From contig CALLNY010000022.1 in assembly GCA_938005475.1 (NCBI GenBank), forward strand, positions 1 through 64,000: DNA of 64,000 nt. Direction: 5' to 3'. Of the stretch, positions 1 to 64,000 are shown piece by piece. The notes below the pieces were generated by a model that did no database searches, was not told the DNA's origin, and saw only the letters and a program-made list of their open reading frames with translations. Made by a program: the position numbers and the translations under genes. Position 1 is the first letter of the stretch. Each line of letters begins with the position of its first letter. Source of the stretch: an uncultured Bacteroidia bacterium. Its GTDB lineage: Bacteria; Bacteroidota; Bacteroidia; J057; CALLMJ01.

Positions 1-456
1 TTTGAGCAATCGAACTTTACGGATGAGACGAGGGTAACGAAAGAATATCCATATATAGTGGATATGGAAGAGTTAAGGCTTACGACGGAGATTTTGCATT
101 ATGCGGGGACGAGTCCTGAGGAGCGTAAACAGATTGAGATATTGCGGGAGGCGTGGCGTAGTGTTAATGCGATGTTTGAAGAGAAAGAGCGAGAGCTGTT
201 ATCCAAAATTCAAAAGAAAGAAAAATTATTAGAAGAAGAAAAACAAAGAGCAGAACAAGAACGGCAAAGAGCACAGGAAAAAGAAAAATTATTAGAAGAA
301 GAGCGACAAAGTACAGAGCAAGAGCGACAAAGGGCAGAGGAGAAAGAAAAATTGTTAAGGCAAATCATAAATCCAATTAAGATGATGCAAAATCTTGGTA
401 TTGAAGACCAACAAATTGAGCAATCCTTAAACATCCGTATAAAAGATTATCTTTGA
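1..456 (+). CDS. Rpn-type PD-(D/E)XK nuclease/transposase, C-terminal part (5' truncated by window)
   Basis: The reading frame is open from base 1, so the ATG at 58 in the ORF track is internal and the gene begins outside the window. The visible start (FEQSNFTDETRVTKEYPYIV, then MEELRLTTEIL) resembles the region that follows the nuclease core in the Rpn / PDDEXK family transposases, which are common and multicopy in Bacteroidota. The rest is a charged coiled coil made of two and a third 21-residue units (KEKLLEEE...), followed by a short tail with a predicted helix. The catalytic PD-(D/E)XK residues are not in view, so I cannot say whether the protein is active. Family members are thought to promote recombination through DNA cleavage. 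The family call rests on the short N-terminal part and is moderately secure. Confidence 0.6.
   Translation, partial: FEQSNFTDETRVTKEYPYIVDMEELRLTTEILHYAGTSPEERKQIEILREAWRSVNAMFEEKERELLSKIQKKEKLLEEEKQRAEQERQRAQEKEKLLEEERQSTEQERQRAEEKEKLLRQIINPIKMMQNLGIEDQQIEQSLNIRIKDYL
217..363 (+). repeat. 63-bp in-frame tandem repeat encoding a heptad coiled coil
   Basis: Two full 63-bp units (217-279 and 280-342) and a partial third (343-363) encode KEKLLEEEKQRAEQERQRAQE-like segments. Each unit is 21 residues, exactly three heptads, so gain or loss of a unit keeps both the reading frame and the coiled-coil register. Confidence 0.8.
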
Positions 457-505
457 TATGAAATTTGTTAGTTTATAAACATACCTAAATATCAAAAAAT
501 TCAGT

Positions 506-1117
506 ATGAGAAATTATAATGTAATTACTCATAAACACCTTGAAAAAGCTTATACTTATCAGACATATCGTAAGCTAATAGATGATTTATTAAAACAGGG
601 GAAAACCACTGGGAATAATCATTCAGAGCAGTATGTAAAATATACTAAATTGAACGTACAAAGAATGAACAGATGGGATAAAAATTGTCAAATATTTTCA
701 GAATTTGAAAAATTCTTAAAATATATTAACAAAAAAATAATTATGGTAGTATTAACAGAAGCATGGTGTGGCGATACTGCGAATTTAATACCTGTTTTTG
801 AAAAAATCCGATTAGTTTGCCCAGAATATTTATCTTTATATCTTTTACTTCGTGACGAAAATCCAGATGTTATGGAAGATAATCTTACTAATGGTGCACG
901 TTCTATTCCCAAATTGATATTCCTTAATGAAAATTTAGAAAAATTAGCAACCTGGGGACCAAGACCTCAACCCCTATCCCAACAAATTCAAGAATGGAAA
1001 AATCAAGGATTAACCTATTCACAATTTGCTGATAAAATTCAATTATGGTATGCCCATGACAAATCCTTAACTACTCAAAAAGAAATTTTTGATATCTTAA
1101 AATCTTTAATTTTATGA
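506..1117 (+). CDS. thioredoxin-like family protein
   Basis: This 203-residue cytoplasmic protein has no signal peptide. About residues 75-165 form a thioredoxin-like fold: a beta strand (KKIIMVVLTEAWCGD) leads into the active-site position, where a single cysteine (about Cys88) sits in WCGD instead of CxxC. The cis-Pro segment appears as GARSIPKLIFL. Single-Cys WCGD proteins are a recognised thioredoxin-like family in Bacteroidota; their redox partner is unknown. The stop overlaps the aroQ start (ATGA), so the two genes are probably co-transcribed. I chose the ATG at 506, and no TAnnTTTG box is obvious before it. The family is clear; the role is not. Confidence 0.7.
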   Translation: MRNYNVITHKHLEKAYTYQTYRKLIDDLLKQGKTTGNNHSEQYVKYTKLNVQRMNRWDKNCQIFSEFEKFLKYINKKIIMVVLTEAWCGDTANLIPVFEKIRLVCPEYLSLYLLLRDENPDVMEDNLTNGARSIPKLIFLNENLEKLATWGPRPQPLSQQIQEWKNQGLTYSQFADKIQLWYAHDKSLTTQKEIFDILKSLIL

Positions 1118-1545
1118 TAAAAACTATTCATATCATTAACGGACCTAACCTTAACTTCTTGGGTAGACGAGAACCTGGAATCTACGGTTATGATACCCTT
1201 GAAACTATTCTCAATGAATTACAACTTAATTTTCCTTCCGTATGCTTCCATCATTTCCAAAGTAACTATGAAGGTGCCATCATTGACTTTTTACAAACTC
1301 ATTATGAAACTATTCAAGCACTTATCATTAATCCAGGCGCCCTAGCTCATTACAGTATTGCTCTTTTAGATGCTTTAAAAGCTATGAAATGCCCAATCAT
1401 TGAAGTACACCTTTCTAACATTTATCAACGTGAAACATTCCGAGAACTCAGTATCACAGCAAAAGCCGCCAAAGGTGTAATTACTGGTTTGGGTAAATAT
1501 TCTTATTTCCTTGCAGTGAATTACCTTCTTAAACTAAATGAATAA
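1114..1545 (+). CDS. aroQ: type II 3-dehydroquinate dehydratase
   Basis: AroQ converts 3-dehydroquinate to 3-dehydroshikimate in the shikimate pathway and normally forms a dodecamer. The 143-residue length is right for type II enzymes. Diagnostic segments are IINGPNLNFLGRREPGIYG, which carries the active-site Arg and Tyr (about residues 8-24), the NPGALAHYS segment (about 73-81), and EVHLSNIYQRETFR with the catalytic His (about 99). The end GLGKYSYFLAVNYL matches the family C-terminus. It overlaps the thioredoxin-like gene by 4 bp and the next gene by 8 bp, so the three form one transcription unit. The other shikimate gene in the window, aroC, lies far away at 53.7 kb. Confidence 0.95.
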   Translation: MIKTIHIINGPNLNFLGRREPGIYGYDTLETILNELQLNFPSVCFHHFQSNYEGAIIDFLQTHYETIQALIINPGALAHYSIALLDALKAMKCPIIEVHLSNIYQRETFRELSITAKAAKGVITGLGKYSYFLAVNYLLKLNE

Positions 1546-2749
1546 ACTTTTTTTAGTTTGCAATCATTACTCTCCTCGTTTGGAGTATATCATACATTTA
1601 TGGAATACCCAAATTTTATCTCCTAAATTAGTTTATACAACCCAAATCCCAAATCAAGCTCCTTTTATAACTTATAATAACGATAACCATCATCCTAATC
1701 TTCCTAATACCCAATTTCTATTCTCTAACGATTACCATTTTGATTTAAAACCCCTACAAACCAAACTATCCTTTCCTAACTTCGATTTTTTTAGCTATAC
1801 TTTTGCTCTAGCTACGGAGTCTTATCATTATAACCCTGATTTCCCCAAAGATATCTATGGACGATACTCCGAAGAAAATAACCCTGTCATTGCTTCCCAA
1901 CTACATGAGATTCCTTTTTTTCCTTTTTGGGCTTCTAAAATCTGTGAACAACTTAAAATTCCTATTCGTTACTATCCCGCCGAACCTTTATGGATTACTT
2001 TGGATATTGATAATCCTTTTCATTTTCAATATAGAGGATTATTTTGTCAAATTAAAAGTCTTATAAACGACATAATAAAATTAAATTTTAATGAAATATA
2101 TTTTAAGTTTAAAATATTAATTGGTATACAACATGACCCCTTCTCCACAGAAAATTGGTTGCCTTATCTCTCCAAACAAAACTTCCTCACATTCTTTTTA
2201 ATGAACAACAGTTCCTTGAACTCCAATACCTCGCCATTGAATACGTACTACCACCGCGAAATAATTAAAATTCCTTTCCAGCATGTAGGACTACACATTG
2301 CTTTGAATTCTACACTAAAAACTACTCAAAAAGAAAAAAAATTATTAGAAACTATTCTAAAAACAACCCTATACAAAAGTAGACAGCACTTCTTAAAATA
2401 TGATTTACCAATTACTTTTCAAGAACTTTTACAGTTGGGAATTTATCAGGATTATACCACTTGCTTTTATTCGCAAAAAGGCTACAAACATGGACTCGTC
2501 AGACCATTTCCTTGGTATGATTTGAAAGCTGAAAAAATGACTAATTTATTAAGATTTCCTATTTTTTTTATGGATAGGCACGCTTTAAAACAAGGTCTAG
2601 ATTTTCAACAAACTATTCAATACATCAATGAACAAACTCTTCTTATTCAGTCCTATGGGGGAGTTCCGATGATTTTACTCCATAACGAAACCTTCAGCGA
2701 AAAAAGAGAATGGAAAAATTTCCATTTTAAACAATATTTTAAGACTTAA
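1538..2749 (+). CDS. polysaccharide deacetylase-like protein (DUF7033-type)
   Basis: This 403-residue protein resembles a Bacteroidota family annotated as polysaccharide deacetylase with an N-terminal DUF7033 domain. Characteristic segments are LWITLDIDNPFHF (about residue 150; the metal-binding Asp pair position of NodB-like folds), HVGLHIALNS (the His-containing beta strand), then SRQHFLKYDLPITFQELLQLGI and the late PFPWYDLKAE segment. The substrate is unknown, and a role in cell-surface glycan modification is an inference from the fold. It is the last gene of the aroQ unit, overlapping aroQ by 8 bp. The NodB catalytic motifs are divergent, so activity is uncertain. Confidence 0.6.
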   Translation: MNKLFLVCNHYSPRLEYIIHLWNTQILSPKLVYTTQIPNQAPFITYNNDNHHPNLPNTQFLFSNDYHFDLKPLQTKLSFPNFDFFSYTFALATESYHYNPDFPKDIYGRYSEENNPVIASQLHEIPFFPFWASKICEQLKIPIRYYPAEPLWITLDIDNPFHFQYRGLFCQIKSLINDIIKLNFNEIYFKFKILIGIQHDPFSTENWLPYLSKQNFLTFFLMNNSSLNSNTSPLNTYYHREIIKIPFQHVGLHIALNSTLKTTQKEKKLLETILKTTLYKSRQHFLKYDLPITFQELLQLGIYQDYTTCFYSQKGYKHGLVRPFPWYDLKAEKMTNLLRFPIFFMDRHALKQGLDFQQTIQYINEQTLLIQSYGGVPMILLHNETFSEKREWKNFHFKQYFKT

Positions 2750-2930
2750 AAACCTGCTTTTCCGTATGACCATCTTCCTTTTTCGTTTTACTAATTCTAT
2801 ATATAAATGTCTCTTAATTTAATTATTTCATAAGTCCATGACAAATCTTGCTATTTTTTGTACCAAAAAGAACCCCAGATATGTTTAATGCGAAAAAAAC
2901 ATAAAATATTAAACCAATCAAAAACCTTAC

Positions 2931-4421
<1,491 letters not shown>

Positions 4422-4432
4422 CCTCTTTTTCC

Positions 4433-6481
4433 TTGAGACGTTTCTTTAGAAAATATTTTTTCCAATTATTACCTTCATTCACCAGTTGGTTAATACTATT
4501 CTCTATTGAGTTATACCAAATCGTTTATGATTTAAATAGAGGTGAGATTTTATTTCCTATTCCGAACCCCGTCAAGGATTTCTTTCACTTTCTCTTCTTA
4601 GTTTTTATCTTTCAAGCTGGAAAAAATATTGTCAAAAAAGAAGCAAAACCAACCTCACTTGAAATTATTTGGTTAGTGGTGGGTATTGGTGGAACAGGCA
4701 TAATCATAAACGCTTTAAGCAATTGGATAAGAAATGTTTACATGGCTAATTATTCTTCTATCTTCTGGTACAACTTAGACAAATACATAGGCATCCTTAC
4801 TAATGCCTACTTTTTTATTACCCTCACTTTTGTTTATAGACAGCTTATACTTTTTCGATCTACTAAAACTAAACAAAATGCTTGGTTTTTATTAGATGTT
4901 TTGATTTATCTTGGTTTTTTAGGATTATTTGAAAAATATTTTACACTTTATGTAATTTTTATTATCGCTTATTGGGTATTTGCTTTTTGCATCATTATTT
5001 ATCTTTCAATCCATACGGAATGGGTCGCCTATTTAAACTTCAAAGAAAAACTTATGGGCATCTTTTTTATGTCCATAGTGTTAATCATTCAATTAAGTTA
5101 TCTTTTCTTGATAAATGCAAAATATACTACTGATAATAAATTCAATGTACTAGAAAACTTAGATTTAGAAGTTATTTATTTGTTTTGTTTATTATATACA
5201 TTTTTTTGTATATTAGTTTTGGCTTTTAATTTACCTACAAGTTCTTTATACGAATTACGGCAAGTTGAGCGTAATGCATTAAATGAAATTAACAAAGTTA
5301 TTTTAAAGTCAAAAGCGGATAGCTCCGAAGTTTATAATATTTTAATGAATTATGGAATGAGAAGTGCCAAAGGAGATTTCGGTTGGATAATATTCTCTGA
5401 TAATGAATCTTCTCGAATTATTCAAGCTATTAATTGTGATGACCATGTAGCTATGGATATCCATCCTATTATCAATAAATATTGGTCTTATCAGGTAGAT
5501 AAAAAAAATTTTTTTGTTGGAGATACTGCACGACTTTCACTTCTAAAGAATAAATCCCATTTTATAGGCTCTTTTTTTGCGACGAAAATTTGTACACAAG
5601 ATAATGAATACGGGGATTTAGTGCTAGGTTGGAAGCATAAAAATGTTTTTGAGTTAGAACTTTATTCTTTCCTTTCTATTATCACAGAACAAGCCGCAAT
5701 AGCCTTAGAAAATAAAGAATTATTTAAAAAGTCTATAACATTAGAACGTTATCAAGAACAACTAAAAATAGCCAAGGATTTTCAAGATAGGGTTCTACCC
5801 AAAATTCAATCTACTGAATATTTTGATTTACATGCAGTTAATCAAGAGGCTGACGAGATTGGTGGTGATTATTTAGAGACCTACCAAGATAATGAGTTTT
5901 TTCATATTTTTATAGCCGATGTAGCAGGAAAAGGTACAACAGCCGCTTTTTATATGGCGGAACTGAAAGGTATGCTTCAAATTCTTTTTCCTTTACAACT
6001 TGCTCCAATTGCTTTTATCCAAAAACTTAATACCGCTGTTTCTAACTGCCTCTCTGCTAATTTATTTATTACAGCCAATTATTTACGAATCCATAAATCC
6101 AGTTTGAAATGTCAATTCGTGAGGGCTGGTCATACACCTCTCCTGCATTATTCCCAAAAAGATAAATTAGTGTATCAATACCAGCCTAAAGGAATTGGAT
6201 TAGGTATTTTAAGAAAAGAACTATCCGATAAAAATTTTGATGTCCAAGAATTACAACTTCAAAAAAATGACTTATTATTGTTATTCACTGATGGTATCAT
6301 TGAAGCACGAAATCCTAATAACGAAGAACTTGGCATGGATATATTAAAAGATTGGTTAGCTTCTTTTAACAACTTATCATCATTAGATATCAATTATTGC
6401 ATTCTAGAGCAAATGATGGCGTTTACAAACGAAAAAAAATTTGATGATGATTATACACTCTTCACTTTGAAAGTAAAATAA
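4433..6481 (+). CDS. membrane-anchored GAF-SpoIIE (PP2C) serine phosphatase, RsbU-like
   Basis: The 682-residue protein starts with about 250 residues containing roughly six or seven membrane segments. A short linker helix and a GAF-like sensor region (about 285-435) follow, then a coiled stretch and a SpoIIE/PP2C phosphatase domain (about 455-682). The metal-binding aspartates are visible in EIGGDYLE, IADVAGKGTTAA, LLLFTDGIIEARN and DDDYTLFTLK. Such enzymes dephosphorylate STAS-domain anti-sigma antagonists, and a STAS gene follows directly, so that is the likely substrate. The start is a TTG at 4433; no in-frame ATG occurs before about residue 104, which would delete membrane helices. It probably reads through from guaB. 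The signal it senses is unknown. Confidence 0.85.
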   Translation: MRRFFRKYFFQLLPSFTSWLILFSIELYQIVYDLNRGEILFPIPNPVKDFFHFLFLVFIFQAGKNIVKKEAKPTSLEIIWLVVGIGGTGIIINALSNWIRNVYMANYSSIFWYNLDKYIGILTNAYFFITLTFVYRQLILFRSTKTKQNAWFLLDVLIYLGFLGLFEKYFTLYVIFIIAYWVFAFCIIIYLSIHTEWVAYLNFKEKLMGIFFMSIVLIIQLSYLFLINAKYTTDNKFNVLENLDLEVIYLFCLLYTFFCILVLAFNLPTSSLYELRQVERNALNEINKVILKSKADSSEVYNILMNYGMRSAKGDFGWIIFSDNESSRIIQAINCDDHVAMDIHPIINKYWSYQVDKKNFFVGDTARLSLLKNKSHFIGSFFATKICTQDNEYGDLVLGWKHKNVFELELYSFLSIITEQAAIALENKELFKKSITLERYQEQLKIAKDFQDRVLPKIQSTEYFDLHAVNQEADEIGGDYLETYQDNEFFHIFIADVAGKGTTAAFYMAELKGMLQILFPLQLAPIAFIQKLNTAVSNCLSANLFITANYLRIHKSSLKCQFVRAGHTPLLHYSQKDKLVYQYQPKGIGLGILRKELSDKNFDVQELQLQKNDLLLLFTDGIIEARNPNNEELGMDILKDWLASFNNLSSLDINYCILEQMMAFTNEKKFDDDYTLFTLKVK

Positions 6482-6485
6482 TTTT

Positions 6486-6493
6486 TATATTTG
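6486..6493 (+). promoter_or_regulatory. -7 promoter box for the STAS/RsbW pair
   Basis: TATATTTG is an exact TAnnTTTG match lying 5 nt after the phosphatase stop and 17 nt before the STAS start. It suggests that the antagonist/kinase pair also has its own promoter, separate from guaB. Confidence 0.55.
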
Positions 6494-6510
6494 CGTGTAC
6501 TTACGTACTT

Positions 6511-6849
6511 ATGAAAGTAGAATTATTAGATTCCGAAAATTTTACCACGGTTTTCTTGATAGGAGAGATTGATGCATATTCTTCCATAAATATTCAACAA
6601 ACGCTACAAAATCTATTAGATAACGGCAAAAAAAATATTCACATAAATTGTGAACAACTTGAATATATTTCCAGTGCGGGGCTTGGTGCTTTAATGTCCT
6701 TTGTAGAAGAAATTGAAAATTCTAATGGAACAATGGTATTTTCTGGCTTAAAACCTAAAGTTTTTAACGTTTTTCAACTGCTCGGACTAGACCAAATCAT
6801 GAAAATTGTAGATAATCAAACTGAAGCTATAACTTTTTTTCAAAACTAA
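6511..6849 (+). CDS. STAS-domain anti-sigma factor antagonist (RsbV/SpoIIAA-like)
   Basis: This 112-residue protein is a single STAS domain. The phosphorylatable serine lies in YISSAGLGALMSF (Ser54/55), at the conserved helix start of SpoIIAA/RsbV proteins. In partner switching the unphosphorylated form binds the RsbW-type kinase and frees that kinase's other target. Its neighbours are a SpoIIE phosphatase upstream and an RsbW-like kinase 13 bp downstream, the classic RsbU-V-W order. No sigma factor gene is adjacent, so the final target is unknown. Confidence 0.88.
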   Translation: MKVELLDSENFTTVFLIGEIDAYSSINIQQTLQNLLDNGKKNIHINCEQLEYISSAGLGALMSFVEEIENSNGTMVFSGLKPKVFNVFQLLGLDQIMKIVDNQTEAITFFQN

Positions 6850-6862
6850 CGTAAAAATAAGT

Positions 6863-7300
6863 ATGAATAATATGGCTAAACTGACTGTCAATTGCGATTT
6901 AAAAAATTTAGGGGTGATTCGTGAATTTGTTCAAGAACATCTAAATGATATTCCTTTAACCTGTGATATTACCTCTAATCAAATTGTTTTGGCGGTTGAT
7001 GAAGCTTGTGCTAATTCTATAATCCATGGAAATCATTGTGACAAAAGAAAAGAACTCTCCATAGAAATTTATCACGATGATTACAACGATTTACATATCA
7101 ATCTTTATGACTCCTCACCACCATTTGATATTTTTAGCTATCAAATGAAAGATATCAAAGAAAAAGTAAAAAACGCAGAAAAAGGGGGTATGGGCATTTG
7201 TTTAATTCAAAGAATTATGGATGAAATTACAATCGAAAAATTCCCTGATTTCTGCGTCTATAAATTTGTCAAGCATTTATCAAACTGCAATAATAAATAA
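6863..7300 (+). CDS. RsbW-like anti-sigma serine kinase (HATPase_c_2 ATPase)
   Basis: This 145-residue protein is one GHKL ATPase domain. The N box is VDEACANSIIHGN (about residues 49-61; Glu and Asn contact Mg-ATP) and the G box is EKGGMGICLIQRIMDEI (about 108-124). Proteins of this size and type phosphorylate a STAS antagonist and bind a sigma factor or another client. It follows the STAS gene by 13 bp and clearly shares its transcript. It converges with the PAS-SpoIIE gene on the minus strand. Starts at 6863 or at the Met three codons later are both possible. Confidence 0.85.
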   Translation: MNNMAKLTVNCDLKNLGVIREFVQEHLNDIPLTCDITSNQIVLAVDEACANSIIHGNHCDKRKELSIEIYHDDYNDLHINLYDSSPPFDIFSYQMKDIKEKVKNAEKGGMGICLIQRIMDEITIEKFPDFCVYKFVKHLSNCNNK

Positions 7301-7321
7301 TTTAATTCATAATAATTTTAC

Positions 7322-7348
7322 AAAAAAAAGCTGCGAAATTTTTCGCAA
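7322..7348 (-). terminator. intrinsic terminator of the first PAS-SpoIIE gene
   Basis: Read on the minus strand, a TGCGAA/TTCGCA stem with a short AT loop is followed by an eight-base T tract. It lies 54 nt beyond the stop at 7402. The plus-strand side has no T tract, so it serves the minus-strand gene. An identical hairpin follows the paralogous gene. Confidence 0.7.
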
Positions 7349-7444
7349 CCTCATTACATATGAAACGATTAAACTTGCTTTGTTAATTGGGTTATATATG
7401 ATTATAATTCCAATCCAATCATTAAAAAGTCATCTGTTTGTTCT
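7330..7444. repeat. 115-bp direct repeat, copy A (3' end of PAS-SpoIIE gene plus terminator)
   Basis: This segment is identical base for base to 10023-10137. It covers the terminator hairpin, the 53-nt untranslated stretch before it and the last 43 nt of the coding region. Similarity continues into the coding region with scattered differences. It marks the boundary of a tandem gene duplication or a recent gene-conversion tract. Confidence 0.9.
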
Positions 7445-9951
7445 TGACCGTTGAACCATGTATTTAAAGAAAATTTTATTTCTTTGATAGTTTGAGCTAA
7501 ACCAGCATCCGCATTACCAGCAATAATGGATTTTAGACGAGTTAGACCAAATTTTTTGTTTTCAGGACCACCGAACTGGTCAATTATTCCATCAGACATA
7601 AGAAATAATTTTTTGATTTCTTTCTTATTAAATTCCATGAAATTAAAGTTAGCTTTTTCAGACTTTAATGGATGATAACCAAGGTAGTTATCAAATTTTA
7701 AAATCTCGATAAGGTCATTATTTTTTTGAATGATTATAGGTTGAGCAATCGTAGAAAACAAGTAAATTTTATCAGAATTAAACATTGCCAAGCTTATTTC
7801 AAAAGCATCTTTAAAACCATATTCCTTTTGAATATTTAAAATTCCTTCTTGAATTGCTCCTATTTTTTTATTTATTTCAACTTTTGCATACTGATTGCTA
7901 ATATTATTTAAATATTGTTGAAAATATATAGATAAAAGAGCGCCAGGAACGCCATGACCTGTACAGTCTGCTACTACAACGCATAAAATTTCATCGTATT
8001 GCTTAATCCAATAAAAATCCCCACCAATCTCTTCCTTGGGTTGAAAATAAACAAATGAATCTTTAAAGTTTGATTTCAATATTTCCTTATTAGGGAGTAA
8101 AGCGTTTAGTATTGATTTTGCATACCTTAAACTATCTTCTAAATCCTTATTCCGTTCTTGGATGAGTTTTTCTTTTTCTTTTTTCTCCGTAATATCCATT
8201 TCAATAGCAATATATTTTTCTACTTCTCCCACTTCGTTTAAAATAGGTGTAATATTCAAACTAATCCAATAGGGTTTACCATCTTTTCTATAATTCAAAA
8301 TTTCTTCACGAAAAGAAGTTTTTAATTGAAGTTTTTCGCGTATTCTTTGAACTGTTTGAGGGTCTGTATCTTTACCTTGCAAAATTCTACTGGGAATTTT
8401 TCCTTTAACTTCTTCAAAAGTATAACCCGAAATTCTCGTAAAACCAGGATTTACCCACTCAATCTCTCGGTTTGCATTGGTAATGATGACCGCATTGTCG
8501 GTATTTGCGGCAACCATGGACAGAGAGCGTAGTTGATTCTGGGCATTGCGAATATTTTCTAAGCTTTTCTCTAATGCTTCTGTTTTGATTTTTAAATCTT
8601 CATTGATGGCATTTAATTCTTCTTGTGCCATTCTTAATTCTTCTTCGGAAGCTAAAAGTTCCTGATTTTTTTCTTCTAGTTGGATTTGTTGTTCAATTTG
8701 CACTGTAATTTCAAAACGCACCCCAATATATTTTATTATTACTCCATGATTATCCAAAACAGGAGTAATTGTAGCATTAACCCAATAAAAGCTACCATTT
8801 TTCTTTTTATTGCAAATGATACCACGCCAAACTTTGCCTGAACTGATTGTTGCCCACATCTCTACGAAAATAGAGTCATTTTGTTTTCCAGATTTTAAAA
8901 TACGATGATTTTTTCCAAGAAGCTCTTCAACTGAGTACCCCGAAACACTAGAAAAAGTTTGATTAGCAAAAATAATATTGCCTCTTATATCAGTTTCTGA
9001 GACCAGAGCTGCGTTATTTAGCGCGTTGATTTGTCCTTTCAATTCTATTTGATTAAGAACTAATTTTTCTTGAATAGTTTCCATCTCCTCTATATTCTGC
9101 CGAAGCTCTTCTTCTATAGCTAAAAGTTCTTCATTTTTTTCACGAAGTTGTTGTTCTTGCTGTTTACGTTCTGTTATGTCAATTGCTAATTTAATAACGG
9201 ATTTAGGTTCTTGGGTAGTGGTATCTTTCACTACTATGTAAACCGCTTGTAGCCATATTATTTGCCCATTTTTATGTTTTCTTTGAAATTCACTCTCTGC
9301 CTTGCCCTCTTTTAGAAGATTATTCCAAAATGCTTGGTATGTTTCATCTGTCATTAAATCTCCTACTAAACTGCGATGATTTTTACCAATTAATTCTTCG
9401 GTCGTATAACCTAACAAACTAGCAAGCTTTTCATTAACTGTCAAAATCCTGCGGTTCAAATCAAATTCAATGAACCCTATACGCGTATTGATAGCTTCAT
9501 TGTATGCTTTTAGCTGTGAATATTGTTGTTCTAATTTCTGTTTGTTTATAATATCTTCGGTTTTATCTACACCCAAAATGACAAAATTTGAAATCTGCCC
9601 TTTTGAATCTAAAACAGGATTTACATTTAACTCCATGTAATAAGGTGTCCCTTCTTTATCATAATTCATAATTTTCTCTCGAAAAGGTTCATTTTTGGTC
9701 AGCTTCTCGAGAATATTTCCTAAAGAATGAATATCTTCATTTTTATTTTGTAAAAAATCCCAAAATTTAGTTCCTTTAATTTCATGAAAACTATATCCTG
9801 TAAAATCCGTAAATGCTTGATTAACCCATGAAATCAAACCATTAGCATCGGTTATGATAATTACATTGTCCGATTTCTCTATAATGTTTGAAATCAAATT
9901 TACTTCATCAATTTGATTATTATTGTTAGATGAAAAAAAGTTTTTGAACAT
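7402..9951 (-). CDS. four-PAS SpoIIE (PP2C) serine phosphatase
   Basis: The 849-residue soluble protein carries four PAS/PAC sensor domains (about residues 20-135, 150-265, 310-420 and 475-590). Glu/Gln-rich coiled coils separate PAS2, PAS3 and PAS4 and link the last PAS to a C-terminal SpoIIE phosphatase domain (about 640-849). Catalytic-site segments are EEIGGDFYWI, VVADCTGHGVPGALLS, LMSDGIIDQFGG and QTDDFLMIGLEL. The ORF-track start at 9978 is a TTG inside the promoter box, so I use the ATG at 9951. It is a paralogue of the next gene with one extra PAS domain (the third). The likely substrate is a phosphorylated STAS protein, and the one encoded at 6511 is a candidate. Ligands of the PAS domains cannot be read from sequence. 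Confidence 0.88.
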   Translation of the reverse strand: MFKNFFSSNNNNQIDEVNLISNIIEKSDNVIIITDANGLISWVNQAFTDFTGYSFHEIKGTKFWDFLQNKNEDIHSLGNILEKLTKNEPFREKIMNYDKEGTPYYMELNVNPVLDSKGQISNFVILGVDKTEDIINKQKLEQQYSQLKAYNEAINTRIGFIEFDLNRRILTVNEKLASLLGYTTEELIGKNHRSLVGDLMTDETYQAFWNNLLKEGKAESEFQRKHKNGQIIWLQAVYIVVKDTTTQEPKSVIKLAIDITERKQQEQQLREKNEELLAIEEELRQNIEEMETIQEKLVLNQIELKGQINALNNAALVSETDIRGNIIFANQTFSSVSGYSVEELLGKNHRILKSGKQNDSIFVEMWATISSGKVWRGIICNKKKNGSFYWVNATITPVLDNHGVIIKYIGVRFEITVQIEQQIQLEEKNQELLASEEELRMAQEELNAINEDLKIKTEALEKSLENIRNAQNQLRSLSMVAANTDNAVIITNANREIEWVNPGFTRISGYTFEEVKGKIPSRILQGKDTDPQTVQRIREKLQLKTSFREEILNYRKDGKPYWISLNITPILNEVGEVEKYIAIEMDITEKKEKEKLIQERNKDLEDSLRYAKSILNALLPNKEILKSNFKDSFVYFQPKEEIGGDFYWIKQYDEILCVVVADCTGHGVPGALLSIYFQQYLNNISNQYAKVEINKKIGAIQEGILNIQKEYGFKDAFEISLAMFNSDKIYLFSTIAQPIIIQKNNDLIEILKFDNYLGYHPLKSEKANFNFMEFNKKEIKKLFLMSDGIIDQFGGPENKKFGLTRLKSIIAGNADAGLAQTIKEIKFSLNTWFNGQEQTDDFLMIGLEL

Positions 9952-9975
9952 AAGATTTTTATAATTTTTATCTTG

Positions 9976-9983
9976 CAAATGTA
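9976..9983 (-). promoter_or_regulatory. -7 promoter box of the four-PAS phosphatase
   Basis: The minus strand reads TACATTTG, an exact TAnnTTTG match ending 24 nt before the ATG at 9951. It overlaps the TTG used by the ORF track, which argues against that start. Confidence 0.55.
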
Positions 9984-10015
9984 ACTAATAACTAAAATAT
10001 ATCAAACAGAAAATG

Positions 10016-10040
10016 AAAAAAGGCTGCGAAATTTTTCGCA
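10016..10040 (-). terminator. intrinsic terminator of the second PAS-SpoIIE gene
   Basis: The hairpin is the same TGCGAA/TTCGCA stem as at 7332-7347, followed on the minus strand by six T residues. It lies 54 nt beyond the stop at 10095 and also separates this gene from the promoter of its downstream paralogue. Confidence 0.7.
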
Positions 10041-10137
10041 ACCTCATTACATATGAAACGATTAAACTTGCTTTGTTAATTGGGTTATATATGATTATAA
10101 TTCCAATCCAATCATTAAAAAGTCATCTGTTTGTTCT
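10023..10137. repeat. 115-bp direct repeat, copy B
   Basis: Identical to 7330-7444 at an offset of 2693 bp. More than half of the identity lies in non-coding sequence, where selection on protein cannot explain it. Confidence 0.9.
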
Positions 10138-12197
10138 AGACCGTTAAACCAAGTATTTAAAGAAAATTTTATTTCTTTAATAGTTTGAGCTAAACTAAAG
10201 TCTGTATTGCTAGCAACAATAGATTTTAGGCGAGTTAGACCAAATTTTTTGTTTTCAGGACCACCGAACTGGTCAATCATACCATCAGACATTAAGAACA
10301 ATCTTTTGACTTGTTGTTTATCCTTAACAAAAAATTCAAACGAATTAGTTTCATTGTGAAGGGGGTGATTACCTAAATAATTATCGGACTTTAAAATTTC
10401 AATTTGATTAAGGTTATTTTGAAGTAGGATAGGTTGTGCTGATGTGGTAAAAAGATGAACTTTTTGGTTATCAATCATTGCCATACTCATTTCAAAAGCA
10501 TCTTGAATACCTTGCTCATTTTGAAGTTTAAGAATACCTTCTTGAAGAGCCTTTAATTTTTCGTGTAATGAGACATGAGCATATTTAACTGCAAGCGTAT
10601 TTAAGTATTGTTGAAAATACATAGATAAAAGAGCGCCAGGAACGCCATGACCTGTACAATCGGCAGTAACTATATACAACGTGTCATCATGCTTCTGAAA
10701 CCAATAAAAATCTCCTCCAATTTCTTCTTTGGGTTGAAAATAAATAAAATAATCTTTGCAATAAGTTTTTATTACATCAGTATCGGGAAGTAAGGCTTTT
10801 TGAATAGTTTTGGCATATTTTAAGCTAGCTTCAAGGTCTTTATTGCGTTCTTGAATGAGTTTTTCTTTTTCTTTCTTTTCCGTAATATCCATTTCAATGG
10901 CTATAAATTTATCTACATCTCCTACTTCATTTAATATAGGTGTGATGCTTAGGCTTAACCAGTAAGGGCGACCATCTTTGGAATAATTTAAAATCTCTTC
11001 TTGAAAAGACGTTTTTAATAAAAGTTTTTCACGTATTCTTTGAACTGTTTGAGGGTCTGTATCTTTACCTTGCAAAATTCTACCGGGAATTTTTCCTTTA
11101 ACTTCTTCTAATGTATAACCCGAAATTCTCGTAAAAGCAGGGTTCACCCATTCAATTTCTCCATTTGCATTAGTAATAATGACCGCATTGTCGGTATTTG
11201 CGGCGACCATAGAAAGTGTACGAAGCTGTTCTTGAGCATTTTGAATAGTTTTTAAACTATTTTCTAATGCTTCTGCTTTGATTTTTAAATCTTCATTGAT
11301 GGCATTTAATTCTTCTTGTGCCATTCTTAATTCTTCTTCAGAAGCTAAAAGCTCTTGATTTTTTTCGTAAATTTCTTTTTCTTGCAGTTTTTTTTCGGTT
11401 ATCTCAATAGCTAGTTTGATTATCGATTTAGGTTGATTAGTTTGAATATCTTTCACTACCATATAAACTGCTTGAAGCCAAATAAGCTGTCCATCTTTAC
11501 GTATTCTTTGAAATTCACCTTCCGCTTTACCTTCTTTAAGCAAATTTTCCCAGTCTTGTTTATATTGCTCATCTGTATTCAAGTATCCCACCAGATCTCG
11601 GTGATTTTTGCCTATTAGCTCTTCTTTTGAATAACCTAGTATTTGTGCTAGTTTATCATTCACTAGAATAATTTTATTATCCAGACCAATCTCAAGAAAG
11701 CCTAATGTTAAATTGATAGCTTCATTGTAAGCTTTAAGTTGAGAAAGTTGGCTTTCAATTTGTATTTTGGCTTGCTCTAACTCTTTTTGTCTTTTTACTT
11801 CTTCGGTAACATCTAATTCAAAGGCAATAAAGTTAGTAAGGATGCCTAAATCGTTGAAGACAGGAGTTACATTTAGTTGAATCCAATAAGGGGTACCATC
11901 TTTATCGTAATTCAAAATATTTTCTCTAAATGATTCTTTTCGGGCAATGTGTTCTCGAATACGTTGCACAGTTTTAGGATCCGTATCTTTACCTTGTAGT
12001 ATATGACCAGGTTTTTTGCCTTTTACTTCTTCTAACGTATAGCCCGTTAAATCTGTAAATCCTTGGTTCACCCAAAGTATTAAACCATTTGCATCAGTAA
12101 TAATTACTGCATTATCGGTTTTTTCAGCGATAATGGAAAGTAATCTCGTTTCATCTACATCAATACCTGCGATAAGATTTTTTAAAGCTCTCAGCAT
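10095..12197 (-). CDS. three-PAS SpoIIE (PP2C) serine phosphatase
   Basis: The 700-residue protein has PAS/PAC domains at about 15-135, 145-265 and 325-440, a long coiled linker, and a SpoIIE phosphatase domain (about 490-700) with EEIGGDFYWF, TADCTGHGVPGALLS, LMSDGMIDQFGG and QTDDFLMIGLEL. PAS1 and PAS3 contain GKxPGxILQGKDTDP, which resembles the LOV-domain flavin segment but has no cysteine. There is no membrane segment or signal peptide. It is the tandem paralogue of the 7402-9951 gene. A weaker box (TGACTTTG, one mismatch, 12217-12224) lies upstream. It probably acts in the same partner-switching pathway as the RsbV/W pair, but that link is inferred from proximity. Confidence 0.87.
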   Translation of the reverse strand: MLRALKNLIAGIDVDETRLLSIIAEKTDNAVIITDANGLILWVNQGFTDLTGYTLEEVKGKKPGHILQGKDTDPKTVQRIREHIARKESFRENILNYDKDGTPYWIQLNVTPVFNDLGILTNFIAFELDVTEEVKRQKELEQAKIQIESQLSQLKAYNEAINLTLGFLEIGLDNKIILVNDKLAQILGYSKEELIGKNHRDLVGYLNTDEQYKQDWENLLKEGKAEGEFQRIRKDGQLIWLQAVYMVVKDIQTNQPKSIIKLAIEITEKKLQEKEIYEKNQELLASEEELRMAQEELNAINEDLKIKAEALENSLKTIQNAQEQLRTLSMVAANTDNAVIITNANGEIEWVNPAFTRISGYTLEEVKGKIPGRILQGKDTDPQTVQRIREKLLLKTSFQEEILNYSKDGRPYWLSLSITPILNEVGDVDKFIAIEMDITEKKEKEKLIQERNKDLEASLKYAKTIQKALLPDTDVIKTYCKDYFIYFQPKEEIGGDFYWFQKHDDTLYIVTADCTGHGVPGALLSMYFQQYLNTLAVKYAHVSLHEKLKALQEGILKLQNEQGIQDAFEMSMAMIDNQKVHLFTTSAQPILLQNNLNQIEILKSDNYLGNHPLHNETNSFEFFVKDKQQVKRLFLMSDGMIDQFGGPENKKFGLTRLKSIVASNTDFSLAQTIKEIKFSLNTWFNGLEQTDDFLMIGLEL

Positions 12198-12393
12198 ATT
12201 TTTATAATTTAATTTACAAAGTCATAACTATAACACTATTAAATAAGTTCAAAAGCATATATGAAAAACTAAATAAATATTTTAATTACTGAAAATCAAG
12301 GTATTAAAACAATATTTCTTAAAATACAAACAAATTTTTTCATAATAGAGTATATTTCGGTAAAATAAAGTATCCCCAAAACGATAAAATAGA

Positions 12394-13143
12394 ATGGATA
12401 AGAATGTTCCTTTCAAAGAAAAGTTTGGTAGCAATTTAGCAGAATTACTATCCGATAAAATTCAAAAAGTTTATACTATTTTTCCGAAACAAATCTATGT
12501 GTATACAATTCAAGAGAGTGAACAATGCTTAACTTTTAGTCAACGGCTTAATTTACATGCGCAGCTATTGAAAAAATTGTTACCAAAAGATTTTCCTACT
12601 GCTATCAAGCTCCTATTATCTATTTTGGGGGATGAAAATCCCAATACGGAGGGTATGTTTTCAATTTATTATTGGATACTACCTATTGGTAAATTTGTAG
12701 AATTATATGGATTAGCGCATTGGGATGAGTCTTTATTTGCTATTGAAGAAATAACCAAAAGATGCACGGGCGAGTATGCTATCAGACCTTTCATACGAAA
12801 GTATCCCCAAAAAACATTAGAACGTATGAAAACTTGGGCTAAATCTGAAAATTTTCATTTAAGGCGTTTAGCTAGTGAAGGACTACGACCAAAACTTCCC
12901 TGGGCTACCTACTTAGATACCTTTATTCATAACCCTGAACCCGTTTTTGAAATATTAGAATCATTGAAAGAAGATAATGTCCTGTTTGTTAAAAAGTCGG
13001 TTGCTAATCATTTGAGAGATTGGCTTAAAGTAAATCCAAAAGCAACATTACCGCTCCTACAAAAATGGAAATTATCGGATAATCGCCATACTCAATGGAT
13101 TATCAAAAAAGCTATACGAAACATGGAAATTTGCAACGAATAA
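12394..13143 (+). CDS. DNA alkylation repair protein (AlkC/AlkD-like HEAT repeat)
   Basis: The 249-residue all-helical protein has the hallmarks of the AlkC-type DNA glycosylases, which excise alkylated purines: a helical N-terminal region, then AHWDESLFAIEEITKRCTGEYAIRPFIRKYP (quoted in part here as EEITKRCTGEYAIRPF), LRRLASEGLRPKLPW, and the HEAT-repeat segment FVKKSVANHLRDWLKVNP. The conserved aromatic and acidic residues expected for the substrate pocket (Trp and Asp in HWDES, Arg in SEGLRP) are present. It stands alone, in the opposite orientation to the PAS-SpoIIE genes. A TATATTTC near-match to the promoter consensus lies about 45 nt upstream. AlkC and AlkD subfamilies cannot be separated with certainty by eye. 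Confidence 0.8.
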   Translation: MDKNVPFKEKFGSNLAELLSDKIQKVYTIFPKQIYVYTIQESEQCLTFSQRLNLHAQLLKKLLPKDFPTAIKLLLSILGDENPNTEGMFSIYYWILPIGKFVELYGLAHWDESLFAIEEITKRCTGEYAIRPFIRKYPQKTLERMKTWAKSENFHLRRLASEGLRPKLPWATYLDTFIHNPEPVFEILESLKEDNVLFVKKSVANHLRDWLKVNPKATLPLLQKWKLSDNRHTQWIIKKAIRNMEICNE

Positions 13144-13176
13144 TAGAGATTTTGAACAGAATTTTCGTTAAGGCTA

Positions 13177-13200
13177 TAACTAATTGTTTTAAATTAATTA
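13177..13200 (+). repeat. TAACTAATnnnTTTTAAA intergenic motif, copy 1
   Basis: TAACTAATTGTTTTAAATTA recurs with few changes at 17519 and 24487. In each case it follows the 3' end of a plus-strand gene, at 33, 76 and 171 bp. Function unknown. Confidence 0.5.
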
Positions 13201-13308
13201 TATAAGAGATATCGACATTTTGAAACCTATTTACAAAGGTTTATAGTTTGATTTATCTAAATGTTGAAAATTTATTTTCTGATGTTTAGTCAGGATTATT
13301 TTAAGGAT

Positions 13309-13403
13309 TGGTCATTGAGTAGGCGCAGCCGTACCGAAATGACCATTTTTCGTAGAAAATCGGTTGTTTCGGTATGTTCGCTTCACTCACTACTCAACAA
13401 CCG
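13309..13403. repeat. palindromic intergenic repeat, CATTGAGTAG family, copy 1
   Basis: Nested inverted repeats share one centre near 13355: TTGAGTAG/CTACTCAA at the outside and TACCGAAA/TTTCGGTA inside. The left arm also carries its own TGGTCATT/AATGACCA inverted repeat. The whole could fold into a cruciform or a long RNA hairpin. Confidence 0.65.
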
Positions 13404-13578
13404 AATATATACCTAACGTTTTAAATTAACTTATTAATCGCTAACAATTAACTGGTAAACCATTTTTAATGAATTGTTCATAAACTCTAATATTTTAGAT
13501 TGTAGTATGAATGGTAAACTCTCGTAATGCTCAATAAGCTTACTATGGTGGATATTGAAAAGCACTGCCTGCTCGTTG

Positions 13579-13686
13579 TGTAATCAACGAAGCGATTATA
13601 TCAAAACGATTACTTTCTACGACGCACTCTCATTTCGCTACGCTACTCAATGACCTATCCTTTGTGATACGATTGTAACGATTACA
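13579..13686. repeat. palindromic intergenic repeat, CATTGAGTAG family, copy 2
   Basis: The core (13631-13652) read on the minus strand is CATTGAGTAGCGTAGCGAAA followed by TG, bounded by CATT/AATG. It is flanked by imperfect arms that include TGTAATC (13579) and GATTACA (13680). Confidence 0.55.
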
Positions 13687-13717
13687 ATCATAGTGAATGT
13701 AAAATTTTTTTATCCCA

Positions 13718-13752
13718 TTAAAAATATAAAGACTACCTCGAAAGGTAGTCTT
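13718..13752 (-). terminator. intrinsic terminator of the T9SS cargo gene
   Basis: A perfect 10-bp stem AAGACTACCT/AGGTAGTCTT closes a four-base CGAA loop (TTCG on the transcript strand) and is followed on the minus strand by a T-rich run. It lies 22 nt beyond the stop at 13775. Confidence 0.8.
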
Positions 13753-13774
13753 AACTAAAAGGTTTATTTGTAAT

Positions 13775-14845
13775 TTATTTCTGTATAACAAATTTTCCAG
13801 TGGAAATAACCTTAGAATCTTTACCTACGATTTGATAGCTATAGATTCCGTTAGATAATCCGTTCAAAGAAATTTCTACTTGATTATTTTTCACAATTGC
13901 TTGTACTTCTTGTTTTTGACCTATCATGTTATAGATTACCACGGATTGAACATTTGTGGTATTTCCATTGAAATAGATTACGTTAGAAGCAGGATTAGGA
14001 TAAACTGAAAATACTAAGTTTGATGATTTCGATTTAGCAGTACCAGGTTTATAAAACTCTCGCGATAAAGCAGAGTCACCTATTGCGTTCATTGTTGCAA
14101 TTAACACAGGGAAACTATGACCATTAACGTACCATTCGTAAGTTAAATCTGTGTTAGTGGTAGGGGGCACAAATGCGGAACCTTCCGTCCAAGTGCCAAA
14201 GATTTTTAAAAATACGGTATCTTTACTTTCATCTAATCTTTTGTATCTTAAAGCGTTCTGCCAGTTTTCGGTATTAACTGTCAAACTACCTGAAGCATCA
14301 AAGTTACCAGTACGTTTGATATATCGTTTAAGAGCGACCGAATCTATCGAAGGTAGTCCTATAGCGGAACCTGGTAGTCTAACCTCACCCGATGCACTAT
14401 CGACGAATGAAGTGCCCAATTGAGCAGGAAAAGGCATAAAGGTCAAAGGCTGATTATATTTAAATTTGATGGTAGTACCACTGAAGCCAAATGCTCCTGC
14501 ATCGCCTCCAAAACCTAATTCTTCTGCCGCAGTATTAGTTACACTAAAATATGCATATAAATCGGTAGCCATTTCTAATGCTAACGTACTTCCAGGATAG
14601 TCAGCAACATAGGGCGTTGCACTAGCATCCAAAAAATTATACGTCAAAATAGTATCTGAATTTAAACCTCCGTAGTTCCATGTATTACCAGGTCCTGGTG
14701 TACCTGGATCAAATTCTACTTTCAAAGTATCAAGGTTTCTACTAACCGTTGTTCCTGCTGTTGGGAAATTACTTTGTGTAATCACAACTTGTGCAGATAG
14801 TTTCCAACTTAATGAAATTAATGACAATACAATAAGCTTTTTCAT
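13775..14845 (-). CDS. secreted protein with T9SS type A sorting domain
   Basis: With the start moved to the ATG at 14845 the protein is 356 residues and begins with a clean signal peptide (MKKLIVLSLISLSWKLSAQ). The ORF-track start at 15004 adds 53 unlikely residues and lies upstream of the promoter box. The middle part is beta-rich and I do not recognise it. The last 75 residues are a T9SS type A sorting domain (FSVYPNPASNVIYFNG ... SNGIYSYQIV ... GKFVIQK), which directs export through the type IX machinery and attachment to or release from the cell surface. It is monocistronic, with its own promoter box and terminator. The function of the mature domain is unknown. Confidence 0.85.
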   Translation of the reverse strand: MKKLIVLSLISLSWKLSAQVVITQSNFPTAGTTVSRNLDTLKVEFDPGTPGPGNTWNYGGLNSDTILTYNFLDASATPYVADYPGSTLALEMATDLYAYFSVTNTAAEELGFGGDAGAFGFSGTTIKFKYNQPLTFMPFPAQLGTSFVDSASGEVRLPGSAIGLPSIDSVALKRYIKRTGNFDASGSLTVNTENWQNALRYKRLDESKDTVFLKIFGTWTEGSAFVPPTTNTDLTYEWYVNGHSFPVLIATMNAIGDSALSREFYKPGTAKSKSSNLVFSVYPNPASNVIYFNGNTTNVQSVVIYNMIGQKQEVQAIVKNNQVEISLNGLSNGIYSYQIVGKDSKVISTGKFVIQK

Positions 14846-14867
14846 CTTGATAATAATTATTTTGATG

Positions 14868-14875
14868 CAAAAATA
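14868..14875 (-). promoter_or_regulatory. -7 promoter box of the T9SS cargo gene
   Basis: The minus strand reads TATTTTTG (exact TAnnTTTG), ending 22 nt before the ATG at 14845. It supports the shorter protein. Confidence 0.6.
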
Positions 14876-14903
14876 TAATAAGCAATTCAAATAAACAAAT
14901 ATT

Positions 14904-15653
14904 TTAATAAAGTTTTTGATAAACGGTTTTAAGTTTAGATAATTGAATATTCCAAGTAAAATTTTGTTGTGCAAATTGTTTTGCTTGAAGTCTAATTTTT
15001 TCAATTTTGGAGGGATTTTCTAAAGCCCATTGAATAGTTCGAGCTAGTTCATTCGGTCTATTAGAACGGTATAATAAACTTGTTTTTTGGTGCGTAATCC
15101 ATTCCCGAACGGAAGGCAAATATCCAAAGCACCGTTTCCCAAACTTTCTGTAATTTTAAAAGGACAACAGCCTTGCTCACTGTTTCTTGCACAGTCCGTC
15201 AGTGGAACAATTAATGCGTAAGCCTTTTGTATGTATCTAAATAATTCTTGCTGTTCCAATTCATAGTACCAATCCGTAATTTTTAACTTATCTAGTAATT
15301 TCTCGTAAAATTTTAAATTGCGTTTTCGTTGGGAAACTACGATTTTTAAACAATATTGTTCAATATCATAAGTTTTTTAAAGTATCTTTATATTGTAAAA
15401 GTTTACCAAAAGCTTTTGCTCGCTTCAAATAATTGTCAAATAAAAATTTAAACCTATAAATTTCTAATTTATCGTCGTATACACTTTCAAAAACGGGTAA
15501 AGTAGAATCTGCAAGGGTATACATTGCTAATTTGCTTCAAAATCAAATAGTATTTGAGAGAAATCGTATATGGGTTGAAGAGCTTTTATGGGCTGTGAAA
15601 ACCTCAAAAGCGGCATACCAAGCCGTATGTTGTTGTTTATAGAAAAGTTTCAT
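14904..15653 (-). pseudogene. decayed family-4-type glycosyltransferase gene
   Basis: Three broken frames on the minus strand read together as one glycosyltransferase. The first begins at the ATG at 15653 (KQQHTAWYAAFEVFTAHKS) and stops early. The next contains FESVYDDKLEIYRFKF and LFDNYLKRAKAFGKLLQY. The third runs from about 15370 through IQKAYALIVPLTDCARN and CCPFKITESLGNGALDI. A one-base frameshift near 15125 then joins PSVREWITHQKTSLLY and NELARTIQWALENP, the usual nucleotide-sugar-binding end of GT4 enzymes. About 250 codons remain where a full enzyme would have well over 300, so there are internal deletions as well as frameshifts. The ORF track shows only two 71-residue pieces. Confidence 0.8.
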
Positions 15654-15699
15654 AGCTACAAAAATCATTGTTTTTTGAATTAGAAAAGAAAAATACTTC

Positions 15700-15707
15700 T
15701 ATATTTG
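15700..15707 (+). promoter_or_regulatory. -7 promoter box of frr
   Basis: TATATTTG (exact TAnnTTTG) ends 17 nt before the ATG at 15725, with a TTTG 22 bp further upstream. It excludes the upstream TTG start of the ORF track. Confidence 0.6.
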
Positions 15708-15724
15708 CGAAAATTTTTAAAAAG

Positions 15725-16288
15725 ATGGAAGATAGTGTAAAAAAAGTATTAAATTCTGCGGAGGAAGGGATGCAAAAAGCGGTAGACCATTTAGAAAATG
15801 AACTTTTGAAAATCCGAGCAGGGAAAGCTCATCCTGCTATATTAGAAACGATTAAAGTAGATTATTATGGGACATTGACAGCTCTTAATTTTGTGGCTAA
15901 CTTATCTGCTCCGGATTCGAAAACTCTTACAATTCAGCCTTTTGAAAAAAAAATGATTCCCGTAATAGAAAAAGCCATCGTAGAGTCTAATCTTGGATTT
16001 ACTCCTCAAAATGATGGCGGGATTATTCGTATAAATGTTCCGCCCTTAACCGAAGAAAGACGTAAAGTTCTTGTTAAGCAAGTCAAAGAATTTTGTGAAG
16101 AAGGACGCGTTGCAGTTCGTAATATTCGTAGAGAACATAATGAACAACTTAAAAAATTACAAAAAAATGGTGTAGAGCAAGATACTGTAAAAACTGCAGA
16201 AGCAGAAGTTCAAAAATTAACTGACAAGTATATCAAAAAAATAGACGATTTGCTTTATAAGAAAGAAGAGGAGATTATGAAGGTTTAA
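15725..16288 (+). CDS. frr: ribosome recycling factor
   Basis: RRF splits the post-termination ribosome together with EF-G. The 187-residue length is standard. Family segments are LENELLKIRAGKAHPAILE, VDYYGTL, the central ADSKTLTIQPF-like stretch (here PDSKTLTIQPF), GGIIRINVPPLTEERRK, and VRNIRREHNEQLKKLQK in the long helix. I start it at the ATG at 15725 (MEDSVKKVLNSAEEGM), which lies just after a promoter box; the track version adds 19 residues from the promoter region. The acyl-CoA dehydrogenase gene follows after 17 bp, probably on the same transcript. Confidence 0.95.
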   Translation: MEDSVKKVLNSAEEGMQKAVDHLENELLKIRAGKAHPAILETIKVDYYGTLTALNFVANLSAPDSKTLTIQPFEKKMIPVIEKAIVESNLGFTPQNDGGIIRINVPPLTEERRKVLVKQVKEFCEEGRVAVRNIRREHNEQLKKLQKNGVEQDTVKTAEAEVQKLTDKYIKKIDDLLYKKEEEIMKV

Positions 16289-16305
16289 TTGAGATTTTAT
16301 TTTTT

Positions 16306-17442
16306 ATGATACCTAGAACCTTATTTACAGAAGAGCACGAATTATTTCGTCAGTCAGCAAAGCAATTTTTTGAGCGGGAGGTAGCTCCATATCATGATGC
16401 ATGGGAGAAGCAGGGGCATGTCCCTAGAGAATTATGGTTGAAAGCAGGAGAGATGGGCTTTTTATGTGTAACTATGCCACCAGAATATGGCGGAGCTGGT
16501 TTAGATTTTAAGTATTCTGTTATTTTGATGGAAGAACAAACCAAAGTATATGCGTCTGGTCCTGGTTTTGCTCTCCATACAGATATCGTTGCTCCTTATA
16601 TTTTACATTATGGTACAGAATTACAAAAGAAAAAATATCTTCCCAAAATGGCAACTGGAGAATGGATTGGTGCTATAGCTATGACCGAACCAGGCACAGG
16701 CTCCGACCTACAAGGTATAAAAACGACTGCTATCAAGCAAGGTGATAAATACATCTTAAATGGAGTGAAAACTTTTATTACTAATGGTTGGCATTCTGAT
16801 ATTGTCATTGTGGTAGCTAAAACAGATCCCAACCAAGGTGCTGCAGGTATTAGCCTCCTCATCGTTGAAAACGGTATGAAAGGTTTTACCAAAGGAAAAA
16901 AACTCCAAAAAATTGGAATGAAAGCGCAAGATACTTGCGAACTTTTTTTTGATAACGTTGAAGTGCCTGCAGAAAATTTACTCGGCTTTGAAGGGGCTGG
17001 TTTCATGTATTTAATGCAAGAACTTCCGCAAGAACGCTTATTAATCGCTGTAGTAGGAACAGAAGCTATGGCTACCTGCCTAAAAGACACCATTCAGTAC
17101 ACCAAAGAAAGACAAGCTTTTGGTAAGCCTATCTTCAATTTCCAAAATACTCGCTTTAAACTAGCTGAAATTCATTCCAAAGTGCAAATGGCTAGAGTGT
17201 TTACGGATAGATGTATTGATTTATTATGTGAAAAGAAACTTTCTGTGGATGATGCTGCCGCTTGTAAATTGTTAGTCTCAGATATGCAGTGTACCGTGAT
17301 AGATGAACTATTGCAACTATATGGTGGCTATGGCTACATCTGGGACTACAAAATTGCTCGTGCCTACGCTGATTCCCGTGTTCAAAAAATATATGGCGGA
17401 ACCAATGAAATCATGAAAGAACTTATTAGCAGAAATTTATAA
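16306..17442 (+). CDS. acyl-CoA dehydrogenase
   Basis: This 378-residue FAD enzyme performs the alpha,beta-desaturation of acyl-CoA thioesters. The N-terminal helical domain starts at FTEEHELFRQSAKQFFEREV. The flavin/substrate segment is AMTEPGTGSDLQGIKT (about 124-139), followed by the beta domain (KTFITNGWHSDI). The C-terminal helices include QTRQ-type residues (ERQAFGKPIFNFQNTRFKLA), and the end reads YGGYGYIWDY ... YGGTNEIMKELISR, as in long-chain and isovaleryl-type members. Substrate chain length cannot be set from sequence alone. It follows frr closely, a pairing without an obvious functional reason. Confidence 0.9.
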   Translation: MIPRTLFTEEHELFRQSAKQFFEREVAPYHDAWEKQGHVPRELWLKAGEMGFLCVTMPPEYGGAGLDFKYSVILMEEQTKVYASGPGFALHTDIVAPYILHYGTELQKKKYLPKMATGEWIGAIAMTEPGTGSDLQGIKTTAIKQGDKYILNGVKTFITNGWHSDIVIVVAKTDPNQGAAGISLLIVENGMKGFTKGKKLQKIGMKAQDTCELFFDNVEVPAENLLGFEGAGFMYLMQELPQERLLIAVVGTEAMATCLKDTIQYTKERQAFGKPIFNFQNTRFKLAEIHSKVQMARVFTDRCIDLLCEKKLSVDDAAACKLLVSDMQCTVIDELLQLYGGYGYIWDYKIARAYADSRVQKIYGGTNEIMKELISRNL

Positions 17443-17740
17443 CCCAACGTATTTAGTGCGTTTTGACTCTTTTCATAAGGAGTTATTTATTTAATTTTGC
17501 TTATAAATTTTGATATAATAACTAATTCATTTTAAATAAGTTACTGCAATATCCCACTGCCTCTTCATGCTCTTTGTGGTAAAAAATTTACCACGATATC
17601 GCTAAGAAATTAATATCCAATAAAAAGGTAAAAGATAAAATGCTTCATAAATATAAATTCGCATTTAAGCATCTTGCGATTCTTATTGCAACACTGTCGT
17701 ATAATTTAGATATCTATAAATCAGTTTGTTATCTTGTTAT
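17443..17740. other. 298-bp gene-free region with a perfect hairpin and a shared motif
   Basis: No coding frame is visible. It contains the TAACTAATTCATTTTAAATA motif (17519-17544), shared with the gaps at 13.2 and 24.5 kb, and a perfect 8-bp inverted repeat GTGGTAAA/TTTACCAC (17576-17594) with a three-base loop but no following T tract. It separates two convergent genes. Confidence 0.6.
17519..17544 (+). repeat. TAACTAATnnnTTTTAAA intergenic motif, copy 2
   Basis: TAACTAATTCATTTTAAATA is a near match to the copies at 13177 and 24487. Confidence 0.5.
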
Positions 17741-20737
17741 TCATAAACTTTCATTTGATTCTTCTATGTTATTTTCTTTAAACGCTAGATAATCTTTTTT
17801 TATACGTTCCATCAAATTAGAAGGAGCATATTTTAATAAATTTTCTACCGCAATTTGAAGTTCTTCTTTAAAAGCATGCTTTCTATGAAATTGGTAATAC
17901 CTATACCAAAGTTTGTAACTTTTATCATTTTTTACAAGAGCTTTGGAAAGCAAATCTAATTCTTTTTCTTGAAGGTTTAGTTTTTCATAGATATCAGCCA
18001 TGAGTACGACTGCATCAGACCAGTATGGATTGTGCGAAAATATTGCTTGTAAATGATTTTCTGCAGTTTTATAATCTTGTAATACAAAAGCCGTTTTGGC
18101 TTTATAATAGCGTATTTTGTCGGATGTAATTGGTATATTTTGAAACTTATCTAATTTTTTTTGATTTTTAGCATAAATATATTCGCAGATAGCGAGAATT
18201 TCAGGGTGTGTAGGATAGAAGAATAAAGCAGAATCAGCCGCTGGTAGCATTCTTTTATCTTCAAAATGAATAAAGCTTTCTAAAATTTGTATCCATGTAG
18301 CAGGTTGATTTTTAAATTTTTGTAATTCGTGTAGGAAGAATTCAGTAGATTTTAATTTATCAGCCATCGTAGCATATTGGGCACCACGCATGGCTTCAGC
18401 ATAGGTTATTCCTGAAAAATCCCACTCAACCCAATGGTCTAAATCATAAGCTTTAAAAATCAATGCGATTTCATGGCTAATTTTTTCGGTAAGTTGAGGT
18501 AAAATGACTTTCATGAAAACTAAATCATTGAGGGTGATATCATGATGCCCCGCAAGTAACTGCATGAATAATGCATTCAAACTATCAACCGAATTTTCAG
18601 CTTTTCGAAAAGGTTCTATTGCCATTTCTGGCATATAATTGAAATAGTAAAAACTTGCAAGAGAGTGCCATACCTGTTTTTGGTATTCAGGGAAATACTC
18701 AGAAATATACCTAGCCATATCTTGCCCCGCAAAAACATTGCCCTGCCATAAATAAGATAACATCTTTAAGTAAACAAAAGGTAAATATTCGTTATCAAAT
18801 TGTTTTTCAAGCTTTTTAACCATTTCCATTGCTTTTTGCGGGTCTTCGTATTGAAGTTGTATAATAGCTTGATTATAGTTCAAGGTATACAAACTGTCCT
18901 TTAGGTAATAACGCATAGGAACAAGATGAGTATCCAATGCCATGGATAGATATAGTAAATTTACCTGGTTATGAACACTTTGCGTTGAATTTGATAGTAA
19001 GCGAGCAAAAGATTTTGCCCAATCTTTTTTATCGTTAATTTTATACAAAATTGCTAAATTAGAATATACCTCCGTGAAATTGGGGTTTAGTTCTAGTGCC
19101 TTCTTCCAACAAATGACTGCTGAGTCAAGATTATTAATTTTGTAATAGAAATACCCAAGATTATTGTAAATTCTATCTGATAAATTTTTTAAGGAAAGGT
19201 AGTAATCAATAGAATTTCTAAAATTAGGTTGATAAAAGCCGATGTTAAGTTCAGCTGCATCAAAAGGGATTACCGCATAAGATGCTTTGTAGATTTGCAA
19301 GACATCCATTCTTAATTCATTATTGTTTATGTTTATACATCCATAATTATAATTTGCTTTAGGATTACCAATAGCCGCAGTGTGTGCCTTTAAATAATGA
19401 TTAGATGCTTCTTTGCGATTGTCAATAATCAATTGATAATCTGCTAATTGATTAAAATAAGAACTCATGAAAAGGTTAACACTTCTCCATTTATGGTATC
19501 CTTCCGTAAGTACCAATCCTGCAAGAACCGCCAAAAATATTGCTTTGAAAGATAAAGTATTCGGTTGATTTAAAACAAAAAATAAGTTAGTACGAAATTT
19601 AAGTAGTCTATGAAAATTAAAATACAAGTATATCAAAGTTCCTAGGGAAAAAGCGGCAAGGAAATAACTAAAAAAACGTTCAATTTGTAAGACGGTCAAA
19701 GGTTCTGCGTTAAATCCTATCCAACCAATAAATCCTAGGGTCATAATGGCTAATGCTTGATGAAGGATAATGAAAGGCAAATTCCCAGAAAAATTATCTT
19801 GGACTTCTGCATAAAATGCTTGTGAACTTAAAAAAGAAATCGATGCGGAAATCCATAAAATCAAAATTGGGCTTAGCCCTTTGGGTAAATTGAAATGAAA
19901 GTATAAATTTAAAGTCCAATATAAACCTATAAGAAAAAGTAGAATAATTGGAAAGTAAATCCATTCTACATCTTTTCGGTTTTTTGCTTCTTTTGCATTA
20001 GTAGCCCATAAGATAATCACAAAAGCTAAATCTTTTGCTGTCCAAACTAAAAAGAATATACATAAAATTGCAGAGACAGGAAAAGAATAGTAGACAAAAT
20101 GATAAATTTCTTTTTTTCCTTGAAATATGAAAACACCTGCAAAATAAATGAGAAAAAGCAATAAGAAACTGAAAAATTGTTGATACAAAGTAGTAGGATT
20201 ATCAGCGTTTTTGTAATGATATGCTAATAAAATGAAGATTAGAATAATACTAAAAGAAGCTAAACGCATGGGGTCTTGTCCTATTAAACAATAACCAGCT
20301 TGTGAGAAAATCATTGTAGATCCAAACAAAAAGTAGATAGCATAAAAAAGAAAACCTTCTATTTTACTGGAAACTGCCAGCAATAAACTCCACCCAACAG
20401 AAAAAAAAACTAAGTAAAAAACTATAGGTATAAGTCCAACTTGAATTTTATCTGCAACTAATACTTGAAAATTGTAAAAAACAGGTGCGTATAATTCAAT
20501 TGGAAAACCTTCCTGTGATTTTTTTATACTCACATTATCAATAAAATGCTCAGCAAATGAATGATACGGAATAAAAAAATCAAAACTTAAAAAGGTAGGA
20601 ATGATTGCATAAATTCCCGAAAAAAATAATACAATAAACGAAATCCAAAAAAGTTTTTTTCCGCTTTTTCCAATTCTGTTCCAAAAGTAAAAAGTACTTA
20701 AATATGGAAAACTCTTATAGGTTTTGGAATTTGACAT
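17741..20737 (-). CDS. large polytopic membrane protein with C-terminal TPR domain
   Basis: The 998-residue protein has about 11-12 hydrophobic helices in its first 410 residues, then a soluble helical part of nearly 590 residues. The clearest TPR units are DRIYNNLGYFYYKINNLDSA and FTEVYSNLAILYKINDKKDW (about 525-585), and weaker helical repeats continue to the end (for example YKTAENHLQAIFSHNPYWSD). I do not recognise a named family. The layout resembles multi-spanning proteins with TPR tails that organise envelope assemblies or glycan export, but no catalytic motif is visible and no function is assigned. It has its own promoter box and is divergent from the SKYDAD repeat gene. Confidence 0.7.
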   Translation of the reverse strand: MSNSKTYKSFPYLSTFYFWNRIGKSGKKLFWISFIVLFFSGIYAIIPTFLSFDFFIPYHSFAEHFIDNVSIKKSQEGFPIELYAPVFYNFQVLVADKIQVGLIPIVFYLVFFSVGWSLLLAVSSKIEGFLFYAIYFLFGSTMIFSQAGYCLIGQDPMRLASFSIILIFILLAYHYKNADNPTTLYQQFFSFLLLFLIYFAGVFIFQGKKEIYHFVYYSFPVSAILCIFFLVWTAKDLAFVIILWATNAKEAKNRKDVEWIYFPIILLFLIGLYWTLNLYFHFNLPKGLSPILILWISASISFLSSQAFYAEVQDNFSGNLPFIILHQALAIMTLGFIGWIGFNAEPLTVLQIERFFSYFLAAFSLGTLIYLYFNFHRLLKFRTNLFFVLNQPNTLSFKAIFLAVLAGLVLTEGYHKWRSVNLFMSSYFNQLADYQLIIDNRKEASNHYLKAHTAAIGNPKANYNYGCININNNELRMDVLQIYKASYAVIPFDAAELNIGFYQPNFRNSIDYYLSLKNLSDRIYNNLGYFYYKINNLDSAVICWKKALELNPNFTEVYSNLAILYKINDKKDWAKSFARLLSNSTQSVHNQVNLLYLSMALDTHLVPMRYYLKDSLYTLNYNQAIIQLQYEDPQKAMEMVKKLEKQFDNEYLPFVYLKMLSYLWQGNVFAGQDMARYISEYFPEYQKQVWHSLASFYYFNYMPEMAIEPFRKAENSVDSLNALFMQLLAGHHDITLNDLVFMKVILPQLTEKISHEIALIFKAYDLDHWVEWDFSGITYAEAMRGAQYATMADKLKSTEFFLHELQKFKNQPATWIQILESFIHFEDKRMLPAADSALFFYPTHPEILAICEYIYAKNQKKLDKFQNIPITSDKIRYYKAKTAFVLQDYKTAENHLQAIFSHNPYWSDAVVLMADIYEKLNLQEKELDLLSKALVKNDKSYKLWYRYYQFHRKHAFKEELQIAVENLLKYAPSNLMERIKKDYLAFKENNIEESNESL

Positions 20738-20748
20738 AAAATTTTTCG

Positions 20749-20756
20749 CAAAATTA
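20749..20756 (-). promoter_or_regulatory. -7 promoter box of the membrane-TPR gene
   Basis: The minus strand reads TAATTTTG, an exact consensus match ending 11 nt before the ATG at 20737. Confidence 0.55.
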
Positions 20757-20814
20757 TAATTTTTCAGTAACTTATGGCAACCTTTTTGCGTATATTAATT
20801 AAACTATAATCAAA

Positions 20815-21144
20815 ATGAGAATGCTAATCTTTATTTTAATGCTGGCAACAGGATTTAATGCTTATGCACAACCTGTTTTTAAAGTTTCTAGTAAGCATGA
20901 AGCAGATGTCAAAGTATTTGCTGCAAATTCAAAATATGATGCTGATTTAGTAGTATTTGAAGTCAGTAGTAAATACGAAGCAGATAAAGATGGTTTATGG
21001 TTTTTTACTAATTCAAAGTATGATGCAAAAAAGAAAATCTTTTTTGTAGACTCTAAATATGAGGCAGATATTATTGTTTATTTTGCTAATTCTAAATATG
21101 ACGCAGGTTGGAGAAACCAGTCCAAAATTGGTAAATGGAAATGA
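20815..21144 (+). CDS. secreted six-fold SKYDAD repeat protein (DUF6150-like)
   Basis: After a signal peptide (MRMLIFILMLATGFNAYAQ), nearly all of this 109-residue protein is six copies of a unit of about 15 residues: a beta-strand-like hydrophobic stretch followed by SKYxAD. The units alternate: repeats 1, 3 and 5 carry (S/D)SK(H/Y)EAD, and repeats 2, 4 and 6 carry NSKYDA. The true period is therefore about 31 residues. It resembles small repeat proteins annotated as DUF6150; no biochemical role is known to me. A short periplasmic or surface beta-solenoid is plausible from the pattern. It is monocistronic with a strong terminator right after it, and divergent from the membrane-TPR gene. Confidence 0.75.
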   Translation: MRMLIFILMLATGFNAYAQPVFKVSSKHEADVKVFAANSKYDADLVVFEVSSKYEADKDGLWFFTNSKYDAKKKIFFVDSKYEADIIVYFANSKYDAGWRNQSKIGKWK

Positions 21145-21148
21145 ATTT

Positions 21149-21190
21149 CAATAAAAAAAGAGACTTTTTATCAAAGTCTCTTTTTTATTG
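21149..21190. terminator. bidirectional intrinsic terminator between convergent genes
   Basis: CAATAAAAAAAGAGACTTT pairs with AAAGTCTCTTTTTTATTG around a five-base loop. The A-rich and T-rich arms give a U tract on either strand, so it can end both the SKYDAD gene and the YqaE-like gene that converges on it. Confidence 0.85.
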
Positions 21191-21204
21191 AAAAGATTAA
21201 CTAC

Positions 21205-21594
21205 TTACGAACTTTTAATTATCTTAATAAATCCGTAAATCCAGCCGGGTAATAAGAATAAAAAGCAAAGTAATAAACATATCCACCATGCTTTATCCCA
21301 GTCTGTTATAAGTCCAACCCATAACCAAATAAGACCTGGCAATAAAATAGCTAAAATAATAGCAAGAGTTTTACTCATTCCTCCTACCATTTTTTTACTA
21401 AATGCTTTAAATACTAACTTGTGGTACCATTTAATTTTAGATTTTCTCAGCTTTTCTACTTTTTCTGTTTTAACAGTTTCAATTTTTGTTTGAACTTCTA
21501 CACTAGAAACAGCAGGAGTGATACCCGCAAATGCAAAATGGTTTACAAATACCATCACGAACATTACAACAATTTTACTTACTAAATTTTTCAT
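21205..21594 (-). CDS. YqaE/Pmp3-like membrane protein with N-terminal signal sequence
   Basis: This 129-residue protein has a signal peptide (ending VNHFAFAG), a basic linker of about 50 residues (KTEKVEKLRKSKIKWYHK), and two hydrophobic hairpin helices at the end: KTLAIILAILLPGLIWLWVG and a second rich in aromatic residues and leucine, ending GWIYGFIKII. The paired helices with the LAI(L)LP motif and the PG before the last helix resemble the YqaE/Pmp3 family, small stress-induced membrane proteins. Known family members usually lack the signal peptide and linker, which makes this an extended variant. It has a perfect -7 box and two copies of an AACTTTTAGTT box upstream. Confidence 0.6.
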   Translation of the reverse strand: MKNLVSKIVVMFVMVFVNHFAFAGITPAVSSVEVQTKIETVKTEKVEKLRKSKIKWYHKLVFKAFSKKMVGGMSKTLAIILAILLPGLIWLWVGLITDWDKAWWICLLLCFLFLLPGWIYGFIKIIKSS

Positions 21595-21622
21595 ATGATA
21601 TTATATGGTTGAATAATTGTCT

Positions 21623-21630
21623 CAAAATTA
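21623..21630 (-). promoter_or_regulatory. -7 promoter box of the YqaE-like gene
   Basis: The minus strand reads TAATTTTG, 28 nt before the start at 21594. A TTTG (minus strand, 21648-21651) lies 17 bp upstream as a candidate -33 element. Confidence 0.6.
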
Positions 21631-21654
21631 CAACAGTTTTTTTAAATCAAAATA

Positions 21655-21687
21655 CAACTTTTAGTTTTTTTTTTGAAACTTTTAGTT
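21655..21687. promoter_or_regulatory. two AACTTTTAGTT boxes, candidate operator
   Basis: AACTTTTAGTT occurs at 21656-21666 and again at 21677-21687, exactly 21 bp (two helical turns) apart and directly beyond the candidate -33 element of the YqaE-like gene. The same box precedes the XRE regulator gene at 25250. Confidence 0.4.
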
Positions 21688-21712
21688 TTAATATTACAAC
21701 ATTATTGCAAAA

Positions 21713-21738
21713 AATAAAAAAGCAGGCATAAGCCTGCT
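21713..21738 (-). terminator. intrinsic terminator of the T9SS repeat-protein gene
   Basis: A perfect 7-bp stem AGCAGGC/GCCTGCT with an ATAA loop is followed on the minus strand by TTTTTATTTT. It lies 25 nt beyond the stop at 21763. Confidence 0.85.
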
Positions 21739-21762
21739 ATCCGAGCCTTTACAAAAACATTA

Positions 21763-23139
21763 TTACTCCTTTATTATTTTACCTGTATAGATTTTATTTT
21801 CTATTTGTAATTTATAAGTGTAAATTCCATCAGTTAAATGCCCCAGTTCAATGGTTTGATTTAAAGGAGCTTTTAATACCAATTGCCCCTGCAAATTATA
21901 CATTTCTATATTGCCTTCTTTTACTCCGTTGATAAAAAGCTGATTCTTAACAGGATTTGGGTATAATACAGGATTATTTTGTGAATTAGCTTGATTTTTT
22001 GATTTTGTGGTAATAGTTCTTGTTGAATAGTAATAATCACTTTCTTCGTTTAATACATAATTGATACCATCATGAACGTATTTGTCCTCAGCAATTAGCA
22101 TAAAATCAAAATAATGAGATTCCATATCTATTAAATATTCTTGAGATAAAATTGATGAATAAAATGTTGTATAAAAACTACTATAAGGTAAAAGTAAATC
22201 GTTATTGTTATAATTTTGGTCATAAAAATAAATTATTTTGTAGTCTTCTTCCCAAGAATTCGTGTTATCATTCCAATAAAGGACTTCCTCCTCGTCTAAT
22301 AAACCATTAGCATCATAAGTAAACACGGTTTTGATTGTATCAACCCAAGAACCTAAAAAGTTATTTACATAGTTTTGTTCTTTTATCATAAGAATTTGCT
22401 GATTAAAATTGTAATAATAATCAAAACGATGGCTTTCTTTATAGGAACTGCTATTGTCATCAAAATCATAATAAGTTAAATAGTCAAGATCTTGATTGGC
22501 ATTATAATCGTATTCTACCTTGTAAGACTTATCAAATTGCATAGTGATAAAATTAAGTTCGTACCATTCTTCAATGGAAATCATATTATTCATGTTGTAA
22601 GTAATATCACTATACATTACTTTTAACCAAGAGCCAGAATACCAAATGTAAAGATTTTCTTCATCAATTAAATTACCAATATAATTGATTTCAAGTTTAA
22701 TATTTTTATCCCATGAAAAAGTTATATTATCATAATCGTAAACTATTATCTCTGCCAATTTGTCATCAATTGTATAAATATATTCTTCTTTTGAAACTTC
22801 TTCCCAGTCCCCAATAATGTTTGATTCGTAATAAATCATCTCGGTAACAAAACCATCTACATCGTAAATATACTCAATTTTGGTTGTATCTGATACAATA
22901 CTATCTAATGCGTAGAGAGTAGTTTGCGTTTTATAATAATCCTTACGTTGATTTTGTTGATGTTTACCATAAACTAAATTTGGTGCAACTTTTAAATACT
23001 TAGCGTATTTTGCCCTATATTTTAAAAATTTTTCATAGATGTTCTCCTTTTCAAGATTTTGTGCTTGAAGATTGGAGATTGACATGAATACAACAACACT
23101 AAAAATAAAACTAATGATTTTAAACATACTTTTTTTCAT
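21763..23139 (-). CDS. secreted repeat protein with T9SS sorting domain
   Basis: The 458-residue protein begins with a signal peptide (VVVFMSISNLQAQ) and ends in a T9SS type A sorting domain (NPVLYPNPVKNQLFINGVKE ... LTDGIYTYKLQIE ... YTGKIIKE). Between them are about eight degenerate repeats of roughly 40 residues, each with a Y-x-Y-D or Y-N core and then an acidic Glu/Asp-Trp stretch (for example TYDANGLLDEEEVLYWND). They resemble the repeats of large Bacteroidota surface proteins and, loosely, YD repeats. It is very rich in Tyr, Asp and Asn. It is probably displayed or released at the surface; ligand unknown. It is monocistronic, with overlapping CAACTT/AAGTTG palindromes upstream. Confidence 0.8.
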   Translation of the reverse strand: MKKSMFKIISFIFSVVVFMSISNLQAQNLEKENIYEKFLKYRAKYAKYLKVAPNLVYGKHQQNQRKDYYKTQTTLYALDSIVSDTTKIEYIYDVDGFVTEMIYYESNIIGDWEEVSKEEYIYTIDDKLAEIIVYDYDNITFSWDKNIKLEINYIGNLIDEENLYIWYSGSWLKVMYSDITYNMNNMISIEEWYELNFITMQFDKSYKVEYDYNANQDLDYLTYYDFDDNSSSYKESHRFDYYYNFNQQILMIKEQNYVNNFLGSWVDTIKTVFTYDANGLLDEEEVLYWNDNTNSWEEDYKIIYFYDQNYNNNDLLLPYSSFYTTFYSSILSQEYLIDMESHYFDFMLIAEDKYVHDGINYVLNEESDYYYSTRTITTKSKNQANSQNNPVLYPNPVKNQLFINGVKEGNIEMYNLQGQLVLKAPLNQTIELGHLTDGIYTYKLQIENKIYTGKIIKE

Positions 23140-23185
23140 ATTGATTTAAATTTAATTTCACTACAAAAGTCATTATATTTTGATT

Positions 23186-23207
23186 AAGTTGAAGCAACTT
23201 AAAGTTG
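23186..23207. promoter_or_regulatory. overlapping AAGTTG/CAACTT palindromes, candidate operator
   Basis: AAGTTG-AAG-CAACTT (23186-23200) overlaps CAACTT-A-AAGTTG (23195-23207), both perfect inverted repeats, between two divergent genes. The half-sites resemble the CAACTTTTAGTT boxes at 21655 and 25249. Confidence 0.45.
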
Positions 23208-23274
23208 TTTTTCACAACTAAGAAATTACAATTAAGAATAATTTGATTGTAAAGTTGGATAAAAAATCTTTTTT

Positions 23275-23282
23275 TATTTTTG
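23275..23282 (+). promoter_or_regulatory. -7 promoter box of the aldo/keto reductase gene
   Basis: TATTTTTG is an exact TAnnTTTG match that ends 4 nt before the first ATG (23287) and 7 nt before the second (23290), suggesting a leaderless or nearly leaderless message. Confidence 0.5.
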
Positions 23283-23286
23283 TAGC

Positions 23287-24315
23287 ATGATGAAATATAA
23301 AATTTTAGGAAGCAGTGGCTTGCGGGTATCCGAGATTTGTTTAGGTACCATGACCTTTGGTTTAGAATGGGGAACAGGTGCAGATTATCAAGAATCTCGA
23401 AATATATTTTTTCATTATCTTGAGAAAGGAGGTAATTTTTTTGATACGGCCAATCGTTACACAGAAGGAACTTCAGAAAGATGGCTTGGAGAATTTGTGA
23501 AAGAATCGGGGAGAAGGGAAGAACTTGTAATTGCTACAAAATATAGTTTATTTACTGAACCTAATAAGTTTAATGATGGTGGTAATCACAGAAAAAATCT
23601 TATTCAATCCTTAGAAAAGAGTTTAAAACGCTTGCAAATGGATTATGTGGATATACTTTATTTACATGCGTGGGATTTTTCGACTCCTGTTGAAGAAGTT
23701 ATGCGTTCATTGGAGTATTTGGTACAGTCAGGTAAAATTTTACATATAGCTTTTTCAGATACGCCTGCTTGGGTAGTAGCTCAAGCGCAAACTATTGCGG
23801 AATTCAGAGGTTATTCTAAACTCTGTGCTTTACAATTAGAATATTCTTTAATTACTCGCGATATTGAAAGAGAGTATTTTAAGATGTGTGAACAAATGAA
23901 TCTTCCTATTTTAGCTTGGGCTCCCTTAGCTGGCGGTGCTTTGACCGGTAAATATCTAAAACCTGATTCTAATGAACCTAAACGCCTAAAACCTGAAAGT
24001 AAAAGACTTAATTCTAAAGCTATACAAATAACCCAAAAAGTAGTAGAAGTAGCCCAAAAGATGAATATAACGCCAGCACAAGTAGCTTTAAGATGGGTTA
24101 TGCAGAAAAAAAATAATCTCGTTATCCCTATTATCGGTGCAAGGACTGTTCAACAATTACAACAATCCTTGAAGGTTCTTCATATAGAATTGACTGAAGA
24201 CGTAACACAAGAACTCGATGAAGTTTCTAAAATAGATTTAGGTTTTCCGATTGAATTTTTAGCTTCGGATAATGTAGTTAACTTACTATGGAATGGATTA
24301 CAATATAAAATGTGA
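23287..24315 (+). CDS. aldo/keto reductase
   Basis: This 342-residue NADPH-dependent oxidoreductase belongs to the AKR superfamily. The TIM barrel begins LGSSGLRVSEICLGTMTFG. The catalytic tetrad is visible as Asp and Tyr in FFDTANRYTEGTSE (about 48-60), Lys in VIATKYSL, and His in DILYLHAWD. The cofactor phosphate-binding region near the C-terminus reads VIPIIGARTVQQLQQSL. The length and the GTMTFG motif fit the YajO/Tas-like bacterial group, whose substrates vary (aldehydes, sugars); no specific substrate can be given. It stands alone, with its own promoter box and a terminator about 95 bp downstream. Confidence 0.9.
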   Translation: MMKYKILGSSGLRVSEICLGTMTFGLEWGTGADYQESRNIFFHYLEKGGNFFDTANRYTEGTSERWLGEFVKESGRREELVIATKYSLFTEPNKFNDGGNHRKNLIQSLEKSLKRLQMDYVDILYLHAWDFSTPVEEVMRSLEYLVQSGKILHIAFSDTPAWVVAQAQTIAEFRGYSKLCALQLEYSLITRDIEREYFKMCEQMNLPILAWAPLAGGALTGKYLKPDSNEPKRLKPESKRLNSKAIQITQKVVEVAQKMNITPAQVALRWVMQKKNNLVIPIIGARTVQQLQQSLKVLHIELTEDVTQELDEVSKIDLGFPIEFLASDNVVNLLWNGLQYKM

Positions 24316-24409
24316 GTAAAACTGTAAAAAAATCTGGTTTATAAGGTTACCTTTTCTAAAAAACATCATAAATACAACGAGCAAATAAGAGTAAGTAATT
24401 TTGAATAGG

Positions 24410-24451
24410 GAGTGCTACATTTCAAATGAAATATGGCACTCTTTTTATTTT
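24410..24451 (+). terminator. intrinsic terminator of the aldo/keto reductase gene
   Basis: GAGTGC and GCACTC, extended by the inner pairing of CATTTC with GAAATA/G, form a long stem over an AAAT loop, followed by TTTTTATTTT. Confidence 0.8.
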
Positions 24452-24486
24452 GTCTGATAAAGTGAACAAAATCTTCATATCCACTT

Positions 24487-24511
24487 TAACTAATGGTTTT
24501 AAAATAAATTA
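24487..24511 (+). repeat. TAACTAATnnnTTTTAAA intergenic motif, copy 3
   Basis: TAACTAATGGTTTTAAAATA matches the copies at 13177 and 17519. It also shares weaker similarity with the next 50 bp after copy 1 (an AAGAGATA/AAAAGATA and TATTTACA pattern). Confidence 0.5.
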
Positions 24512-24635
24512 CACAAAAGATACTATTAGTAACAAATATTTACAGTATAAACTACTTTAAATAGACTATTTTAAAGTGAAACTCATTTTTTACCGAAAAA
24601 ATTTTTTTCTAAAACTGTGACTTCGTACCAAAACG

Positions 24636-24690
24636 GGTTCATTGAGTAGCGTTACTTAATGAAATGGCGGCTTCGCTTACTCAGACTCTT
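24636..24690. repeat. palindromic intergenic repeat, CATTGAGTAG family, copy 3
   Basis: The left arm CATTGAGTAGCG (24640-24651) is opposed by CTTCGCTTACTCA (24671-24683). The left half also carries an inner TTCATT/AATGAA inverted repeat, the same nested design as copy 1. Confidence 0.55.
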
Positions 24691-24766
24691 TTCAGAAATC
24701 CCTTCTTAACATTAAAATTATAATTTCATCATAAACAATTTGTTATGTAATTGTTCTTAAATTTTA

Positions 24767-25153
24767 TTACTTGTAATCAGAAATTTCCCTATTTTCAAGT
24801 TTATTTAAACGTTTATATATCTCAAAAATAGAATGTTCGTGCTGATTAACCTTTTCAATTAAACTTTTTAAATTGATTTTATCATTATGATTTTTTTCTG
24901 ATTGGTTTTGATTGTCTTTACTAAATTTTACGTCAGTGATATTTTCTTCTTTTAATAGATTGAAAAAATCACAAGGGTCTATTTCAAGCACTTCCAGCAT
25001 CTTTAATAATTTAGTAATTCCTACATCCGTTTGTCCTCTTTCAATTTTCCCATAAGCATTGGTTGAAACATTTAATTGCAATGCCATATATTCTTGGCTA
25101 AAGCCTTTTAACAATCTTAATTTTCTTAATAAGTTACCTAAATCTGTTTTCAT
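24767..25153 (-). CDS. XRE-family helix-turn-helix transcriptional regulator
   Basis: Using the ATG at 25153 (MKTDLGNLLRKLR) gives 128 residues; the track version adds 26 residues that cross the promoter. Residues about 5-65 are a Cro/C1-type helix-turn-helix (KGFSQEYMALQLNVSTNAYG, then KIERGQTDVGITKLLKMLEVL). The second half is a charged, probably coiled-coil tail (EKVNQHEHSIFEIYKRLNKL) suited to dimerisation. A dyad GCTACT/AGTAGC lies directly upstream of its own -7 box, so autoregulation is likely. Genes with related CAACTTTTAGTT boxes (YqaE-like, T9SS repeat protein) are possible targets; this is inference. Confidence 0.85.
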   Translation of the reverse strand: MKTDLGNLLRKLRLLKGFSQEYMALQLNVSTNAYGKIERGQTDVGITKLLKMLEVLEIDPCDFFNLLKEENITDVKFSKDNQNQSEKNHNDKINLKSLIEKVNQHEHSIFEIYKRLNKLENREISDYK

Positions 25154-25197
25154 GTTTACAATCTGATTTAATTTTATTATTTGTTTTTTAATTAAGA

Positions 25198-25205
25198 CAA
25201 AAATA
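25198..25205 (-). promoter_or_regulatory. -7 promoter box of the XRE regulator gene
   Basis: The minus strand reads TATTTTTG, an exact consensus match 44 nt before the ATG at 25153. It rules out the upstream start in the ORF track. Confidence 0.6.
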
Positions 25206-25283
25206 GCTACTTTTTGAATATCTAGTAGCACTAAATTGTTATAATTTACAACTTTTAGTTTTTTATTAAAATCTAATTTAGTG
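25206..25283. promoter_or_regulatory. candidate autoregulatory operator region of the XRE gene
   Basis: Two perfect inverted repeats abut the -7 box: GCTACT/AGTAGC (25206-25229, 12-bp spacer) and CACTAAATT/AATTTAGTG (25229-25283). The second pair encloses a CAACTTTTAGTT box at 25249-25260. Confidence 0.45.
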
Positions 25284-25396
25284 TAAGGTACAAAAATTTT
25301 AAAAAAAGCAACAAAAGTTTAATGAAAGCTATATATGAAAATGCTTAATTGTGTGATTTGTATAATCTTCATATTCTTGCGGTTTGATTAAATTGG

Positions 25397-26776
25397 TTAC
25401 TTTCCGATACAGAATTTACTAAAAATATTTCCTAAAATTTCGTCGTTAGTAATTTCTCCAGTTATTGTTCCGAGATAATAAAGAACCTGACGTAAATCTT
25501 GAGCTATGAATTCGGTTGAAATACCGTTTTTCATTCCCTCCAAAGCTTGATTTAATGCTTGATAACAATTTTCTAATGATTCGTAATGTCTTGCATTAGT
25601 GATAATGGTTCCGTCAGTTTGTGTTAGGTTAATGGTGTATTCAAATAGACAATTTTTAAGAATGTCAATGGTTTGTGGTTTTTTACAACTTATTTTAATA
25701 GCACGAGAAGATAATTTTACTAAATTTTGATTAAATTCAAAATTAGGGTTTAAATCTAGCTTATTGGCTACAAGAATTAAGTATAAATCCTTTAAAGGAA
25801 AGGATTGTAAATCTTCTAAGATTTGAGATTCGGAAGTATTAGAGCAATCAAATAAATAAATCAAAATACGAGCTTTATGAATTTTTTCGTAAGTTTTTTG
25901 TATACCAATTGTTTCAATGGTATCGGAGGTTTTTCGGATACCAGCAGTATCAATGAACTGAAATAAAATTCCATTAAGATTTAAAGTTTCTTCGATGGTA
26001 TCACGCGTAGTCCCTGCGATATCGGAGACGATGGCACGCTCCTCGTTCAATAAAAGATTTAGTAAAGAAGATTTGCCTGCGTTAGGTTGTCCAGCAATGA
26101 CGGTGGGAATACCTTGCTTAATGACGTTTCCGTAACGAAAAGAGTCTTTTAGTTCCTTTATTTTGTAATAAATTTGTAAAAGAGTATTCAGAAGTTGTTC
26201 ACGGTCAGCAAATTCAACATCTTCCTCGCTGAAATCTAGTTCTAGCTCAAGCAGACTTGCTAAATCTAATAATTGAGTACGTAGGGATTTTAGGTCTTTT
26301 GAGAATCCCCCTTTTAATTGCTTTAAAGCGAGTTCATGAGCTTTTTCGGATTGGGCATGAATCAAATCGGCTATGGCTTCGGCTTGGGTTAAATCTAATT
26401 TTCCATTTAAGAAAGCACGTAAGGTGAACTCACCAGGGTTCGCTAACCTTGCACCATATTGAATACAAGCTTCGATTACTTTCTTTAGAATCAATGGGTT
26501 ACCATGACACGAAATTTCTATGACATCCTCACCAGTGTAAGAGTGTGGAGCTTTGAACAGACTTATCACCACTTCATCTAAAACCTTTTGATTTTCATCG
26601 TAAATTTTACCAAAGTGTAAGGTATGCGAGGGTAGCAAATTTAAGTTTTTATGCGGATATAATTTTTGTACGATTTCAAAAGTTTTTTTCCCTGATAAGC
26701 GAACGATACCGATGGCAGATACTACTTCTCCTGTTGCTGTGGCTACGATGGTATCATCTAGATGGAGCATATTCAT
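25397..26776 (-). CDS. mnmE: tRNA modification GTPase MnmE
   Basis: MnmE works with MnmG to install the 5-(carboxymethyl)aminomethyl group on the wobble uridine of several tRNAs. The 459-residue protein shows the N-terminal folate-binding domain (IVATATGEVVSAIGIVRLSG), a helical middle, and the inserted G domain: G1 GQPNAGKSSLLN (about 222-233), G2 region GTTRDTIEE, G3 DTAG, G4 NKLD. It ends in the C-terminal FCIGK motif with the conserved cysteine. Its start overlaps the stop of the upstream BatA-type gene by 4 bp (ATGA), so the two are translationally coupled. Confidence 0.96.
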   Translation of the reverse strand: MNMLHLDDTIVATATGEVVSAIGIVRLSGKKTFEIVQKLYPHKNLNLLPSHTLHFGKIYDENQKVLDEVVISLFKAPHSYTGEDVIEISCHGNPLILKKVIEACIQYGARLANPGEFTLRAFLNGKLDLTQAEAIADLIHAQSEKAHELALKQLKGGFSKDLKSLRTQLLDLASLLELELDFSEEDVEFADREQLLNTLLQIYYKIKELKDSFRYGNVIKQGIPTVIAGQPNAGKSSLLNLLLNEERAIVSDIAGTTRDTIEETLNLNGILFQFIDTAGIRKTSDTIETIGIQKTYEKIHKARILIYLFDCSNTSESQILEDLQSFPLKDLYLILVANKLDLNPNFEFNQNLVKLSSRAIKISCKKPQTIDILKNCLFEYTINLTQTDGTIITNARHYESLENCYQALNQALEGMKNGISTEFIAQDLRQVLYYLGTITGEITNDEILGNIFSKFCIGK

Positions 26777-28806
26777 TTTATTAGTTTAAGGATTACAAGT
26801 TCTGCGACAAGCATCATTAAACAAAATAGTACAAAATATTTCCATAAAGGAGTTCCTGATTCAGATTGTTGTATCGATTGTGATAGAATATTAGAATTAG
26901 TGTCAAGGACAAGCCCATTTTGATTAAGGAAATCACTTTGAGTAGGAGTAAGGTCAGACTCTGATACAGGCAAATTAAATCCGATACAAGCTAAAACGGA
27001 GTCACCTAGTAAGAGTTTGTAGTTACCAGGTTCAAGTTCTAATTTATTGAAATTGAGGCTTAAAATACCGGATTGGGGATATTGTTCGGGTATCCATTCG
27101 CGTTGGTCTTTTTGAAGTTTTACTAACTTTTTTGAGCTTACAGGAATTTTAAAAATATCGCTTTGTCCGATAGGCATTTGTAGAAACCATTTTTGGGCAT
27201 TAGCTCCCAACCATAAAGCTTTGTAAATCAACGGAGCAAAAATAGAATTCGTTACAATATTAGACCATTTCAAACTCGGAAACCATGTAAAAGTAAATAC
27301 TAAACCTGATCCAACTCTACTTTGTACTAATAAAGGTTCTTGGTTTTTTAATTTTAAAATTGTTTGATATAAACTTTCTTTATTAGGTTGAAAACTAAAT
27401 AGTTTTAGGAAATCAGGGCTATCAAATTCTGCATTTTTTTTATTATTAACAAATACATCTCTGAAAAACGGCATTTCTACATCAGGATTTTCTAATAGTA
27501 TTTTTTCCGTTGTAATTTGTAAACTCTTCCATTCACCAATTTTAAGTTGATTATAAAAATTTTGAATATCTTTTAAATTCATTTCTTCATGAGGAAAGAA
27601 AAGTAACCCTCCGCCTTGTTTTATCCATTCAGTAATTCTATTTGCGTTCCCATTAGAAAGTTCTTTTATTCCTTGTAAAATTAATATTTCATAATTATGA
27701 AGCTCTTCATTACTAAGTTCAGAACTACTAATAATTTTAACTTGAAAATTTGTTACAACGTTTAGCAAGAATTTTTCTAAGTAGGGCGAGATTTCAGAAG
27801 ATTTCACTAATAAAATAGGGTGTTTTTCTGCTACAAAATAACAAAAATATCGGGTATTATCAAATTGAATGGGACTGTCTTCAATAGAAATTTTAGCTTG
27901 TTGCCAACCGGTTTCTTGTATAGTATAAGTTATGGAAGTAGTTTTAATTTCGTGAGGTTCTAAGCTCTCCGATGCAATAGATACAATTTTACCGTTGACC
28001 TCCGTTTGAATAGATAATTTTGTAATTTTTTCATCGGATAAATTTTGGATTTTTATATTCAATTGTATGGGTTTTCCTTTTTCAAAAACGGGAGTTTCAG
28101 GTTGAATTTCGGTGATAAAAATATTTTTGAATGTTTGGTTAGATAATGGAACAAAATGGACTTTGTAATCTTCAGACCATTTTTTTTCGGTAATTTCAGA
28201 AAGAAAGGTAGATTTTTGAAAATCGGAGATTAGATAAATAGATCGGTTTGGGCTACTAGCATTTTGAAATAGGAAAGGTAAAATTTCAATAAATTTTTTG
28301 TAACTAAAAGAATTTTGGTGGAAATTTATTTCTTGGATACGCTCTAATGCTTCATTTTTGCGAATAAATGTGGTATTTAATCTTAATTTACCAGTAGTTT
28401 GAATTTGAAATTCATCGGTAGGGTCATAGGATTTTATGATTTCTCGGGCTAGGAACTTTGCTTGCTCTAAATACATTCCTTTGGGATTCGAGGCAGACAT
28501 GCTCAAAGAATTATCAACAAGAATAATTACTGAACGTTGCCCAGAAATACCTGTTGTAACTTGATGATTTTTGATTACGGGTGATGCGAATGCCAATACA
28601 AGCGAGGCTATTGCTAATAATCTTACTATTAGTAATAGCCATTGCTTTAATTTGATACGTTGGGTTACTACTTTATCAACCTCTTTGATAAACTGTATAT
28701 TGCTGAATAGTAGTTTTTTGGGCTTTTGGAAATTAAATAAATGAACAAGAATAGGTACTATCAAAAATAGTAAGAACCAAAGTACCCATGGTTGTAAAAA
28801 AATCAT
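26773..28806 (-). CDS. BatA-domain membrane protein with vWA-like domain
   Basis: The 677-residue protein starts with the double-helix BatA N-terminal domain (LQPWVLWFLLFLIVPILVHL, then a second helix near residues 58-77). A von Willebrand A-like region follows with a metal-site pattern SVIILVDNSLSMSAS (about 92-106; DxSxS), then a long extracytoplasmic beta-rich part and a glutamine amidotransferase-like segment (about 360-410, LLFFPHEEMN). One membrane helix closes the C-terminus (KYFVLFCLMMLVAELVILKL). Similar Bacteroidota proteins are known only as BatA-domain or aerotolerance-related proteins. Function unassigned. Coupled to mnmE by a 4-bp overlap. Confidence 0.75.
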   Translation of the reverse strand: MIFLQPWVLWFLLFLIVPILVHLFNFQKPKKLLFSNIQFIKEVDKVVTQRIKLKQWLLLIVRLLAIASLVLAFASPVIKNHQVTTGISGQRSVIILVDNSLSMSASNPKGMYLEQAKFLAREIIKSYDPTDEFQIQTTGKLRLNTTFIRKNEALERIQEINFHQNSFSYKKFIEILPFLFQNASSPNRSIYLISDFQKSTFLSEITEKKWSEDYKVHFVPLSNQTFKNIFITEIQPETPVFEKGKPIQLNIKIQNLSDEKITKLSIQTEVNGKIVSIASESLEPHEIKTTSITYTIQETGWQQAKISIEDSPIQFDNTRYFCYFVAEKHPILLVKSSEISPYLEKFLLNVVTNFQVKIISSSELSNEELHNYEILILQGIKELSNGNANRITEWIKQGGGLLFFPHEEMNLKDIQNFYNQLKIGEWKSLQITTEKILLENPDVEMPFFRDVFVNNKKNAEFDSPDFLKLFSFQPNKESLYQTILKLKNQEPLLVQSRVGSGLVFTFTWFPSLKWSNIVTNSIFAPLIYKALWLGANAQKWFLQMPIGQSDIFKIPVSSKKLVKLQKDQREWIPEQYPQSGILSLNFNKLELEPGNYKLLLGDSVLACIGFNLPVSESDLTPTQSDFLNQNGLVLDTNSNILSQSIQQSESGTPLWKYFVLFCLMMLVAELVILKLIK

Positions 28807-28821
28807 ACTGCAAAATTACTA

Positions 28822-28829
28822 CAAAAATA
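28822..28829 (-). promoter_or_regulatory. -7 promoter box of the BatA-mnmE unit
   Basis: The minus strand reads TATTTTTG, 15 nt before the ATG at 28806. A second exact match (TAATTTTG, 28811-28818) lies closer to the ATG, so two nested boxes are present. Confidence 0.5.
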
Positions 28830-28869
28830 AAAAGAAATAGTCTTTTGTTGAATGTTCTAAAATACAACA

Positions 28870-28896
28870 GCCAGGTAACTGCAAGAATTACCTGGC
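28870..28896 (-). terminator. hairpin after secDF, probable terminator
   Basis: A perfect 9-bp stem GCCAGGTAA/TTACCTGGC with a 9-base loop lies 19 nt beyond the secDF stop. The following minus-strand sequence (TGTTGTATTTT) is only moderately T-rich. Confidence 0.55.
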
Positions 28897-28915
28897 TTAC
28901 TTGATAATAAACTTA

Positions 28916-31762
28916 TTAAGATTGAGTTTTTTGAGAAGTTTGGGAATTTAGTATTAAATCCATGGTAATGGGGCTTGCTACAAATATAGAGGTAATTACC
29001 CCTACAAAGAACCCAATAAGCATCGCAAACATAAACCCTTTAATGACCTCACCGCCGAATAAAAATAAAATTAGGGCAGACAAAATGGTAGTTAAACTTG
29101 TGATTAACGTTCTGCTTAAAGTTTGGTTAATACCTGCGTTAAAAATTTTTTCGTAATCAAATTTAGACTTGGTATCGTTGATAATTTCGCGGATGCGGTC
29201 AAATACGACAACGGAATCATTAATATCATAACCTACAACGGTTAGTATTGCGGCTATGAAAGATTGGTCTAATTCTAGGGAGAAAGGTAAGAAATCTAGA
29301 TAGCTTAATAACGAGAAGAAGCCCATTACAGTAAAAACATTAAAGATAAGCGAAGCAATAGCTCCCAATCCGAACTGCCAGCGAGTAAATCGGAGTAAGA
29401 TGTATAAAAATATGATAATCAAACTGAAAATCACGGAGTAGTAAGCACCAACTACAATGTCTCTTGCAACAGTAGGACCGACTTTGGTAGATTTTACTAT
29501 ACGGGGATTAGGGGTAGAATTTTCTTTTTTAAGGGTTTCAATAATAATATTCGCAACTTTTTCGTCTGCATCTTGTTGATTAACAAGATAATTAGTGGTA
29601 ATCATTATTTGATTTTTAGCTCCAACGGTTTTGATGATAGGCATATTATTTTCGAAGGCTTGTGTCAAGCTTCCTCTGACTTTGTCTAACTGTACTTCGG
29701 CGTTATCATATTCTACGACGAATTGTCTTCCCCCGACAAAATCTACTCCATATTTGAAGCCGAGCGTAAAAATGAAAGCGAGGTATGCCGCCATAAGACC
29801 ACCAATAACGTAGTAGGTTTTTTTTCTTAATCCAATGAAATTATAGTTAGCTTCGGTAAGTTTTTTGTATAATCCTGAGGTACCGAATTGTAATTTCTTT
29901 ATACCATCTTCATTACGGATTAAGTATTCAATGAGCACTCTTGTAACTAAAAGAGCGGCAATTAAAGTAGTTACGATACCAACCATTAAAGTTACAGCGA
30001 AACCTTTGATAGGACCTGTCCCAAAATTATAGAGTACAAGACCTGTCAAGAAAGTGGTTGCGTTGGAGTCTAAAATAGCAGAAAGGGCTTTCGAGAAACC
30101 TTCGGAAACAGAGAATTTAATAGATTTACCTGCGGCAAGTTCTTCACGTATTCTTTCGTAGATTAAGATGTTGGCATCGACAGCCATCCCCATTGTTAGG
30201 ACAATACCTGCAATACCAGGTAAAGTGAGTACAACATTAAATGCAGAAGAGATACCAAAAATAAAGAACAAGTTAAAAATTAAAGCGATATCAGCTATAA
30301 TACCTGCTGTTTTGTAGTAGAAAGCCATAAAAATAATAACAATGATGAAGCCTGCTATGAAAGACAAAATACCTTGATGGATGGTATCTTGCCCAAGGGA
30401 TGCACCAACAATTTCTTCACCTTCAATTCTTGCGGGAGCATCCATCTTTCCTGACGTTAGAATAGTTGCTAAATCTTTAGCTTCTTCTATGGTAAAATTC
30501 CCTGAAATTTGAGATTGACCATTCGGAATAACCGAGTTTACGGTAGGATAAGAATACACAAAACCATCCAGCACTACTGCGATAGATTTGTTAAGGTAAT
30601 CGGTGGTCATTTTTTTCCATTTTTTTGCACCTTCAACGTTCATACTCATAGACACGATAGGCATATTGCGGTTTTGGGGGTCGAAATCTTGTCGTGCATC
30701 AACAATAGTGCTTCCATCTAAGGGAGCTTTATTATCCCTATTAGTTTTGATGGATATCAAAGTAAGGTATTGGGAAGCGGCGGCTTCAGGTTTAGCTGTC
30801 CATAAAAAACGAATATCATCAGGCATCACATTTTGTACTTCTGGTAATGCCAACATTTTGTTGACTTCTGCGGTATCGGAAATTAAAGCATAGCCTACAA
30901 TAGGTTCGTTTCCTTTCATCCCCTCAAAATTGGGAAAAGCTAATTTGGCAAAAAGCGGATTTTCTTTTTTAAATTTTTCGCGTTTCTGCTCATCGGTCAA
31001 TGCGGAATCTTTTTGTGTAGTATCAACAACTACTCCGTTGATTTTTCTTACTTCTTCATTTGCTTTTTCAAGGTATTTAAAGGATTCACTAATAGGATAA
31101 GTTGGCCAGAACTCTAATTGTGCAGTACCCCTTAATAATTTTCTTACTCTGTCTGAATCTTTTACACCAGGTAGTTCAACCAAAATACGGTTAGAACCAT
31201 ACTTTTGTATGGTTGGTGAGGCGACACCGAAACGGTCTATACGTTTACGTAGGACATCAAAGGTTTGGTCAATAGCTTTATCAGCCTTATCTTTGAGAGC
31301 TTTAGCGATTTGGTCATCTGAAGCGTCAAAAGTCAAGCCTAATCCTTGAGCGAAGTAGGTAGCTAATTTGGCTTGAGGAGCTAATTCCTTAAAACTTTGT
31401 ATGAATAAATCTACATAATTACTGCTGTTCGTGGAAGTTAATCCATTCGCTTTTGTAATAGCTTTGTTTACTAAAGTATCTTTGGGGTCGTAAGCATTGG
31501 CTCTAATAACCTCATCTATACCTACCTCCAAAGTAACAAACATACCTCCTTGCAAATCTAGCCCCAAAGACATAGAATTTTCTCTGTATTTTTTGTAAGC
31601 ATCGAAGTTCTCTTGGTCTTTGAACCATTCTACTCTTTGCTCGACGGTCATTTCATTAAGCATACTATCCGTGCTTAAACGCATTATTGTGTAGTACAAA
31701 TTGTATGCACATATCAGTGCAAAAATCACTAATAATGTTAAAACTAATCCTCTATTTCTCAT
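28916..31762 (-). CDS. secDF: fused protein translocase subunits SecD-SecF
   Basis: SecDF uses the proton gradient to pull preproteins through SecYEG. The 948-residue single chain is the Bacteroidota fusion type. The SecD half (about 1-610) has the first helix, GLDLQGGMFVTLEV, a large periplasmic part with KRIDRFGVASPTIQKYG and ILVELPGVKD, then GASLGQDTI and a helix bundle with AVDANILIYERIREEL. The SecF half (about 630-948) has FKYGVDFVGGRQF, TKVGPTVARD, and VVGYDINDSVVVFDRIREI. Both halves keep the aspartate/arginine motifs needed for proton coupling. It is monocistronic, with a hairpin after it and a tRNA-Arg gene upstream. Confidence 0.96.
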   Translation of the reverse strand: MRNRGLVLTLLVIFALICAYNLYYTIMRLSTDSMLNEMTVEQRVEWFKDQENFDAYKKYRENSMSLGLDLQGGMFVTLEVGIDEVIRANAYDPKDTLVNKAITKANGLTSTNSSNYVDLFIQSFKELAPQAKLATYFAQGLGLTFDASDDQIAKALKDKADKAIDQTFDVLRKRIDRFGVASPTIQKYGSNRILVELPGVKDSDRVRKLLRGTAQLEFWPTYPISESFKYLEKANEEVRKINGVVVDTTQKDSALTDEQKREKFKKENPLFAKLAFPNFEGMKGNEPIVGYALISDTAEVNKMLALPEVQNVMPDDIRFLWTAKPEAAASQYLTLISIKTNRDNKAPLDGSTIVDARQDFDPQNRNMPIVSMSMNVEGAKKWKKMTTDYLNKSIAVVLDGFVYSYPTVNSVIPNGQSQISGNFTIEEAKDLATILTSGKMDAPARIEGEEIVGASLGQDTIHQGILSFIAGFIIVIIFMAFYYKTAGIIADIALIFNLFFIFGISSAFNVVLTLPGIAGIVLTMGMAVDANILIYERIREELAAGKSIKFSVSEGFSKALSAILDSNATTFLTGLVLYNFGTGPIKGFAVTLMVGIVTTLIAALLVTRVLIEYLIRNEDGIKKLQFGTSGLYKKLTEANYNFIGLRKKTYYVIGGLMAAYLAFIFTLGFKYGVDFVGGRQFVVEYDNAEVQLDKVRGSLTQAFENNMPIIKTVGAKNQIMITTNYLVNQQDADEKVANIIIETLKKENSTPNPRIVKSTKVGPTVARDIVVGAYYSVIFSLIIIFLYILLRFTRWQFGLGAIASLIFNVFTVMGFFSLLSYLDFLPFSLELDQSFIAAILTVVGYDINDSVVVFDRIREIINDTKSKFDYEKIFNAGINQTLSRTLITSLTTILSALILFLFGGEVIKGFMFAMLIGFFVGVITSIFVASPITMDLILNSQTSQKTQS

Positions 31763-31841
31763 GATGTATAATTCTTAAAAATTGATAAATAAAATAATAA
31801 AAACTGCTTTATGCAGGTATAAAATATGAAGGCAATTAATA

Positions 31842-32168
31842 TTATTGCGCTGAGGGAGGGGCGTTTGCCCAATATTTGTTTAATTTTTTTTCTGAGGGCA
31901 GTATAAAACGATAAGTCGCTAACTTAGTTGATATAAAAATCTTTGATATAAGATTTTTGGTATATTGAAATGGATTTTGGGTAGTTTGCTTTGATACATA
32001 AGAGACGGATTGAAGCGAATTTTGGATAGGGGATTGGGAATAAATGCTAGAATTTTTTTGATATAGTGTTTCGAGTTTTTTGATATAGTTAAGGTAAAAC
32101 TTCGTTTTGTCTATTTTAGATATAGACATCCAAAGTACAGGAATAAGAAGTATTACCTTAAAGTACAT
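31842..32168 (-). CDS. small hypothetical protein next to tRNA-Arg (doubtful)
   Basis: The ORF-track version begins inside tRNA-Arg; the residues MTTDQKVEGSNPSER are simply translated tRNA. From the ATG at 32168, 8 nt after the tRNA, 108 residues remain. They have a hydrophobic N-terminus (MYFKVILLIPVLWMSIS) and then a basic, Ser/Gln-rich body (about 30-108) without any domain I recognise. It could be a small membrane or exported protein, or chance coding. No promoter box of its own is visible, so it would have to be read from the tRNA promoter. Confidence 0.35.
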   Translation of the reverse strand: MYFKVILLIPVLWMSISKIDKTKFYLNYIKKLETLYQKNSSIYSQSPIQNSLQSVSYVSKQTTQNPFQYTKNLISKIFISTKLATYRFILPSEKKLNKYWANAPPSAQ

Positions 32169-32176
32169 AAAAATAG

Positions 32177-32250
32177 TGCGTTCGGAAGGATTCGAACCCT
32201 CAACCTTTTGATCCGTAGTCAAATGCTCTATCCAATTGAGCTACGAACGC
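32177..32250 (-). tRNA. tRNA-Arg (anticodon ACG)
   Basis: The cloverleaf reads on the minus strand with acceptor GCGTTCG/CGAACGC, D arm GCTCAATTGGATAGAGC, anticodon stem TTTGA/TCAAA around loop CTACGGA (ACG at 34-36, decoding CGU), and T arm AGGGTTCGAATCCT. The discriminator is A and CCA is not encoded. It differs from the tRNA-Arg at 58036 at only four positions, two of which form a compensating acceptor pair. Confidence 0.95.
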
Positions 32251-32459
32251 ATCAAATTGGCTTGCAAAATTAGAAGTATTTTTTTAAACAACAAACTTTT
32301 TAAAAAAATTTGGTATAAAATTAAAAATCCTACCTTTGATAGGCAGGACACAAAGAATTTAATGCTCAGAAATGAATATGTACTATACAAAATTATATTT
32401 TTTCTGGATAGATAAAATAATCTTACATGAGCGGTTAAAAGAAGTGATAGATAGCAACA

Positions 32460-33194
32460 TTATGCTTTTTGTTCGATTTTAATTAACCAATGGTCGAGTA
32501 TAGATAGCAAAATATAAAACAAAATTGCCATAGCTAGCCCCATATATTGAAATAAGATTAATAAAATTCCAGAAGCTAAAATAAAAAGAAAACGTAGTTC
32601 ATTTCCTTTCCAACCAAAATGTTTAACTTTTAAAGAGAAAAGCGGTAGTTCAACGATAAGTAAAATACTATTTACTATACAGACTATCGGGATAAACCAA
32701 TTAGACTGAATGACTGTGGCAAAATTCCATAAATTTTGGAATTGGATTAGAGGTAAAGAACAAATAAAAATTGCGTTAGCAGGAGTAGGTAAACCAATGA
32801 AGGAGTCGGATTGTCGTGGATCGATATTAAATTTAGCAAGACGCAGTGCGGAGAATAAAGGGATTAAAGCAGGAGTAGATTTTAAGAGGGTCTCAAAAAA
32901 ATTATTGCCATAAAAAGAGAGGAATTGTGGGTGCATAAGTCTAAAAAGGATGAGTCCAGGAGCAACGCCAAAAGTAATTAGGTCTGCCATAGAATCTAAT
33001 TCTTTACCCAAAGCAGTTTGTGCATTTAATTTTCTAGCAGCGAAGCCATCAGCAAAATCAAAAATTGTAGCAAACAAAATAAAATAAGCGGCGTCAATAA
33101 TTCCATTAGGTTGAAATGAGGCAAATATCGATAAACACCCCAATATTAAGTTAATAGAAGTCAATAAGTTAGGTATATATTTTTTAATTTCCAT
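32460..33194 (-). CDS. pssA: CDP-diacylglycerol-serine O-phosphatidyltransferase
   Basis: This 244-residue integral membrane enzyme makes phosphatidylserine from CDP-diacylglycerol and serine, the precursor of phosphatidylethanolamine. The CDP-alcohol phosphotransferase signature D-x2-D-G-x2-A-R-x8-G-x3-D-x3-D is complete as DFADGFAARKLNAQTALGKE followed by LDSMAD (about 45-72). About six hydrophobic helices are spread along the chain, and the N-terminus (IKKYIPNLLTSINLILGC) is typical of the PssA branch. It overlaps nadD by 11 bp and is the second gene of that unit. Confidence 0.9.
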   Translation of the reverse strand: MEIKKYIPNLLTSINLILGCLSIFASFQPNGIIDAAYFILFATIFDFADGFAARKLNAQTALGKELDSMADLITFGVAPGLILFRLMHPQFLSFYGNNFFETLLKSTPALIPLFSALRLAKFNIDPRQSDSFIGLPTPANAIFICSLPLIQFQNLWNFATVIQSNWFIPIVCIVNSILLIVELPLFSLKVKHFGWKGNELRFLFILASGILLILFQYMGLAMAILFYILLSILDHWLIKIEQKA

Positions 33195-33768
33195 ATAATA
33201 AATTTTTTTCTATATAATCGTAAACGACACTAGGAACCATGAACTGACAATGTTTGCCCTCTGCGCGCAATTTACGAAATGTGGTTGCAGAAATTTCTAT
33301 CATGGGTGCTTCAATTTTTTTTATTCTTTTAGAGTTGATGGAGGGATTTTTTGAGCCAATTCTTGGATATACATAAATATCGTAGTATTTTAAAATAGCT
33401 TCATAGTTTTTCCATTTATGTAAAGTTTCTAAATTATCTTCTCCCATCAAAATAGAAAATTCATAATCGGGATATTGATTGTTCAAATGAACTAAAGTAT
33501 CAATCGTATAAGAGGGTTGAGGCAAGAGAAACTCGATGTTAGAAGGTTTTATATGAGAGTGGTTTTGAGTGGCTAATTCTACCATAGTAAAGCGGTCGTA
33601 ATCGGGTGCAAGTGTTTTTTTTTCTTTGAGGGGATTTTGAGGGGATACGACTAACCAAACCTGATGAACATCGGTTTGATTTAGCACCGTTTCAGCTATG
33701 ATTAAATGCCCTACATGGACAGGGTTAAATGAACCAAAGTAAAGGCATATCTTAAATTTTTGTTGCAT
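33184..33768 (-). CDS. nadD: nicotinate-nucleotide adenylyltransferase
   Basis: NadD adenylates nicotinate mononucleotide in NAD biosynthesis. The 194-residue length fits. The nucleotidyltransferase signature GSFNPVHVGHLIIAE (about 12-26) includes the (H/T)xGH motif, WLVVSPQNPLKEK carries the substrate-binding loop, and EFSILMGEDNLETLHKWKNY is conserved. The second nucleotide motif (normally ISST-x-IR) reads ISATTFRKLRAEGK here, a mild variant. It has an exact -7 box just upstream and heads an operon with pssA, tying two small-molecule pathways to one promoter. Confidence 0.94.
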   Translation of the reverse strand: MQQKFKICLYFGSFNPVHVGHLIIAETVLNQTDVHQVWLVVSPQNPLKEKKTLAPDYDRFTMVELATQNHSHIKPSNIEFLLPQPSYTIDTLVHLNNQYPDYEFSILMGEDNLETLHKWKNYEAILKYYDIYVYPRIGSKNPSINSKRIKKIEAPMIEISATTFRKLRAEGKHCQFMVPSVVYDYIEKNLLYGN

Positions 33769-33781
33769 GGTAAATAATTTG

Positions 33782-33789
33782 CAAAAATA
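33782..33789 (-). promoter_or_regulatory. -7 promoter box of nadD-pssA
   Basis: The minus strand reads TATTTTTG (exact), 13 nt before the ATG at 33768. Confidence 0.55.
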
Positions 33790-33873
33790 CGAATTTTTAA
33801 ATGATGGTCTAAAATATAATCTTAATGGGATTTATATTCAGTAATAAAATCTTTGTTTAACTTTTTATAAAAT

Positions 33874-33905
33874 ATGCACGAACAATAACTAAATTATTCG
33901 TGCAT
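33874..33905 (-). terminator. hairpin after the DUF3127 gene, probable terminator
   Basis: A perfect 9-bp stem ATGCACGAA/TTCGTGCAT with an AT-rich 14-base loop lies 25 nt beyond the stop at 33931. The minus-strand flank (ATTTTATAAAAAG) is a weak U tract. Confidence 0.55.
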
Positions 33906-33930
33906 GTACAAAAATTACAATAGATTTTAC

Positions 33931-34332
33931 TCAGAATGGCAGATCGTCATTTTCTTCATTTATGTTATAGGTTTGATTTTCTGAGTTAGATGCGGACTCA
34001 TGGTGAGAGATATTTTGTACGTTATGAGTGCTGGTATTGGTAGTTTGGTTATTATCTAGTTTGACGATACGCCAAGCATCAAGAGTATTGAAAAAAATCT
34101 CCTGATTTTGCTGGTTAATCCATTTTCTGCCCTTTAAGTTAAAAGAGACTTCAACTCTATCCCCTAATTTAAAATTGTTTAGGTCATCACATTTTTCTTG
34201 GATGGCTTCAAATTTAATAAATTGAGGATAGGATGGATTTTCTGAGAACTCTAAAACGAACTCACGTTTTCTGAAAGTAGGGTTTATTTGTTGAGTATCG
34301 TAAATACGATAAATTGTTCCTATTATTTGCAT
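33931..34332 (-). CDS. DUF3127 protein with SSB-like acidic tail
   Basis: This 133-residue protein consists of an OB-fold-like domain (about 1-95; MQIIGTIYRIYDTQQIN, FRKREFVLEFSENP, GDRVEVSFNLKGRKW), typical of the Bacteroidota DUF3127 family. A flexible Asn/Ser/Thr-rich linker follows, then the tail NEENDDLPF. The tail copies the DDxPF end of single-stranded DNA-binding protein, which recruits repair and replication enzymes. A role in DNA metabolism is therefore plausible but not established. It lies 14 bp downstream of the PorE-like gene and probably shares its transcript; a hairpin follows. Confidence 0.8.
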   Translation of the reverse strand: MQIIGTIYRIYDTQQINPTFRKREFVLEFSENPSYPQFIKFEAIQEKCDDLNNFKLGDRVEVSFNLKGRKWINQQNQEIFFNTLDAWRIVKLDNNQTTNTSTHNVQNISHHESASNSENQTYNINEENDDLPF

Positions 34333-34346
34333 ATTTTTAATATTTT

Positions 34347-36350
34347 TTATTCGACGATAGTGATTTCAACTCTACGGTTCCATTGTTTTAATCTAGGGTT
34401 GTTATTGTCATAAAGGGGCACAGATTCTCCTTTCCCTTCAATGGTAATGCGAGAAGGTTCAATACCTTGGTCTATGAGATATTGTTTAACAGCGGAGGCT
34501 CTATTTTCGGATAGTTTAAGATTATAAGATTCAGAACCGTCTGAGTCTGTATGACCAACAACTTTTATTTTGATAGTGGGAAGCATTTTCATGATATTAA
34601 TCAAATTATCAAGTTCGGGAATGGATTCAGTTCTGAGAGTATATTTGTCATAATCAAAGAAATGCCAACTTAATAAAATTTTGTTGCCCATAGGATTTTT
34701 TTGTAAAGAAATATGCTTGGGTTGAACATTGATCTCTTCTCCTGGAAAAACATAAAAATCCTCAAAGTATCTTAAATGACCGGGTGCTTCTACTTCTATT
34801 TTATATTTTTTTCCTGAAAAAGCAGGTATAATAAATTTTCCTGTTTTAGGATCCGTATTTACTCTTTGAACGACTTCAGATGTTTTAGCATCAATCAATT
34901 TAATTTCACCTTTAATAGGAGTTCCACTAACCAATTCAAAAATATTACCTCTTAAAATCACAGGAGCACCAGTAATTTCTTCTGTTTCATTACTATTTTG
35001 ATTGTTTGGAGAGGTTAATAGGCCATTTTTATAGGCAAAATAGATACTATCTTTTTGTCTTTCTAATTCCCGTAAAGCTAACACAGAGTCTTTGAAGGGG
35101 GGGTTCCAATCAATCAAATAAATATCCATACCACCAAATCCACCTGCTCTATTTGAGGAAAAATAACCTATTTGTAGTTCATCGTAAACGGAGTAAAAAA
35201 TATCGTCTGCGCCAGTGTTCAAAGGATAGGGTAACTTTTCGGGAAGGCCGGTGTCTAGGTCTCCGAGTTTAATTCTGAAAATATCATAACCACCAATACT
35301 TAAATCGGAGCGGGAAGAGAAATATAGGAATTCACCGATAATGAAAGGAGCATCTTCATCATAGGGAGTATTGATAGCCAATGGTTCTGGGTTAGACCAG
35401 CCCCCGCCTTCACGTTGTGCTACGTAAATATCTAAACCACCTTTTCCTCCCGGTCTATTGGATGTAAAATAAACCGTTTGAAAATCTTCTGAAAAACAGA
35501 AAGAAGTTTCCCAATATTTTGTATTTAAGCCTTTTACTGGAGTAGGTTTACTCCATTTATTGCCTATTTTCTTACTAACGCAAATATCACCACCATTGAT
35601 AGATTTATAGAGATACATTTCATTACCCTCGGGGGAAACTAAAATAGAAGCTTCATGATTTTTTTTTGATTTTATAGAATGCAATATAGTTTTATGCCAT
35701 ACTCCAGTGTTAGTTTCTAATTCTGCTTCATAAATATCTTCATTGATATCATGGTGATAAGCGGCAAATTGATATTGTTTTACACCTTTACGAGGTCTAC
35801 GAGAAGTAAAACGCATCTGCGTAAAATCTGCGTTAAAAATAGGGGCATACTCAAAATATCTTGTATTGACAAAAGGACCGATATTATTGATGAGTACTAT
35901 AGCACTATCTTTTATAGCATCTATACCATTTTTACACTGTTGTATAAAGTGGTCCATCAAAGCAATAGAATCTCCACTGGTATTTTCTTTGTAAAGCTCA
36001 TAATATGGAATGGCTTTCTCAAAATCATTATTCATATGATACACTTCGGCAAGGCGTAAGTATATATCTTTAAACATTCCTGGACTCATTGCATTAGAAT
36101 GCTCAAAAAATAGTTGGGAATTTTTATAATCTTGTACTTCTCGATAACATATACCTAATAAATATGCTGGATATGCGTCTGTGGCATTTTTATTTAGGGC
36201 TAAATGTAAGTAGGGGATTGATTTATGGAATTCACCGATTTTCATGAGTTTTTTGGCTTTCTGAATTTCCTTCTTTTGGGCATAGGAATTAGCATGTAAA
36301 ATAGCAAGAACAATCAATAGTTGTATAAGTATTCGAGTAATACTTTTCAT
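34347..36350 (-). CDS. PorE-like TPR / beta-propeller / CRD / OmpA-domain protein
   Basis: The 667-residue exported protein starts with a signal peptide (ending HANSYAQ). It continues with TPR-like helices (about 30-130), a PD40/WD40-type propeller (about 165-420, with blades such as YFTSNRPGGKGGLDIY and GYFSSNRAGGFGGMDIYLID), a carboxypeptidase-regulatory-like beta domain (about 455-540), and a C-terminal OmpA peptidoglycan-binding domain (KVVGHTDSDGSESYNLKLS, then ENRASAVKQYLIDQGI). This order and length match PorE, the peptidoglycan-anchoring component of the type IX secretion system. Paralogues with the same layout exist, so the symbol is not assigned. It fits the T9SS cargo genes found in the window. 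Confidence 0.8.
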   Translation of the reverse strand: MKSITRILIQLLIVLAILHANSYAQKKEIQKAKKLMKIGEFHKSIPYLHLALNKNATDAYPAYLLGICYREVQDYKNSQLFFEHSNAMSPGMFKDIYLRLAEVYHMNNDFEKAIPYYELYKENTSGDSIALMDHFIQQCKNGIDAIKDSAIVLINNIGPFVNTRYFEYAPIFNADFTQMRFTSRRPRKGVKQYQFAAYHHDINEDIYEAELETNTGVWHKTILHSIKSKKNHEASILVSPEGNEMYLYKSINGGDICVSKKIGNKWSKPTPVKGLNTKYWETSFCFSEDFQTVYFTSNRPGGKGGLDIYVAQREGGGWSNPEPLAINTPYDEDAPFIIGEFLYFSSRSDLSIGGYDIFRIKLGDLDTGLPEKLPYPLNTGADDIFYSVYDELQIGYFSSNRAGGFGGMDIYLIDWNPPFKDSVLALRELERQKDSIYFAYKNGLLTSPNNQNSNETEEITGAPVILRGNIFELVSGTPIKGEIKLIDAKTSEVVQRVNTDPKTGKFIIPAFSGKKYKIEVEAPGHLRYFEDFYVFPGEEINVQPKHISLQKNPMGNKILLSWHFFDYDKYTLRTESIPELDNLINIMKMLPTIKIKVVGHTDSDGSESYNLKLSENRASAVKQYLIDQGIEPSRITIEGKGESVPLYDNNNPRLKQWNRRVEITIVE

Positions 36351-36370
36351 GTATTGTTTACTTTAAGATG

Positions 36371-36378
36371 CAAAGATA
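36371..36378 (-). promoter_or_regulatory. -7 promoter box of the PorE-like gene
   Basis: The minus strand reads TATCTTTG (exact TAnnTTTG), 20 nt before the ATG at 36350. Confidence 0.6.
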
Positions 36379-36427
36379 CTGTTTTTAAGTTTTTAGTAAA
36401 CGTTTGTTTGTGTTTTTTTTCCACAAA

Positions 36428-37261
36428 TTATAATCCTTTGCAGTATTTAAATAATTCCCAATTTCTTTTAACCCATATCGGTTCATGAACACGTAATATA
36501 TTCACTCCTCTTTCTATTAGTTTACTGTGTAAACTTTCTTGGATTGGAATTAACTCTTGCCATGAACAATGAAAAAATTTAGTTAACATAGATTTACGAG
36601 AAATTCCTGCTAGAATGGGAAATCCCAAATGTTGAAAAACAGTAATATTTTCCAATAGTTGATAATTATGTTGAAGGGTTTTGCCGAAGCCAAAGCCTGG
36701 GTCTAAAATTAAGTTATAAAACTCAAAAGCAAAAGCAGTGGATAGCTTGTTTAAAAAAAAATCATAAATATCCTGGACAACATTATCGTAAGTTGGGTTA
36801 TTTTGCATGGTTTGGGGAGTACCTTGTGCGTGCATGAGGATGTAAGTAGCATTATAAGATTTACATAATTGTAGCATTATTTCATATTCTTCTCCCATTA
36901 CATCATTGACGATGTTTACACCATAATCAAGGGATTTATGAGCAACTTCTGCGTAGAAAGTGTCTACCGAGATGAGAATATCCTGGGGGCAGTTACGATG
37001 TATCCATTGCAAGATAGGTTCTAATCTAGTCCATTCTTCTGTTGGAGAAAACCTTTGAGCGTTAGGTCTTGTGGATTGCCCACCTATGTCAACGATTTTT
37101 GCGCCATATTGTATAAGTTTTTCAAAATGTTTGATTTGTTCATTTAAATTAGTGTATTTACCACCATCAGAAAAAGAATCTGGGGTTACATTTAAAATTC
37201 CCATGATATAAAATTCTGAGAAATCTAACCACTTTCCGTTGGCGGGGTAAACTTTTTTCAT
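36428..37261 (-). CDS. folP: dihydropteroate synthase
   Basis: FolP condenses p-aminobenzoate with the dihydropterin pyrophosphate in folate synthesis and is the sulfonamide target. The 277-residue barrel has all family motifs: MGILNVTPDSFSDGGKY (about 18-34), VDIGGQSTRPNAQ, ISVDTFYAEVA, NIVNDVMGEE, LDPGFGFGKTLQHN, GISRKSML, and the final ILRVHEP. The start is the ATG at 37261, 3 bp from the end of the upstream M1 peptidase gene, so it is likely co-transcribed with that gene. Confidence 0.95.
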   Translation of the reverse strand: MKKVYPANGKWLDFSEFYIMGILNVTPDSFSDGGKYTNLNEQIKHFEKLIQYGAKIVDIGGQSTRPNAQRFSPTEEWTRLEPILQWIHRNCPQDILISVDTFYAEVAHKSLDYGVNIVNDVMGEEYEIMLQLCKSYNATYILMHAQGTPQTMQNNPTYDNVVQDIYDFFLNKLSTAFAFEFYNLILDPGFGFGKTLQHNYQLLENITVFQHLGFPILAGISRKSMLTKFFHCSWQELIPIQESLHSKLIERGVNILRVHEPIWVKRNWELFKYCKGL

Positions 37262-37264
37262 TTA

Positions 37265-39571
37265 TTAACGATTTAATTGCATGGGATTTAATCCTTTTTC
37301 GTTGTTGGGTTTATAAAGTTGAAACTTATTATAAGTAATTTCTGGCGGGAAAACATTATTTTGGGTATCAATATCTGCGGTTTCTGCGAAGGGGTCTAGT
37401 AGAAATTTTTTAACAGGCTTATCTGTGATGAATAATTTGGTAACTTTTTGATTATTTTTTCTCCAAATTTCTGCGGGAATACGTTGGATTTGTTGCGTAC
37501 CGTCTTCATGAAGAAGCTGTAAGATAATGGGCATGACAAGTCCTCCTTTATTTTCAAAAGAAACTAAATAAAAATGTTTTTTTTCTTGTAATTGACTTTT
37601 TTCAATTTCGTTGAGTGTATTTAAGAAACGCTGATAATTTTTACGTTCATAATCGTATACATTAAGTTCGTCGTAGGTATTATAGAAATCTAATAATTCA
37701 GGGAAGTCGTCGGTACGAACCTTTTTAATATCAGAGGCATCTCGTTGTTTAGCGATAGATTTAGGTTTGCTATCACGAATAGATTTTTGTAGAGGTTTTT
37801 CGATATCGGGGTTTTGAGTATCAATTTGTAGCCAATGGACGTTGGTTATGGCTATATCAACGGGGTCGGTAGAATAGAACCAGCCTCTCCAGAACCAGTC
37901 TAAATCTATTCCTGTGGCGTCTTCCATAGTTCGGAAGAAATCTGCGGGTTCAGGGTGTTTAAAAGCCCAGCGTTGGGCGTAGGTTTTAAAAGCAAAATCA
38001 AAAAGTTCTCTTCCTAGAATAGTTTCCCTTAAAATATTCAAAGCGGCGGCTGGTTTAGCATAAGCATTATTTCCGAATTGAGTAATGCTTTCTGAATTAG
38101 TCATAATTGGCTCTAAACCACTTTTATCTCCTGACATGTAAGCAATTACAGAGGAAGGTTCTCCTCTACGGGTAGGATAATCTCTTTCCCATTCTTTTTC
38201 CGCTAAATATTGTACAAAAGTATTTAGACCTTCGTCCATCCAAGTCCATTGGCGTTCATCGGAAGAGATAATCATCGGAAAGAAATTATGCCCGACTTCG
38301 TGAATAATCACAGAAATTAAACTGTATTTTGTAAATTTATGATAAGTTCCGTCAGGTTCAGGTCTGGGACCATTAAAACAAATCATAGGATACTCCATTC
38401 CGTAGACGGGTCCATTAACAGAGATAGCCACGGGATAAGGATAATCAATAGTAAAACGAGAGTAGACTTGCAAGGTATGGGCTACTGCATGCGTAGAATA
38501 TTTTTCCCATAGAGGGTTCGCTTCTTTGGGATAGAAAGACATAGCCATAACGGTTTGATTTCCAATTTTTACGCCCATAGCGTCCCAAATAAATTTTCGG
38601 GAAGAAGCAAAAGCAAAATCTCTTACATTACGAGCAACAAATTTCCAGGTTTTGTTAGTGGTAGCCTTGGGGGCATTTTCATTTTTTATAGCCTCTTCTT
38701 GGGTGATAATCAAAACAGGCTTATTGGCTGTTTTAGCCTTTTCTAGACGTTGTATTTGAGTTGCACTTAAAACTTCGTTAGGATTTTGTAGTACACCCGT
38801 TGCGGCAACTACATGGTCTGATGGAACCGTAATGTTGACGACATAATCCCCGAATTCTAATGCAAATTCACCATTACCAAGGTATTGTTTGTGTTGCCAG
38901 CCTCTCACGTCATTGTAAACACACATTCTAGGAAACCAATGCGCCATTTCATAAAGATAATTACCATCTTTCTCAAAAAATTCATAGCCCGTCCTGCCAC
39001 CATGTGTTTTATGGTTGTTAATATTGAAAGACCACTCCACTTTGAACTTATATGCAGATTTAGGTTCTAATACTTTGGGTAAATCTATACGCATCATCGT
39101 TTTGACAACCGTAAATTTTAAAAGATTACCTTTTTCGTCTGTAACTTTTATATCCTTAATTCCACCATCAAACTCATTTCTTTTCCACTGTTGAAAGCTT
39201 TCAAAGGTAACTTTTTCTAATTTATCGGAATGGGTTTCAGTTGTATAGGTATCCGAATTTTTATCAAAGATGTTTTGGTCTAATTGAAGCCATAGGTAAT
39301 GCAGTTTATCAGGAGAGTTGTTATAATAAACAATAGTTTCTTTACCCATGATACGTTGCTTTTGGTCATCTAAGGTTACATCAATGAAATAGTCAGCGCG
39401 TTGTTGCCAGTAATCATGCCCTGGGGCTCCCGATGCCGTTCTATACGTGTTGGGTGTAGGTAACCACTCTTCTAATTGATGAAATTTAGAAGAGTTATAC
39501 TGCGATAGTAAATACAGAGGAAATATCACAAAAAATATAGTACAGTGTTTTATAGTCTTTTTTGTGAACAT
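37265..39571 (-). CDS. exported M1-family zinc metallopeptidase
   Basis: Starting at the ATG at 39571 gives 768 residues with a signal peptide (MFTKKTIKHCTIFFVIFPLY). The track start at 39661 adds 30 residues that cross the promoter. The M1 zinc motif HEVGHNFFP ... WMDEG has the exact HExxH-x18-E spacing (about 430-453), and the preceding segment NGPVYGMEYPMICFNGP replaces the classic GAMEN substrate motif with GMEYP. An N-terminal beta domain (about 60-250) and a C-terminal region follow the family pattern. It probably acts in the periplasm or at the outer membrane on peptides. The promoter box ends only 5 nt before the ATG. folP follows after 3 bp. Confidence 0.88.
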   Translation of the reverse strand: MFTKKTIKHCTIFFVIFPLYLLSQYNSSKFHQLEEWLPTPNTYRTASGAPGHDYWQQRADYFIDVTLDDQKQRIMGKETIVYYNNSPDKLHYLWLQLDQNIFDKNSDTYTTETHSDKLEKVTFESFQQWKRNEFDGGIKDIKVTDEKGNLLKFTVVKTMMRIDLPKVLEPKSAYKFKVEWSFNINNHKTHGGRTGYEFFEKDGNYLYEMAHWFPRMCVYNDVRGWQHKQYLGNGEFALEFGDYVVNITVPSDHVVAATGVLQNPNEVLSATQIQRLEKAKTANKPVLIITQEEAIKNENAPKATTNKTWKFVARNVRDFAFASSRKFIWDAMGVKIGNQTVMAMSFYPKEANPLWEKYSTHAVAHTLQVYSRFTIDYPYPVAISVNGPVYGMEYPMICFNGPRPEPDGTYHKFTKYSLISVIIHEVGHNFFPMIISSDERQWTWMDEGLNTFVQYLAEKEWERDYPTRRGEPSSVIAYMSGDKSGLEPIMTNSESITQFGNNAYAKPAAALNILRETILGRELFDFAFKTYAQRWAFKHPEPADFFRTMEDATGIDLDWFWRGWFYSTDPVDIAITNVHWLQIDTQNPDIEKPLQKSIRDSKPKSIAKQRDASDIKKVRTDDFPELLDFYNTYDELNVYDYERKNYQRFLNTLNEIEKSQLQEKKHFYLVSFENKGGLVMPIILQLLHEDGTQQIQRIPAEIWRKNNQKVTKLFITDKPVKKFLLDPFAETADIDTQNNVFPPEITYNKFQLYKPNNEKGLNPMQLNR

Positions 39572-39576
39572 AAACA

Positions 39577-39584
39577 CAAAAATA
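39577..39584 (-). promoter_or_regulatory. -7 promoter box of the M1 peptidase gene
   Basis: The minus strand reads TATTTTTG, ending 5 nt before the ATG at 39571; a transcript from it would be essentially leaderless. Confidence 0.5.
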
Positions 39585-39696
39585 AATGTTTTTTGAATTG
39601 AAAAATAATTTTGCTTATAAAAGTAAATAAAAGCGTTATCTAATATAGTTTTTGAGGCCACACAAAATAATTCTTTTATTGTACATAAATATGTTG

Positions 39697-39704
39697 TATT
39701 TTTG
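39697..39704 (+). promoter_or_regulatory. -7 promoter box of the membrane protein-hemN unit
   Basis: TATTTTTG (exact), 9 nt before the ATG at 39714. The TTG start of the ORF track at 39702 lies inside this box. Confidence 0.55.
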
Positions 39705-39713
39705 TATTACTTT

Positions 39714-40178
39714 ATGAAGCCTTCTATTGTGATAAATGAAAACCCACCCATTGTAAGGTGGAAAGAAAAAATGAGCATTCTTATGGTGACTTTTATTATG
39801 GTCGGCGTATGGCTGATATCCATACCCTGGTTAGGTTATTTTAATGGAAAGATTATTTTTAAAGACCTTTTTGAGATTTTAGGTTCATTAGCTGTTTTTA
39901 GTTTAGGTACATTTTTAACTTACTTGGGAATGAGTTCTTCTTATACTACGGTATATTTGAAAAATCACAATATTGTTGTAGAAAGACAAATCGGTCTTTT
40001 GCGATTTTACAAACAATATGATTTATCTGATGGTTATTTAGTGTTAGAAGAACAAGAGGATGAAGACGGTATTTTATGGTATCATCTTGTAAAACATAAA
40101 CCAAACGAAAAATTATACATTTTAAAGAATTTAGAAGCTCAAAATTATGAAGCACTAAAAAATTTCATAGTATCATGA
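39714..40178 (+). CDS. small membrane protein of unknown function, coupled to hemN
   Basis: The 154-residue protein (ATG at 39714) has two membrane helices at about 20-45 (ILMVTFIMVGVWLISIPWLG) and 55-80 (ILGSLAVFSLGTFLTYLGMS). A cytoplasmic beta-rich domain follows that may be PH-like (YLKNHNIVVERQIGLLRFYK, YHLVKHKPNEKLYIL). I do not recognise a named family. Its stop overlaps the hemN start by 4 bp (ATGA), so the two are translationally coupled, although no link to haem synthesis is evident from the sequence itself. Confidence 0.7.
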   Translation: MKPSIVINENPPIVRWKEKMSILMVTFIMVGVWLISIPWLGYFNGKIIFKDLFEILGSLAVFSLGTFLTYLGMSSSYTTVYLKNHNIVVERQIGLLRFYKQYDLSDGYLVLEEQEDEDGILWYHLVKHKPNEKLYILKNLEAQNYEALKNFIVS

Positions 40179-41557
40179 ACACTCATCAAAAGTTTTACGA
40201 ATTAGTTGATAAATATAATGTTCAAGGACCAAGATATACTAGCTATCCTACGGTTCCATACTGGGACGAAAAAAATTTTAGTGTTGATATTTATTTGAAT
40301 ACATTAGAAAAAACTTTTAGCGAATCTAATAATAAAGAAGGTATTAGTATCTACGTTCATTTACCGTTTTGTGAATCATTATGTACTTTTTGTGGTTGTA
40401 ACAAGCGTATTACCAAGAATCATGGGGTGGAAGCGCCTTATATAGAGTTATTAAAAAAGGAATGGGATTTATATTTATTGTATTTTCGTGATAAGCCCAA
40501 AATTAAGGAAATCCATTTAGGAGGGGGTACACCGACCTTCTTTTCACCTCAAAACCTTGAAAGTCTTATTACTTATTTGTTCGATACCAGTCAATTAAGT
40601 GGGCAACCAGAATTAGGTTTTGAAGCCCATCCTAATAATACTACTTTGGAACATCTAAAAGTGCTATATGATTTAGGCTTTCGTAGGATAAGCATGGGGG
40701 TTCAAGATTATGACCCGATTGTGCAAGAAGCCATTCATAGAATACAACCCTTTGAAAATGTAAAACGATTAACCGAATGGAGCCGTAATATTGGGTACAC
40801 GTCGGTGAGTCATGATTTAGTATTTGGTTTACCCAAGCAAAAAGTATCTGGAATTATAGACACAGTTCAGAAAACCATTGCCTTAAATCCTGATAGATTG
40901 GCTTTTTATAGTTATGCCCATGTACCATGGATAGAAGGTATAATAGGGCAACGTGGTTTCTCTGATGAAGATATTCCTACAGGCTATGATAAACGAATAC
41001 TATATGAAACGGGAAGAACTTTATTGGAAGAAGCAGGATATATAGAAATTGGAATGGACCACTTCGCAAAGCCTCATGATTCACTGTATCAGGCAGTCTT
41101 AAATAAAAATTTGCATAGAAATTTTATGGGCTATACGATAGGTTTTTCTAAACTCATGGTAGGGCTCGGGGTTTCTTCTATCGGTGATACTTGGTTAGCA
41201 TTTGGGCAAAATGAAAAAACATTAGAAAAATACGAGGAAAAAATTAAACAAAATCAACTTCCCATTTTCAGAGGACATATTTTAACGGATATAGACTTGA
41301 TAATAAGAAAACATATTTTAAATATCATGTGTACTGGAGAAACCTCCTGGGAAAAAACGGAAACTTACTTCCCTGAAATATCCCAAGTTATAGAACACTT
41401 AAACGAAGCCACAAAAGATGGTTTAGTAGAAATAAACGATAAACATTTGATTGTAACGCCATTAGGTAAAGCATTTGTTCGTAATATTGCAATGGCTTTT
41501 GATTTACACTTACAAAAAAAACAACCCCAAAGCAAAATTTTTTCTTTGACCGTTTAA
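40175..41557 (+). CDS. hemN: oxygen-independent coproporphyrinogen III dehydrogenase
   Basis: HemN is a radical SAM enzyme that decarboxylates two propionate side chains of coproporphyrinogen III without oxygen. The 460-residue length and N-terminus (YNVQGPRYTSYPTVPYW) are those of true HemN rather than the shorter HemW. The cluster motif C-x3-C-x2-C is CESLCTFCGC (about 66-75). The SAM-binding region follows as EIHLGGGTPTFFSP, then GFEAHPNNTT, RISMGVQDYDPIVQEAIHRI and DLVFGLPKQ, and the C-terminal domain contains YIEIGMDHFAKP. It is coupled to the small membrane protein upstream. Confidence 0.95.
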   Translation: MNTHQKFYELVDKYNVQGPRYTSYPTVPYWDEKNFSVDIYLNTLEKTFSESNNKEGISIYVHLPFCESLCTFCGCNKRITKNHGVEAPYIELLKKEWDLYLLYFRDKPKIKEIHLGGGTPTFFSPQNLESLITYLFDTSQLSGQPELGFEAHPNNTTLEHLKVLYDLGFRRISMGVQDYDPIVQEAIHRIQPFENVKRLTEWSRNIGYTSVSHDLVFGLPKQKVSGIIDTVQKTIALNPDRLAFYSYAHVPWIEGIIGQRGFSDEDIPTGYDKRILYETGRTLLEEAGYIEIGMDHFAKPHDSLYQAVLNKNLHRNFMGYTIGFSKLMVGLGVSSIGDTWLAFGQNEKTLEKYEEKIKQNQLPIFRGHILTDIDLIIRKHILNIMCTGETSWEKTETYFPEISQVIEHLNEATKDGLVEINDKHLIVTPLGKAFVRNIAMAFDLHLQKKQPQSKIFSLTV

Positions 41558-41607
41558 ATTTTTTTCCAAAATTTATTAACAACAGTAAAAGTTATTAATA
41601 TTTGCCA

Positions 41608-41615
41608 TAAATTTG
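41608..41615 (+). promoter_or_regulatory. -7 promoter box of the DUF3822-rsmD unit
   Basis: TAAATTTG (exact), 17 nt before the ATG at 41633. Confidence 0.5.
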
Positions 41616-41632
41616 AAAATCCAATTTCCTTT

Positions 41633-42508
41633 ATGATAATATTAGGAAAATCTTCACGATTTAATGCCGATTTTGTTAGTCCTTTGTTTGATCCTAAATA
41701 CTTCTCGGTATATAGGGTGTTACTTTATTTGAATGAAAAATCATTTTTGGTTTCTATTTTTAATACCAACGGAGAAGTACTGCTGATAAAAACTTTTTTA
41801 AACCTCAATCAATATGAAATATCGGATTTCTTGGGTAAAATTTGTTTTGAAGATGAACTCCTAAAAAATAAGTATGCTTCATGGGAAATTATCGTAAATC
41901 CTAAAAAATGGATGATTATCCCCGCAGAGTTCTTACCAGACGGTGCAGAAAAAGACTATTTAGAGCAATTATTCAGAATAAATGATAGTGAAGTTTGTTT
42001 GCGTAATATGATTAAACCATTAGGCTTAAATATAATTTTTGTTTTGGATAGTGAATTAATGAAAAAAGCTCAATACTACTTCCCCAACGTAGATATACGT
42101 CATTCAATTGCAAATTCAATTTTACATTACTATAAGTCTGCTACTTTTCAGCCAACAGGTTTTTTTGCCGCAATTGAATTATATGAAAATTTTCTAAACT
42201 ATATAGTTTTTAATTTTGGTAACTTATTATTTGCTAATCAATTTCAATTTGATACTCCCGATGATTTACTTTACAACATTATTTTAATTAATAATGGACT
42301 TTCCATCAATGAAAAAAATTTAGAACTCATTATGACCGGTATCAATAGCCAATTCAATGAACTAAAAAGCATCATACAAGAACACTACCCACTTTTCAGA
42401 GAAATCCCTAATATCTATCCTCCTCAAATAGCTTTAGAGCAACAAGGCTTCAAATTATCTCAATACGCACCGTTTATTTTTCATTATCTAGAAAATAATA
42501 AAAAGTAA
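41633..42508 (+). CDS. DUF3822 family protein
   Basis: This 291-residue cytoplasmic protein matches the Bacteroidota DUF3822 family in length and in gene order: family members are regularly encoded just before rsmD. The fold is likely an actin/hexokinase-like ATPase relative (an N-terminal beta-rich part with YRVLLYLNEKSFLVSIFNTN, and a later strand pattern TGFFAAIELYENFLNYIVFN), but phosphate-binding residues are not obvious. Function is unknown. The gap to rsmD is 3 bp, so it is certainly in the same operon. Confidence 0.75.
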   Translation: MIILGKSSRFNADFVSPLFDPKYFSVYRVLLYLNEKSFLVSIFNTNGEVLLIKTFLNLNQYEISDFLGKICFEDELLKNKYASWEIIVNPKKWMIIPAEFLPDGAEKDYLEQLFRINDSEVCLRNMIKPLGLNIIFVLDSELMKKAQYYFPNVDIRHSIANSILHYYKSATFQPTGFFAAIELYENFLNYIVFNFGNLLFANQFQFDTPDDLLYNIILINNGLSINEKNLELIMTGINSQFNELKSIIQEHYPLFREIPNIYPPQIALEQQGFKLSQYAPFIFHYLENNKK

Positions 42509-42511
42509 TCC

Positions 42512-43039
42512 ATGAAAATCATTGCAGGCAAATTCAAAGGTAAACTAATCCCTTACGATGAATCTTTACCTGCTCGCCCAACCAAAAACATCGCAAAACA
42601 AGCTATTTTTAACTATATTGAAAGTCAGTTTGATTGGAACAATATCTCATTACTTGATTTGTTTGCAGGAACCGGTAATATCGGTTTGGAAGCACTAAGT
42701 AGGGGAGCTAAACAGGTTTATTTTGTTGATAATGCTAAAAATTGTCAAAAATATATCCTTAAAATCCTTAAAGAATGGCAAATTACAAATGCTCACTTCC
42801 TCTTAAAAGATTATTTAAAGTTTATTCAAGAAACCTCTTTAACTTTTGACATCATCTTTTTAGACCCTCCCTACCAAAAAATACCTTTACATATTATTAT
42901 ACCTAAACTACTAAATTTGCTTAATCCTGAAGGCTTGGTAATTTTAGAGCATTTATCTTCTGACTCTTTTACTAGTTGGAATGGTTTTCAGGAAAAAAAA
43001 GTTTATGGATTATCCGCATTTAGTATCTTTAAAAATTAA
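42512..43039 (+). CDS. rsmD: 16S rRNA (guanine(966)-N2)-methyltransferase
   Basis: RsmD methylates G966 of 16S rRNA during 30S assembly. The 175-residue protein has the N-terminal MKIIAGKFKGKLIPY segment with RPTKNIAKQAIFNYI, the SAM-binding loop LLDLFAGTGNIGLEALSRGA (about 45-64), the acidic strand VYFVDN, and the catalytic DPPY motif in IIFLDPPYQK (about 115-124). Length and motif order are standard. It is the second gene of the DUF3822 unit. Confidence 0.93.
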   Translation: MKIIAGKFKGKLIPYDESLPARPTKNIAKQAIFNYIESQFDWNNISLLDLFAGTGNIGLEALSRGAKQVYFVDNAKNCQKYILKILKEWQITNAHFLLKDYLKFIQETSLTFDIIFLDPPYQKIPLHIIIPKLLNLLNPEGLVILEHLSSDSFTSWNGFQEKKVYGLSAFSIFKN

Positions 43040-43191
43040 ATAGACCAAAGCTTCATAGTTTATTTTGCTTCAAATTACTAATTATTCATTCTCAATATTT
43101 TGTCCTATTTTAGATTGTCTAATCTTGGTAATTTTTTTTGAATTGCTGAAATAAAATTTTTTTAGAAACATCACGATAATGGAATTTTATA

Positions 43192-43199
43192 TAATTTTG
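43192..43199 (+). promoter_or_regulatory. -7 promoter box of the Omp28-type gene
   Basis: TAATTTTG (exact), 12 nt before the ATG at 43212. Confidence 0.55.
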
Positions 43200-43211
43200 T
43201 GAGCCAAATTC

Positions 43212-45134
43212 ATGTTTATGAAAAAAATTAGTTTCATTTTATGGTTAAGTTTTATTGGAATTCAAAATTTAGAGGCTCAAGTAATATTTTCAGAAAACTT
43301 TACATCAGGCATGCCCTCAAATTTTGTGTTAGTAAATAATGATGGTAAAACACCTGCTAGTTCAGTAAGTTATGTCAATAACGCATGGGTAGTAAGAGAC
43401 GAATCATCCTCTAATACGAATAAAGTAGCTGTATCTACATCTTGGTACAACCCTGCTGGGACTTCCGATGATTGGATGATTACCCCTCAAATTACAGTAG
43501 GAACCAATAATATGCTAAAATGGCGTGCACGAGCAGTAGATGAAATCTATCCTGATGGTTATCAAGTGCTACTATCCCCCTCTGGCGATACCGCTTTATC
43601 TTCTTTTACTGTAACTTTATTTAATACAAACGCAGAAAATCCTCAATGGACTACTCGTGGTGTATCCCTTGTTCCTTATGCCGGTCAAACGGTGAGAATT
43701 GCTTTTCGTAACAATTCTAATGATATGTTCTTGCTACAAGTAGATGATATTGAAGTCTCCGTTGCCCCTCAATACGATGCAGGTATTACAGAAATTCGTA
43801 ATTATCGTTACTATCTGCAAGGTAGTATTGTTATTGCGGGTACCTTGAAAAATTATGGTTTATCTACGATTAACTCCATTGATGTTCACTGGACTTATGA
43901 TGGCAATACCGTAAACACTCAAAGCCTAACAGGTTTAAATGTTGCTTCCTATGGTACTCATAATTTCAGTCATAGTATACCACTGGCGGCTTCTGGTTCT
44001 AATAAATATCCTATCCGAATGTGGACTTCCAACATCAATGGAAATTCAGATACCAATCCTACAAACGATACTTCCGCAGTATTTCCAATCTATTCTGTAA
44101 GTGCTAAACCTGCAAAAAAAACTTTGTTAGAAGAAGCAACTGGTGCATGGTGCCAGTTTTGCCCTGATGGAGCCGTTAAATTCTTGCAAGTGCTCAACAC
44201 TAACCCTAATGCTATTGGTTACACAGTACATAATTACGATGCTATGGCTAATGACCAAACCGACTCCGTAAATGTTTATGCTAGTGGCTTTCCAACAGGT
44301 TACATCGATAGATTTAAGTTTTTAAATCAATCTTCAGTAGATATTTCGCGTACGCAGTGGTCTCTCTTTACTTCAAATCGTAACAATATGGCTGTACCCT
44401 TCGGTATTTCTATGACGCATTCCTATGATGCACGGACAAGAACAGTAACCGTTCAATTATCAGCGGATAGTAAAATTAACGCCAATGATAGGGACTACCG
44501 CTTCGGTATTGTGGTCGTTCAAGATAGTATGTCAGGAACAGGAACTGGGTGGGACCAGAAAAATTTTTATAATACAGAATCCGGGCATCCTTACTATCAG
44601 GCAGGTGATCCTATTATCGGATATCAACATAGACACGTAGCTCGATGGTGGCCTTTGGGTGTTTGGGGTGCCAGTGGTTCTATCCCATCAACCGTTACTG
44701 ATGGTACTACTTATTCCCAAACTTATTCCTTTGTTTTACCTAATGATTATGACGAAAATAGAATTTCTATCGTAGGATTGGTTCAAGAGTTTACCAATGA
44801 TTTGAATGAAAGACCTATCCTCAATAGTATTCAACAAAAATTAGATTTATCTACTTCAAAAAGAACAGCTACTAATGATTTTCATGGTTTACAACTTTAT
44901 CCTAATCCCGCTTCTAATGTTACAACCTTAGCTTTCTTTTTACCTCAAAAAGATATTGTAAATATCCAAATCCTTGATATGACAGGTAAATCCGTATACA
45001 AAGAATCCATAGAATTCTATCAAGGTACACAAGAATGGGATATCAATACTGCTGATTTTGCTAATGGTACTTATCTTGTGAATGTTACTACTTCTAACAC
45101 TACCTTTAGTATCAAATTAGTAATTAGACGCTAG
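43212..45134 (+). CDS. secreted choice-of-anchor J / Omp28-like protein with T9SS sorting domain
   Basis: The 640-residue protein combines several exported modules. They are a signal peptide (ending GIQNLEAQ), a cleaved-adhesin/choice-of-anchor J jelly roll (about 25-190, with WMITPQITVGTNNMLKWRAR and VDDIEVS), and an Ig-like/CARDB segment (about 190-295). An Omp28-type thioredoxin-like domain follows (about 300-540), starting KKTLLEEATGAWCQFCPDG with a CxxC pair (CQFC), and then a T9SS type A sorting domain (LYPNPASNVTTLAFF ... IKLVIRR). The Omp28 part may act on disulfides at the surface or may be purely structural. It is monocistronic, with a promoter box and a strong terminator. Confidence 0.85.
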   Translation: MFMKKISFILWLSFIGIQNLEAQVIFSENFTSGMPSNFVLVNNDGKTPASSVSYVNNAWVVRDESSSNTNKVAVSTSWYNPAGTSDDWMITPQITVGTNNMLKWRARAVDEIYPDGYQVLLSPSGDTALSSFTVTLFNTNAENPQWTTRGVSLVPYAGQTVRIAFRNNSNDMFLLQVDDIEVSVAPQYDAGITEIRNYRYYLQGSIVIAGTLKNYGLSTINSIDVHWTYDGNTVNTQSLTGLNVASYGTHNFSHSIPLAASGSNKYPIRMWTSNINGNSDTNPTNDTSAVFPIYSVSAKPAKKTLLEEATGAWCQFCPDGAVKFLQVLNTNPNAIGYTVHNYDAMANDQTDSVNVYASGFPTGYIDRFKFLNQSSVDISRTQWSLFTSNRNNMAVPFGISMTHSYDARTRTVTVQLSADSKINANDRDYRFGIVVVQDSMSGTGTGWDQKNFYNTESGHPYYQAGDPIIGYQHRHVARWWPLGVWGASGSIPSTVTDGTTYSQTYSFVLPNDYDENRISIVGLVQEFTNDLNERPILNSIQQKLDLSTSKRTATNDFHGLQLYPNPASNVTTLAFFLPQKDIVNIQILDMTGKSVYKESIEFYQGTQEWDINTADFANGTYLVNVTTSNTTFSIKLVIRR

Positions 45135-45157
45135 TTTATTTTTTCATATTCTAGTAA

Positions 45158-45188
45158 CCCTCTTCCGTTTGAAGAGGGATTTTTTTTG
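45158..45188 (+). terminator. intrinsic terminator of the Omp28-type gene
   Basis: CCCTCTTC and GAAGAGGG form a perfect 8-bp stem with a CGTTT loop, followed by A and eight or more T residues, 23 nt after the stop. Confidence 0.9.
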
Positions 45189-45302
45189 ACTGTTTTGCTG
45201 TTCATACTCATTATTTGGGACATTTTGTCTATTAAAGTGGAATTTTTGTCGGTTTCGAATTTTATGCATACTATTTGAAATAAAGAAAACAAAACGTTTA
45301 TT

Positions 45303-47891
45303 ATGAACTTTAATCATTATACCATTAAAGCTCAGGAAGTAGTGCAGAAGTCGGGGCAAATTGCTAAACAACATCAACAACAGCAAATTGAACCTGGGCA
45401 CCTGCTTCTAGCATTACTACAATCCGACGAGCAATTGATTGTAAATTTACTCAAGAAATGCGAAGTCAATACGAACCGTGTTCTCAGTAAGACTCAAGAA
45501 CTTGTAGGGAGTTATCCCAAAGTAACAGGAGCTACTGGTGGGCAATACCTTTCCAATGATGGATACAAAGCCTTAGAAAATGCAGACCAAGTTGCGGGCA
45601 AACTCAAAGATGAGTATGTTAGCATGGAGCATATCCTCTGGGGAATTTTAAAAACTAACGAAAAAGCTTCGCAGATTCTTAAAGATGAAGGTCTTACAGA
45701 AAAAAATTTAAATTTAGCGATTGTAGATTTAAGAAAAGGGGCAAGAGTTACAGACCAAAACGCAGAAGCAAAATATAACGCACTCAAAAAATATAGTTCT
45801 AATCTGAACGAATTAGCACGTGAAGGAAAATTAGACCCTGTCATAGGAAGAGATGAAGAGATACGTCGTGTCATGCAGATACTCACCCGAAGAACCAAGA
45901 ACAACCCAATTTTAATTGGAGAGCCCGGGGTCGGTAAAACTGCAATCGCAGAGGGTATTGCTCATAGAATAGTACAAGGTGACGTTCCTGAAAACTTAAA
46001 AGGAAAAACCATCGTCGCGTTAGACATGGGAGCCTTGGTTGCAGGAGCCAAATTTAGAGGAGAGTTTGAAGAGCGATTGAAAGCGGTAGTCAATGAGGTA
46101 GTACAATCAAACGGGGACATCATCATGTTTATTGATGAAATTCATACGCTTGTTGGGGCTGGAAAAGCGGAAGGTGCTATGGACGCCGCTAATATCTTAA
46201 AACCTGCTCTCGCCCGTGGTGAACTTCATGTGATTGGTGCTACTACCCTAGATGAGTACCAAAAATACATAGAAAAAGATAAAGCCCTTGAAAGACGCTT
46301 TCAGACCGTCTATGTTGATGAACCTGATGTGCAAGATGCAATTTCTATTTTGAGAGGACTTAAAGAAAAATATGAAGTCCACCATGGAGTACGAATTACT
46401 GACGCCGCCATCGTTGCCGCAGTAGAACTCTCTCAACGTTATATCACTGATAGATTTCTACCTGATAAAGCCATTGACTTAATGGACGAAGCCGCCTCTC
46501 GCTTAAAATTACAAATTGACTCCCTGCCCGAAGAAGTAGATGAACTAGAAAGAAAAATACGTACCTTAGAAATTGAGCGTGAAGCCATTAAACGAGAAAA
46601 TGACGAACAAAAAGTACAAGAACTTACTCAACAAATTGCAAATTTAACCGAAGAATACAACGCCCTTAAAGCCCAATGGCAACATGAAAAAGAAGCTATC
46701 CAAAAAATACGCACTGCCAAAGAAACCATTGAACAGTTAAAATTAGAGGCAGAGAAAGCAGAACGTGATGCAGACTGGGGAAAAGTCGCTGAAATTCGTT
46801 ATGGCAGAATTATCGAGCAAGAGAAAATTCTTAAACAAATCAATGAACAACTTTCACAAGGAAAACGCCTACTAAAAGAAGAGGTTGATGCTGATAATAT
46901 CGCAGAAGTGATAAGTAAATGGACTGGCATCCCCGTTACGAGAATGTTGGAGTCCGAGCGGGAGAAATTATTGCGATTGGAAGAGGAACTTCACAAACGT
47001 GTGGTAGGGCAGGAGGAAGCTATTGAGGCAGTAGCTAATGCAGTAAGGCGTTCTCGTGCTGGACTTCAAGACCCCAAAAAACCTATTGGTTCATTTATTT
47101 TCTTAGGTCCTACGGGTGTAGGAAAAACTGAACTCGCTAAAGCGCTCGCCGAGTACTTATTCAATGATGAAAATGCTATGGTACGCATTGATATGTCTGA
47201 ATATCAAGAAAAACATACTGTAAGCAGATTGATAGGAGCGCCCCCTGGATACGTAGGATATGATGAAGGTGGACAACTCACGGAAGCAGTACGTAGAAGA
47301 CCTTACTCCGTCATCCTTTTAGATGAAATTGAAAAAGCTCACCCCGATGTATTTAATATCTTATTACAAGTCCTAGATGATGGTCGTTTAACCGATAACA
47401 AAGGTAGAACCGCTAACTTTAAAAATACCATTATCATCATGACCTCTAATCTCGGTTCACAACTCATTCAAGACAGATTATCCGATGTTGTTGATAATCA
47501 AAGAGATGATATACTATCTCAATTAAAAAGTGAGGTATTTGAATTACTCAAAAAAGGATTAAGACCTGAGTTTTTAAACCGTATTGATGAAATTATCGTA
47601 TTTGCTCCACTAACGAAAAAAGAAATTCAAGAGATAGTCAAGATTCAGTTGAATACGCTAACTAAACAGCTCAAGGAGTTAGGTGTAGAAATTGAATTTA
47701 CTTCTTATGCGTTAGAATGGTTATCGGAAGCCGGTTATGACACCCAATTTGGTGCTAGACCTTTAAAACGTGTTCTCCAAAAAAATATTATCAACGAACT
47801 CTCCAAACAACTTTTATCAGGCAAAATCCATAAGGATAGTAAAATTCAGGTGGATGTGTTTGATAACGTTGTAGTATTCAGGAATGTATGA
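45303..47891 (+). CDS. clpB: ATP-dependent disaggregase ClpB
   Basis: ClpB is the Hsp100 ring that threads aggregated proteins and hands them to DnaK. The 862-residue chain has the N domain (about 1-145), AAA1 with Walker [14 protein letters not shown] (about 203-215) and the Arg-finger region, the long coiled-coil middle domain (about 400-540, [20 protein letters not shown]), and AAA2 with Walker [15 protein letters not shown], pore loop [13 protein letters not shown] and sensor region RPLKRVLQ. There is no ClpP-binding tripeptide, as expected for ClpB. It is monocistronic, and I see no clear heat-shock operator upstream. Confidence 0.97.
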
Positions 47892-47911
47892 AATACTTTC
47901 CCGTTTTACTA

Positions 47912-47949
47912 TCGGCTTTGTTTGCATGCAAAGCCGATTTTTATTTTGT
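47912..47949 (+). terminator. intrinsic terminator of clpB
   Basis: TCGGCTTTG and CAAAGCCGA form a perfect 9-bp stem with an 8-base loop, followed by TTTTTATTTT, 20 nt after the stop. Confidence 0.9.
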
Positions 47950-47954
47950 TTTTT

Positions 47955-48254
47955 TCACTCAATAATGACGAAAGCTCCCCAGAACAAGGGGTGTCCGTAA
48001 CGGGATTTGAGGGTGTTTTGGGAGTTTAAGAAGGCTTGTCTTGTGTTTTGAGGTTTTATGTAAAATAGTGGGGATTTTATAGATTTGAGGTTTTCTTCGG
48101 AAGCTTCATTATTTAAAAATACTTTACAAAAGATTTGTTGATTTTTAGCAATATTTTGTATTCTGATAACTTCATTCTTAGTAGTTGGTAAAGGATTGAC
48201 AGTACCAGAGAATTGGTTTAGGAAACGGTGTTGAAGTAATGAGAATAAAAAATT
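47955..48254 (-). pseudogene. remnant of a CHAT-domain protein gene (catalytic core deleted)
   Basis: The minus strand is open from a stop-bounded start at about 48254 to the TGA at 47955, with no usable start codon, so the ORF track omits it. It reads FSGTVNPLPTTKNEVIRIQN ... FLNNEASEENLKSIKSP, then directly NTRQAFLNSQNTLKSRYGH and PLFWGAFVIIE. These are the two ends of a CHAT peptidase-like domain. The middle of the domain, with the catalytic His (ATHG) and Cys (SACETG) motifs, is missing through an in-frame deletion, and everything upstream is gone. The rest of this 400-bp gap holds only the clpB terminator and the promoter of the next gene. Confidence 0.75.
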
Positions 48255-48275
48255 TTATTTTGTCTGAAAATAGCG

Positions 48276-48283
48276 TAAATTTG
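48276..48283 (+). promoter_or_regulatory. -7 promoter box of the SGNH hydrolase gene
   Basis: TAAATTTG (exact), ending 8 nt before the ATG at 48292, so the leader would be very short. Confidence 0.55.
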
Positions 48284-48291
48284 CGTTTTAA

Positions 48292-49821
48292 ATGAGAAAG
48301 CAAACTGTTTTAAAATCTTTAAGTATAATGTTAGGAAGCGTATCCATACTGTTGTTATGTTCAGTGGGGTACGAGTGGGGTATAATAAAGTATCAATTAG
48401 AATTTAAACCGTTTCAATTTATTAGTTTAAATCAAATTTTTATTCCTTATGAAATTGAGATGTCTAATTTTCAAGCGCCACGAGATACTCTACCTCCAAA
48501 AGAATTAAATGCTAATTGGGTAGATACTTCTAAAATACTTTCGGATACTTATGCTATTGAGTTTAATACTGAAACTCCGCTATTTGTGGAAGGTGAGATA
48601 TTTCCAGAAGATACTATTGCAAGTGAGTTGTTTCTTTATAATCCTAAGAGAGGGGATCGAAAGGCTTTAGATGCTTTTTATAAAGAACTAGAAGCATTAG
48701 AAATTCTTAAATTAAAAGATTTAAATTTGCGAGTAGCCCATTACGGAGATTCTCAATTAGAGGGGGGGTTAATAACTCATGATATTCGTCAAATTTTAAG
48801 GGAGCATTTTACAGGGGGAGGGACTGGTTTTATTCCTTTTTATGAACCTTGTTACAACCTGTATGTAACACGTAAACTGATTGGAAATTGGAGAAGATAT
48901 ACTTGTTTTCATGAACGTTACAGCAATAGTTTTTATGGTTTCTGTGGAACCGTATATCGTTTTATGCCTGCTAGAAATTCTTCTTTTGAGCCAAATTTGA
49001 GTTTACCTCCCCAATCAGCCAAATGCCTGATAGATATTTATAATCCTGTAAAATACAATAAATTAAGACTTTTCTGGGGTAAAGCAAAAACACCATGGAA
49101 TTTTAAAGTCTTTTTAAAAGATAGTCTGATTTTTGAGGAGAATTTACAAATTTCGGATGGTTTTCATGTTATCGAAGTTCCAATCAAGAACAATCCCAAA
49201 AAGTTAGTTTTACAATTTGAGGCTGTTGAAAGTCCAGATTTATATGGTTTTTCTTTGGATAATGATTATGGCTTATTTGTTGATAATTTAGCACTACGTG
49301 GGCATTCAGGAAATGGTTTTCATATTCTCAATACTAGTTTTTTAAAAACGCAGTATGAAGTTTTAAATCATAAGCTTATAATGCTTCAATTTGGAGGAAA
49401 TATAATTCCTTACACTAATGTTAAAGATTTTAAATGGTATGAAGACAATTTGTATAAATTGCTCTTAAAATTTAAGAAAGCGGCTCCGAATGCTTCTATA
49501 CTTGTGATTAGCAATATGGATATGGGCTTTAAGGGGGTAAATGGTATACAATCCTATCCCACAGCGCCCAAAGTACGAGATGCTCAAAAAAGAGCCGCAT
49601 TAAAGGCAGGGGTTGCTTTTTTAGATATCTTTGAACTTATGGGAGGTTCTGGTGCTATGGTAGAATGGTACCAAAAGGGGCTCGCTCTTAACGATTTCGC
49701 TCATTTAACTCCCAAAGGTCAAAAAAAAATTGCTCAATTTATTGTTTCAGCTTTACTCAAGGATTACGAAAATTTTAAACAACATTCTCCACTTTCTAAT
49801 TTAAATAAATTGTTAAATTAA
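48292..49821 (+). CDS. membrane-anchored SGNH/GDSL hydrolase
   Basis: The 509-residue protein has one N-terminal membrane helix (about 10-28, SIMLGSVSILLLCSVGYEWG), a spacer of about 120 residues, and then an SGNH hydrolase fold: block I LRVAHYGDSQLEGG (nucleophile Ser, about 153), oxyanion Gly/Asn in LIMLQFGGNI, and the Asp-His pair in NDFAHLTPKG near the end. Related proteins act as O-acetyl esterases or acetyltransferases on envelope polysaccharides and are often encoded beside MBOAT proteins. No MBOAT gene is adjacent here, so the substrate remains open. rbfA follows after 6 bp. Confidence 0.8.
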   Translation: MRKQTVLKSLSIMLGSVSILLLCSVGYEWGIIKYQLEFKPFQFISLNQIFIPYEIEMSNFQAPRDTLPPKELNANWVDTSKILSDTYAIEFNTETPLFVEGEIFPEDTIASELFLYNPKRGDRKALDAFYKELEALEILKLKDLNLRVAHYGDSQLEGGLITHDIRQILREHFTGGGTGFIPFYEPCYNLYVTRKLIGNWRRYTCFHERYSNSFYGFCGTVYRFMPARNSSFEPNLSLPPQSAKCLIDIYNPVKYNKLRLFWGKAKTPWNFKVFLKDSLIFEENLQISDGFHVIEVPIKNNPKKLVLQFEAVESPDLYGFSLDNDYGLFVDNLALRGHSGNGFHILNTSFLKTQYEVLNHKLIMLQFGGNIIPYTNVKDFKWYEDNLYKLLLKFKKAAPNASILVISNMDMGFKGVNGIQSYPTAPKVRDAQKRAALKAGVAFLDIFELMGGSGAMVEWYQKGLALNDFAHLTPKGQKKIAQFIVSALLKDYENFKQHSPLSNLNKLLN

Positions 49822-49827
49822 TATATT

Positions 49828-50268
49828 ATGAACTCAAATTTTCAAAATAAAATAGCCAAAATGATTAGAGTTGCTGTATCAGAAGTCTTTCAAAAAGATT
49901 TTGCAATAGAGTTTTATCCTAATTTAGTTTCTGTTGGTAACGTTAAGGTTACGCCTGATTTTCAAATTGCAAGAATTTATGTAAGTTGTTTTCCCGAGGA
50001 TAAATCTGATAATATCATGAAAATCATTAACATTGAATACTCTAAAATTAAATATTTAATTCATGCTAAAATTAAAAATAAACTACGAAAAATGCCTGAA
50101 TTAGAGTTTTATATAGATGATATTTATGCAGAACAAAAAAAGGTTGATGATTTATTAGATAAAGTAAAGCAAGAGCAAGAGCGTATAAAAAACGACAGAA
50201 TAGCCCAAGGTCTTGACCCAGAAGCCCCTTTGGATGAATCTCAATATAAAAATTTAGACGACCTATGA
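49828..50268 (+). CDS. rbfA: 30S ribosome-binding factor RbfA
   Basis: RbfA is a KH-fold maturation factor for the 16S rRNA 5' end. Family features in the 146-residue protein are KIAKMIRVAVSEVFQKDF at the N-terminus, VSVGNVKVTPDFQIARIYVS (about 30-50) and MPELEFYIDDI (about 90-100). After that comes a Lys/Glu-rich helix and an acidic tail (DPEAPLDESQYKNLDDL) not found in shorter RbfA proteins. The stop overlaps the gldF start (ATGA), so ribosome maturation and the gliding/ABC genes are on one transcript. Confidence 0.85.
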   Translation: MNSNFQNKIAKMIRVAVSEVFQKDFAIEFYPNLVSVGNVKVTPDFQIARIYVSCFPEDKSDNIMKIINIEYSKIKYLIHAKIKNKLRKMPELEFYIDDIYAEQKKVDDLLDKVKQEQERIKNDRIAQGLDPEAPLDESQYKNLDDL

Positions 50269-50999
50269 AAAATATGATAACCCTATTCTGGAAGGAAACT
50301 TCATTATTTTTCAATAGCCTTATAGCTTATCTTACAATTATCATCTTTTTAGTGGGAATGGGTTTATTTTTTTGGGTATTTCAAGGTAACGTTTTAGATT
50401 CTGGAGAAGCTCAAATGGATGGGCTTTTCGCATTAGCCCCTTGGTTCTTTTTATTTTTAATTCCTGCTATCACCATGAGAATGTTCTCCGAAGAATTCAA
50501 AACAGGAACCATAGAATTGATTTTTACTAAACCATTCACTGATTGGCAAATTATTTTAGGTAAATATTTTGCAGCGATTGTCTTAGTATTCTTTTCTCTT
50601 ATTCCTACTTCTTTGTATTACTCGACCTTATATTTTTACGCTGAACCGTTGGGTAACATAGATACGGGGGCTATTTTAGGTTCTTATTTAGGGCTTTTTG
50701 CACTTGGTGCTATCTTCGCCGCTATTGGTATATTTGCTTCCGCTTTCACTGATAATCAAATCATAGCTTTTATCATAGGAGTATTCTTATGTTTTACTTT
50801 TTATATCGGTTTTGATTACCTCGCTGAACTACCTATTTTCAGTGCTTTCTCTGATATTATCGCTAAAATTGGTATTAATGACCATTACCGTAGTATCAGC
50901 AGAGGGGTTGTAGATACCCGTGATGTCATTTATTACTTATCAGCCATTCTCTTTTTTTTATTTAATACTTCTATCATCTTGGAACTTAAAAGAAAATGA
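50265..50999 (+). CDS. gldF: gliding-motility ABC transporter permease GldF
   Basis: The 244-residue ABC-2-type permease has six membrane helices. Hallmarks are LFWKETSLFFNSLIAYLTI at the N-terminus, the large first loop (GNVLDSGEAQMDGLFALAPW), MRMFSEEFKTGTIELIFTKP and DWQIILGKYFAA. GldF, GldG and the ATPase GldA form an ABC complex needed for gliding in Flavobacterium; gldA is not in this window. It overlaps rbfA and gldG by 4 bp each. In non-gliding Bacteroidota the same pair is kept, so its presence alone does not prove gliding. Confidence 0.92.
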   Translation: MKNMITLFWKETSLFFNSLIAYLTIIIFLVGMGLFFWVFQGNVLDSGEAQMDGLFALAPWFFLFLIPAITMRMFSEEFKTGTIELIFTKPFTDWQIILGKYFAAIVLVFFSLIPTSLYYSTLYFYAEPLGNIDTGAILGSYLGLFALGAIFAAIGIFASAFTDNQIIAFIIGVFLCFTFYIGFDYLAELPIFSAFSDIIAKIGINDHYRSISRGVVDTRDVIYYLSAILFFLFNTSIILELKRK

Positions 51000-52675
51000 A
51001 AATTTATCTTATAAAATCTTTCACTCTCTTCATTCTCCTTTTTTTTATTAACCTTATTGCAGACCAAATCTTTTATCGTTGGGACCTGACCAAAGAGAAA
51101 AGAAATAGTATTTCAGACCTTAACAAACAAACTATGCAAAGCCTTCAAAAAATTGTTACTATTAAAGTATATTTAGAAGGCGATTTTCCTCCAAGTTTGG
51201 AGCGTCTATCTAATGCTATTAGGAATACTCTGTACGAGATGGAAGCTTATGCTGATGGTAATCTACAGTTCACTTTCATTGATCCCAGTGATAACAAAGT
51301 TTTACAAAAGCAATTTCAGCAGAAAGGTATTCTGCCCATCCCGCTCAATATCAAAGATGAGAATATTGAAGCCCGTAAATATATTTACCCTGTTATTGTA
51401 GTAAATTATGAAGATAGAGAAGAATGGATTGATATTTTTAAAAATGCTTACTATCCTAATGGAATGGCAAATTTAGTTAAAGCCGAAACCGATATCGAAT
51501 ATAAATTAGTTTCTGCTATTCGTAGACTAACCGCTGAGTACCGACCAACTATCGGATTCTTGACAGGGCATAATGAAACCCCACTCAAAAAAATGCCTGA
51601 ACTTATCAACGAACTCAAAAATTCTTATGATATCTATGAAGTCAATGTAAAATATGGCAATGCTATTCCTCCGAGTTTTTTAGGTTTACCTGACACCCTC
51701 AAAAAAAAATTTGAAGGTAGAACTGGGCTTGATGTTTTATTAGTGGTACAACCAGATTCTGCTTTCTCGGAAAGAGAAAAATACGAAATTGACCAGTACC
51801 TCATGATGGGGGGGAAAATTCTTTGGATATTAGACCAAAACCGTGTCATTTTAGATAAACAACAAACTTTGTCACAGCCACGACAGTTACAATTAGACGA
51901 TTTGTTTTTTAAATATGGTTTCAAAATCAATTATGACTTAATTCAGGATTTGAGTTGTGGTAAAATTCATTTACTTGCTGATATTAACAAACAAGGAGGT
52001 CAATTTCAATCTTTAAATTGGGTTTTCTATCCTATGGCTGTACGCTTTAAACAACACCCTGTTACACGTAATTTAGATGCTGTACTTTATCGTTATGCTT
52101 CTTCTATTGATACTCTCCCAAGAATAGGTTTAAAATACACCCCATTGATTTTATCATCGCCTTTGAGCCGTTCCTTAACGGGAAATGTTTTGATTGATAT
52201 CAACGAACATACTAAACCTATCCCCCAAAACATTTTTTTTAATAAGGGAGATAAAATGCTTGGTTTACTCATTGAAGGTAAATTTCAGTCTTTATTTCAG
52301 GGAAGAGAAGCCCCTACAGACCAATTCGCAAAAGAAAAACCTACCGCTGTTTTTATTCCGCAAAATAAAGTGCCTACTGCTATGATTGTTCTTTCTGATG
52401 GACAACTTGCCGAAAAAGATGATCACCCCTATATCCCTTACATGCCTGTGGATAATAAGTCCCTAATTCAAAATGCAGTGGATTATCTTGTCGGAGATGA
52501 AGCTATTACGCTTGTTCGTGCTAAAGAAGTAGAAATAAGAAGGCTTTCCAAAAAAGCAGGTAAAGACCATAAATTTTATATCCAAATTTTTAACCTCCTG
52601 ACCCCAACCGTTCTTATTATTATCTTTGGATTCTTTCGTTTTTACTGGCGAAAAAAACGTTTTGAACAATTTTAG
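50996..52675 (+). CDS. gldG: gliding-motility ABC transporter substrate-side protein GldG
   Basis: The 559-residue protein has one membrane helix at each end (about 5-24 and 535-552, TVLIIIFGFFRFYW) enclosing a large extracytoplasmic domain. Typical segments are RWDLTKEKRNSISDLNKQT (about 28-46), TIKVYLEGDFPPSLERL, FIDPSDNK, IGFLTGHNE and GGKILWILDQNRV. It partners GldF in the ABC-type complex. It is translationally coupled to gldF and followed after 16 bp by a DUF4340 gene, the usual companion of GldG-like proteins. Confidence 0.92.
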   Translation: MKIYLIKSFTLFILLFFINLIADQIFYRWDLTKEKRNSISDLNKQTMQSLQKIVTIKVYLEGDFPPSLERLSNAIRNTLYEMEAYADGNLQFTFIDPSDNKVLQKQFQQKGILPIPLNIKDENIEARKYIYPVIVVNYEDREEWIDIFKNAYYPNGMANLVKAETDIEYKLVSAIRRLTAEYRPTIGFLTGHNETPLKKMPELINELKNSYDIYEVNVKYGNAIPPSFLGLPDTLKKKFEGRTGLDVLLVVQPDSAFSEREKYEIDQYLMMGGKILWILDQNRVILDKQQTLSQPRQLQLDDLFFKYGFKINYDLIQDLSCGKIHLLADINKQGGQFQSLNWVFYPMAVRFKQHPVTRNLDAVLYRYASSIDTLPRIGLKYTPLILSSPLSRSLTGNVLIDINEHTKPIPQNIFFNKGDKMLGLLIEGKFQSLFQGREAPTDQFAKEKPTAVFIPQNKVPTAMIVLSDGQLAEKDDHPYIPYMPVDNKSLIQNAVDYLVGDEAITLVRAKEVEIRRLSKKAGKDHKFYIQIFNLLTPTVLIIIFGFFRFYWRKKRFEQF

Positions 52676-52691
52676 TTAATTTTGATTAGAT

Positions 52692-53654
52692 ATGAATAAA
52701 AAATCGTATAGTTTCATAGGTTTAGCCATCGGGTTAATCATAGCCGTTATCGTTTACTTCTTAATCAAATCTCCTCGCAAATCAACTATTGACCCTGATG
52801 AAATTCAATTTGCAGTAAAAGATACTGCTTCCATCCAAAAAGTCATTTTAACAGGCTACATAGAAGGTAATGTAGTTGGAAAAGTTTACCTAACAAAAAA
52901 AAATGAACAGTGGTGGGTCAATGATAAATTCAAAGCTCAGAATATAACTATTGAAAATTTACTCCAAACAATTTATGCTATACAGATGCAACAACCTTTA
53001 CATCCTAATGCTATTGAAAATGTCAAAAAACTTATAAAAAAACGTAATGTGCATGTGATTATACAAAATGGAGATGGTACTACACTTAAAGGTTACTACA
53101 TTGGACCCGCTACACCTGATACAAAAGGAAATTATGTAATTTTAGAAGGTGCAGAGAATCCCTACATTGCAGAAATCCCTGGATTTAATGGTTATTTATC
53201 AACTCGTTTTTCTGCTAATCCCGAAGCCTGGCGTGATTATACCATTTGGAACCTAAAACCTGATGCTTTTCAGTCCTTTGAACTCAAAGATAAAGCCCAA
53301 AATACTTTAATACGAGTATTCAAAAATAAAGATACTTACTTTATTAACAATCAACCTTTTAAGGATTCTGTAATTATCAATAAAATACAAAATACTTATT
53401 TACGCTGTACTGCCGCAGGCACTGCTCAATCTAGTTTCCCTAACGCAAAAGATTCTCTTAGTAAAGTTCCCGCTGATTTCTATCTATTGGTTAATCAGCA
53501 AGATTACTTGTTGTGGCGTAATCCCTTTGGTGCATTTTTTATTGCCCCTGTTCGTCAACAAAATCAATCAACTCGTTTAGAAGGTGAAATTTTATTACTA
53601 CAAAAGATGACCGTACAAAAATGGTTATTTGATAAAATTGAAAAGCCATTGTAA
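52692..53654 (+). CDS. DUF4340 domain protein, GldFG companion
   Basis: The 320-residue protein has an N-terminal membrane anchor (about 6-25, FIGLAIGLIIAVIVYFLI) and a beta-rich exported domain with repeating WWVNDKFKAQ and WLF-type segments. This is typical of DUF4340, whose members are commonly encoded next to GldG-like ABC components in many phyla. It probably interacts with the GldF-GldG complex on the periplasmic side, which is an inference from gene order. It ends 6 bp from the convergent aroC gene, with no terminator in between. Confidence 0.8.
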   Translation: MNKKSYSFIGLAIGLIIAVIVYFLIKSPRKSTIDPDEIQFAVKDTASIQKVILTGYIEGNVVGKVYLTKKNEQWWVNDKFKAQNITIENLLQTIYAIQMQQPLHPNAIENVKKLIKKRNVHVIIQNGDGTTLKGYYIGPATPDTKGNYVILEGAENPYIAEIPGFNGYLSTRFSANPEAWRDYTIWNLKPDAFQSFELKDKAQNTLIRVFKNKDTYFINNQPFKDSVIINKIQNTYLRCTAAGTAQSSFPNAKDSLSKVPADFYLLVNQQDYLLWRNPFGAFFIAPVRQQNQSTRLEGEILLLQKMTVQKWLFDKIEKPL

Positions 53655-53660
53655 TAAAAA

Positions 53661-54752
53661 TTACAAAGATTTAAACAAATTTTTATAACATTGATATCTT
53701 AGCAAATGGTCTAAAATAGTGATAGCAGTCATAGCTTCTACAATAGGAACGGCTCGTGGCACTACGCAAGGGTCATGTCTACCTTTTCCTTCTAACATGA
53801 TTTCATTGCCATCATGGTCTATGCTAATTTGTTTTTTTAATATAGTAGCCACAGGCTTGAAAGCAACTCGAAAATGTATAGGCATACCATTACTTATCCC
53901 CCCTTGAATTCCCCCAGAATAATTAGTTTGGGTTTTTATTTGTTGATTTTCTACGTAGAAAATATCATTATGTTCACTGCCATACATTTCAACTCCACGA
54001 AAACCAGAACCATACTCAAAGCCTTTGGATGCATGAATAGATAGCATCGCTTTGGCTAAATCCGCAGATAATTTATCAAATACAGGTTCGCCAAGTCCAA
54101 CGGGAACATTTAAAATTACAGCACTTACTACCCCTCCTATACTATCTCCTCGTTTTTTAACTAATAAAATTTCTGCTTCCATTAATTCAGCCATTTTCAT
54201 ATCAGGGCATCTAACAGGATTACTTTCTATTAAATGAAAATCAATCTCTGAATAGCTTTTAGATAATTTAATATTTCCTACTTGTGAAACCCACGCATAA
54301 ATTTGAATGCCTAATGGAGTTAGGATTTGCTTTGCAACAGCTCCTGCTATCACTCTTGCCGCTGTTTCCCTAGCGGAACTTCTTCCTCCACCGCGATAAT
54401 CGTAATTGCCATATTTCATATGGTAAGTATAATCGGCATGCGAAGGGCGGTAAGCAGTTTTTAGGTGTTCATAATCTTTGGATTTAGCATCCTGATTTTC
54501 TATCCAAAAAGTAAGTGGCGAGCCGGTTGTTTTTCCTTCAAAATAACCGGATAAAATTTGAAAAACTTCGTTCTCATTTCTTCTTGTAGTTAATTTGGAT
54601 TGACCGGGTTTTCTTCGTTGTAACTCATACTCAATAAAATCTAAGTTCAATGAGATATTTGGCGGGCAACCATCTATAACAACTCCAATACCTTTTCCAT
54701 GGGACTCACCAAAGGTGGTTACTCGGAAGATTTTTCCAAAGGTATTTCCCAT
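53661..54752 (-). CDS. aroC: chorismate synthase
   Basis: AroC makes chorismate from EPSP with reduced FMN, the last shikimate-pathway step. The 363-residue protein has the three family signatures: [17 protein letters not shown] (about 14-30), the [20 protein letters not shown] stretch (about 112-131), and [18 protein letters not shown] (about 322-339). Active-site histidines and arginines in these motifs are intact. It overlaps the upstream aldehyde dehydrogenase stop by 1 bp. Confidence 0.96.
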
Positions 54753-56152
54753 TATTTCATAAAAAATTTCAAAAGTTTAAGTTTATTTAAGTAAGGAGCA
54801 TAACGAATAGGAATATCAAAAAGATTAGTTTTCTTTAGAATTCCACGAGGGTGTGAGAAAGCTTGGAAAGAGCTTTTACCATGATAGTTGCCTATACCAC
54901 TATCCCCAACTCCCCCAAAAGGTAAATCTTGTGGAGCTAAGTGAACTAAGCAATCGTTAATACAACCTCCGCCTGAGTCGGTGTAATTGAGTATTTTGCG
55001 TTCATTATAAGTTGAGTTGGTATATAAGTAAAGAGCTAGAGGCTTGGGTCTTTCGTTTATAAACTGAATAACTTCATCTAAATTTTGGTAGGTTAAAATA
55101 GGTAAAATGGGACCAAAAATTTCATCTTGCATGACAGGACTATGTGGGCTTACATTTTCTAACAAAGTGGGAGCAAAATAAAGTGTTTGGATATTATGTT
55201 GACCACCATAGAGTACGGTACCGTCCTTTAAGTAATTGGTTAGGCGGATAAAATGTTTTTCATTGATAATTCTGGGGTAATCGGGAGATTGGGCGGGGTC
55301 GTTACCATAAGATTTTTTGATATTTTCAATGATTTTCTGAACAAGGGGTTGCTTGATAGATTCATGAACGAGCAGATAATCAGGGGCTACGCAAGTTTGT
55401 CCTGCATTGACGAGTTTTCCCCAAACAATTCTACGAGCGGCAAATTCTAAATGAGCGGTTTCATCTACGATACAGGGGCTTTTACCACCTAGTTCCAATA
55501 TAACTGGGGTTAGATGTTTGGCGGCGGCTTGCATCACGATTTTCCCTACTTGGGTACTTCCTGTAAAGAAAATCACATCCCATTTTTGTTCTAATAGATG
55601 TTGGCTGGTTTCAATGCCGCCTTCAATTAAGGCAATGTATTCAGGTTGGAAGTATTGGGTTATTAGTTTTTTAGCTATAGAAGAGGTTGCGGGTGCGAGT
55701 TCAGAGGCTTTGAGAACGGCGGTACAACCTGCGGCAATAGCCCCAATCAAGGGAGCAAATAATAATTGAAAGGGATAGTTCCAAGGAGCAATAATTAAAG
55801 AGTTACCATAGGGTTTAGGGTATATTTTGGATACAGCCCAGAACTGGGTTAGGGGAGTCCATACTGTTTTAGGTTTCATCCATGATTTTAAATGAATTAT
55901 CGCATGGTTAAGTTCTTCGTAAGTAAAGCCTACTTCTGTGGCATAACCTTCAAATTCTGATTTTTTCAAATCCGATTTTAAGGCTTCTAGAATTTCTGTT
56001 TCATGGGCTTTTATGACATGTTTGAGTAGTTTTAATTGTTGTAAACGGAAGGAATAGTCAATTGTTTTTCCTTGCGAAAAGAATTTTTTTTGATTTTGTA
56101 GTATATTTTGAATTTCTGAGAGTGAAGTTTCTTGAAAGGTTTGAGTGTTCAT
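54752..56152 (-). CDS. aldehyde dehydrogenase (class 3-like)
   Basis: The 466-residue enzyme oxidises aldehydes with NAD(P)+. The catalytic Glu is in [15 protein letters not shown] (about 220-234), the catalytic Cys in [15 protein letters not shown] (about 249-263), the cofactor loop is [10 protein letters not shown], and the Asn site is [14 protein letters not shown]. The length and the hydrophobic/basic C-terminal tail fit the short class 3 / fatty aldehyde group. The substrate is unknown. It is in line with aroC (1-bp overlap), and 58 bp separate it from the TPR gene upstream. Confidence 0.9.
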
Positions 56153-56210
56153 AACATTTTAGCTGTAAAGATAAATAGAACTTTGTATGAGAGCAAATAA
56201 TTTTATAAAT

Positions 56211-58016
56211 TTATTGGTTTTTATCACCACGTAAGACACGTATTCTTTTACGGGCGTTTACTTTATAGATGGAGCCGGGGTAATCTGTAATGAGTTGTAA
56301 ATAAAAATCCATAGCTTTTTGAGGGTCTTTTAGGAGGAAGTCATAGATTTCGGCTTTCAGGAAGAGTGCATCATCACTGTAAACACCTGGGGAGTGATGG
56401 TTTAAAATTTGGTCTAAAAAGAATAAAGTTTTATCAATGTCGTTTTGGTTGTAAGCGATTTGGCTTTTTTGCCAAATAATATCGTCCTTCAAAGGGTGAT
56501 TAGGAAATTTTAATTGTAAGGAATCTAATTCGGATAGAGCGGAGGTGTATTGTTTTTGATAGATGAGTAGTTGTGCTTTGGCGAAACGGCTTAAAGCTTC
56601 GGTGGTTGAGTCTAAACCGGTGTTGTCTTGAATGAGCAAGAACATGTCAATGGCATCATTGGCGATGTCATTGGAGGTATTATCTTTTAAAATTTTAAAG
56701 AAAGCTTTAGCCATATCAAAATCTCCCCGATAATAAAAAAGCATAGCTTGTTTAAATTTGGCGAGAGCTCCGATTTGGGCGTCTTTATTTGTTTTCTCTA
56801 CTTCGTTATATTTTAGTTCTGCTTTTGCAGTTTCATTTTGTAACAAAAAAATATCACCTATCAATAGTTTTACTTTGGATTTTTGGTTTAGAGGTAAGGT
56901 AGGTAAATTTTCAATGTTTTCTAGGTCATTGAGAGCAGTGTTCAGGTCATTTAGGTAAAAAATGCAGAGATTAGCTTTTCGGTAGATGGCATCAAAAGTT
57001 TGGGATTGTTTGCCGTAGTTTTGTATAAGCTCATCATAATTTTGGATGGCTTTTCTAATTTTTTGTAAATCAATAGGTTTATTTTCAAAAATTAAATGTT
57101 CATAATTAATTGCTTTTTCTTGTAATGCTTGTAAGTAGAATATAGACTTTTGAGGTCTATTTAAGATGTAATCTAAAACTTGGTTAGATTGTTCATATTT
57201 TTGGTTATTTTGGAGGGTTTTTGCATATTGAAAAATGCGGTTATTACCATCTTGCAGGATTCTATCAATTTGTTTAATTTGTGCAAAGGCTTCATCATAG
57301 TTTTCAGATTGGACATAAAAATCAAAAAGGACGTCAAGGACTAATAAATTATCTTTGTATTTGTTGACGGATTGAAGTAAAGCTTTTTCGATATCATCCG
57401 CAGATTTTTCATTGGTTAGAACAGCAATTTTACCTTTGATGATATCGGGTTGAATATTTTTTTCGCAAAGTAGGGTCATTAGTTCTAGGGTAGCTTGATA
57501 GTAGTTTCCTAGGGCGGCGTAATTTTCATAGAGTTCAGAAGCGAATAAGGAGTTAGATTTGAGGGTTTTTCTTCCTTGTAAATAAAATTTTTCTGACCAT
57601 TCAAGTTGTCGGTTTTTGAATAAGAAGTTACCAATTTTAAGGAAATCTTCTTCTTTGTTGAGTTTTTGGAGGAGAGTATTCCAGAGGTTAAGCGCTTCGT
57701 TTTCTTTTTTTTCTTGTAGGTAAGCCAAAGCTTTGAGGGCGATGAAGAGGGGTTCATTAGCAGATTTTTTGATGGTTTTATCTAAAAAAATATGAAGTTC
57801 AGGGAATTGATTAAGAGCGGAATAAGTATTGGATATTTTGAAGATGAGTCGGGTTTCTTCTTTGTTTTTGAAGAGTTTTAGGTAAATTTGGAGTGCTTTT
57901 TCGTATTCACCTTCATTAAAATATTCATCAGCGAGTTGCTCTTCTGGGGGGATCTGCCCCGGTAAAGTGAGGTATAGAAGCCCAAAAAAGAAGAAACAAA
58001 GTAACTTCAAAGGCAT
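56211..58016 (-). CDS. exported TPR-repeat protein
   Basis: The 601-residue protein has a signal peptide (MPLKLLCFFFFGLLYLTLPG) followed by tetratricopeptide-like repeats along the whole chain. The clearest are LADEYFNEGEYEKALQIYLK (about 28-47), the DDIIWQKSQIAYNQNDIDKT region and YDFLLKDPQKAMDFYLQLIT (about 560-580). There is no enzymatic domain. It is likely a periplasmic or outer-membrane scaffold, of the kind used in envelope assembly. It starts 20 bp after tRNA-Arg(TCG), so it may be read from the tRNA transcript. Confidence 0.78.
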   Translation of the reverse strand: MPLKLLCFFFFGLLYLTLPGQIPPEEQLADEYFNEGEYEKALQIYLKLFKNKEETRLIFKISNTYSALNQFPELHIFLDKTIKKSANEPLFIALKALAYLQEKKENEALNLWNTLLQKLNKEEDFLKIGNFLFKNRQLEWSEKFYLQGRKTLKSNSLFASELYENYAALGNYYQATLELMTLLCEKNIQPDIIKGKIAVLTNEKSADDIEKALLQSVNKYKDNLLVLDVLFDFYVQSENYDEAFAQIKQIDRILQDGNNRIFQYAKTLQNNQKYEQSNQVLDYILNRPQKSIFYLQALQEKAINYEHLIFENKPIDLQKIRKAIQNYDELIQNYGKQSQTFDAIYRKANLCIFYLNDLNTALNDLENIENLPTLPLNQKSKVKLLIGDIFLLQNETAKAELKYNEVEKTNKDAQIGALAKFKQAMLFYYRGDFDMAKAFFKILKDNTSNDIANDAIDMFLLIQDNTGLDSTTEALSRFAKAQLLIYQKQYTSALSELDSLQLKFPNHPLKDDIIWQKSQIAYNQNDIDKTLFFLDQILNHHSPGVYSDDALFLKAEIYDFLLKDPQKAMDFYLQLITDYPGSIYKVNARKRIRVLRGDKNQ

Positions 58017-58035
58017 AGAGGCACAGTGAATTTGG

Positions 58036-58109
58036 TGCGTCCGGAAGGATTCGAACCCTCAACCGTTTGATCCGAAGTCAAATGCTCTATCCAATTGAGC
58101 TACGGACGC
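58036..58109 (-). tRNA. tRNA-Arg (anticodon TCG)
   Basis: On the minus strand the cloverleaf has acceptor GCGTCCG/CGGACGC, D arm GCTCAATTGGATAGAGC, anticodon stem TTTGA/TCAAA around loop CTTCGGA (TCG, decoding CGA and CGG by wobble), and T arm AGGGTTCGAATCCT. The discriminator is A; no encoded CCA. It is a close paralogue of the tRNA at 32177. Confidence 0.95.
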
Positions 58110-58163
58110 TTTATTTACTGCAAAATTACAAATTTTTTTGATTAGTTGTAATGAAATGCAATA

Positions 58164-59045
58164 TTATTCTGACCTGCCGTTGATATTAACATTTTTATTG
58201 ATGCGTTTTACAAGTCCTTGTAGGACGTTTCCGGGTCCTATTTCAGTAAATTCAGTAGCTCCGTCTTGAATCATATTTTGTATGGATTGTGTCCAGAGGA
58301 CGGGGCTTGTTAATTGTTCAATTAGATTATATTTAATTTCATCGGCATCAATAGAGGGTTTAGCGGTATAATTTTGATAGATGGGGCATGAGGGTCTTTG
58401 GAAGAGGGTATTTAAAATACCTTTTTCTAGTTCTTTTCTTGCGGATTCCATTAAAGGGGAATGAAACGCGCCGTCTACTTCTAATTTTTTTACAATTTTG
58501 GCGCCCTTTTCTTTACATAAAGCCATAGCTCTATCTACACCTTCAATAGTGCCGGATATCACTAGCTGCCCAGGTGAATTATAATTAGCAGGTACAACGA
58601 TGGTATCTTGAATAGATTGACATACTTCTTCAACGACTGAGTCTTCAATACCAACGATTGCCGCCATAGTAGAAGGATTTTCATTACAAGCTTTCTGCAT
58701 GGCATTGGCACGAATCTGAACAAGTCTTAAAGCATCTTCAAATTCTAAACAACCATTCACAACCAAAGCTGAAAATTCTCCTAATGAATGACCAGCTACC
58801 ATATCTGGTTGTATTTTTAGACATTTTGCTAAAATTACCGAATGCAGAAATATAGCAGGTTGAGTGATAGAGGTTTTTTTGAGTTCTTCGGAAGTTCCTT
58901 CAAACATAATTTTAGAGATATCAAAGCCTAGAATGTCATTAGCTTTATGAAAAAGAGCTTTAGCATTGCTGTTGGCTTCAAATAAGCTCTTAGCCATTCC
59001 AGGGAATTGTGAACCCTGACCAGGGAAAATATATGCTGTTTTCAT
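58164..59045 (-). CDS. fabD: malonyl-CoA:ACP transacylase
   Basis: FabD loads malonate onto acyl carrier protein for fatty acid synthesis. The 293-residue protein shows IFPGQGSQFPGMAKSL (about 5-20), the nucleophile elbow GHSLGEFSALVV (Ser, about 88), the Arg of the malonyl-binding pocket (LVQIRANAMQ), and the catalytic His in VDGAFHSPLM (about 196). It begins at the base after the dnaA stop, so replication initiation and fatty acid synthesis genes are on one transcript. Confidence 0.95.
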   Translation of the reverse strand: MKTAYIFPGQGSQFPGMAKSLFEANSNAKALFHKANDILGFDISKIMFEGTSEELKKTSITQPAIFLHSVILAKCLKIQPDMVAGHSLGEFSALVVNGCLEFEDALRLVQIRANAMQKACNENPSTMAAIVGIEDSVVEEVCQSIQDTIVVPANYNSPGQLVISGTIEGVDRAMALCKEKGAKIVKKLEVDGAFHSPLMESARKELEKGILNTLFQRPSCPIYQNYTAKPSIDADEIKYNLIEQLTSPVLWTQSIQNMIQDGATEFTEIGPGNVLQGLVKRINKNVNINGRSE

Positions 59046-60515
59046 TTATAAATTTGGAGTATTTTTAAATTTTTTACGTAATTCTTCTACATACCTTCTA
59101 AACTCTTTATCCGTATCGCAAAGGTCATTTACTGTGTTAATAGCATGAATGACAGTGGAATGGTCTCTACCTCCGAAGTATAAACCAATAGTTTTTAAGG
59201 AAGATTTTGTACATTCTTTTGAGAAATACATGGCTATTTGGCGTGCTTGTACGATTTCGCGTTTTCTACTTTTTTCTTTTAAAGTTTCGGGTTTTAATTT
59301 AAAATATTCTGCTACGGTAGAAGTAATAGATTCGATGGATAGTTCTCGGTGGTTGTTGGTAACAAAGTTTTTAATTACTTTATGGGCTATTTCTAAATCA
59401 ATTTCTTTTCTATTGAAAGAGCTTTGAGCTAAAATGCCAATTAAAGAACCTTCTAAATCCCTTACATTGGTCTGAATATGATGCGCTACGTATTCGATAA
59501 TCTCATCGGGCATCTCCACTCCTTCATGGTACATTTTACTTTTCAGTATTGCGATACGTGTTTCTTGGTCAGGGACTTGTAAATCTGCGCTTAGTCCCCA
59601 TTTGAAACGAGAAAGTAATCTTTCTTCAATACCTTTCATATCTTTTGGGGGAACATCAGAAGTTAATATGAGTTGTTTATCATTTTGGTGTAGATGATTG
59701 AAAATTGTGAAGAAAGCTTCTTGGGTCTTTTCTTTTCCCATGAGTAATTGTATGTCGTCTACAATCAATACATCGATGAGTTGATAAAAATTGATGAATT
59801 CGTTGATTTGATTGTTTTTCACAGAGTCCACAAATTGGCTTAAAAATTTTTCGCATGGTACATAAAGTACCACTTTATTGGGATGTAATTTTTTTACTTC
59901 ATTACCAATAGCATGAGCTAAATGGGTTTTGCCTAACGCTACATTTCCATAAATAAAGAGTGGATTAAAGGAATTTTTTCCAGGTTTCATAGCGATACCA
60001 ATTCCTGCTGAGCGAGCTAACCGATTACAATCTCCTTCAATGAAAGTCTCAAATGTATAATTAGGGTTTAATTGCGACTGTATGGTTAGTTTTTGTAATC
60101 CAGGAATTATAAACGGATTGATAACATTAGGTTTACTACTTTGAGTTGGAACTTGAATAGATGGATTTTGGGTTTTAATTTCACTTTTGGTAGATGGAAT
60201 TTGAATATTTGAAGCATTTTCATGATTTTCCATTTTAACAGAGTAGCTCAATTTCGCATCGGGTCCCAGATAAAATTTTATAGCTTTAGAAAGTAAATGA
60301 ACATATTTTTCCTCCAGAATCTCATAATAAAAATGAGAGGGTAACTGAAGCGTAAGTTCATTATTTTCTAATTTAATAGCGACAACAGGTTTAAACCATG
60401 TTTCATAGGTCTCTTGCTGTACGTTTTCTTTTATCATTTCCATACATTTAGACCATACTTCTTGGCAATTCTTTTGCATAGTGTCAGTGTTTTTAATCAT
60501 ACCTTCAACCCTCAT
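59046..60515 (-). CDS. dnaA: chromosomal replication initiator DnaA
   Basis: DnaA binds origin boxes and opens the duplex. The 489-residue protein has domain I (about 15-90, CQEVWSKCMEMIKENVQQET, ETWFKPV), a variable linker (90-150), AAA+ domain III starting NPNYTFETFIEGDCNRLA with Walker A YGNVALGKTHLAHAIGN and Walker B VLIVDDIQLL, and domain IV with the box-binding motif GLYFGGRDHSTVIHAI. The Walker A has Ala where many DnaA proteins have Gly (GNVALGKT), but GKT is intact. Starts at 60515, 60500 or 60479 are possible. The upstream gap carries DnaA-box-like sites; fabD follows without a gap. Confidence 0.97.
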   Translation of the reverse strand: MRVEGMIKNTDTMQKNCQEVWSKCMEMIKENVQQETYETWFKPVVAIKLENNELTLQLPSHFYYEILEEKYVHLLSKAIKFYLGPDAKLSYSVKMENHENASNIQIPSTKSEIKTQNPSIQVPTQSSKPNVINPFIIPGLQKLTIQSQLNPNYTFETFIEGDCNRLARSAGIGIAMKPGKNSFNPLFIYGNVALGKTHLAHAIGNEVKKLHPNKVVLYVPCEKFLSQFVDSVKNNQINEFINFYQLIDVLIVDDIQLLMGKEKTQEAFFTIFNHLHQNDKQLILTSDVPPKDMKGIEERLLSRFKWGLSADLQVPDQETRIAILKSKMYHEGVEMPDEIIEYVAHHIQTNVRDLEGSLIGILAQSSFNRKEIDLEIAHKVIKNFVTNNHRELSIESITSTVAEYFKLKPETLKEKSRKREIVQARQIAMYFSKECTKSSLKTIGLYFGGRDHSTVIHAINTVNDLCDTDKEFRRYVEELRKKFKNTPNL

Positions 60516-60783
60516 ATTTTTTTATTTTATCAGTTCAAAATTGCAGGATTTTTTTTTTGTGTTTACTATTGACTTTTTACAAAATGTTTAAATCATATAG
60601 AAAAAATTTCAATTTGCTGATTTACAAAAAGAATAAATTCAATTTAGTTTATTCACTTATTCACAAAATTAATTTTAAAATGTGGATTATTCGGATGAAC
60701 AAATCTAACTATTTTTTATTCAAGCACATTATTTTATTAATTTGAATATCAATTTTTTGCTTAAACTTGCACTCTTTAATGAT
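60516..60783. other. dnaA-bshA intergenic region with DnaA-box-like sites, candidate oriC
   Basis: The gap between divergent dnaA and bshA is very AT-rich. It contains TTATTCACT (60649-60657), TTATTCACA (60657-60665) and TGTGGATTA (60681-60689, complement TAATCCACA), each one or two bases from the TTATCCACA consensus. The pattern fits a replication origin or a dnaA autoregulatory site. The track start of bshA at 60742 falls at its edge. Confidence 0.45.
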
Positions 60784-61911
60784 ATGACCATAGGAATTGT
60801 TTGTTATCCTACTTTTGGGGGGAGTGGTGTTATTGCTACGGAACTTGGTAAGATTTTAGCCAGCCTTGGGCACTGTGTCCATTTTATAACTTACGATAGA
60901 CCTGTTCGTTTAGACTTTTTTGTTCAGAATATTTACTATCATGAAGTTATGACACCAAACTATCCCTTATTTCAATACCTACCGTATGAATCTGCTTTAA
61001 TTTCTAAAATAGTAGATGTTGCAATGCATTCTCATTTAGATTTAGTACATGTTCATTATGCTATACCTCACGCTTCTGCGGCGGTTTTTGCTAAAAAGAT
61101 TTTGAAATCTTATCAAATCTCATTACCTGTCATTACCACTTTACATGGTACTGACATCACTCTTGTGGGAAAAGAAGAAACTTTTAAACCGATTATTAAG
61201 TACGCAATCGAGCATTCAGATGGGGTAACCTCTGTTTCTGAATTTTTAAAAAAAGAAACTTACACATACTTTGAAGTAGATAAATCAATTGAAGTGATTC
61301 CGAATTTTGTATCATTAGTACGATTTAGACCGAAGCCCGAGATTAGAAATACTTATCGTAAACTTATTGCCCCAAACGATGAAAAAATATTGATACACAC
61401 ATCAAATTTCAGGAAGGTTAAAAGGGTTCAAGATGTAATAGCTGTTTATTTAGAGGTAAAAAAACAAATTCCTTCAAAATTACTATTAGTGGGAGATGGT
61501 CCTGAAAGAACCCATTTAGAAAAATATGTGCGTGAGAACCAACTAACGCAATGGGTAATCTTCATGGGTAAGCAAGAAAAAGTGGAAGATATATTAGCCA
61601 TTTCGGATATATTTTTGATGCCATCGGAAACGGAGAGTTTTGGACTAGCCGCCTTAGAGGCAATGGCTTGCGGTTTACCTGTTGTCGCATCTCATGCTGG
61701 AGGTTTACCTGAACTAATTGTCAAAGGCTTCAATGGCTTTATGACTGAGGTAGGAGATACAAATCAAATGTCCAAGTATGTTATAGAAATTTTAAATCCA
61801 GAAAAATATGCATACTACTCAGAAAATGCTATCAAAACCGCCCAAAAATTTGATGAAAATTTAATCGTTAAATCCTATGAAAAATTTTATTCTCAATATA
61901 TTAAAAAATGA
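60784..61911 (+). CDS. bshA: N-acetyl-alpha-D-glucosaminyl L-malate synthase
   Basis: BshA joins UDP-GlcNAc and L-malate in the first step of bacillithiol synthesis. I start it at the ATG at 60784 (MTIGIVCYPTFGGSGVIATE), which matches family N-termini; the track start adds 14 residues from the intergenic region. The 375-residue GT4 enzyme shows YDRPVRLD, HVHYAIPHASAAVFAK (about 92-107), TTLHGTDITLVG, VIPNFV, and the C-terminal ESFGLAALEAMACGLPVVAS with the two donor-binding glutamates. A near-consensus box TAAACTTG (60762-60769), with TTTG 17 bp upstream, precedes it. bshB and bshC are not in the window. Confidence 0.95.
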   Translation: MTIGIVCYPTFGGSGVIATELGKILASLGHCVHFITYDRPVRLDFFVQNIYYHEVMTPNYPLFQYLPYESALISKIVDVAMHSHLDLVHVHYAIPHASAAVFAKKILKSYQISLPVITTLHGTDITLVGKEETFKPIIKYAIEHSDGVTSVSEFLKKETYTYFEVDKSIEVIPNFVSLVRFRPKPEIRNTYRKLIAPNDEKILIHTSNFRKVKRVQDVIAVYLEVKKQIPSKLLLVGDGPERTHLEKYVRENQLTQWVIFMGKQEKVEDILAISDIFLMPSETESFGLAALEAMACGLPVVASHAGGLPELIVKGFNGFMTEVGDTNQMSKYVIEILNPEKYAYYSENAIKTAQKFDENLIVKSYEKFYSQYIKK

Positions 61912-61932
61912 GTTTCCATTACCAAAATTCTA

Positions 61933-61940
61933 TAATTTTG
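61933..61940 (+). promoter_or_regulatory. -7 promoter box of the LRR-queF unit
   Basis: TAATTTTG (exact), 20 nt before the ATG at 61961, just after the bshA stop. It supports the later start for the LRR protein. Confidence 0.55.
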
Positions 61941-61960
61941 TAGTCCTATTTTCATTTGAT

Positions 61961-62482
61961 ATGTTGAAATACTTTCTTTTTCATTTGGTTTTAATAGGGG
62001 GTAATTTTTTTAATCATACCTATTCACAAAATTTATTATCTCAATATGAGTTGGAGAAAAAACCTGTTTTTACTTCACTTGAAAAGGCTGTTGCAAACAA
62101 AAATCAAGTTTATAAGCTTAATTTAAGTAAGCAAAAACTGAAAGAGTTTCCCAAAGAGATTCTTTTATTTGAAAATCTTCAAGAACTTAATCTTAGCGAT
62201 AATCTTATTAAGGAACTACCAAATGAAATCAGCAATTTAAAAAATTTACAGGTCCTTAACTTGTCAAAAAATAAAATTAAAAAACTGCCCGTAACGATAG
62301 GAGACTTAAAACATTTGCATACCTTTTATTTTAGTAAAAATCGCTTGGTTTATTTTCCTAATGAAATGCGTGGTCTAGATAATTTAAAATTTATTGATAT
62401 TTCTAAAAATCAGTTGACTTATGATGAATTAGTTTTTATTAAAAAAATTGTACCTGATAATTGTGAGGTTTTAACGAAATGA
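61961..62482 (+). CDS. exported leucine-rich repeat protein
   Basis: From the ATG at 61961 the protein has 173 residues and a signal peptide (MLKYFLFHLVLIGGNFFNHT, then YSQ). The track start adds 28 residues that overlap bshA and the promoter box. About four or five leucine-rich repeats of 23 residues follow, with the pattern LxxLxLSxNxIKELPxEI (for example LQELNLSDNLIKELPNEI and LQVLNLSKNKIKKLPVTI), typical of short Bacteroidota LRR proteins. It probably binds another protein in the periplasm or at the surface; partner unknown. It overlaps queF by 4 bp. Confidence 0.82.
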   Translation: MLKYFLFHLVLIGGNFFNHTYSQNLLSQYELEKKPVFTSLEKAVANKNQVYKLNLSKQKLKEFPKEILLFENLQELNLSDNLIKELPNEISNLKNLQVLNLSKNKIKKLPVTIGDLKHLHTFYFSKNRLVYFPNEMRGLDNLKFIDISKNQLTYDELVFIKKIVPDNCEVLTK

Positions 62483-62937
62483 ATATCGTAAATAGCCGTT
62501 TTATGAATCAAAAACCTGAGATAATCATAGCTGATACTCGAAATCAATTAGATTTAGAGCAAAAATATAAAATTTTAGAAACTTTTGACATTCAAAATCA
62601 ATATAACCAATTGATTAAAATACAGACTAAGGAATTTTCTGCTGTGTGCCCGGGAACTGGACTTCCTGATATTGCGGATGTTATTATTGAATATATACCT
62701 AATAAAAAGTGCGTTGAGCTTAAATCGTTAAAATATTATTTTTTTTCATTTAGGGATGATGCTATTTTTCAGGAGCCTGTTACAGATGTAATCTTTGGGC
62801 ATTTATTAAAATGTTTAGAACCTCTTTATTTACGCTTGGAAATCACTTATAATATAAGAGGTGGGTTTTTAACTACCACTAGCGCTGAATACGGAGATAA
62901 AAAAGTACATTATCCTAATCATTCAATATTAGTTTAA
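62479..62937 (+). CDS. queF: NADPH-dependent preQ0 reductase QueF
   Basis: QueF reduces the nitrile of 7-cyano-7-deazaguanine to preQ1 for queuosine tRNA modification. The 152-residue length is that of the short unimodular type. The catalytic Cys (about 57) is in AVCPGTGLPDIADVIIEYIP, with GTG where many members have (K/R)TG. Later come the substrate-binding ELKSLKYYFFSFRDDAIFQE stretch (about 77-96) and the C-terminal RGGFLTTTSAEYG. It is coupled to the LRR gene upstream and overlaps the next gene start by 1 bp. Confidence 0.93.
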   Translation: MNIVNSRFMNQKPEIIIADTRNQLDLEQKYKILETFDIQNQYNQLIKIQTKEFSAVCPGTGLPDIADVIIEYIPNKKCVELKSLKYYFFSFRDDAIFQEPVTDVIFGHLLKCLEPLYLRLEITYNIRGGFLTTTSAEYGDKKVHYPNHSILV

Positions 62938-64000
62938 TGGAAACTAGCCTAATTATCAATCATTTAGGTGAGAAAAGAAGTAGTTATCAAAACGCAGTTT
63001 CTCCTCCAATTTTTCAGACTTCTAACTTTGCTTATCAAAATGTAGAGGAGATGCGTCTTGCAATCCAGAATGAGTTTGCGTATCCCTTGTACATGCGAGG
63101 AAATAATCCAACCGTTGAGATTTTGAGAAGAAAAATTGCCGCATTAGAGGGATATGAAGATGCGCTCATCTTTGCTAGTGGAAGTGCCGCTATTGCTGCT
63201 GCTGTGAACGCAAATTTACAATATGGTGACCATGTCGTTTGTGTTCATAATCCTTATTCTTGGACTTTCAAACTTTTTAATCAATATTTAAAAAAATTTG
63301 GTATTCAAACTACATTTATAGACCCCACTATTCCTGATGCTTATGCTCTTGCAATACAACCTAATACTAAATTATTTTATTTAGAAACGCCTAATTCTTT
63401 AACTTTTGAATTAACGGACTTGTCCGATACAGTACAGCTAGCAAAAAAGTATAATATTATTACTGTTTTAGATAATTCCTACGCTACTCCTTTGTATCAA
63501 AAAGCTTCTGATTTTGGAGTTGATATTGTCTGTCATTCCGCTACGAAATACTTATCGGGGCATTCTGATGTTGTCGCAGGGGTAGTTTGTGCGAATCATA
63601 AAATGATAGAAAAAATTTTCTATTCTGAATTTATGAACATAGGAGGAATTATTTCCGCTCATGATGCCGCTCTGATAATAAGGGGTTTGAGAACTCTACC
63701 TATTCGCTTGGAAAGAATATCTAAAAGTACTCAAAAAATCATAGCTTTTTTAGATAAAAATCCTAAAATAACTAAAATTTATTATCCGTTTTATGAAAAA
63801 AATCCTCAATATACGTTAGCTAAAAAACAAATGAAAGGTTGTACAGGCTTATTTAGCATAGAATTAAATACTGATGACCCCAAAGTGATAGAACTATTTT
63901 GTAACTCTCTAGAATGCTTTCTGTTAGCATGTTCATGGGGAAGTTATGAAAGTTTAGTTTTTCCAGGAATAGCAATAACTCCTCTTCCTTCAAAATGGAA
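62937..64000 (+). CDS. PLP-dependent trans-sulfuration enzyme (Cys/Met metabolism family), 3' end beyond window
   Basis: The ORF starts at the ATG at 62937 (in TAATG with the queF stop) and is still open at the window end after about 354 codons, so it is absent from the track. It belongs to the cystathionine gamma-synthase / beta-lyase family: PPIFQTSNFAYQNVEEM near the start, YMRGNNPTVEILRRKIAALE, the cofactor loop FASGSAAIAAAVNA, LDNSYATPLYQ, and the PLP lysine in HSATKYLSGHSDVVAG (about residue 203). The C-terminal part contains WGSYESLVFP. Which reaction it catalyses (MetB, MetC, lyase or other) cannot be fixed by eye. Confidence 0.9.
   Translation, partial: METSLIINHLGEKRSSYQNAVSPPIFQTSNFAYQNVEEMRLAIQNEFAYPLYMRGNNPTVEILRRKIAALEGYEDALIFASGSAAIAAAVNANLQYGDHVVCVHNPYSWTFKLFNQYLKKFGIQTTFIDPTIPDAYALAIQPNTKLFYLETPNSLTFELTDLSDTVQLAKKYNIITVLDNSYATPLYQKASDFGVDIVCHSATKYLSGHSDVVAGVVCANHKMIEKIFYSEFMNIGGIISAHDAALIIRGLRTLPIRLERISKSTQKIIAFLDKNPKITKIYYPFYEKNPQYTLAKKQMKGCTGLFSIELNTDDPKVIELFCNSLECFLLACSWGSYESLVFPGIAITPLPSKW

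Follow-up and report, generated by a model that had tools for sequence, protein, structure and literature searches.

A guaB-linked partner-switching cassette beside a pair of SiaA-type PAS phosphatases: two likely signalling units in an uncultured Bacteroidia bacterium

Five neighbouring genes in the window (the whole 64,000-nucleotide stretch of DNA that was analysed, from an uncultured Bacteroidia bacterium) likely make up two signalling units that lie side by side, namely a partner-switching cassette linked to guaB and a pair of SiaA-type PAS phosphatases that would act on a SiaC-type protein. An earlier, sequence-only reading of the locus had described the same five genes as a single hub. 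Its inventory is borne out by the open reading frame list and by Pfam, which place the five genes and their domains at the positions below, in RsbU-V-W order on the + strand and followed on the opposite strand by two phosphatases with three and four PAS domains.

2946..4421, + strand: guaB (IMP dehydrogenase); Pfam IMPDH, 537 bits
4433..6481, + strand: RsbU-type membrane-GAF-PPM serine phosphatase, 682 aa; Pfam SpoIIE, 126 bits
6511..6849, + strand: STAS-only antagonist, 112 aa, predicted phosphoacceptor Ser55; Pfam STAS, 68 bits; TIGR00377 above cut-off
6863..7300, + strand: RsbW/SpoIIAB-like HATPase_c_2 switch kinase, 145 aa; Pfam HATPase_c_2, 66 bits
7327..7352, - strand: terminator-like hairpin 3' of the four-PAS phosphatase gene; shares a sequence block with the copy at 10020-10045
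7402..9978, - strand: four-PAS SiaA-type phosphatase, 858 aa; PAS_9 x4 + SpoIIE (Pfam)
10020..10045, - strand: terminator-like hairpin 3' of the three-PAS phosphatase gene; duplicated together with that gene
10095..12197, - strand: three-PAS SiaA-type phosphatase, 700 aa; PAS_9 x3 + SpoIIE (Pfam)

The SpoIIE, STAS, HATPase_c_2 and PAS (x4 and x3) matches all exceed the Pfam cut-off. The first cassette gene starts 12 bp after the end of guaB on the same strand, and the gaps within the cassette measure 29 bp (phosphatase/STAS) and 13 bp (STAS/kinase); judged from spacing alone, guaB is probably the upstream gene of the cassette's transcription unit. The PAS genes converge on the cassette genes, an arrangement that, like the proximity of guaB, the sequence-only reading had not mentioned. 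A consensus promoter scan returned matches at chance level.

The features of the phosphatase, the STAS protein and the kinase support assignment of the three-gene cassette to the RsbU-V-W / SpoIIE-AA-AB type of partner-switching module, with switching itself a prediction. In the window's phosphatase the GAF domain scores under the Pfam cut-off (E 0.024), but GAF_2 was detected in 26/26 aligned orthologues (best E 2e-13), and the AlphaFold2 model (mean pLDDT 83.8) predicts eight helices in the membrane, an alpha/beta fold resembling GAF (~297-400) and a helical linker of 45 residues leading to the PPM domain, in keeping with the membrane GAF-SpoIIE phosphatase described before. Foldseek searches with this model matched SpoIIE, RssB and Rv1364c, and the complete set of PPM metal-binding aspartates (D479, D496, D620, D672 and D673) is invariant in the 26 orthologues. 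In the STAS protein the SSAGL serine noted earlier is indeed intact, within the motif YISSAGLG; this residue, Ser55, aligns with SpoIIAA Ser58 and is invariant in 14/14 aligned sequences, and a profile search of structures matched TM1442, SpoIIAA and RsbV. The kinase is RsbW-like, as proposed: the binding-face arginine R20, N-box residues E47 and N51, D83 and the GGxG motif are all invariant in the aligned orthologues, and its profile matched RsbW (6m36, E 2e-14) and also SpoIIAB. No kinase fusion was evident among the class-wide matches, whose open frames span 136-209 aa. The three protein folds, the phosphoacceptor serine, the N-box and R20 are thus shared with the Bacillus subtilis RsbU/RsbP-RsbV-RsbW-SigB and SpoIIE-SpoIIAA-SpoIIAB-SigF systems.

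From the observed domains, catalytic residues, gene order and conservation we infer a cycle of phosphorylation and switching akin to theirs. The kinase would phosphorylate STAS Ser55 with ATP and hold a client; a membrane or GAF signal would reach the PPM domain through the linker helix, upon which the phosphatase would strip the phosphate from the STAS protein; and the free STAS protein would bind the kinase at its R20 face, so that the client is released.

The gene order of this cassette is almost always kept across the order and the class. The kinase is carried by 17 of the 22 genomes of the order, with the STAS gene adjacent in all 17, and the phosphatase precedes this pair in 15 of them, the exceptions being G006 and G017 (the latter with a peptidase in that place). 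In the class, 39 of 395 sampled genomes have the kinase. Outside the order, 19 cassette-type loci were read, and in 18 of them the phosphatase adjoins the STAS and kinase genes. Upstream, guaB recurs in a further 12 loci, which belong to several families; in one of these, one gene intervenes. Downstream, the neighbours are ppiD/surA/surA/moxR, ruvB/queG or unrelated genes, all of them housekeeping where scanned. Comparing gene neighbourhoods, which the sequence-only reading had proposed as a route to a conserved client, revealed no client gene conserved beside the cassette in any lineage read, by synteny across the loci of order and class.

SpoIIAB/RsbW kinases are known to bind sigma factors bearing region 3. 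When the 22 genomes of the order were searched for Sigma70 region 3, 20 proved to encode a single such protein, the exceptions being G005 (a second, sub-threshold match) and G009 (none). In the window's own genome the single region-3 protein is the primary sigma factor RpoD; therefore the client is predicted not to be of the SigB/SigF type, and, to the extent that the assembly covers the genome (completeness put at 100% by the tool), a factor of this kind can be ruled out as client here, which sets this genome apart from the B. subtilis systems. The earlier observation that no sigma gene is adjacent also stands, none being present among the window genes read. The accompanying inference, that the client differs from sigma-B/F, agrees with the genome-wide search.

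By analogy and elimination, RpoD appears to be the single best client candidate, followed closely by an ECF sigma or a non-sigma protein. The analogy is with Chlamydia trachomatis RsbU-RsbV-RsbW, which likewise comprises a membrane phosphatase, a STAS antagonist and a switch kinase without a SigB-type sigma, and whose RsbW, according to published reports, binds sigma66, the primary sigma factor (PMC4552016, PMC11619594), whereas the client of the present cassette is only predicted. The two also differ in that the chlamydial phosphatase has a HAMP domain in place of eight transmembrane helices and a GAF domain, and in that Chlamydia has two antagonists while the three genes here form one cassette behind guaB. 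For this cassette, shared by many Bacteroidia families, we lean, by a little, towards a client that is either the primary sigma, which would make the cassette a membrane- or GAF-tied throttle on global transcription, much as chlamydial RsbW has been proposed to restrain housekeeping transcription, or a non-sigma protein, in either case a kind of output undescribed for the phylum, in host genomes devoid of an alternative region-3 sigma.

Taken by itself, a non-sigma client is a tentative proposal with perhaps a one-in-three standing: it would suit a genome in which a SigB/F-type sigma is found nowhere, and phosphoproteins that steer a diguanylate cyclase, SiaC-SiaD and HsbA-HsbD, provide precedents (PMC7647112, PMC8457831), but the cassette has no conserved non-sigma neighbour, ppiD/surA/moxR and ruvB/queG being housekeeping genes. 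We regard it as rather unlikely that the kinase instead holds an ECF sigma or RpoN. The genome does encode three further Sigma70_r2 proteins besides RpoD, all ECF-like; against this, none of the loci read (ORF lists and scanned families) shows an ECF gene in linkage with the cassette, and the sigmas that SpoIIAB/RsbW kinases are known to bind carry region 3. A 282-aa ECF-like sigma was considered as client and rejected for want of co-occurrence, as it is present in the cassette-free genomes G018 and G019 and its full-length copies are missing from most cassette genomes.

The PAS phosphatases probably belong to a pathway separate from that of the cassette. Their genes share 81% DNA identity over 1.36 kb, the 3' flank with the terminator-like hairpin included, and on this evidence the pair is the product of a recent tandem duplication. 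When the catalytic domains were compared with all PDB sequences, SiaA (6k4e) was the only match at E < 0.1 for both the three-PAS (E 3.3e-13) and the four-PAS protein (E 7.8e-11), whereas the catalytic domain of the cassette phosphatase matched SpoIIE, Rv1364c and RssB and not SiaA. In a phylogeny of these domains, where the expanded phosphatase group is represented by own-genome copies alone, the cassette phosphatases and a small, ~417-aa RsbU type separate from the PAS pair and 13 other own-genome paralogues (two of these on long branches) with support of 100/99; within the SiaA-type side the pair forms a divergent branch. The NCBIfam SiaA model NF038263 agrees, scoring 84 bits on the four-PAS and 106 bits on the three-PAS protein over the C-terminal part, 175-207 bits on seven paralogues and 43 on an eighth (L125), with no match to the cassette phosphatase. 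Neither PAS protein is a full-length SiaA equivalog, as the whole-protein cut-off of 700 is not reached and PAS domains stand in front instead.

In light of these SiaA-type catalytic domains, and because the genome has its own SiaC homologue (G000:C92, L234:13634-14002; PF09345, 119 bits), we favour a SiaC branch for the pair, which would then most likely dephosphorylate this SiaC-type phosphoprotein and not the cassette's STAS protein. Such a branch requires the kinase SiaB; a SiaB-SiaC pair is present in a relative from the class (L201), and no SiaB was seen in the stretches of the own genome that were read (~17% of the genome). SiaC is the STAS-like phosphoprotein substrate of SiaA (PMC7647112). 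The likeness to Pseudomonas aeruginosa SiaA-SiaB-SiaC-SiaD accordingly lies in the catalytic domain and the SiaC homologue; unlike in that system, multi-PAS regions replace the SiaA front end and the SiaC homologue lies outside any phosphatase operon. With B. subtilis RsbP, the energy-stress phosphatase, the pair shares a PAS region N-terminal to the PPM domain, but its catalytic domain is of the SiaA and not the RsbU type, and it consists of tandem proteins with several PAS domains each. We also considered the pair as RsbP-like enzymes with an RsbU-type domain acting on the local STAS protein, and rejected this given their place in the SiaA-type clade; their activity itself is predicted.

It is improbable, in our judgement, that the PAS phosphatases serve the other STAS protein, which is near-universal (Fur-STAS-purA arrangement; own copy G000:C24) and would work with the universal ybeY-linked kinase. 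This STAS protein, with a serine in its INSTGLG motif, is present with purA in every cassette-free genome, and the ybeY-type kinase occurs throughout the order, but the SiaA-type catalytic domains of the pair argue against it and the widespread RsbU-type 417-aa phosphatase would be the more natural partner. Less probable still is that the membrane-GAF and both PAS phosphatases converge on the single cassette antagonist, the hub of the sequence-only reading: the five genes are physically adjacent in this genome, and RsbU and the PAS-bearing RsbP both act on RsbV in B. subtilis (PMC12143880; several phosphatases on one antagonist would thus not be new in itself), but the PAS genes are convergent and separately terminated, their catalytic domains fall in another clade by tree, PDB and NF038263, adjacency is not kept even inside the genus, and genomes with many SpoIIE-family phosphatases do without the cassette.

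These last two points were read from the neighbouring genomes. The PAS pair lies beside the cassette in the window only and is missing there from the congener and 34 other loci read; in the congener (G001) a PBP4-type peptidase follows the kinase, and PAS orthologues could lie at another site in its genome. A contig scan with a single protein led to no genome but the congener's MAG. The cassette-free genomes G002 and G018-G020 hold 13-27 SpoIIE-family phosphatases each, with a single STAS protein each in G002 and G020, and family f4 has the cassette with just 1-4 such phosphatases. Low Pfam scores lead us to infer that the extra SpoIIE-family copies of the other genomes are SiaA-type.

Among the open-licence papers searched, none dealt with partner switching in Bacteroidota. 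With its conservation, its compactness and the lack of an obvious sigma client, the cassette makes the identification of its client a well-posed experiment: the answer would add to Chlamydia another example of control over the primary sigma, or else reveal a new output that is not a sigma factor. For annotation, most 'SpoIIE' phosphatases of the own genome are SiaA-like, and assigning them to a STAS antagonist by default is a trap. As a minor observation, the own SiaC homologue reads INSS at the phosphoacceptor position, against FNTS in the SiaC of L201.

The cassette-free genomes G002 and G020, from the same order, each encode 27 SpoIIE-family phosphatases against a single STAS protein and a single strong small HATPase_c_2 kinase, an imbalance that a SiaC branch could explain. 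The loci considered here and below are as follows (positions within each stretch of DNA read; G000, own genome; C, contig).

L234:11932-14002 (G000:C92), SiaC homologue and neighbours
L201:11098-12604 (G059, a class relative), SiaB-SiaC gene pair
L059:7764-8129 (G000:C24), STAS antagonist of the Fur-STAS-purA locus
Window 2946-7300, guaB and cassette with STAS antagonist
L115:1435-3711 (G000:C64), membrane protein with thioredoxin/peroxiredoxin-like domain, PAS and SiaA-type phosphatase
L058:8717-9130 (G000:C5), second small HATPase_c_2 kinase, ybeY-mnmG-linked
L236:7389-8234 (G000:C99), odd ECF-like sigma, 282 aa

The SiaC homologue in G000 has as neighbours genes for an ECF sigma and a glycosyltransferase-like protein, and neither SiaA nor SiaB was found near it. 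In G059, the cassette and the SiaB-SiaC pair lie ∼3.5 kb apart, and this neighbourhood holds both switch types.

In the own genome, one STAS antagonist adjoins purA and the other lies in the cassette next to guaB, the two genes whose enzymes compete for IMP. The Fur-STAS-purA order occurs in every cassette-free genome and in many others, and the guaB-cassette order in several families; this double juxtaposition may reflect gene order by descent, not function.

The L115 phosphatase, with a WCPAC motif in its thioredoxin/peroxiredoxin-like domain, may sense redox state. The second small kinase was found throughout the order, and the odd ECF-like sigma, which bears a long N-terminal extension, is kept full-length in G000, its congener G001, and G017, G018 and G019 of the same order.
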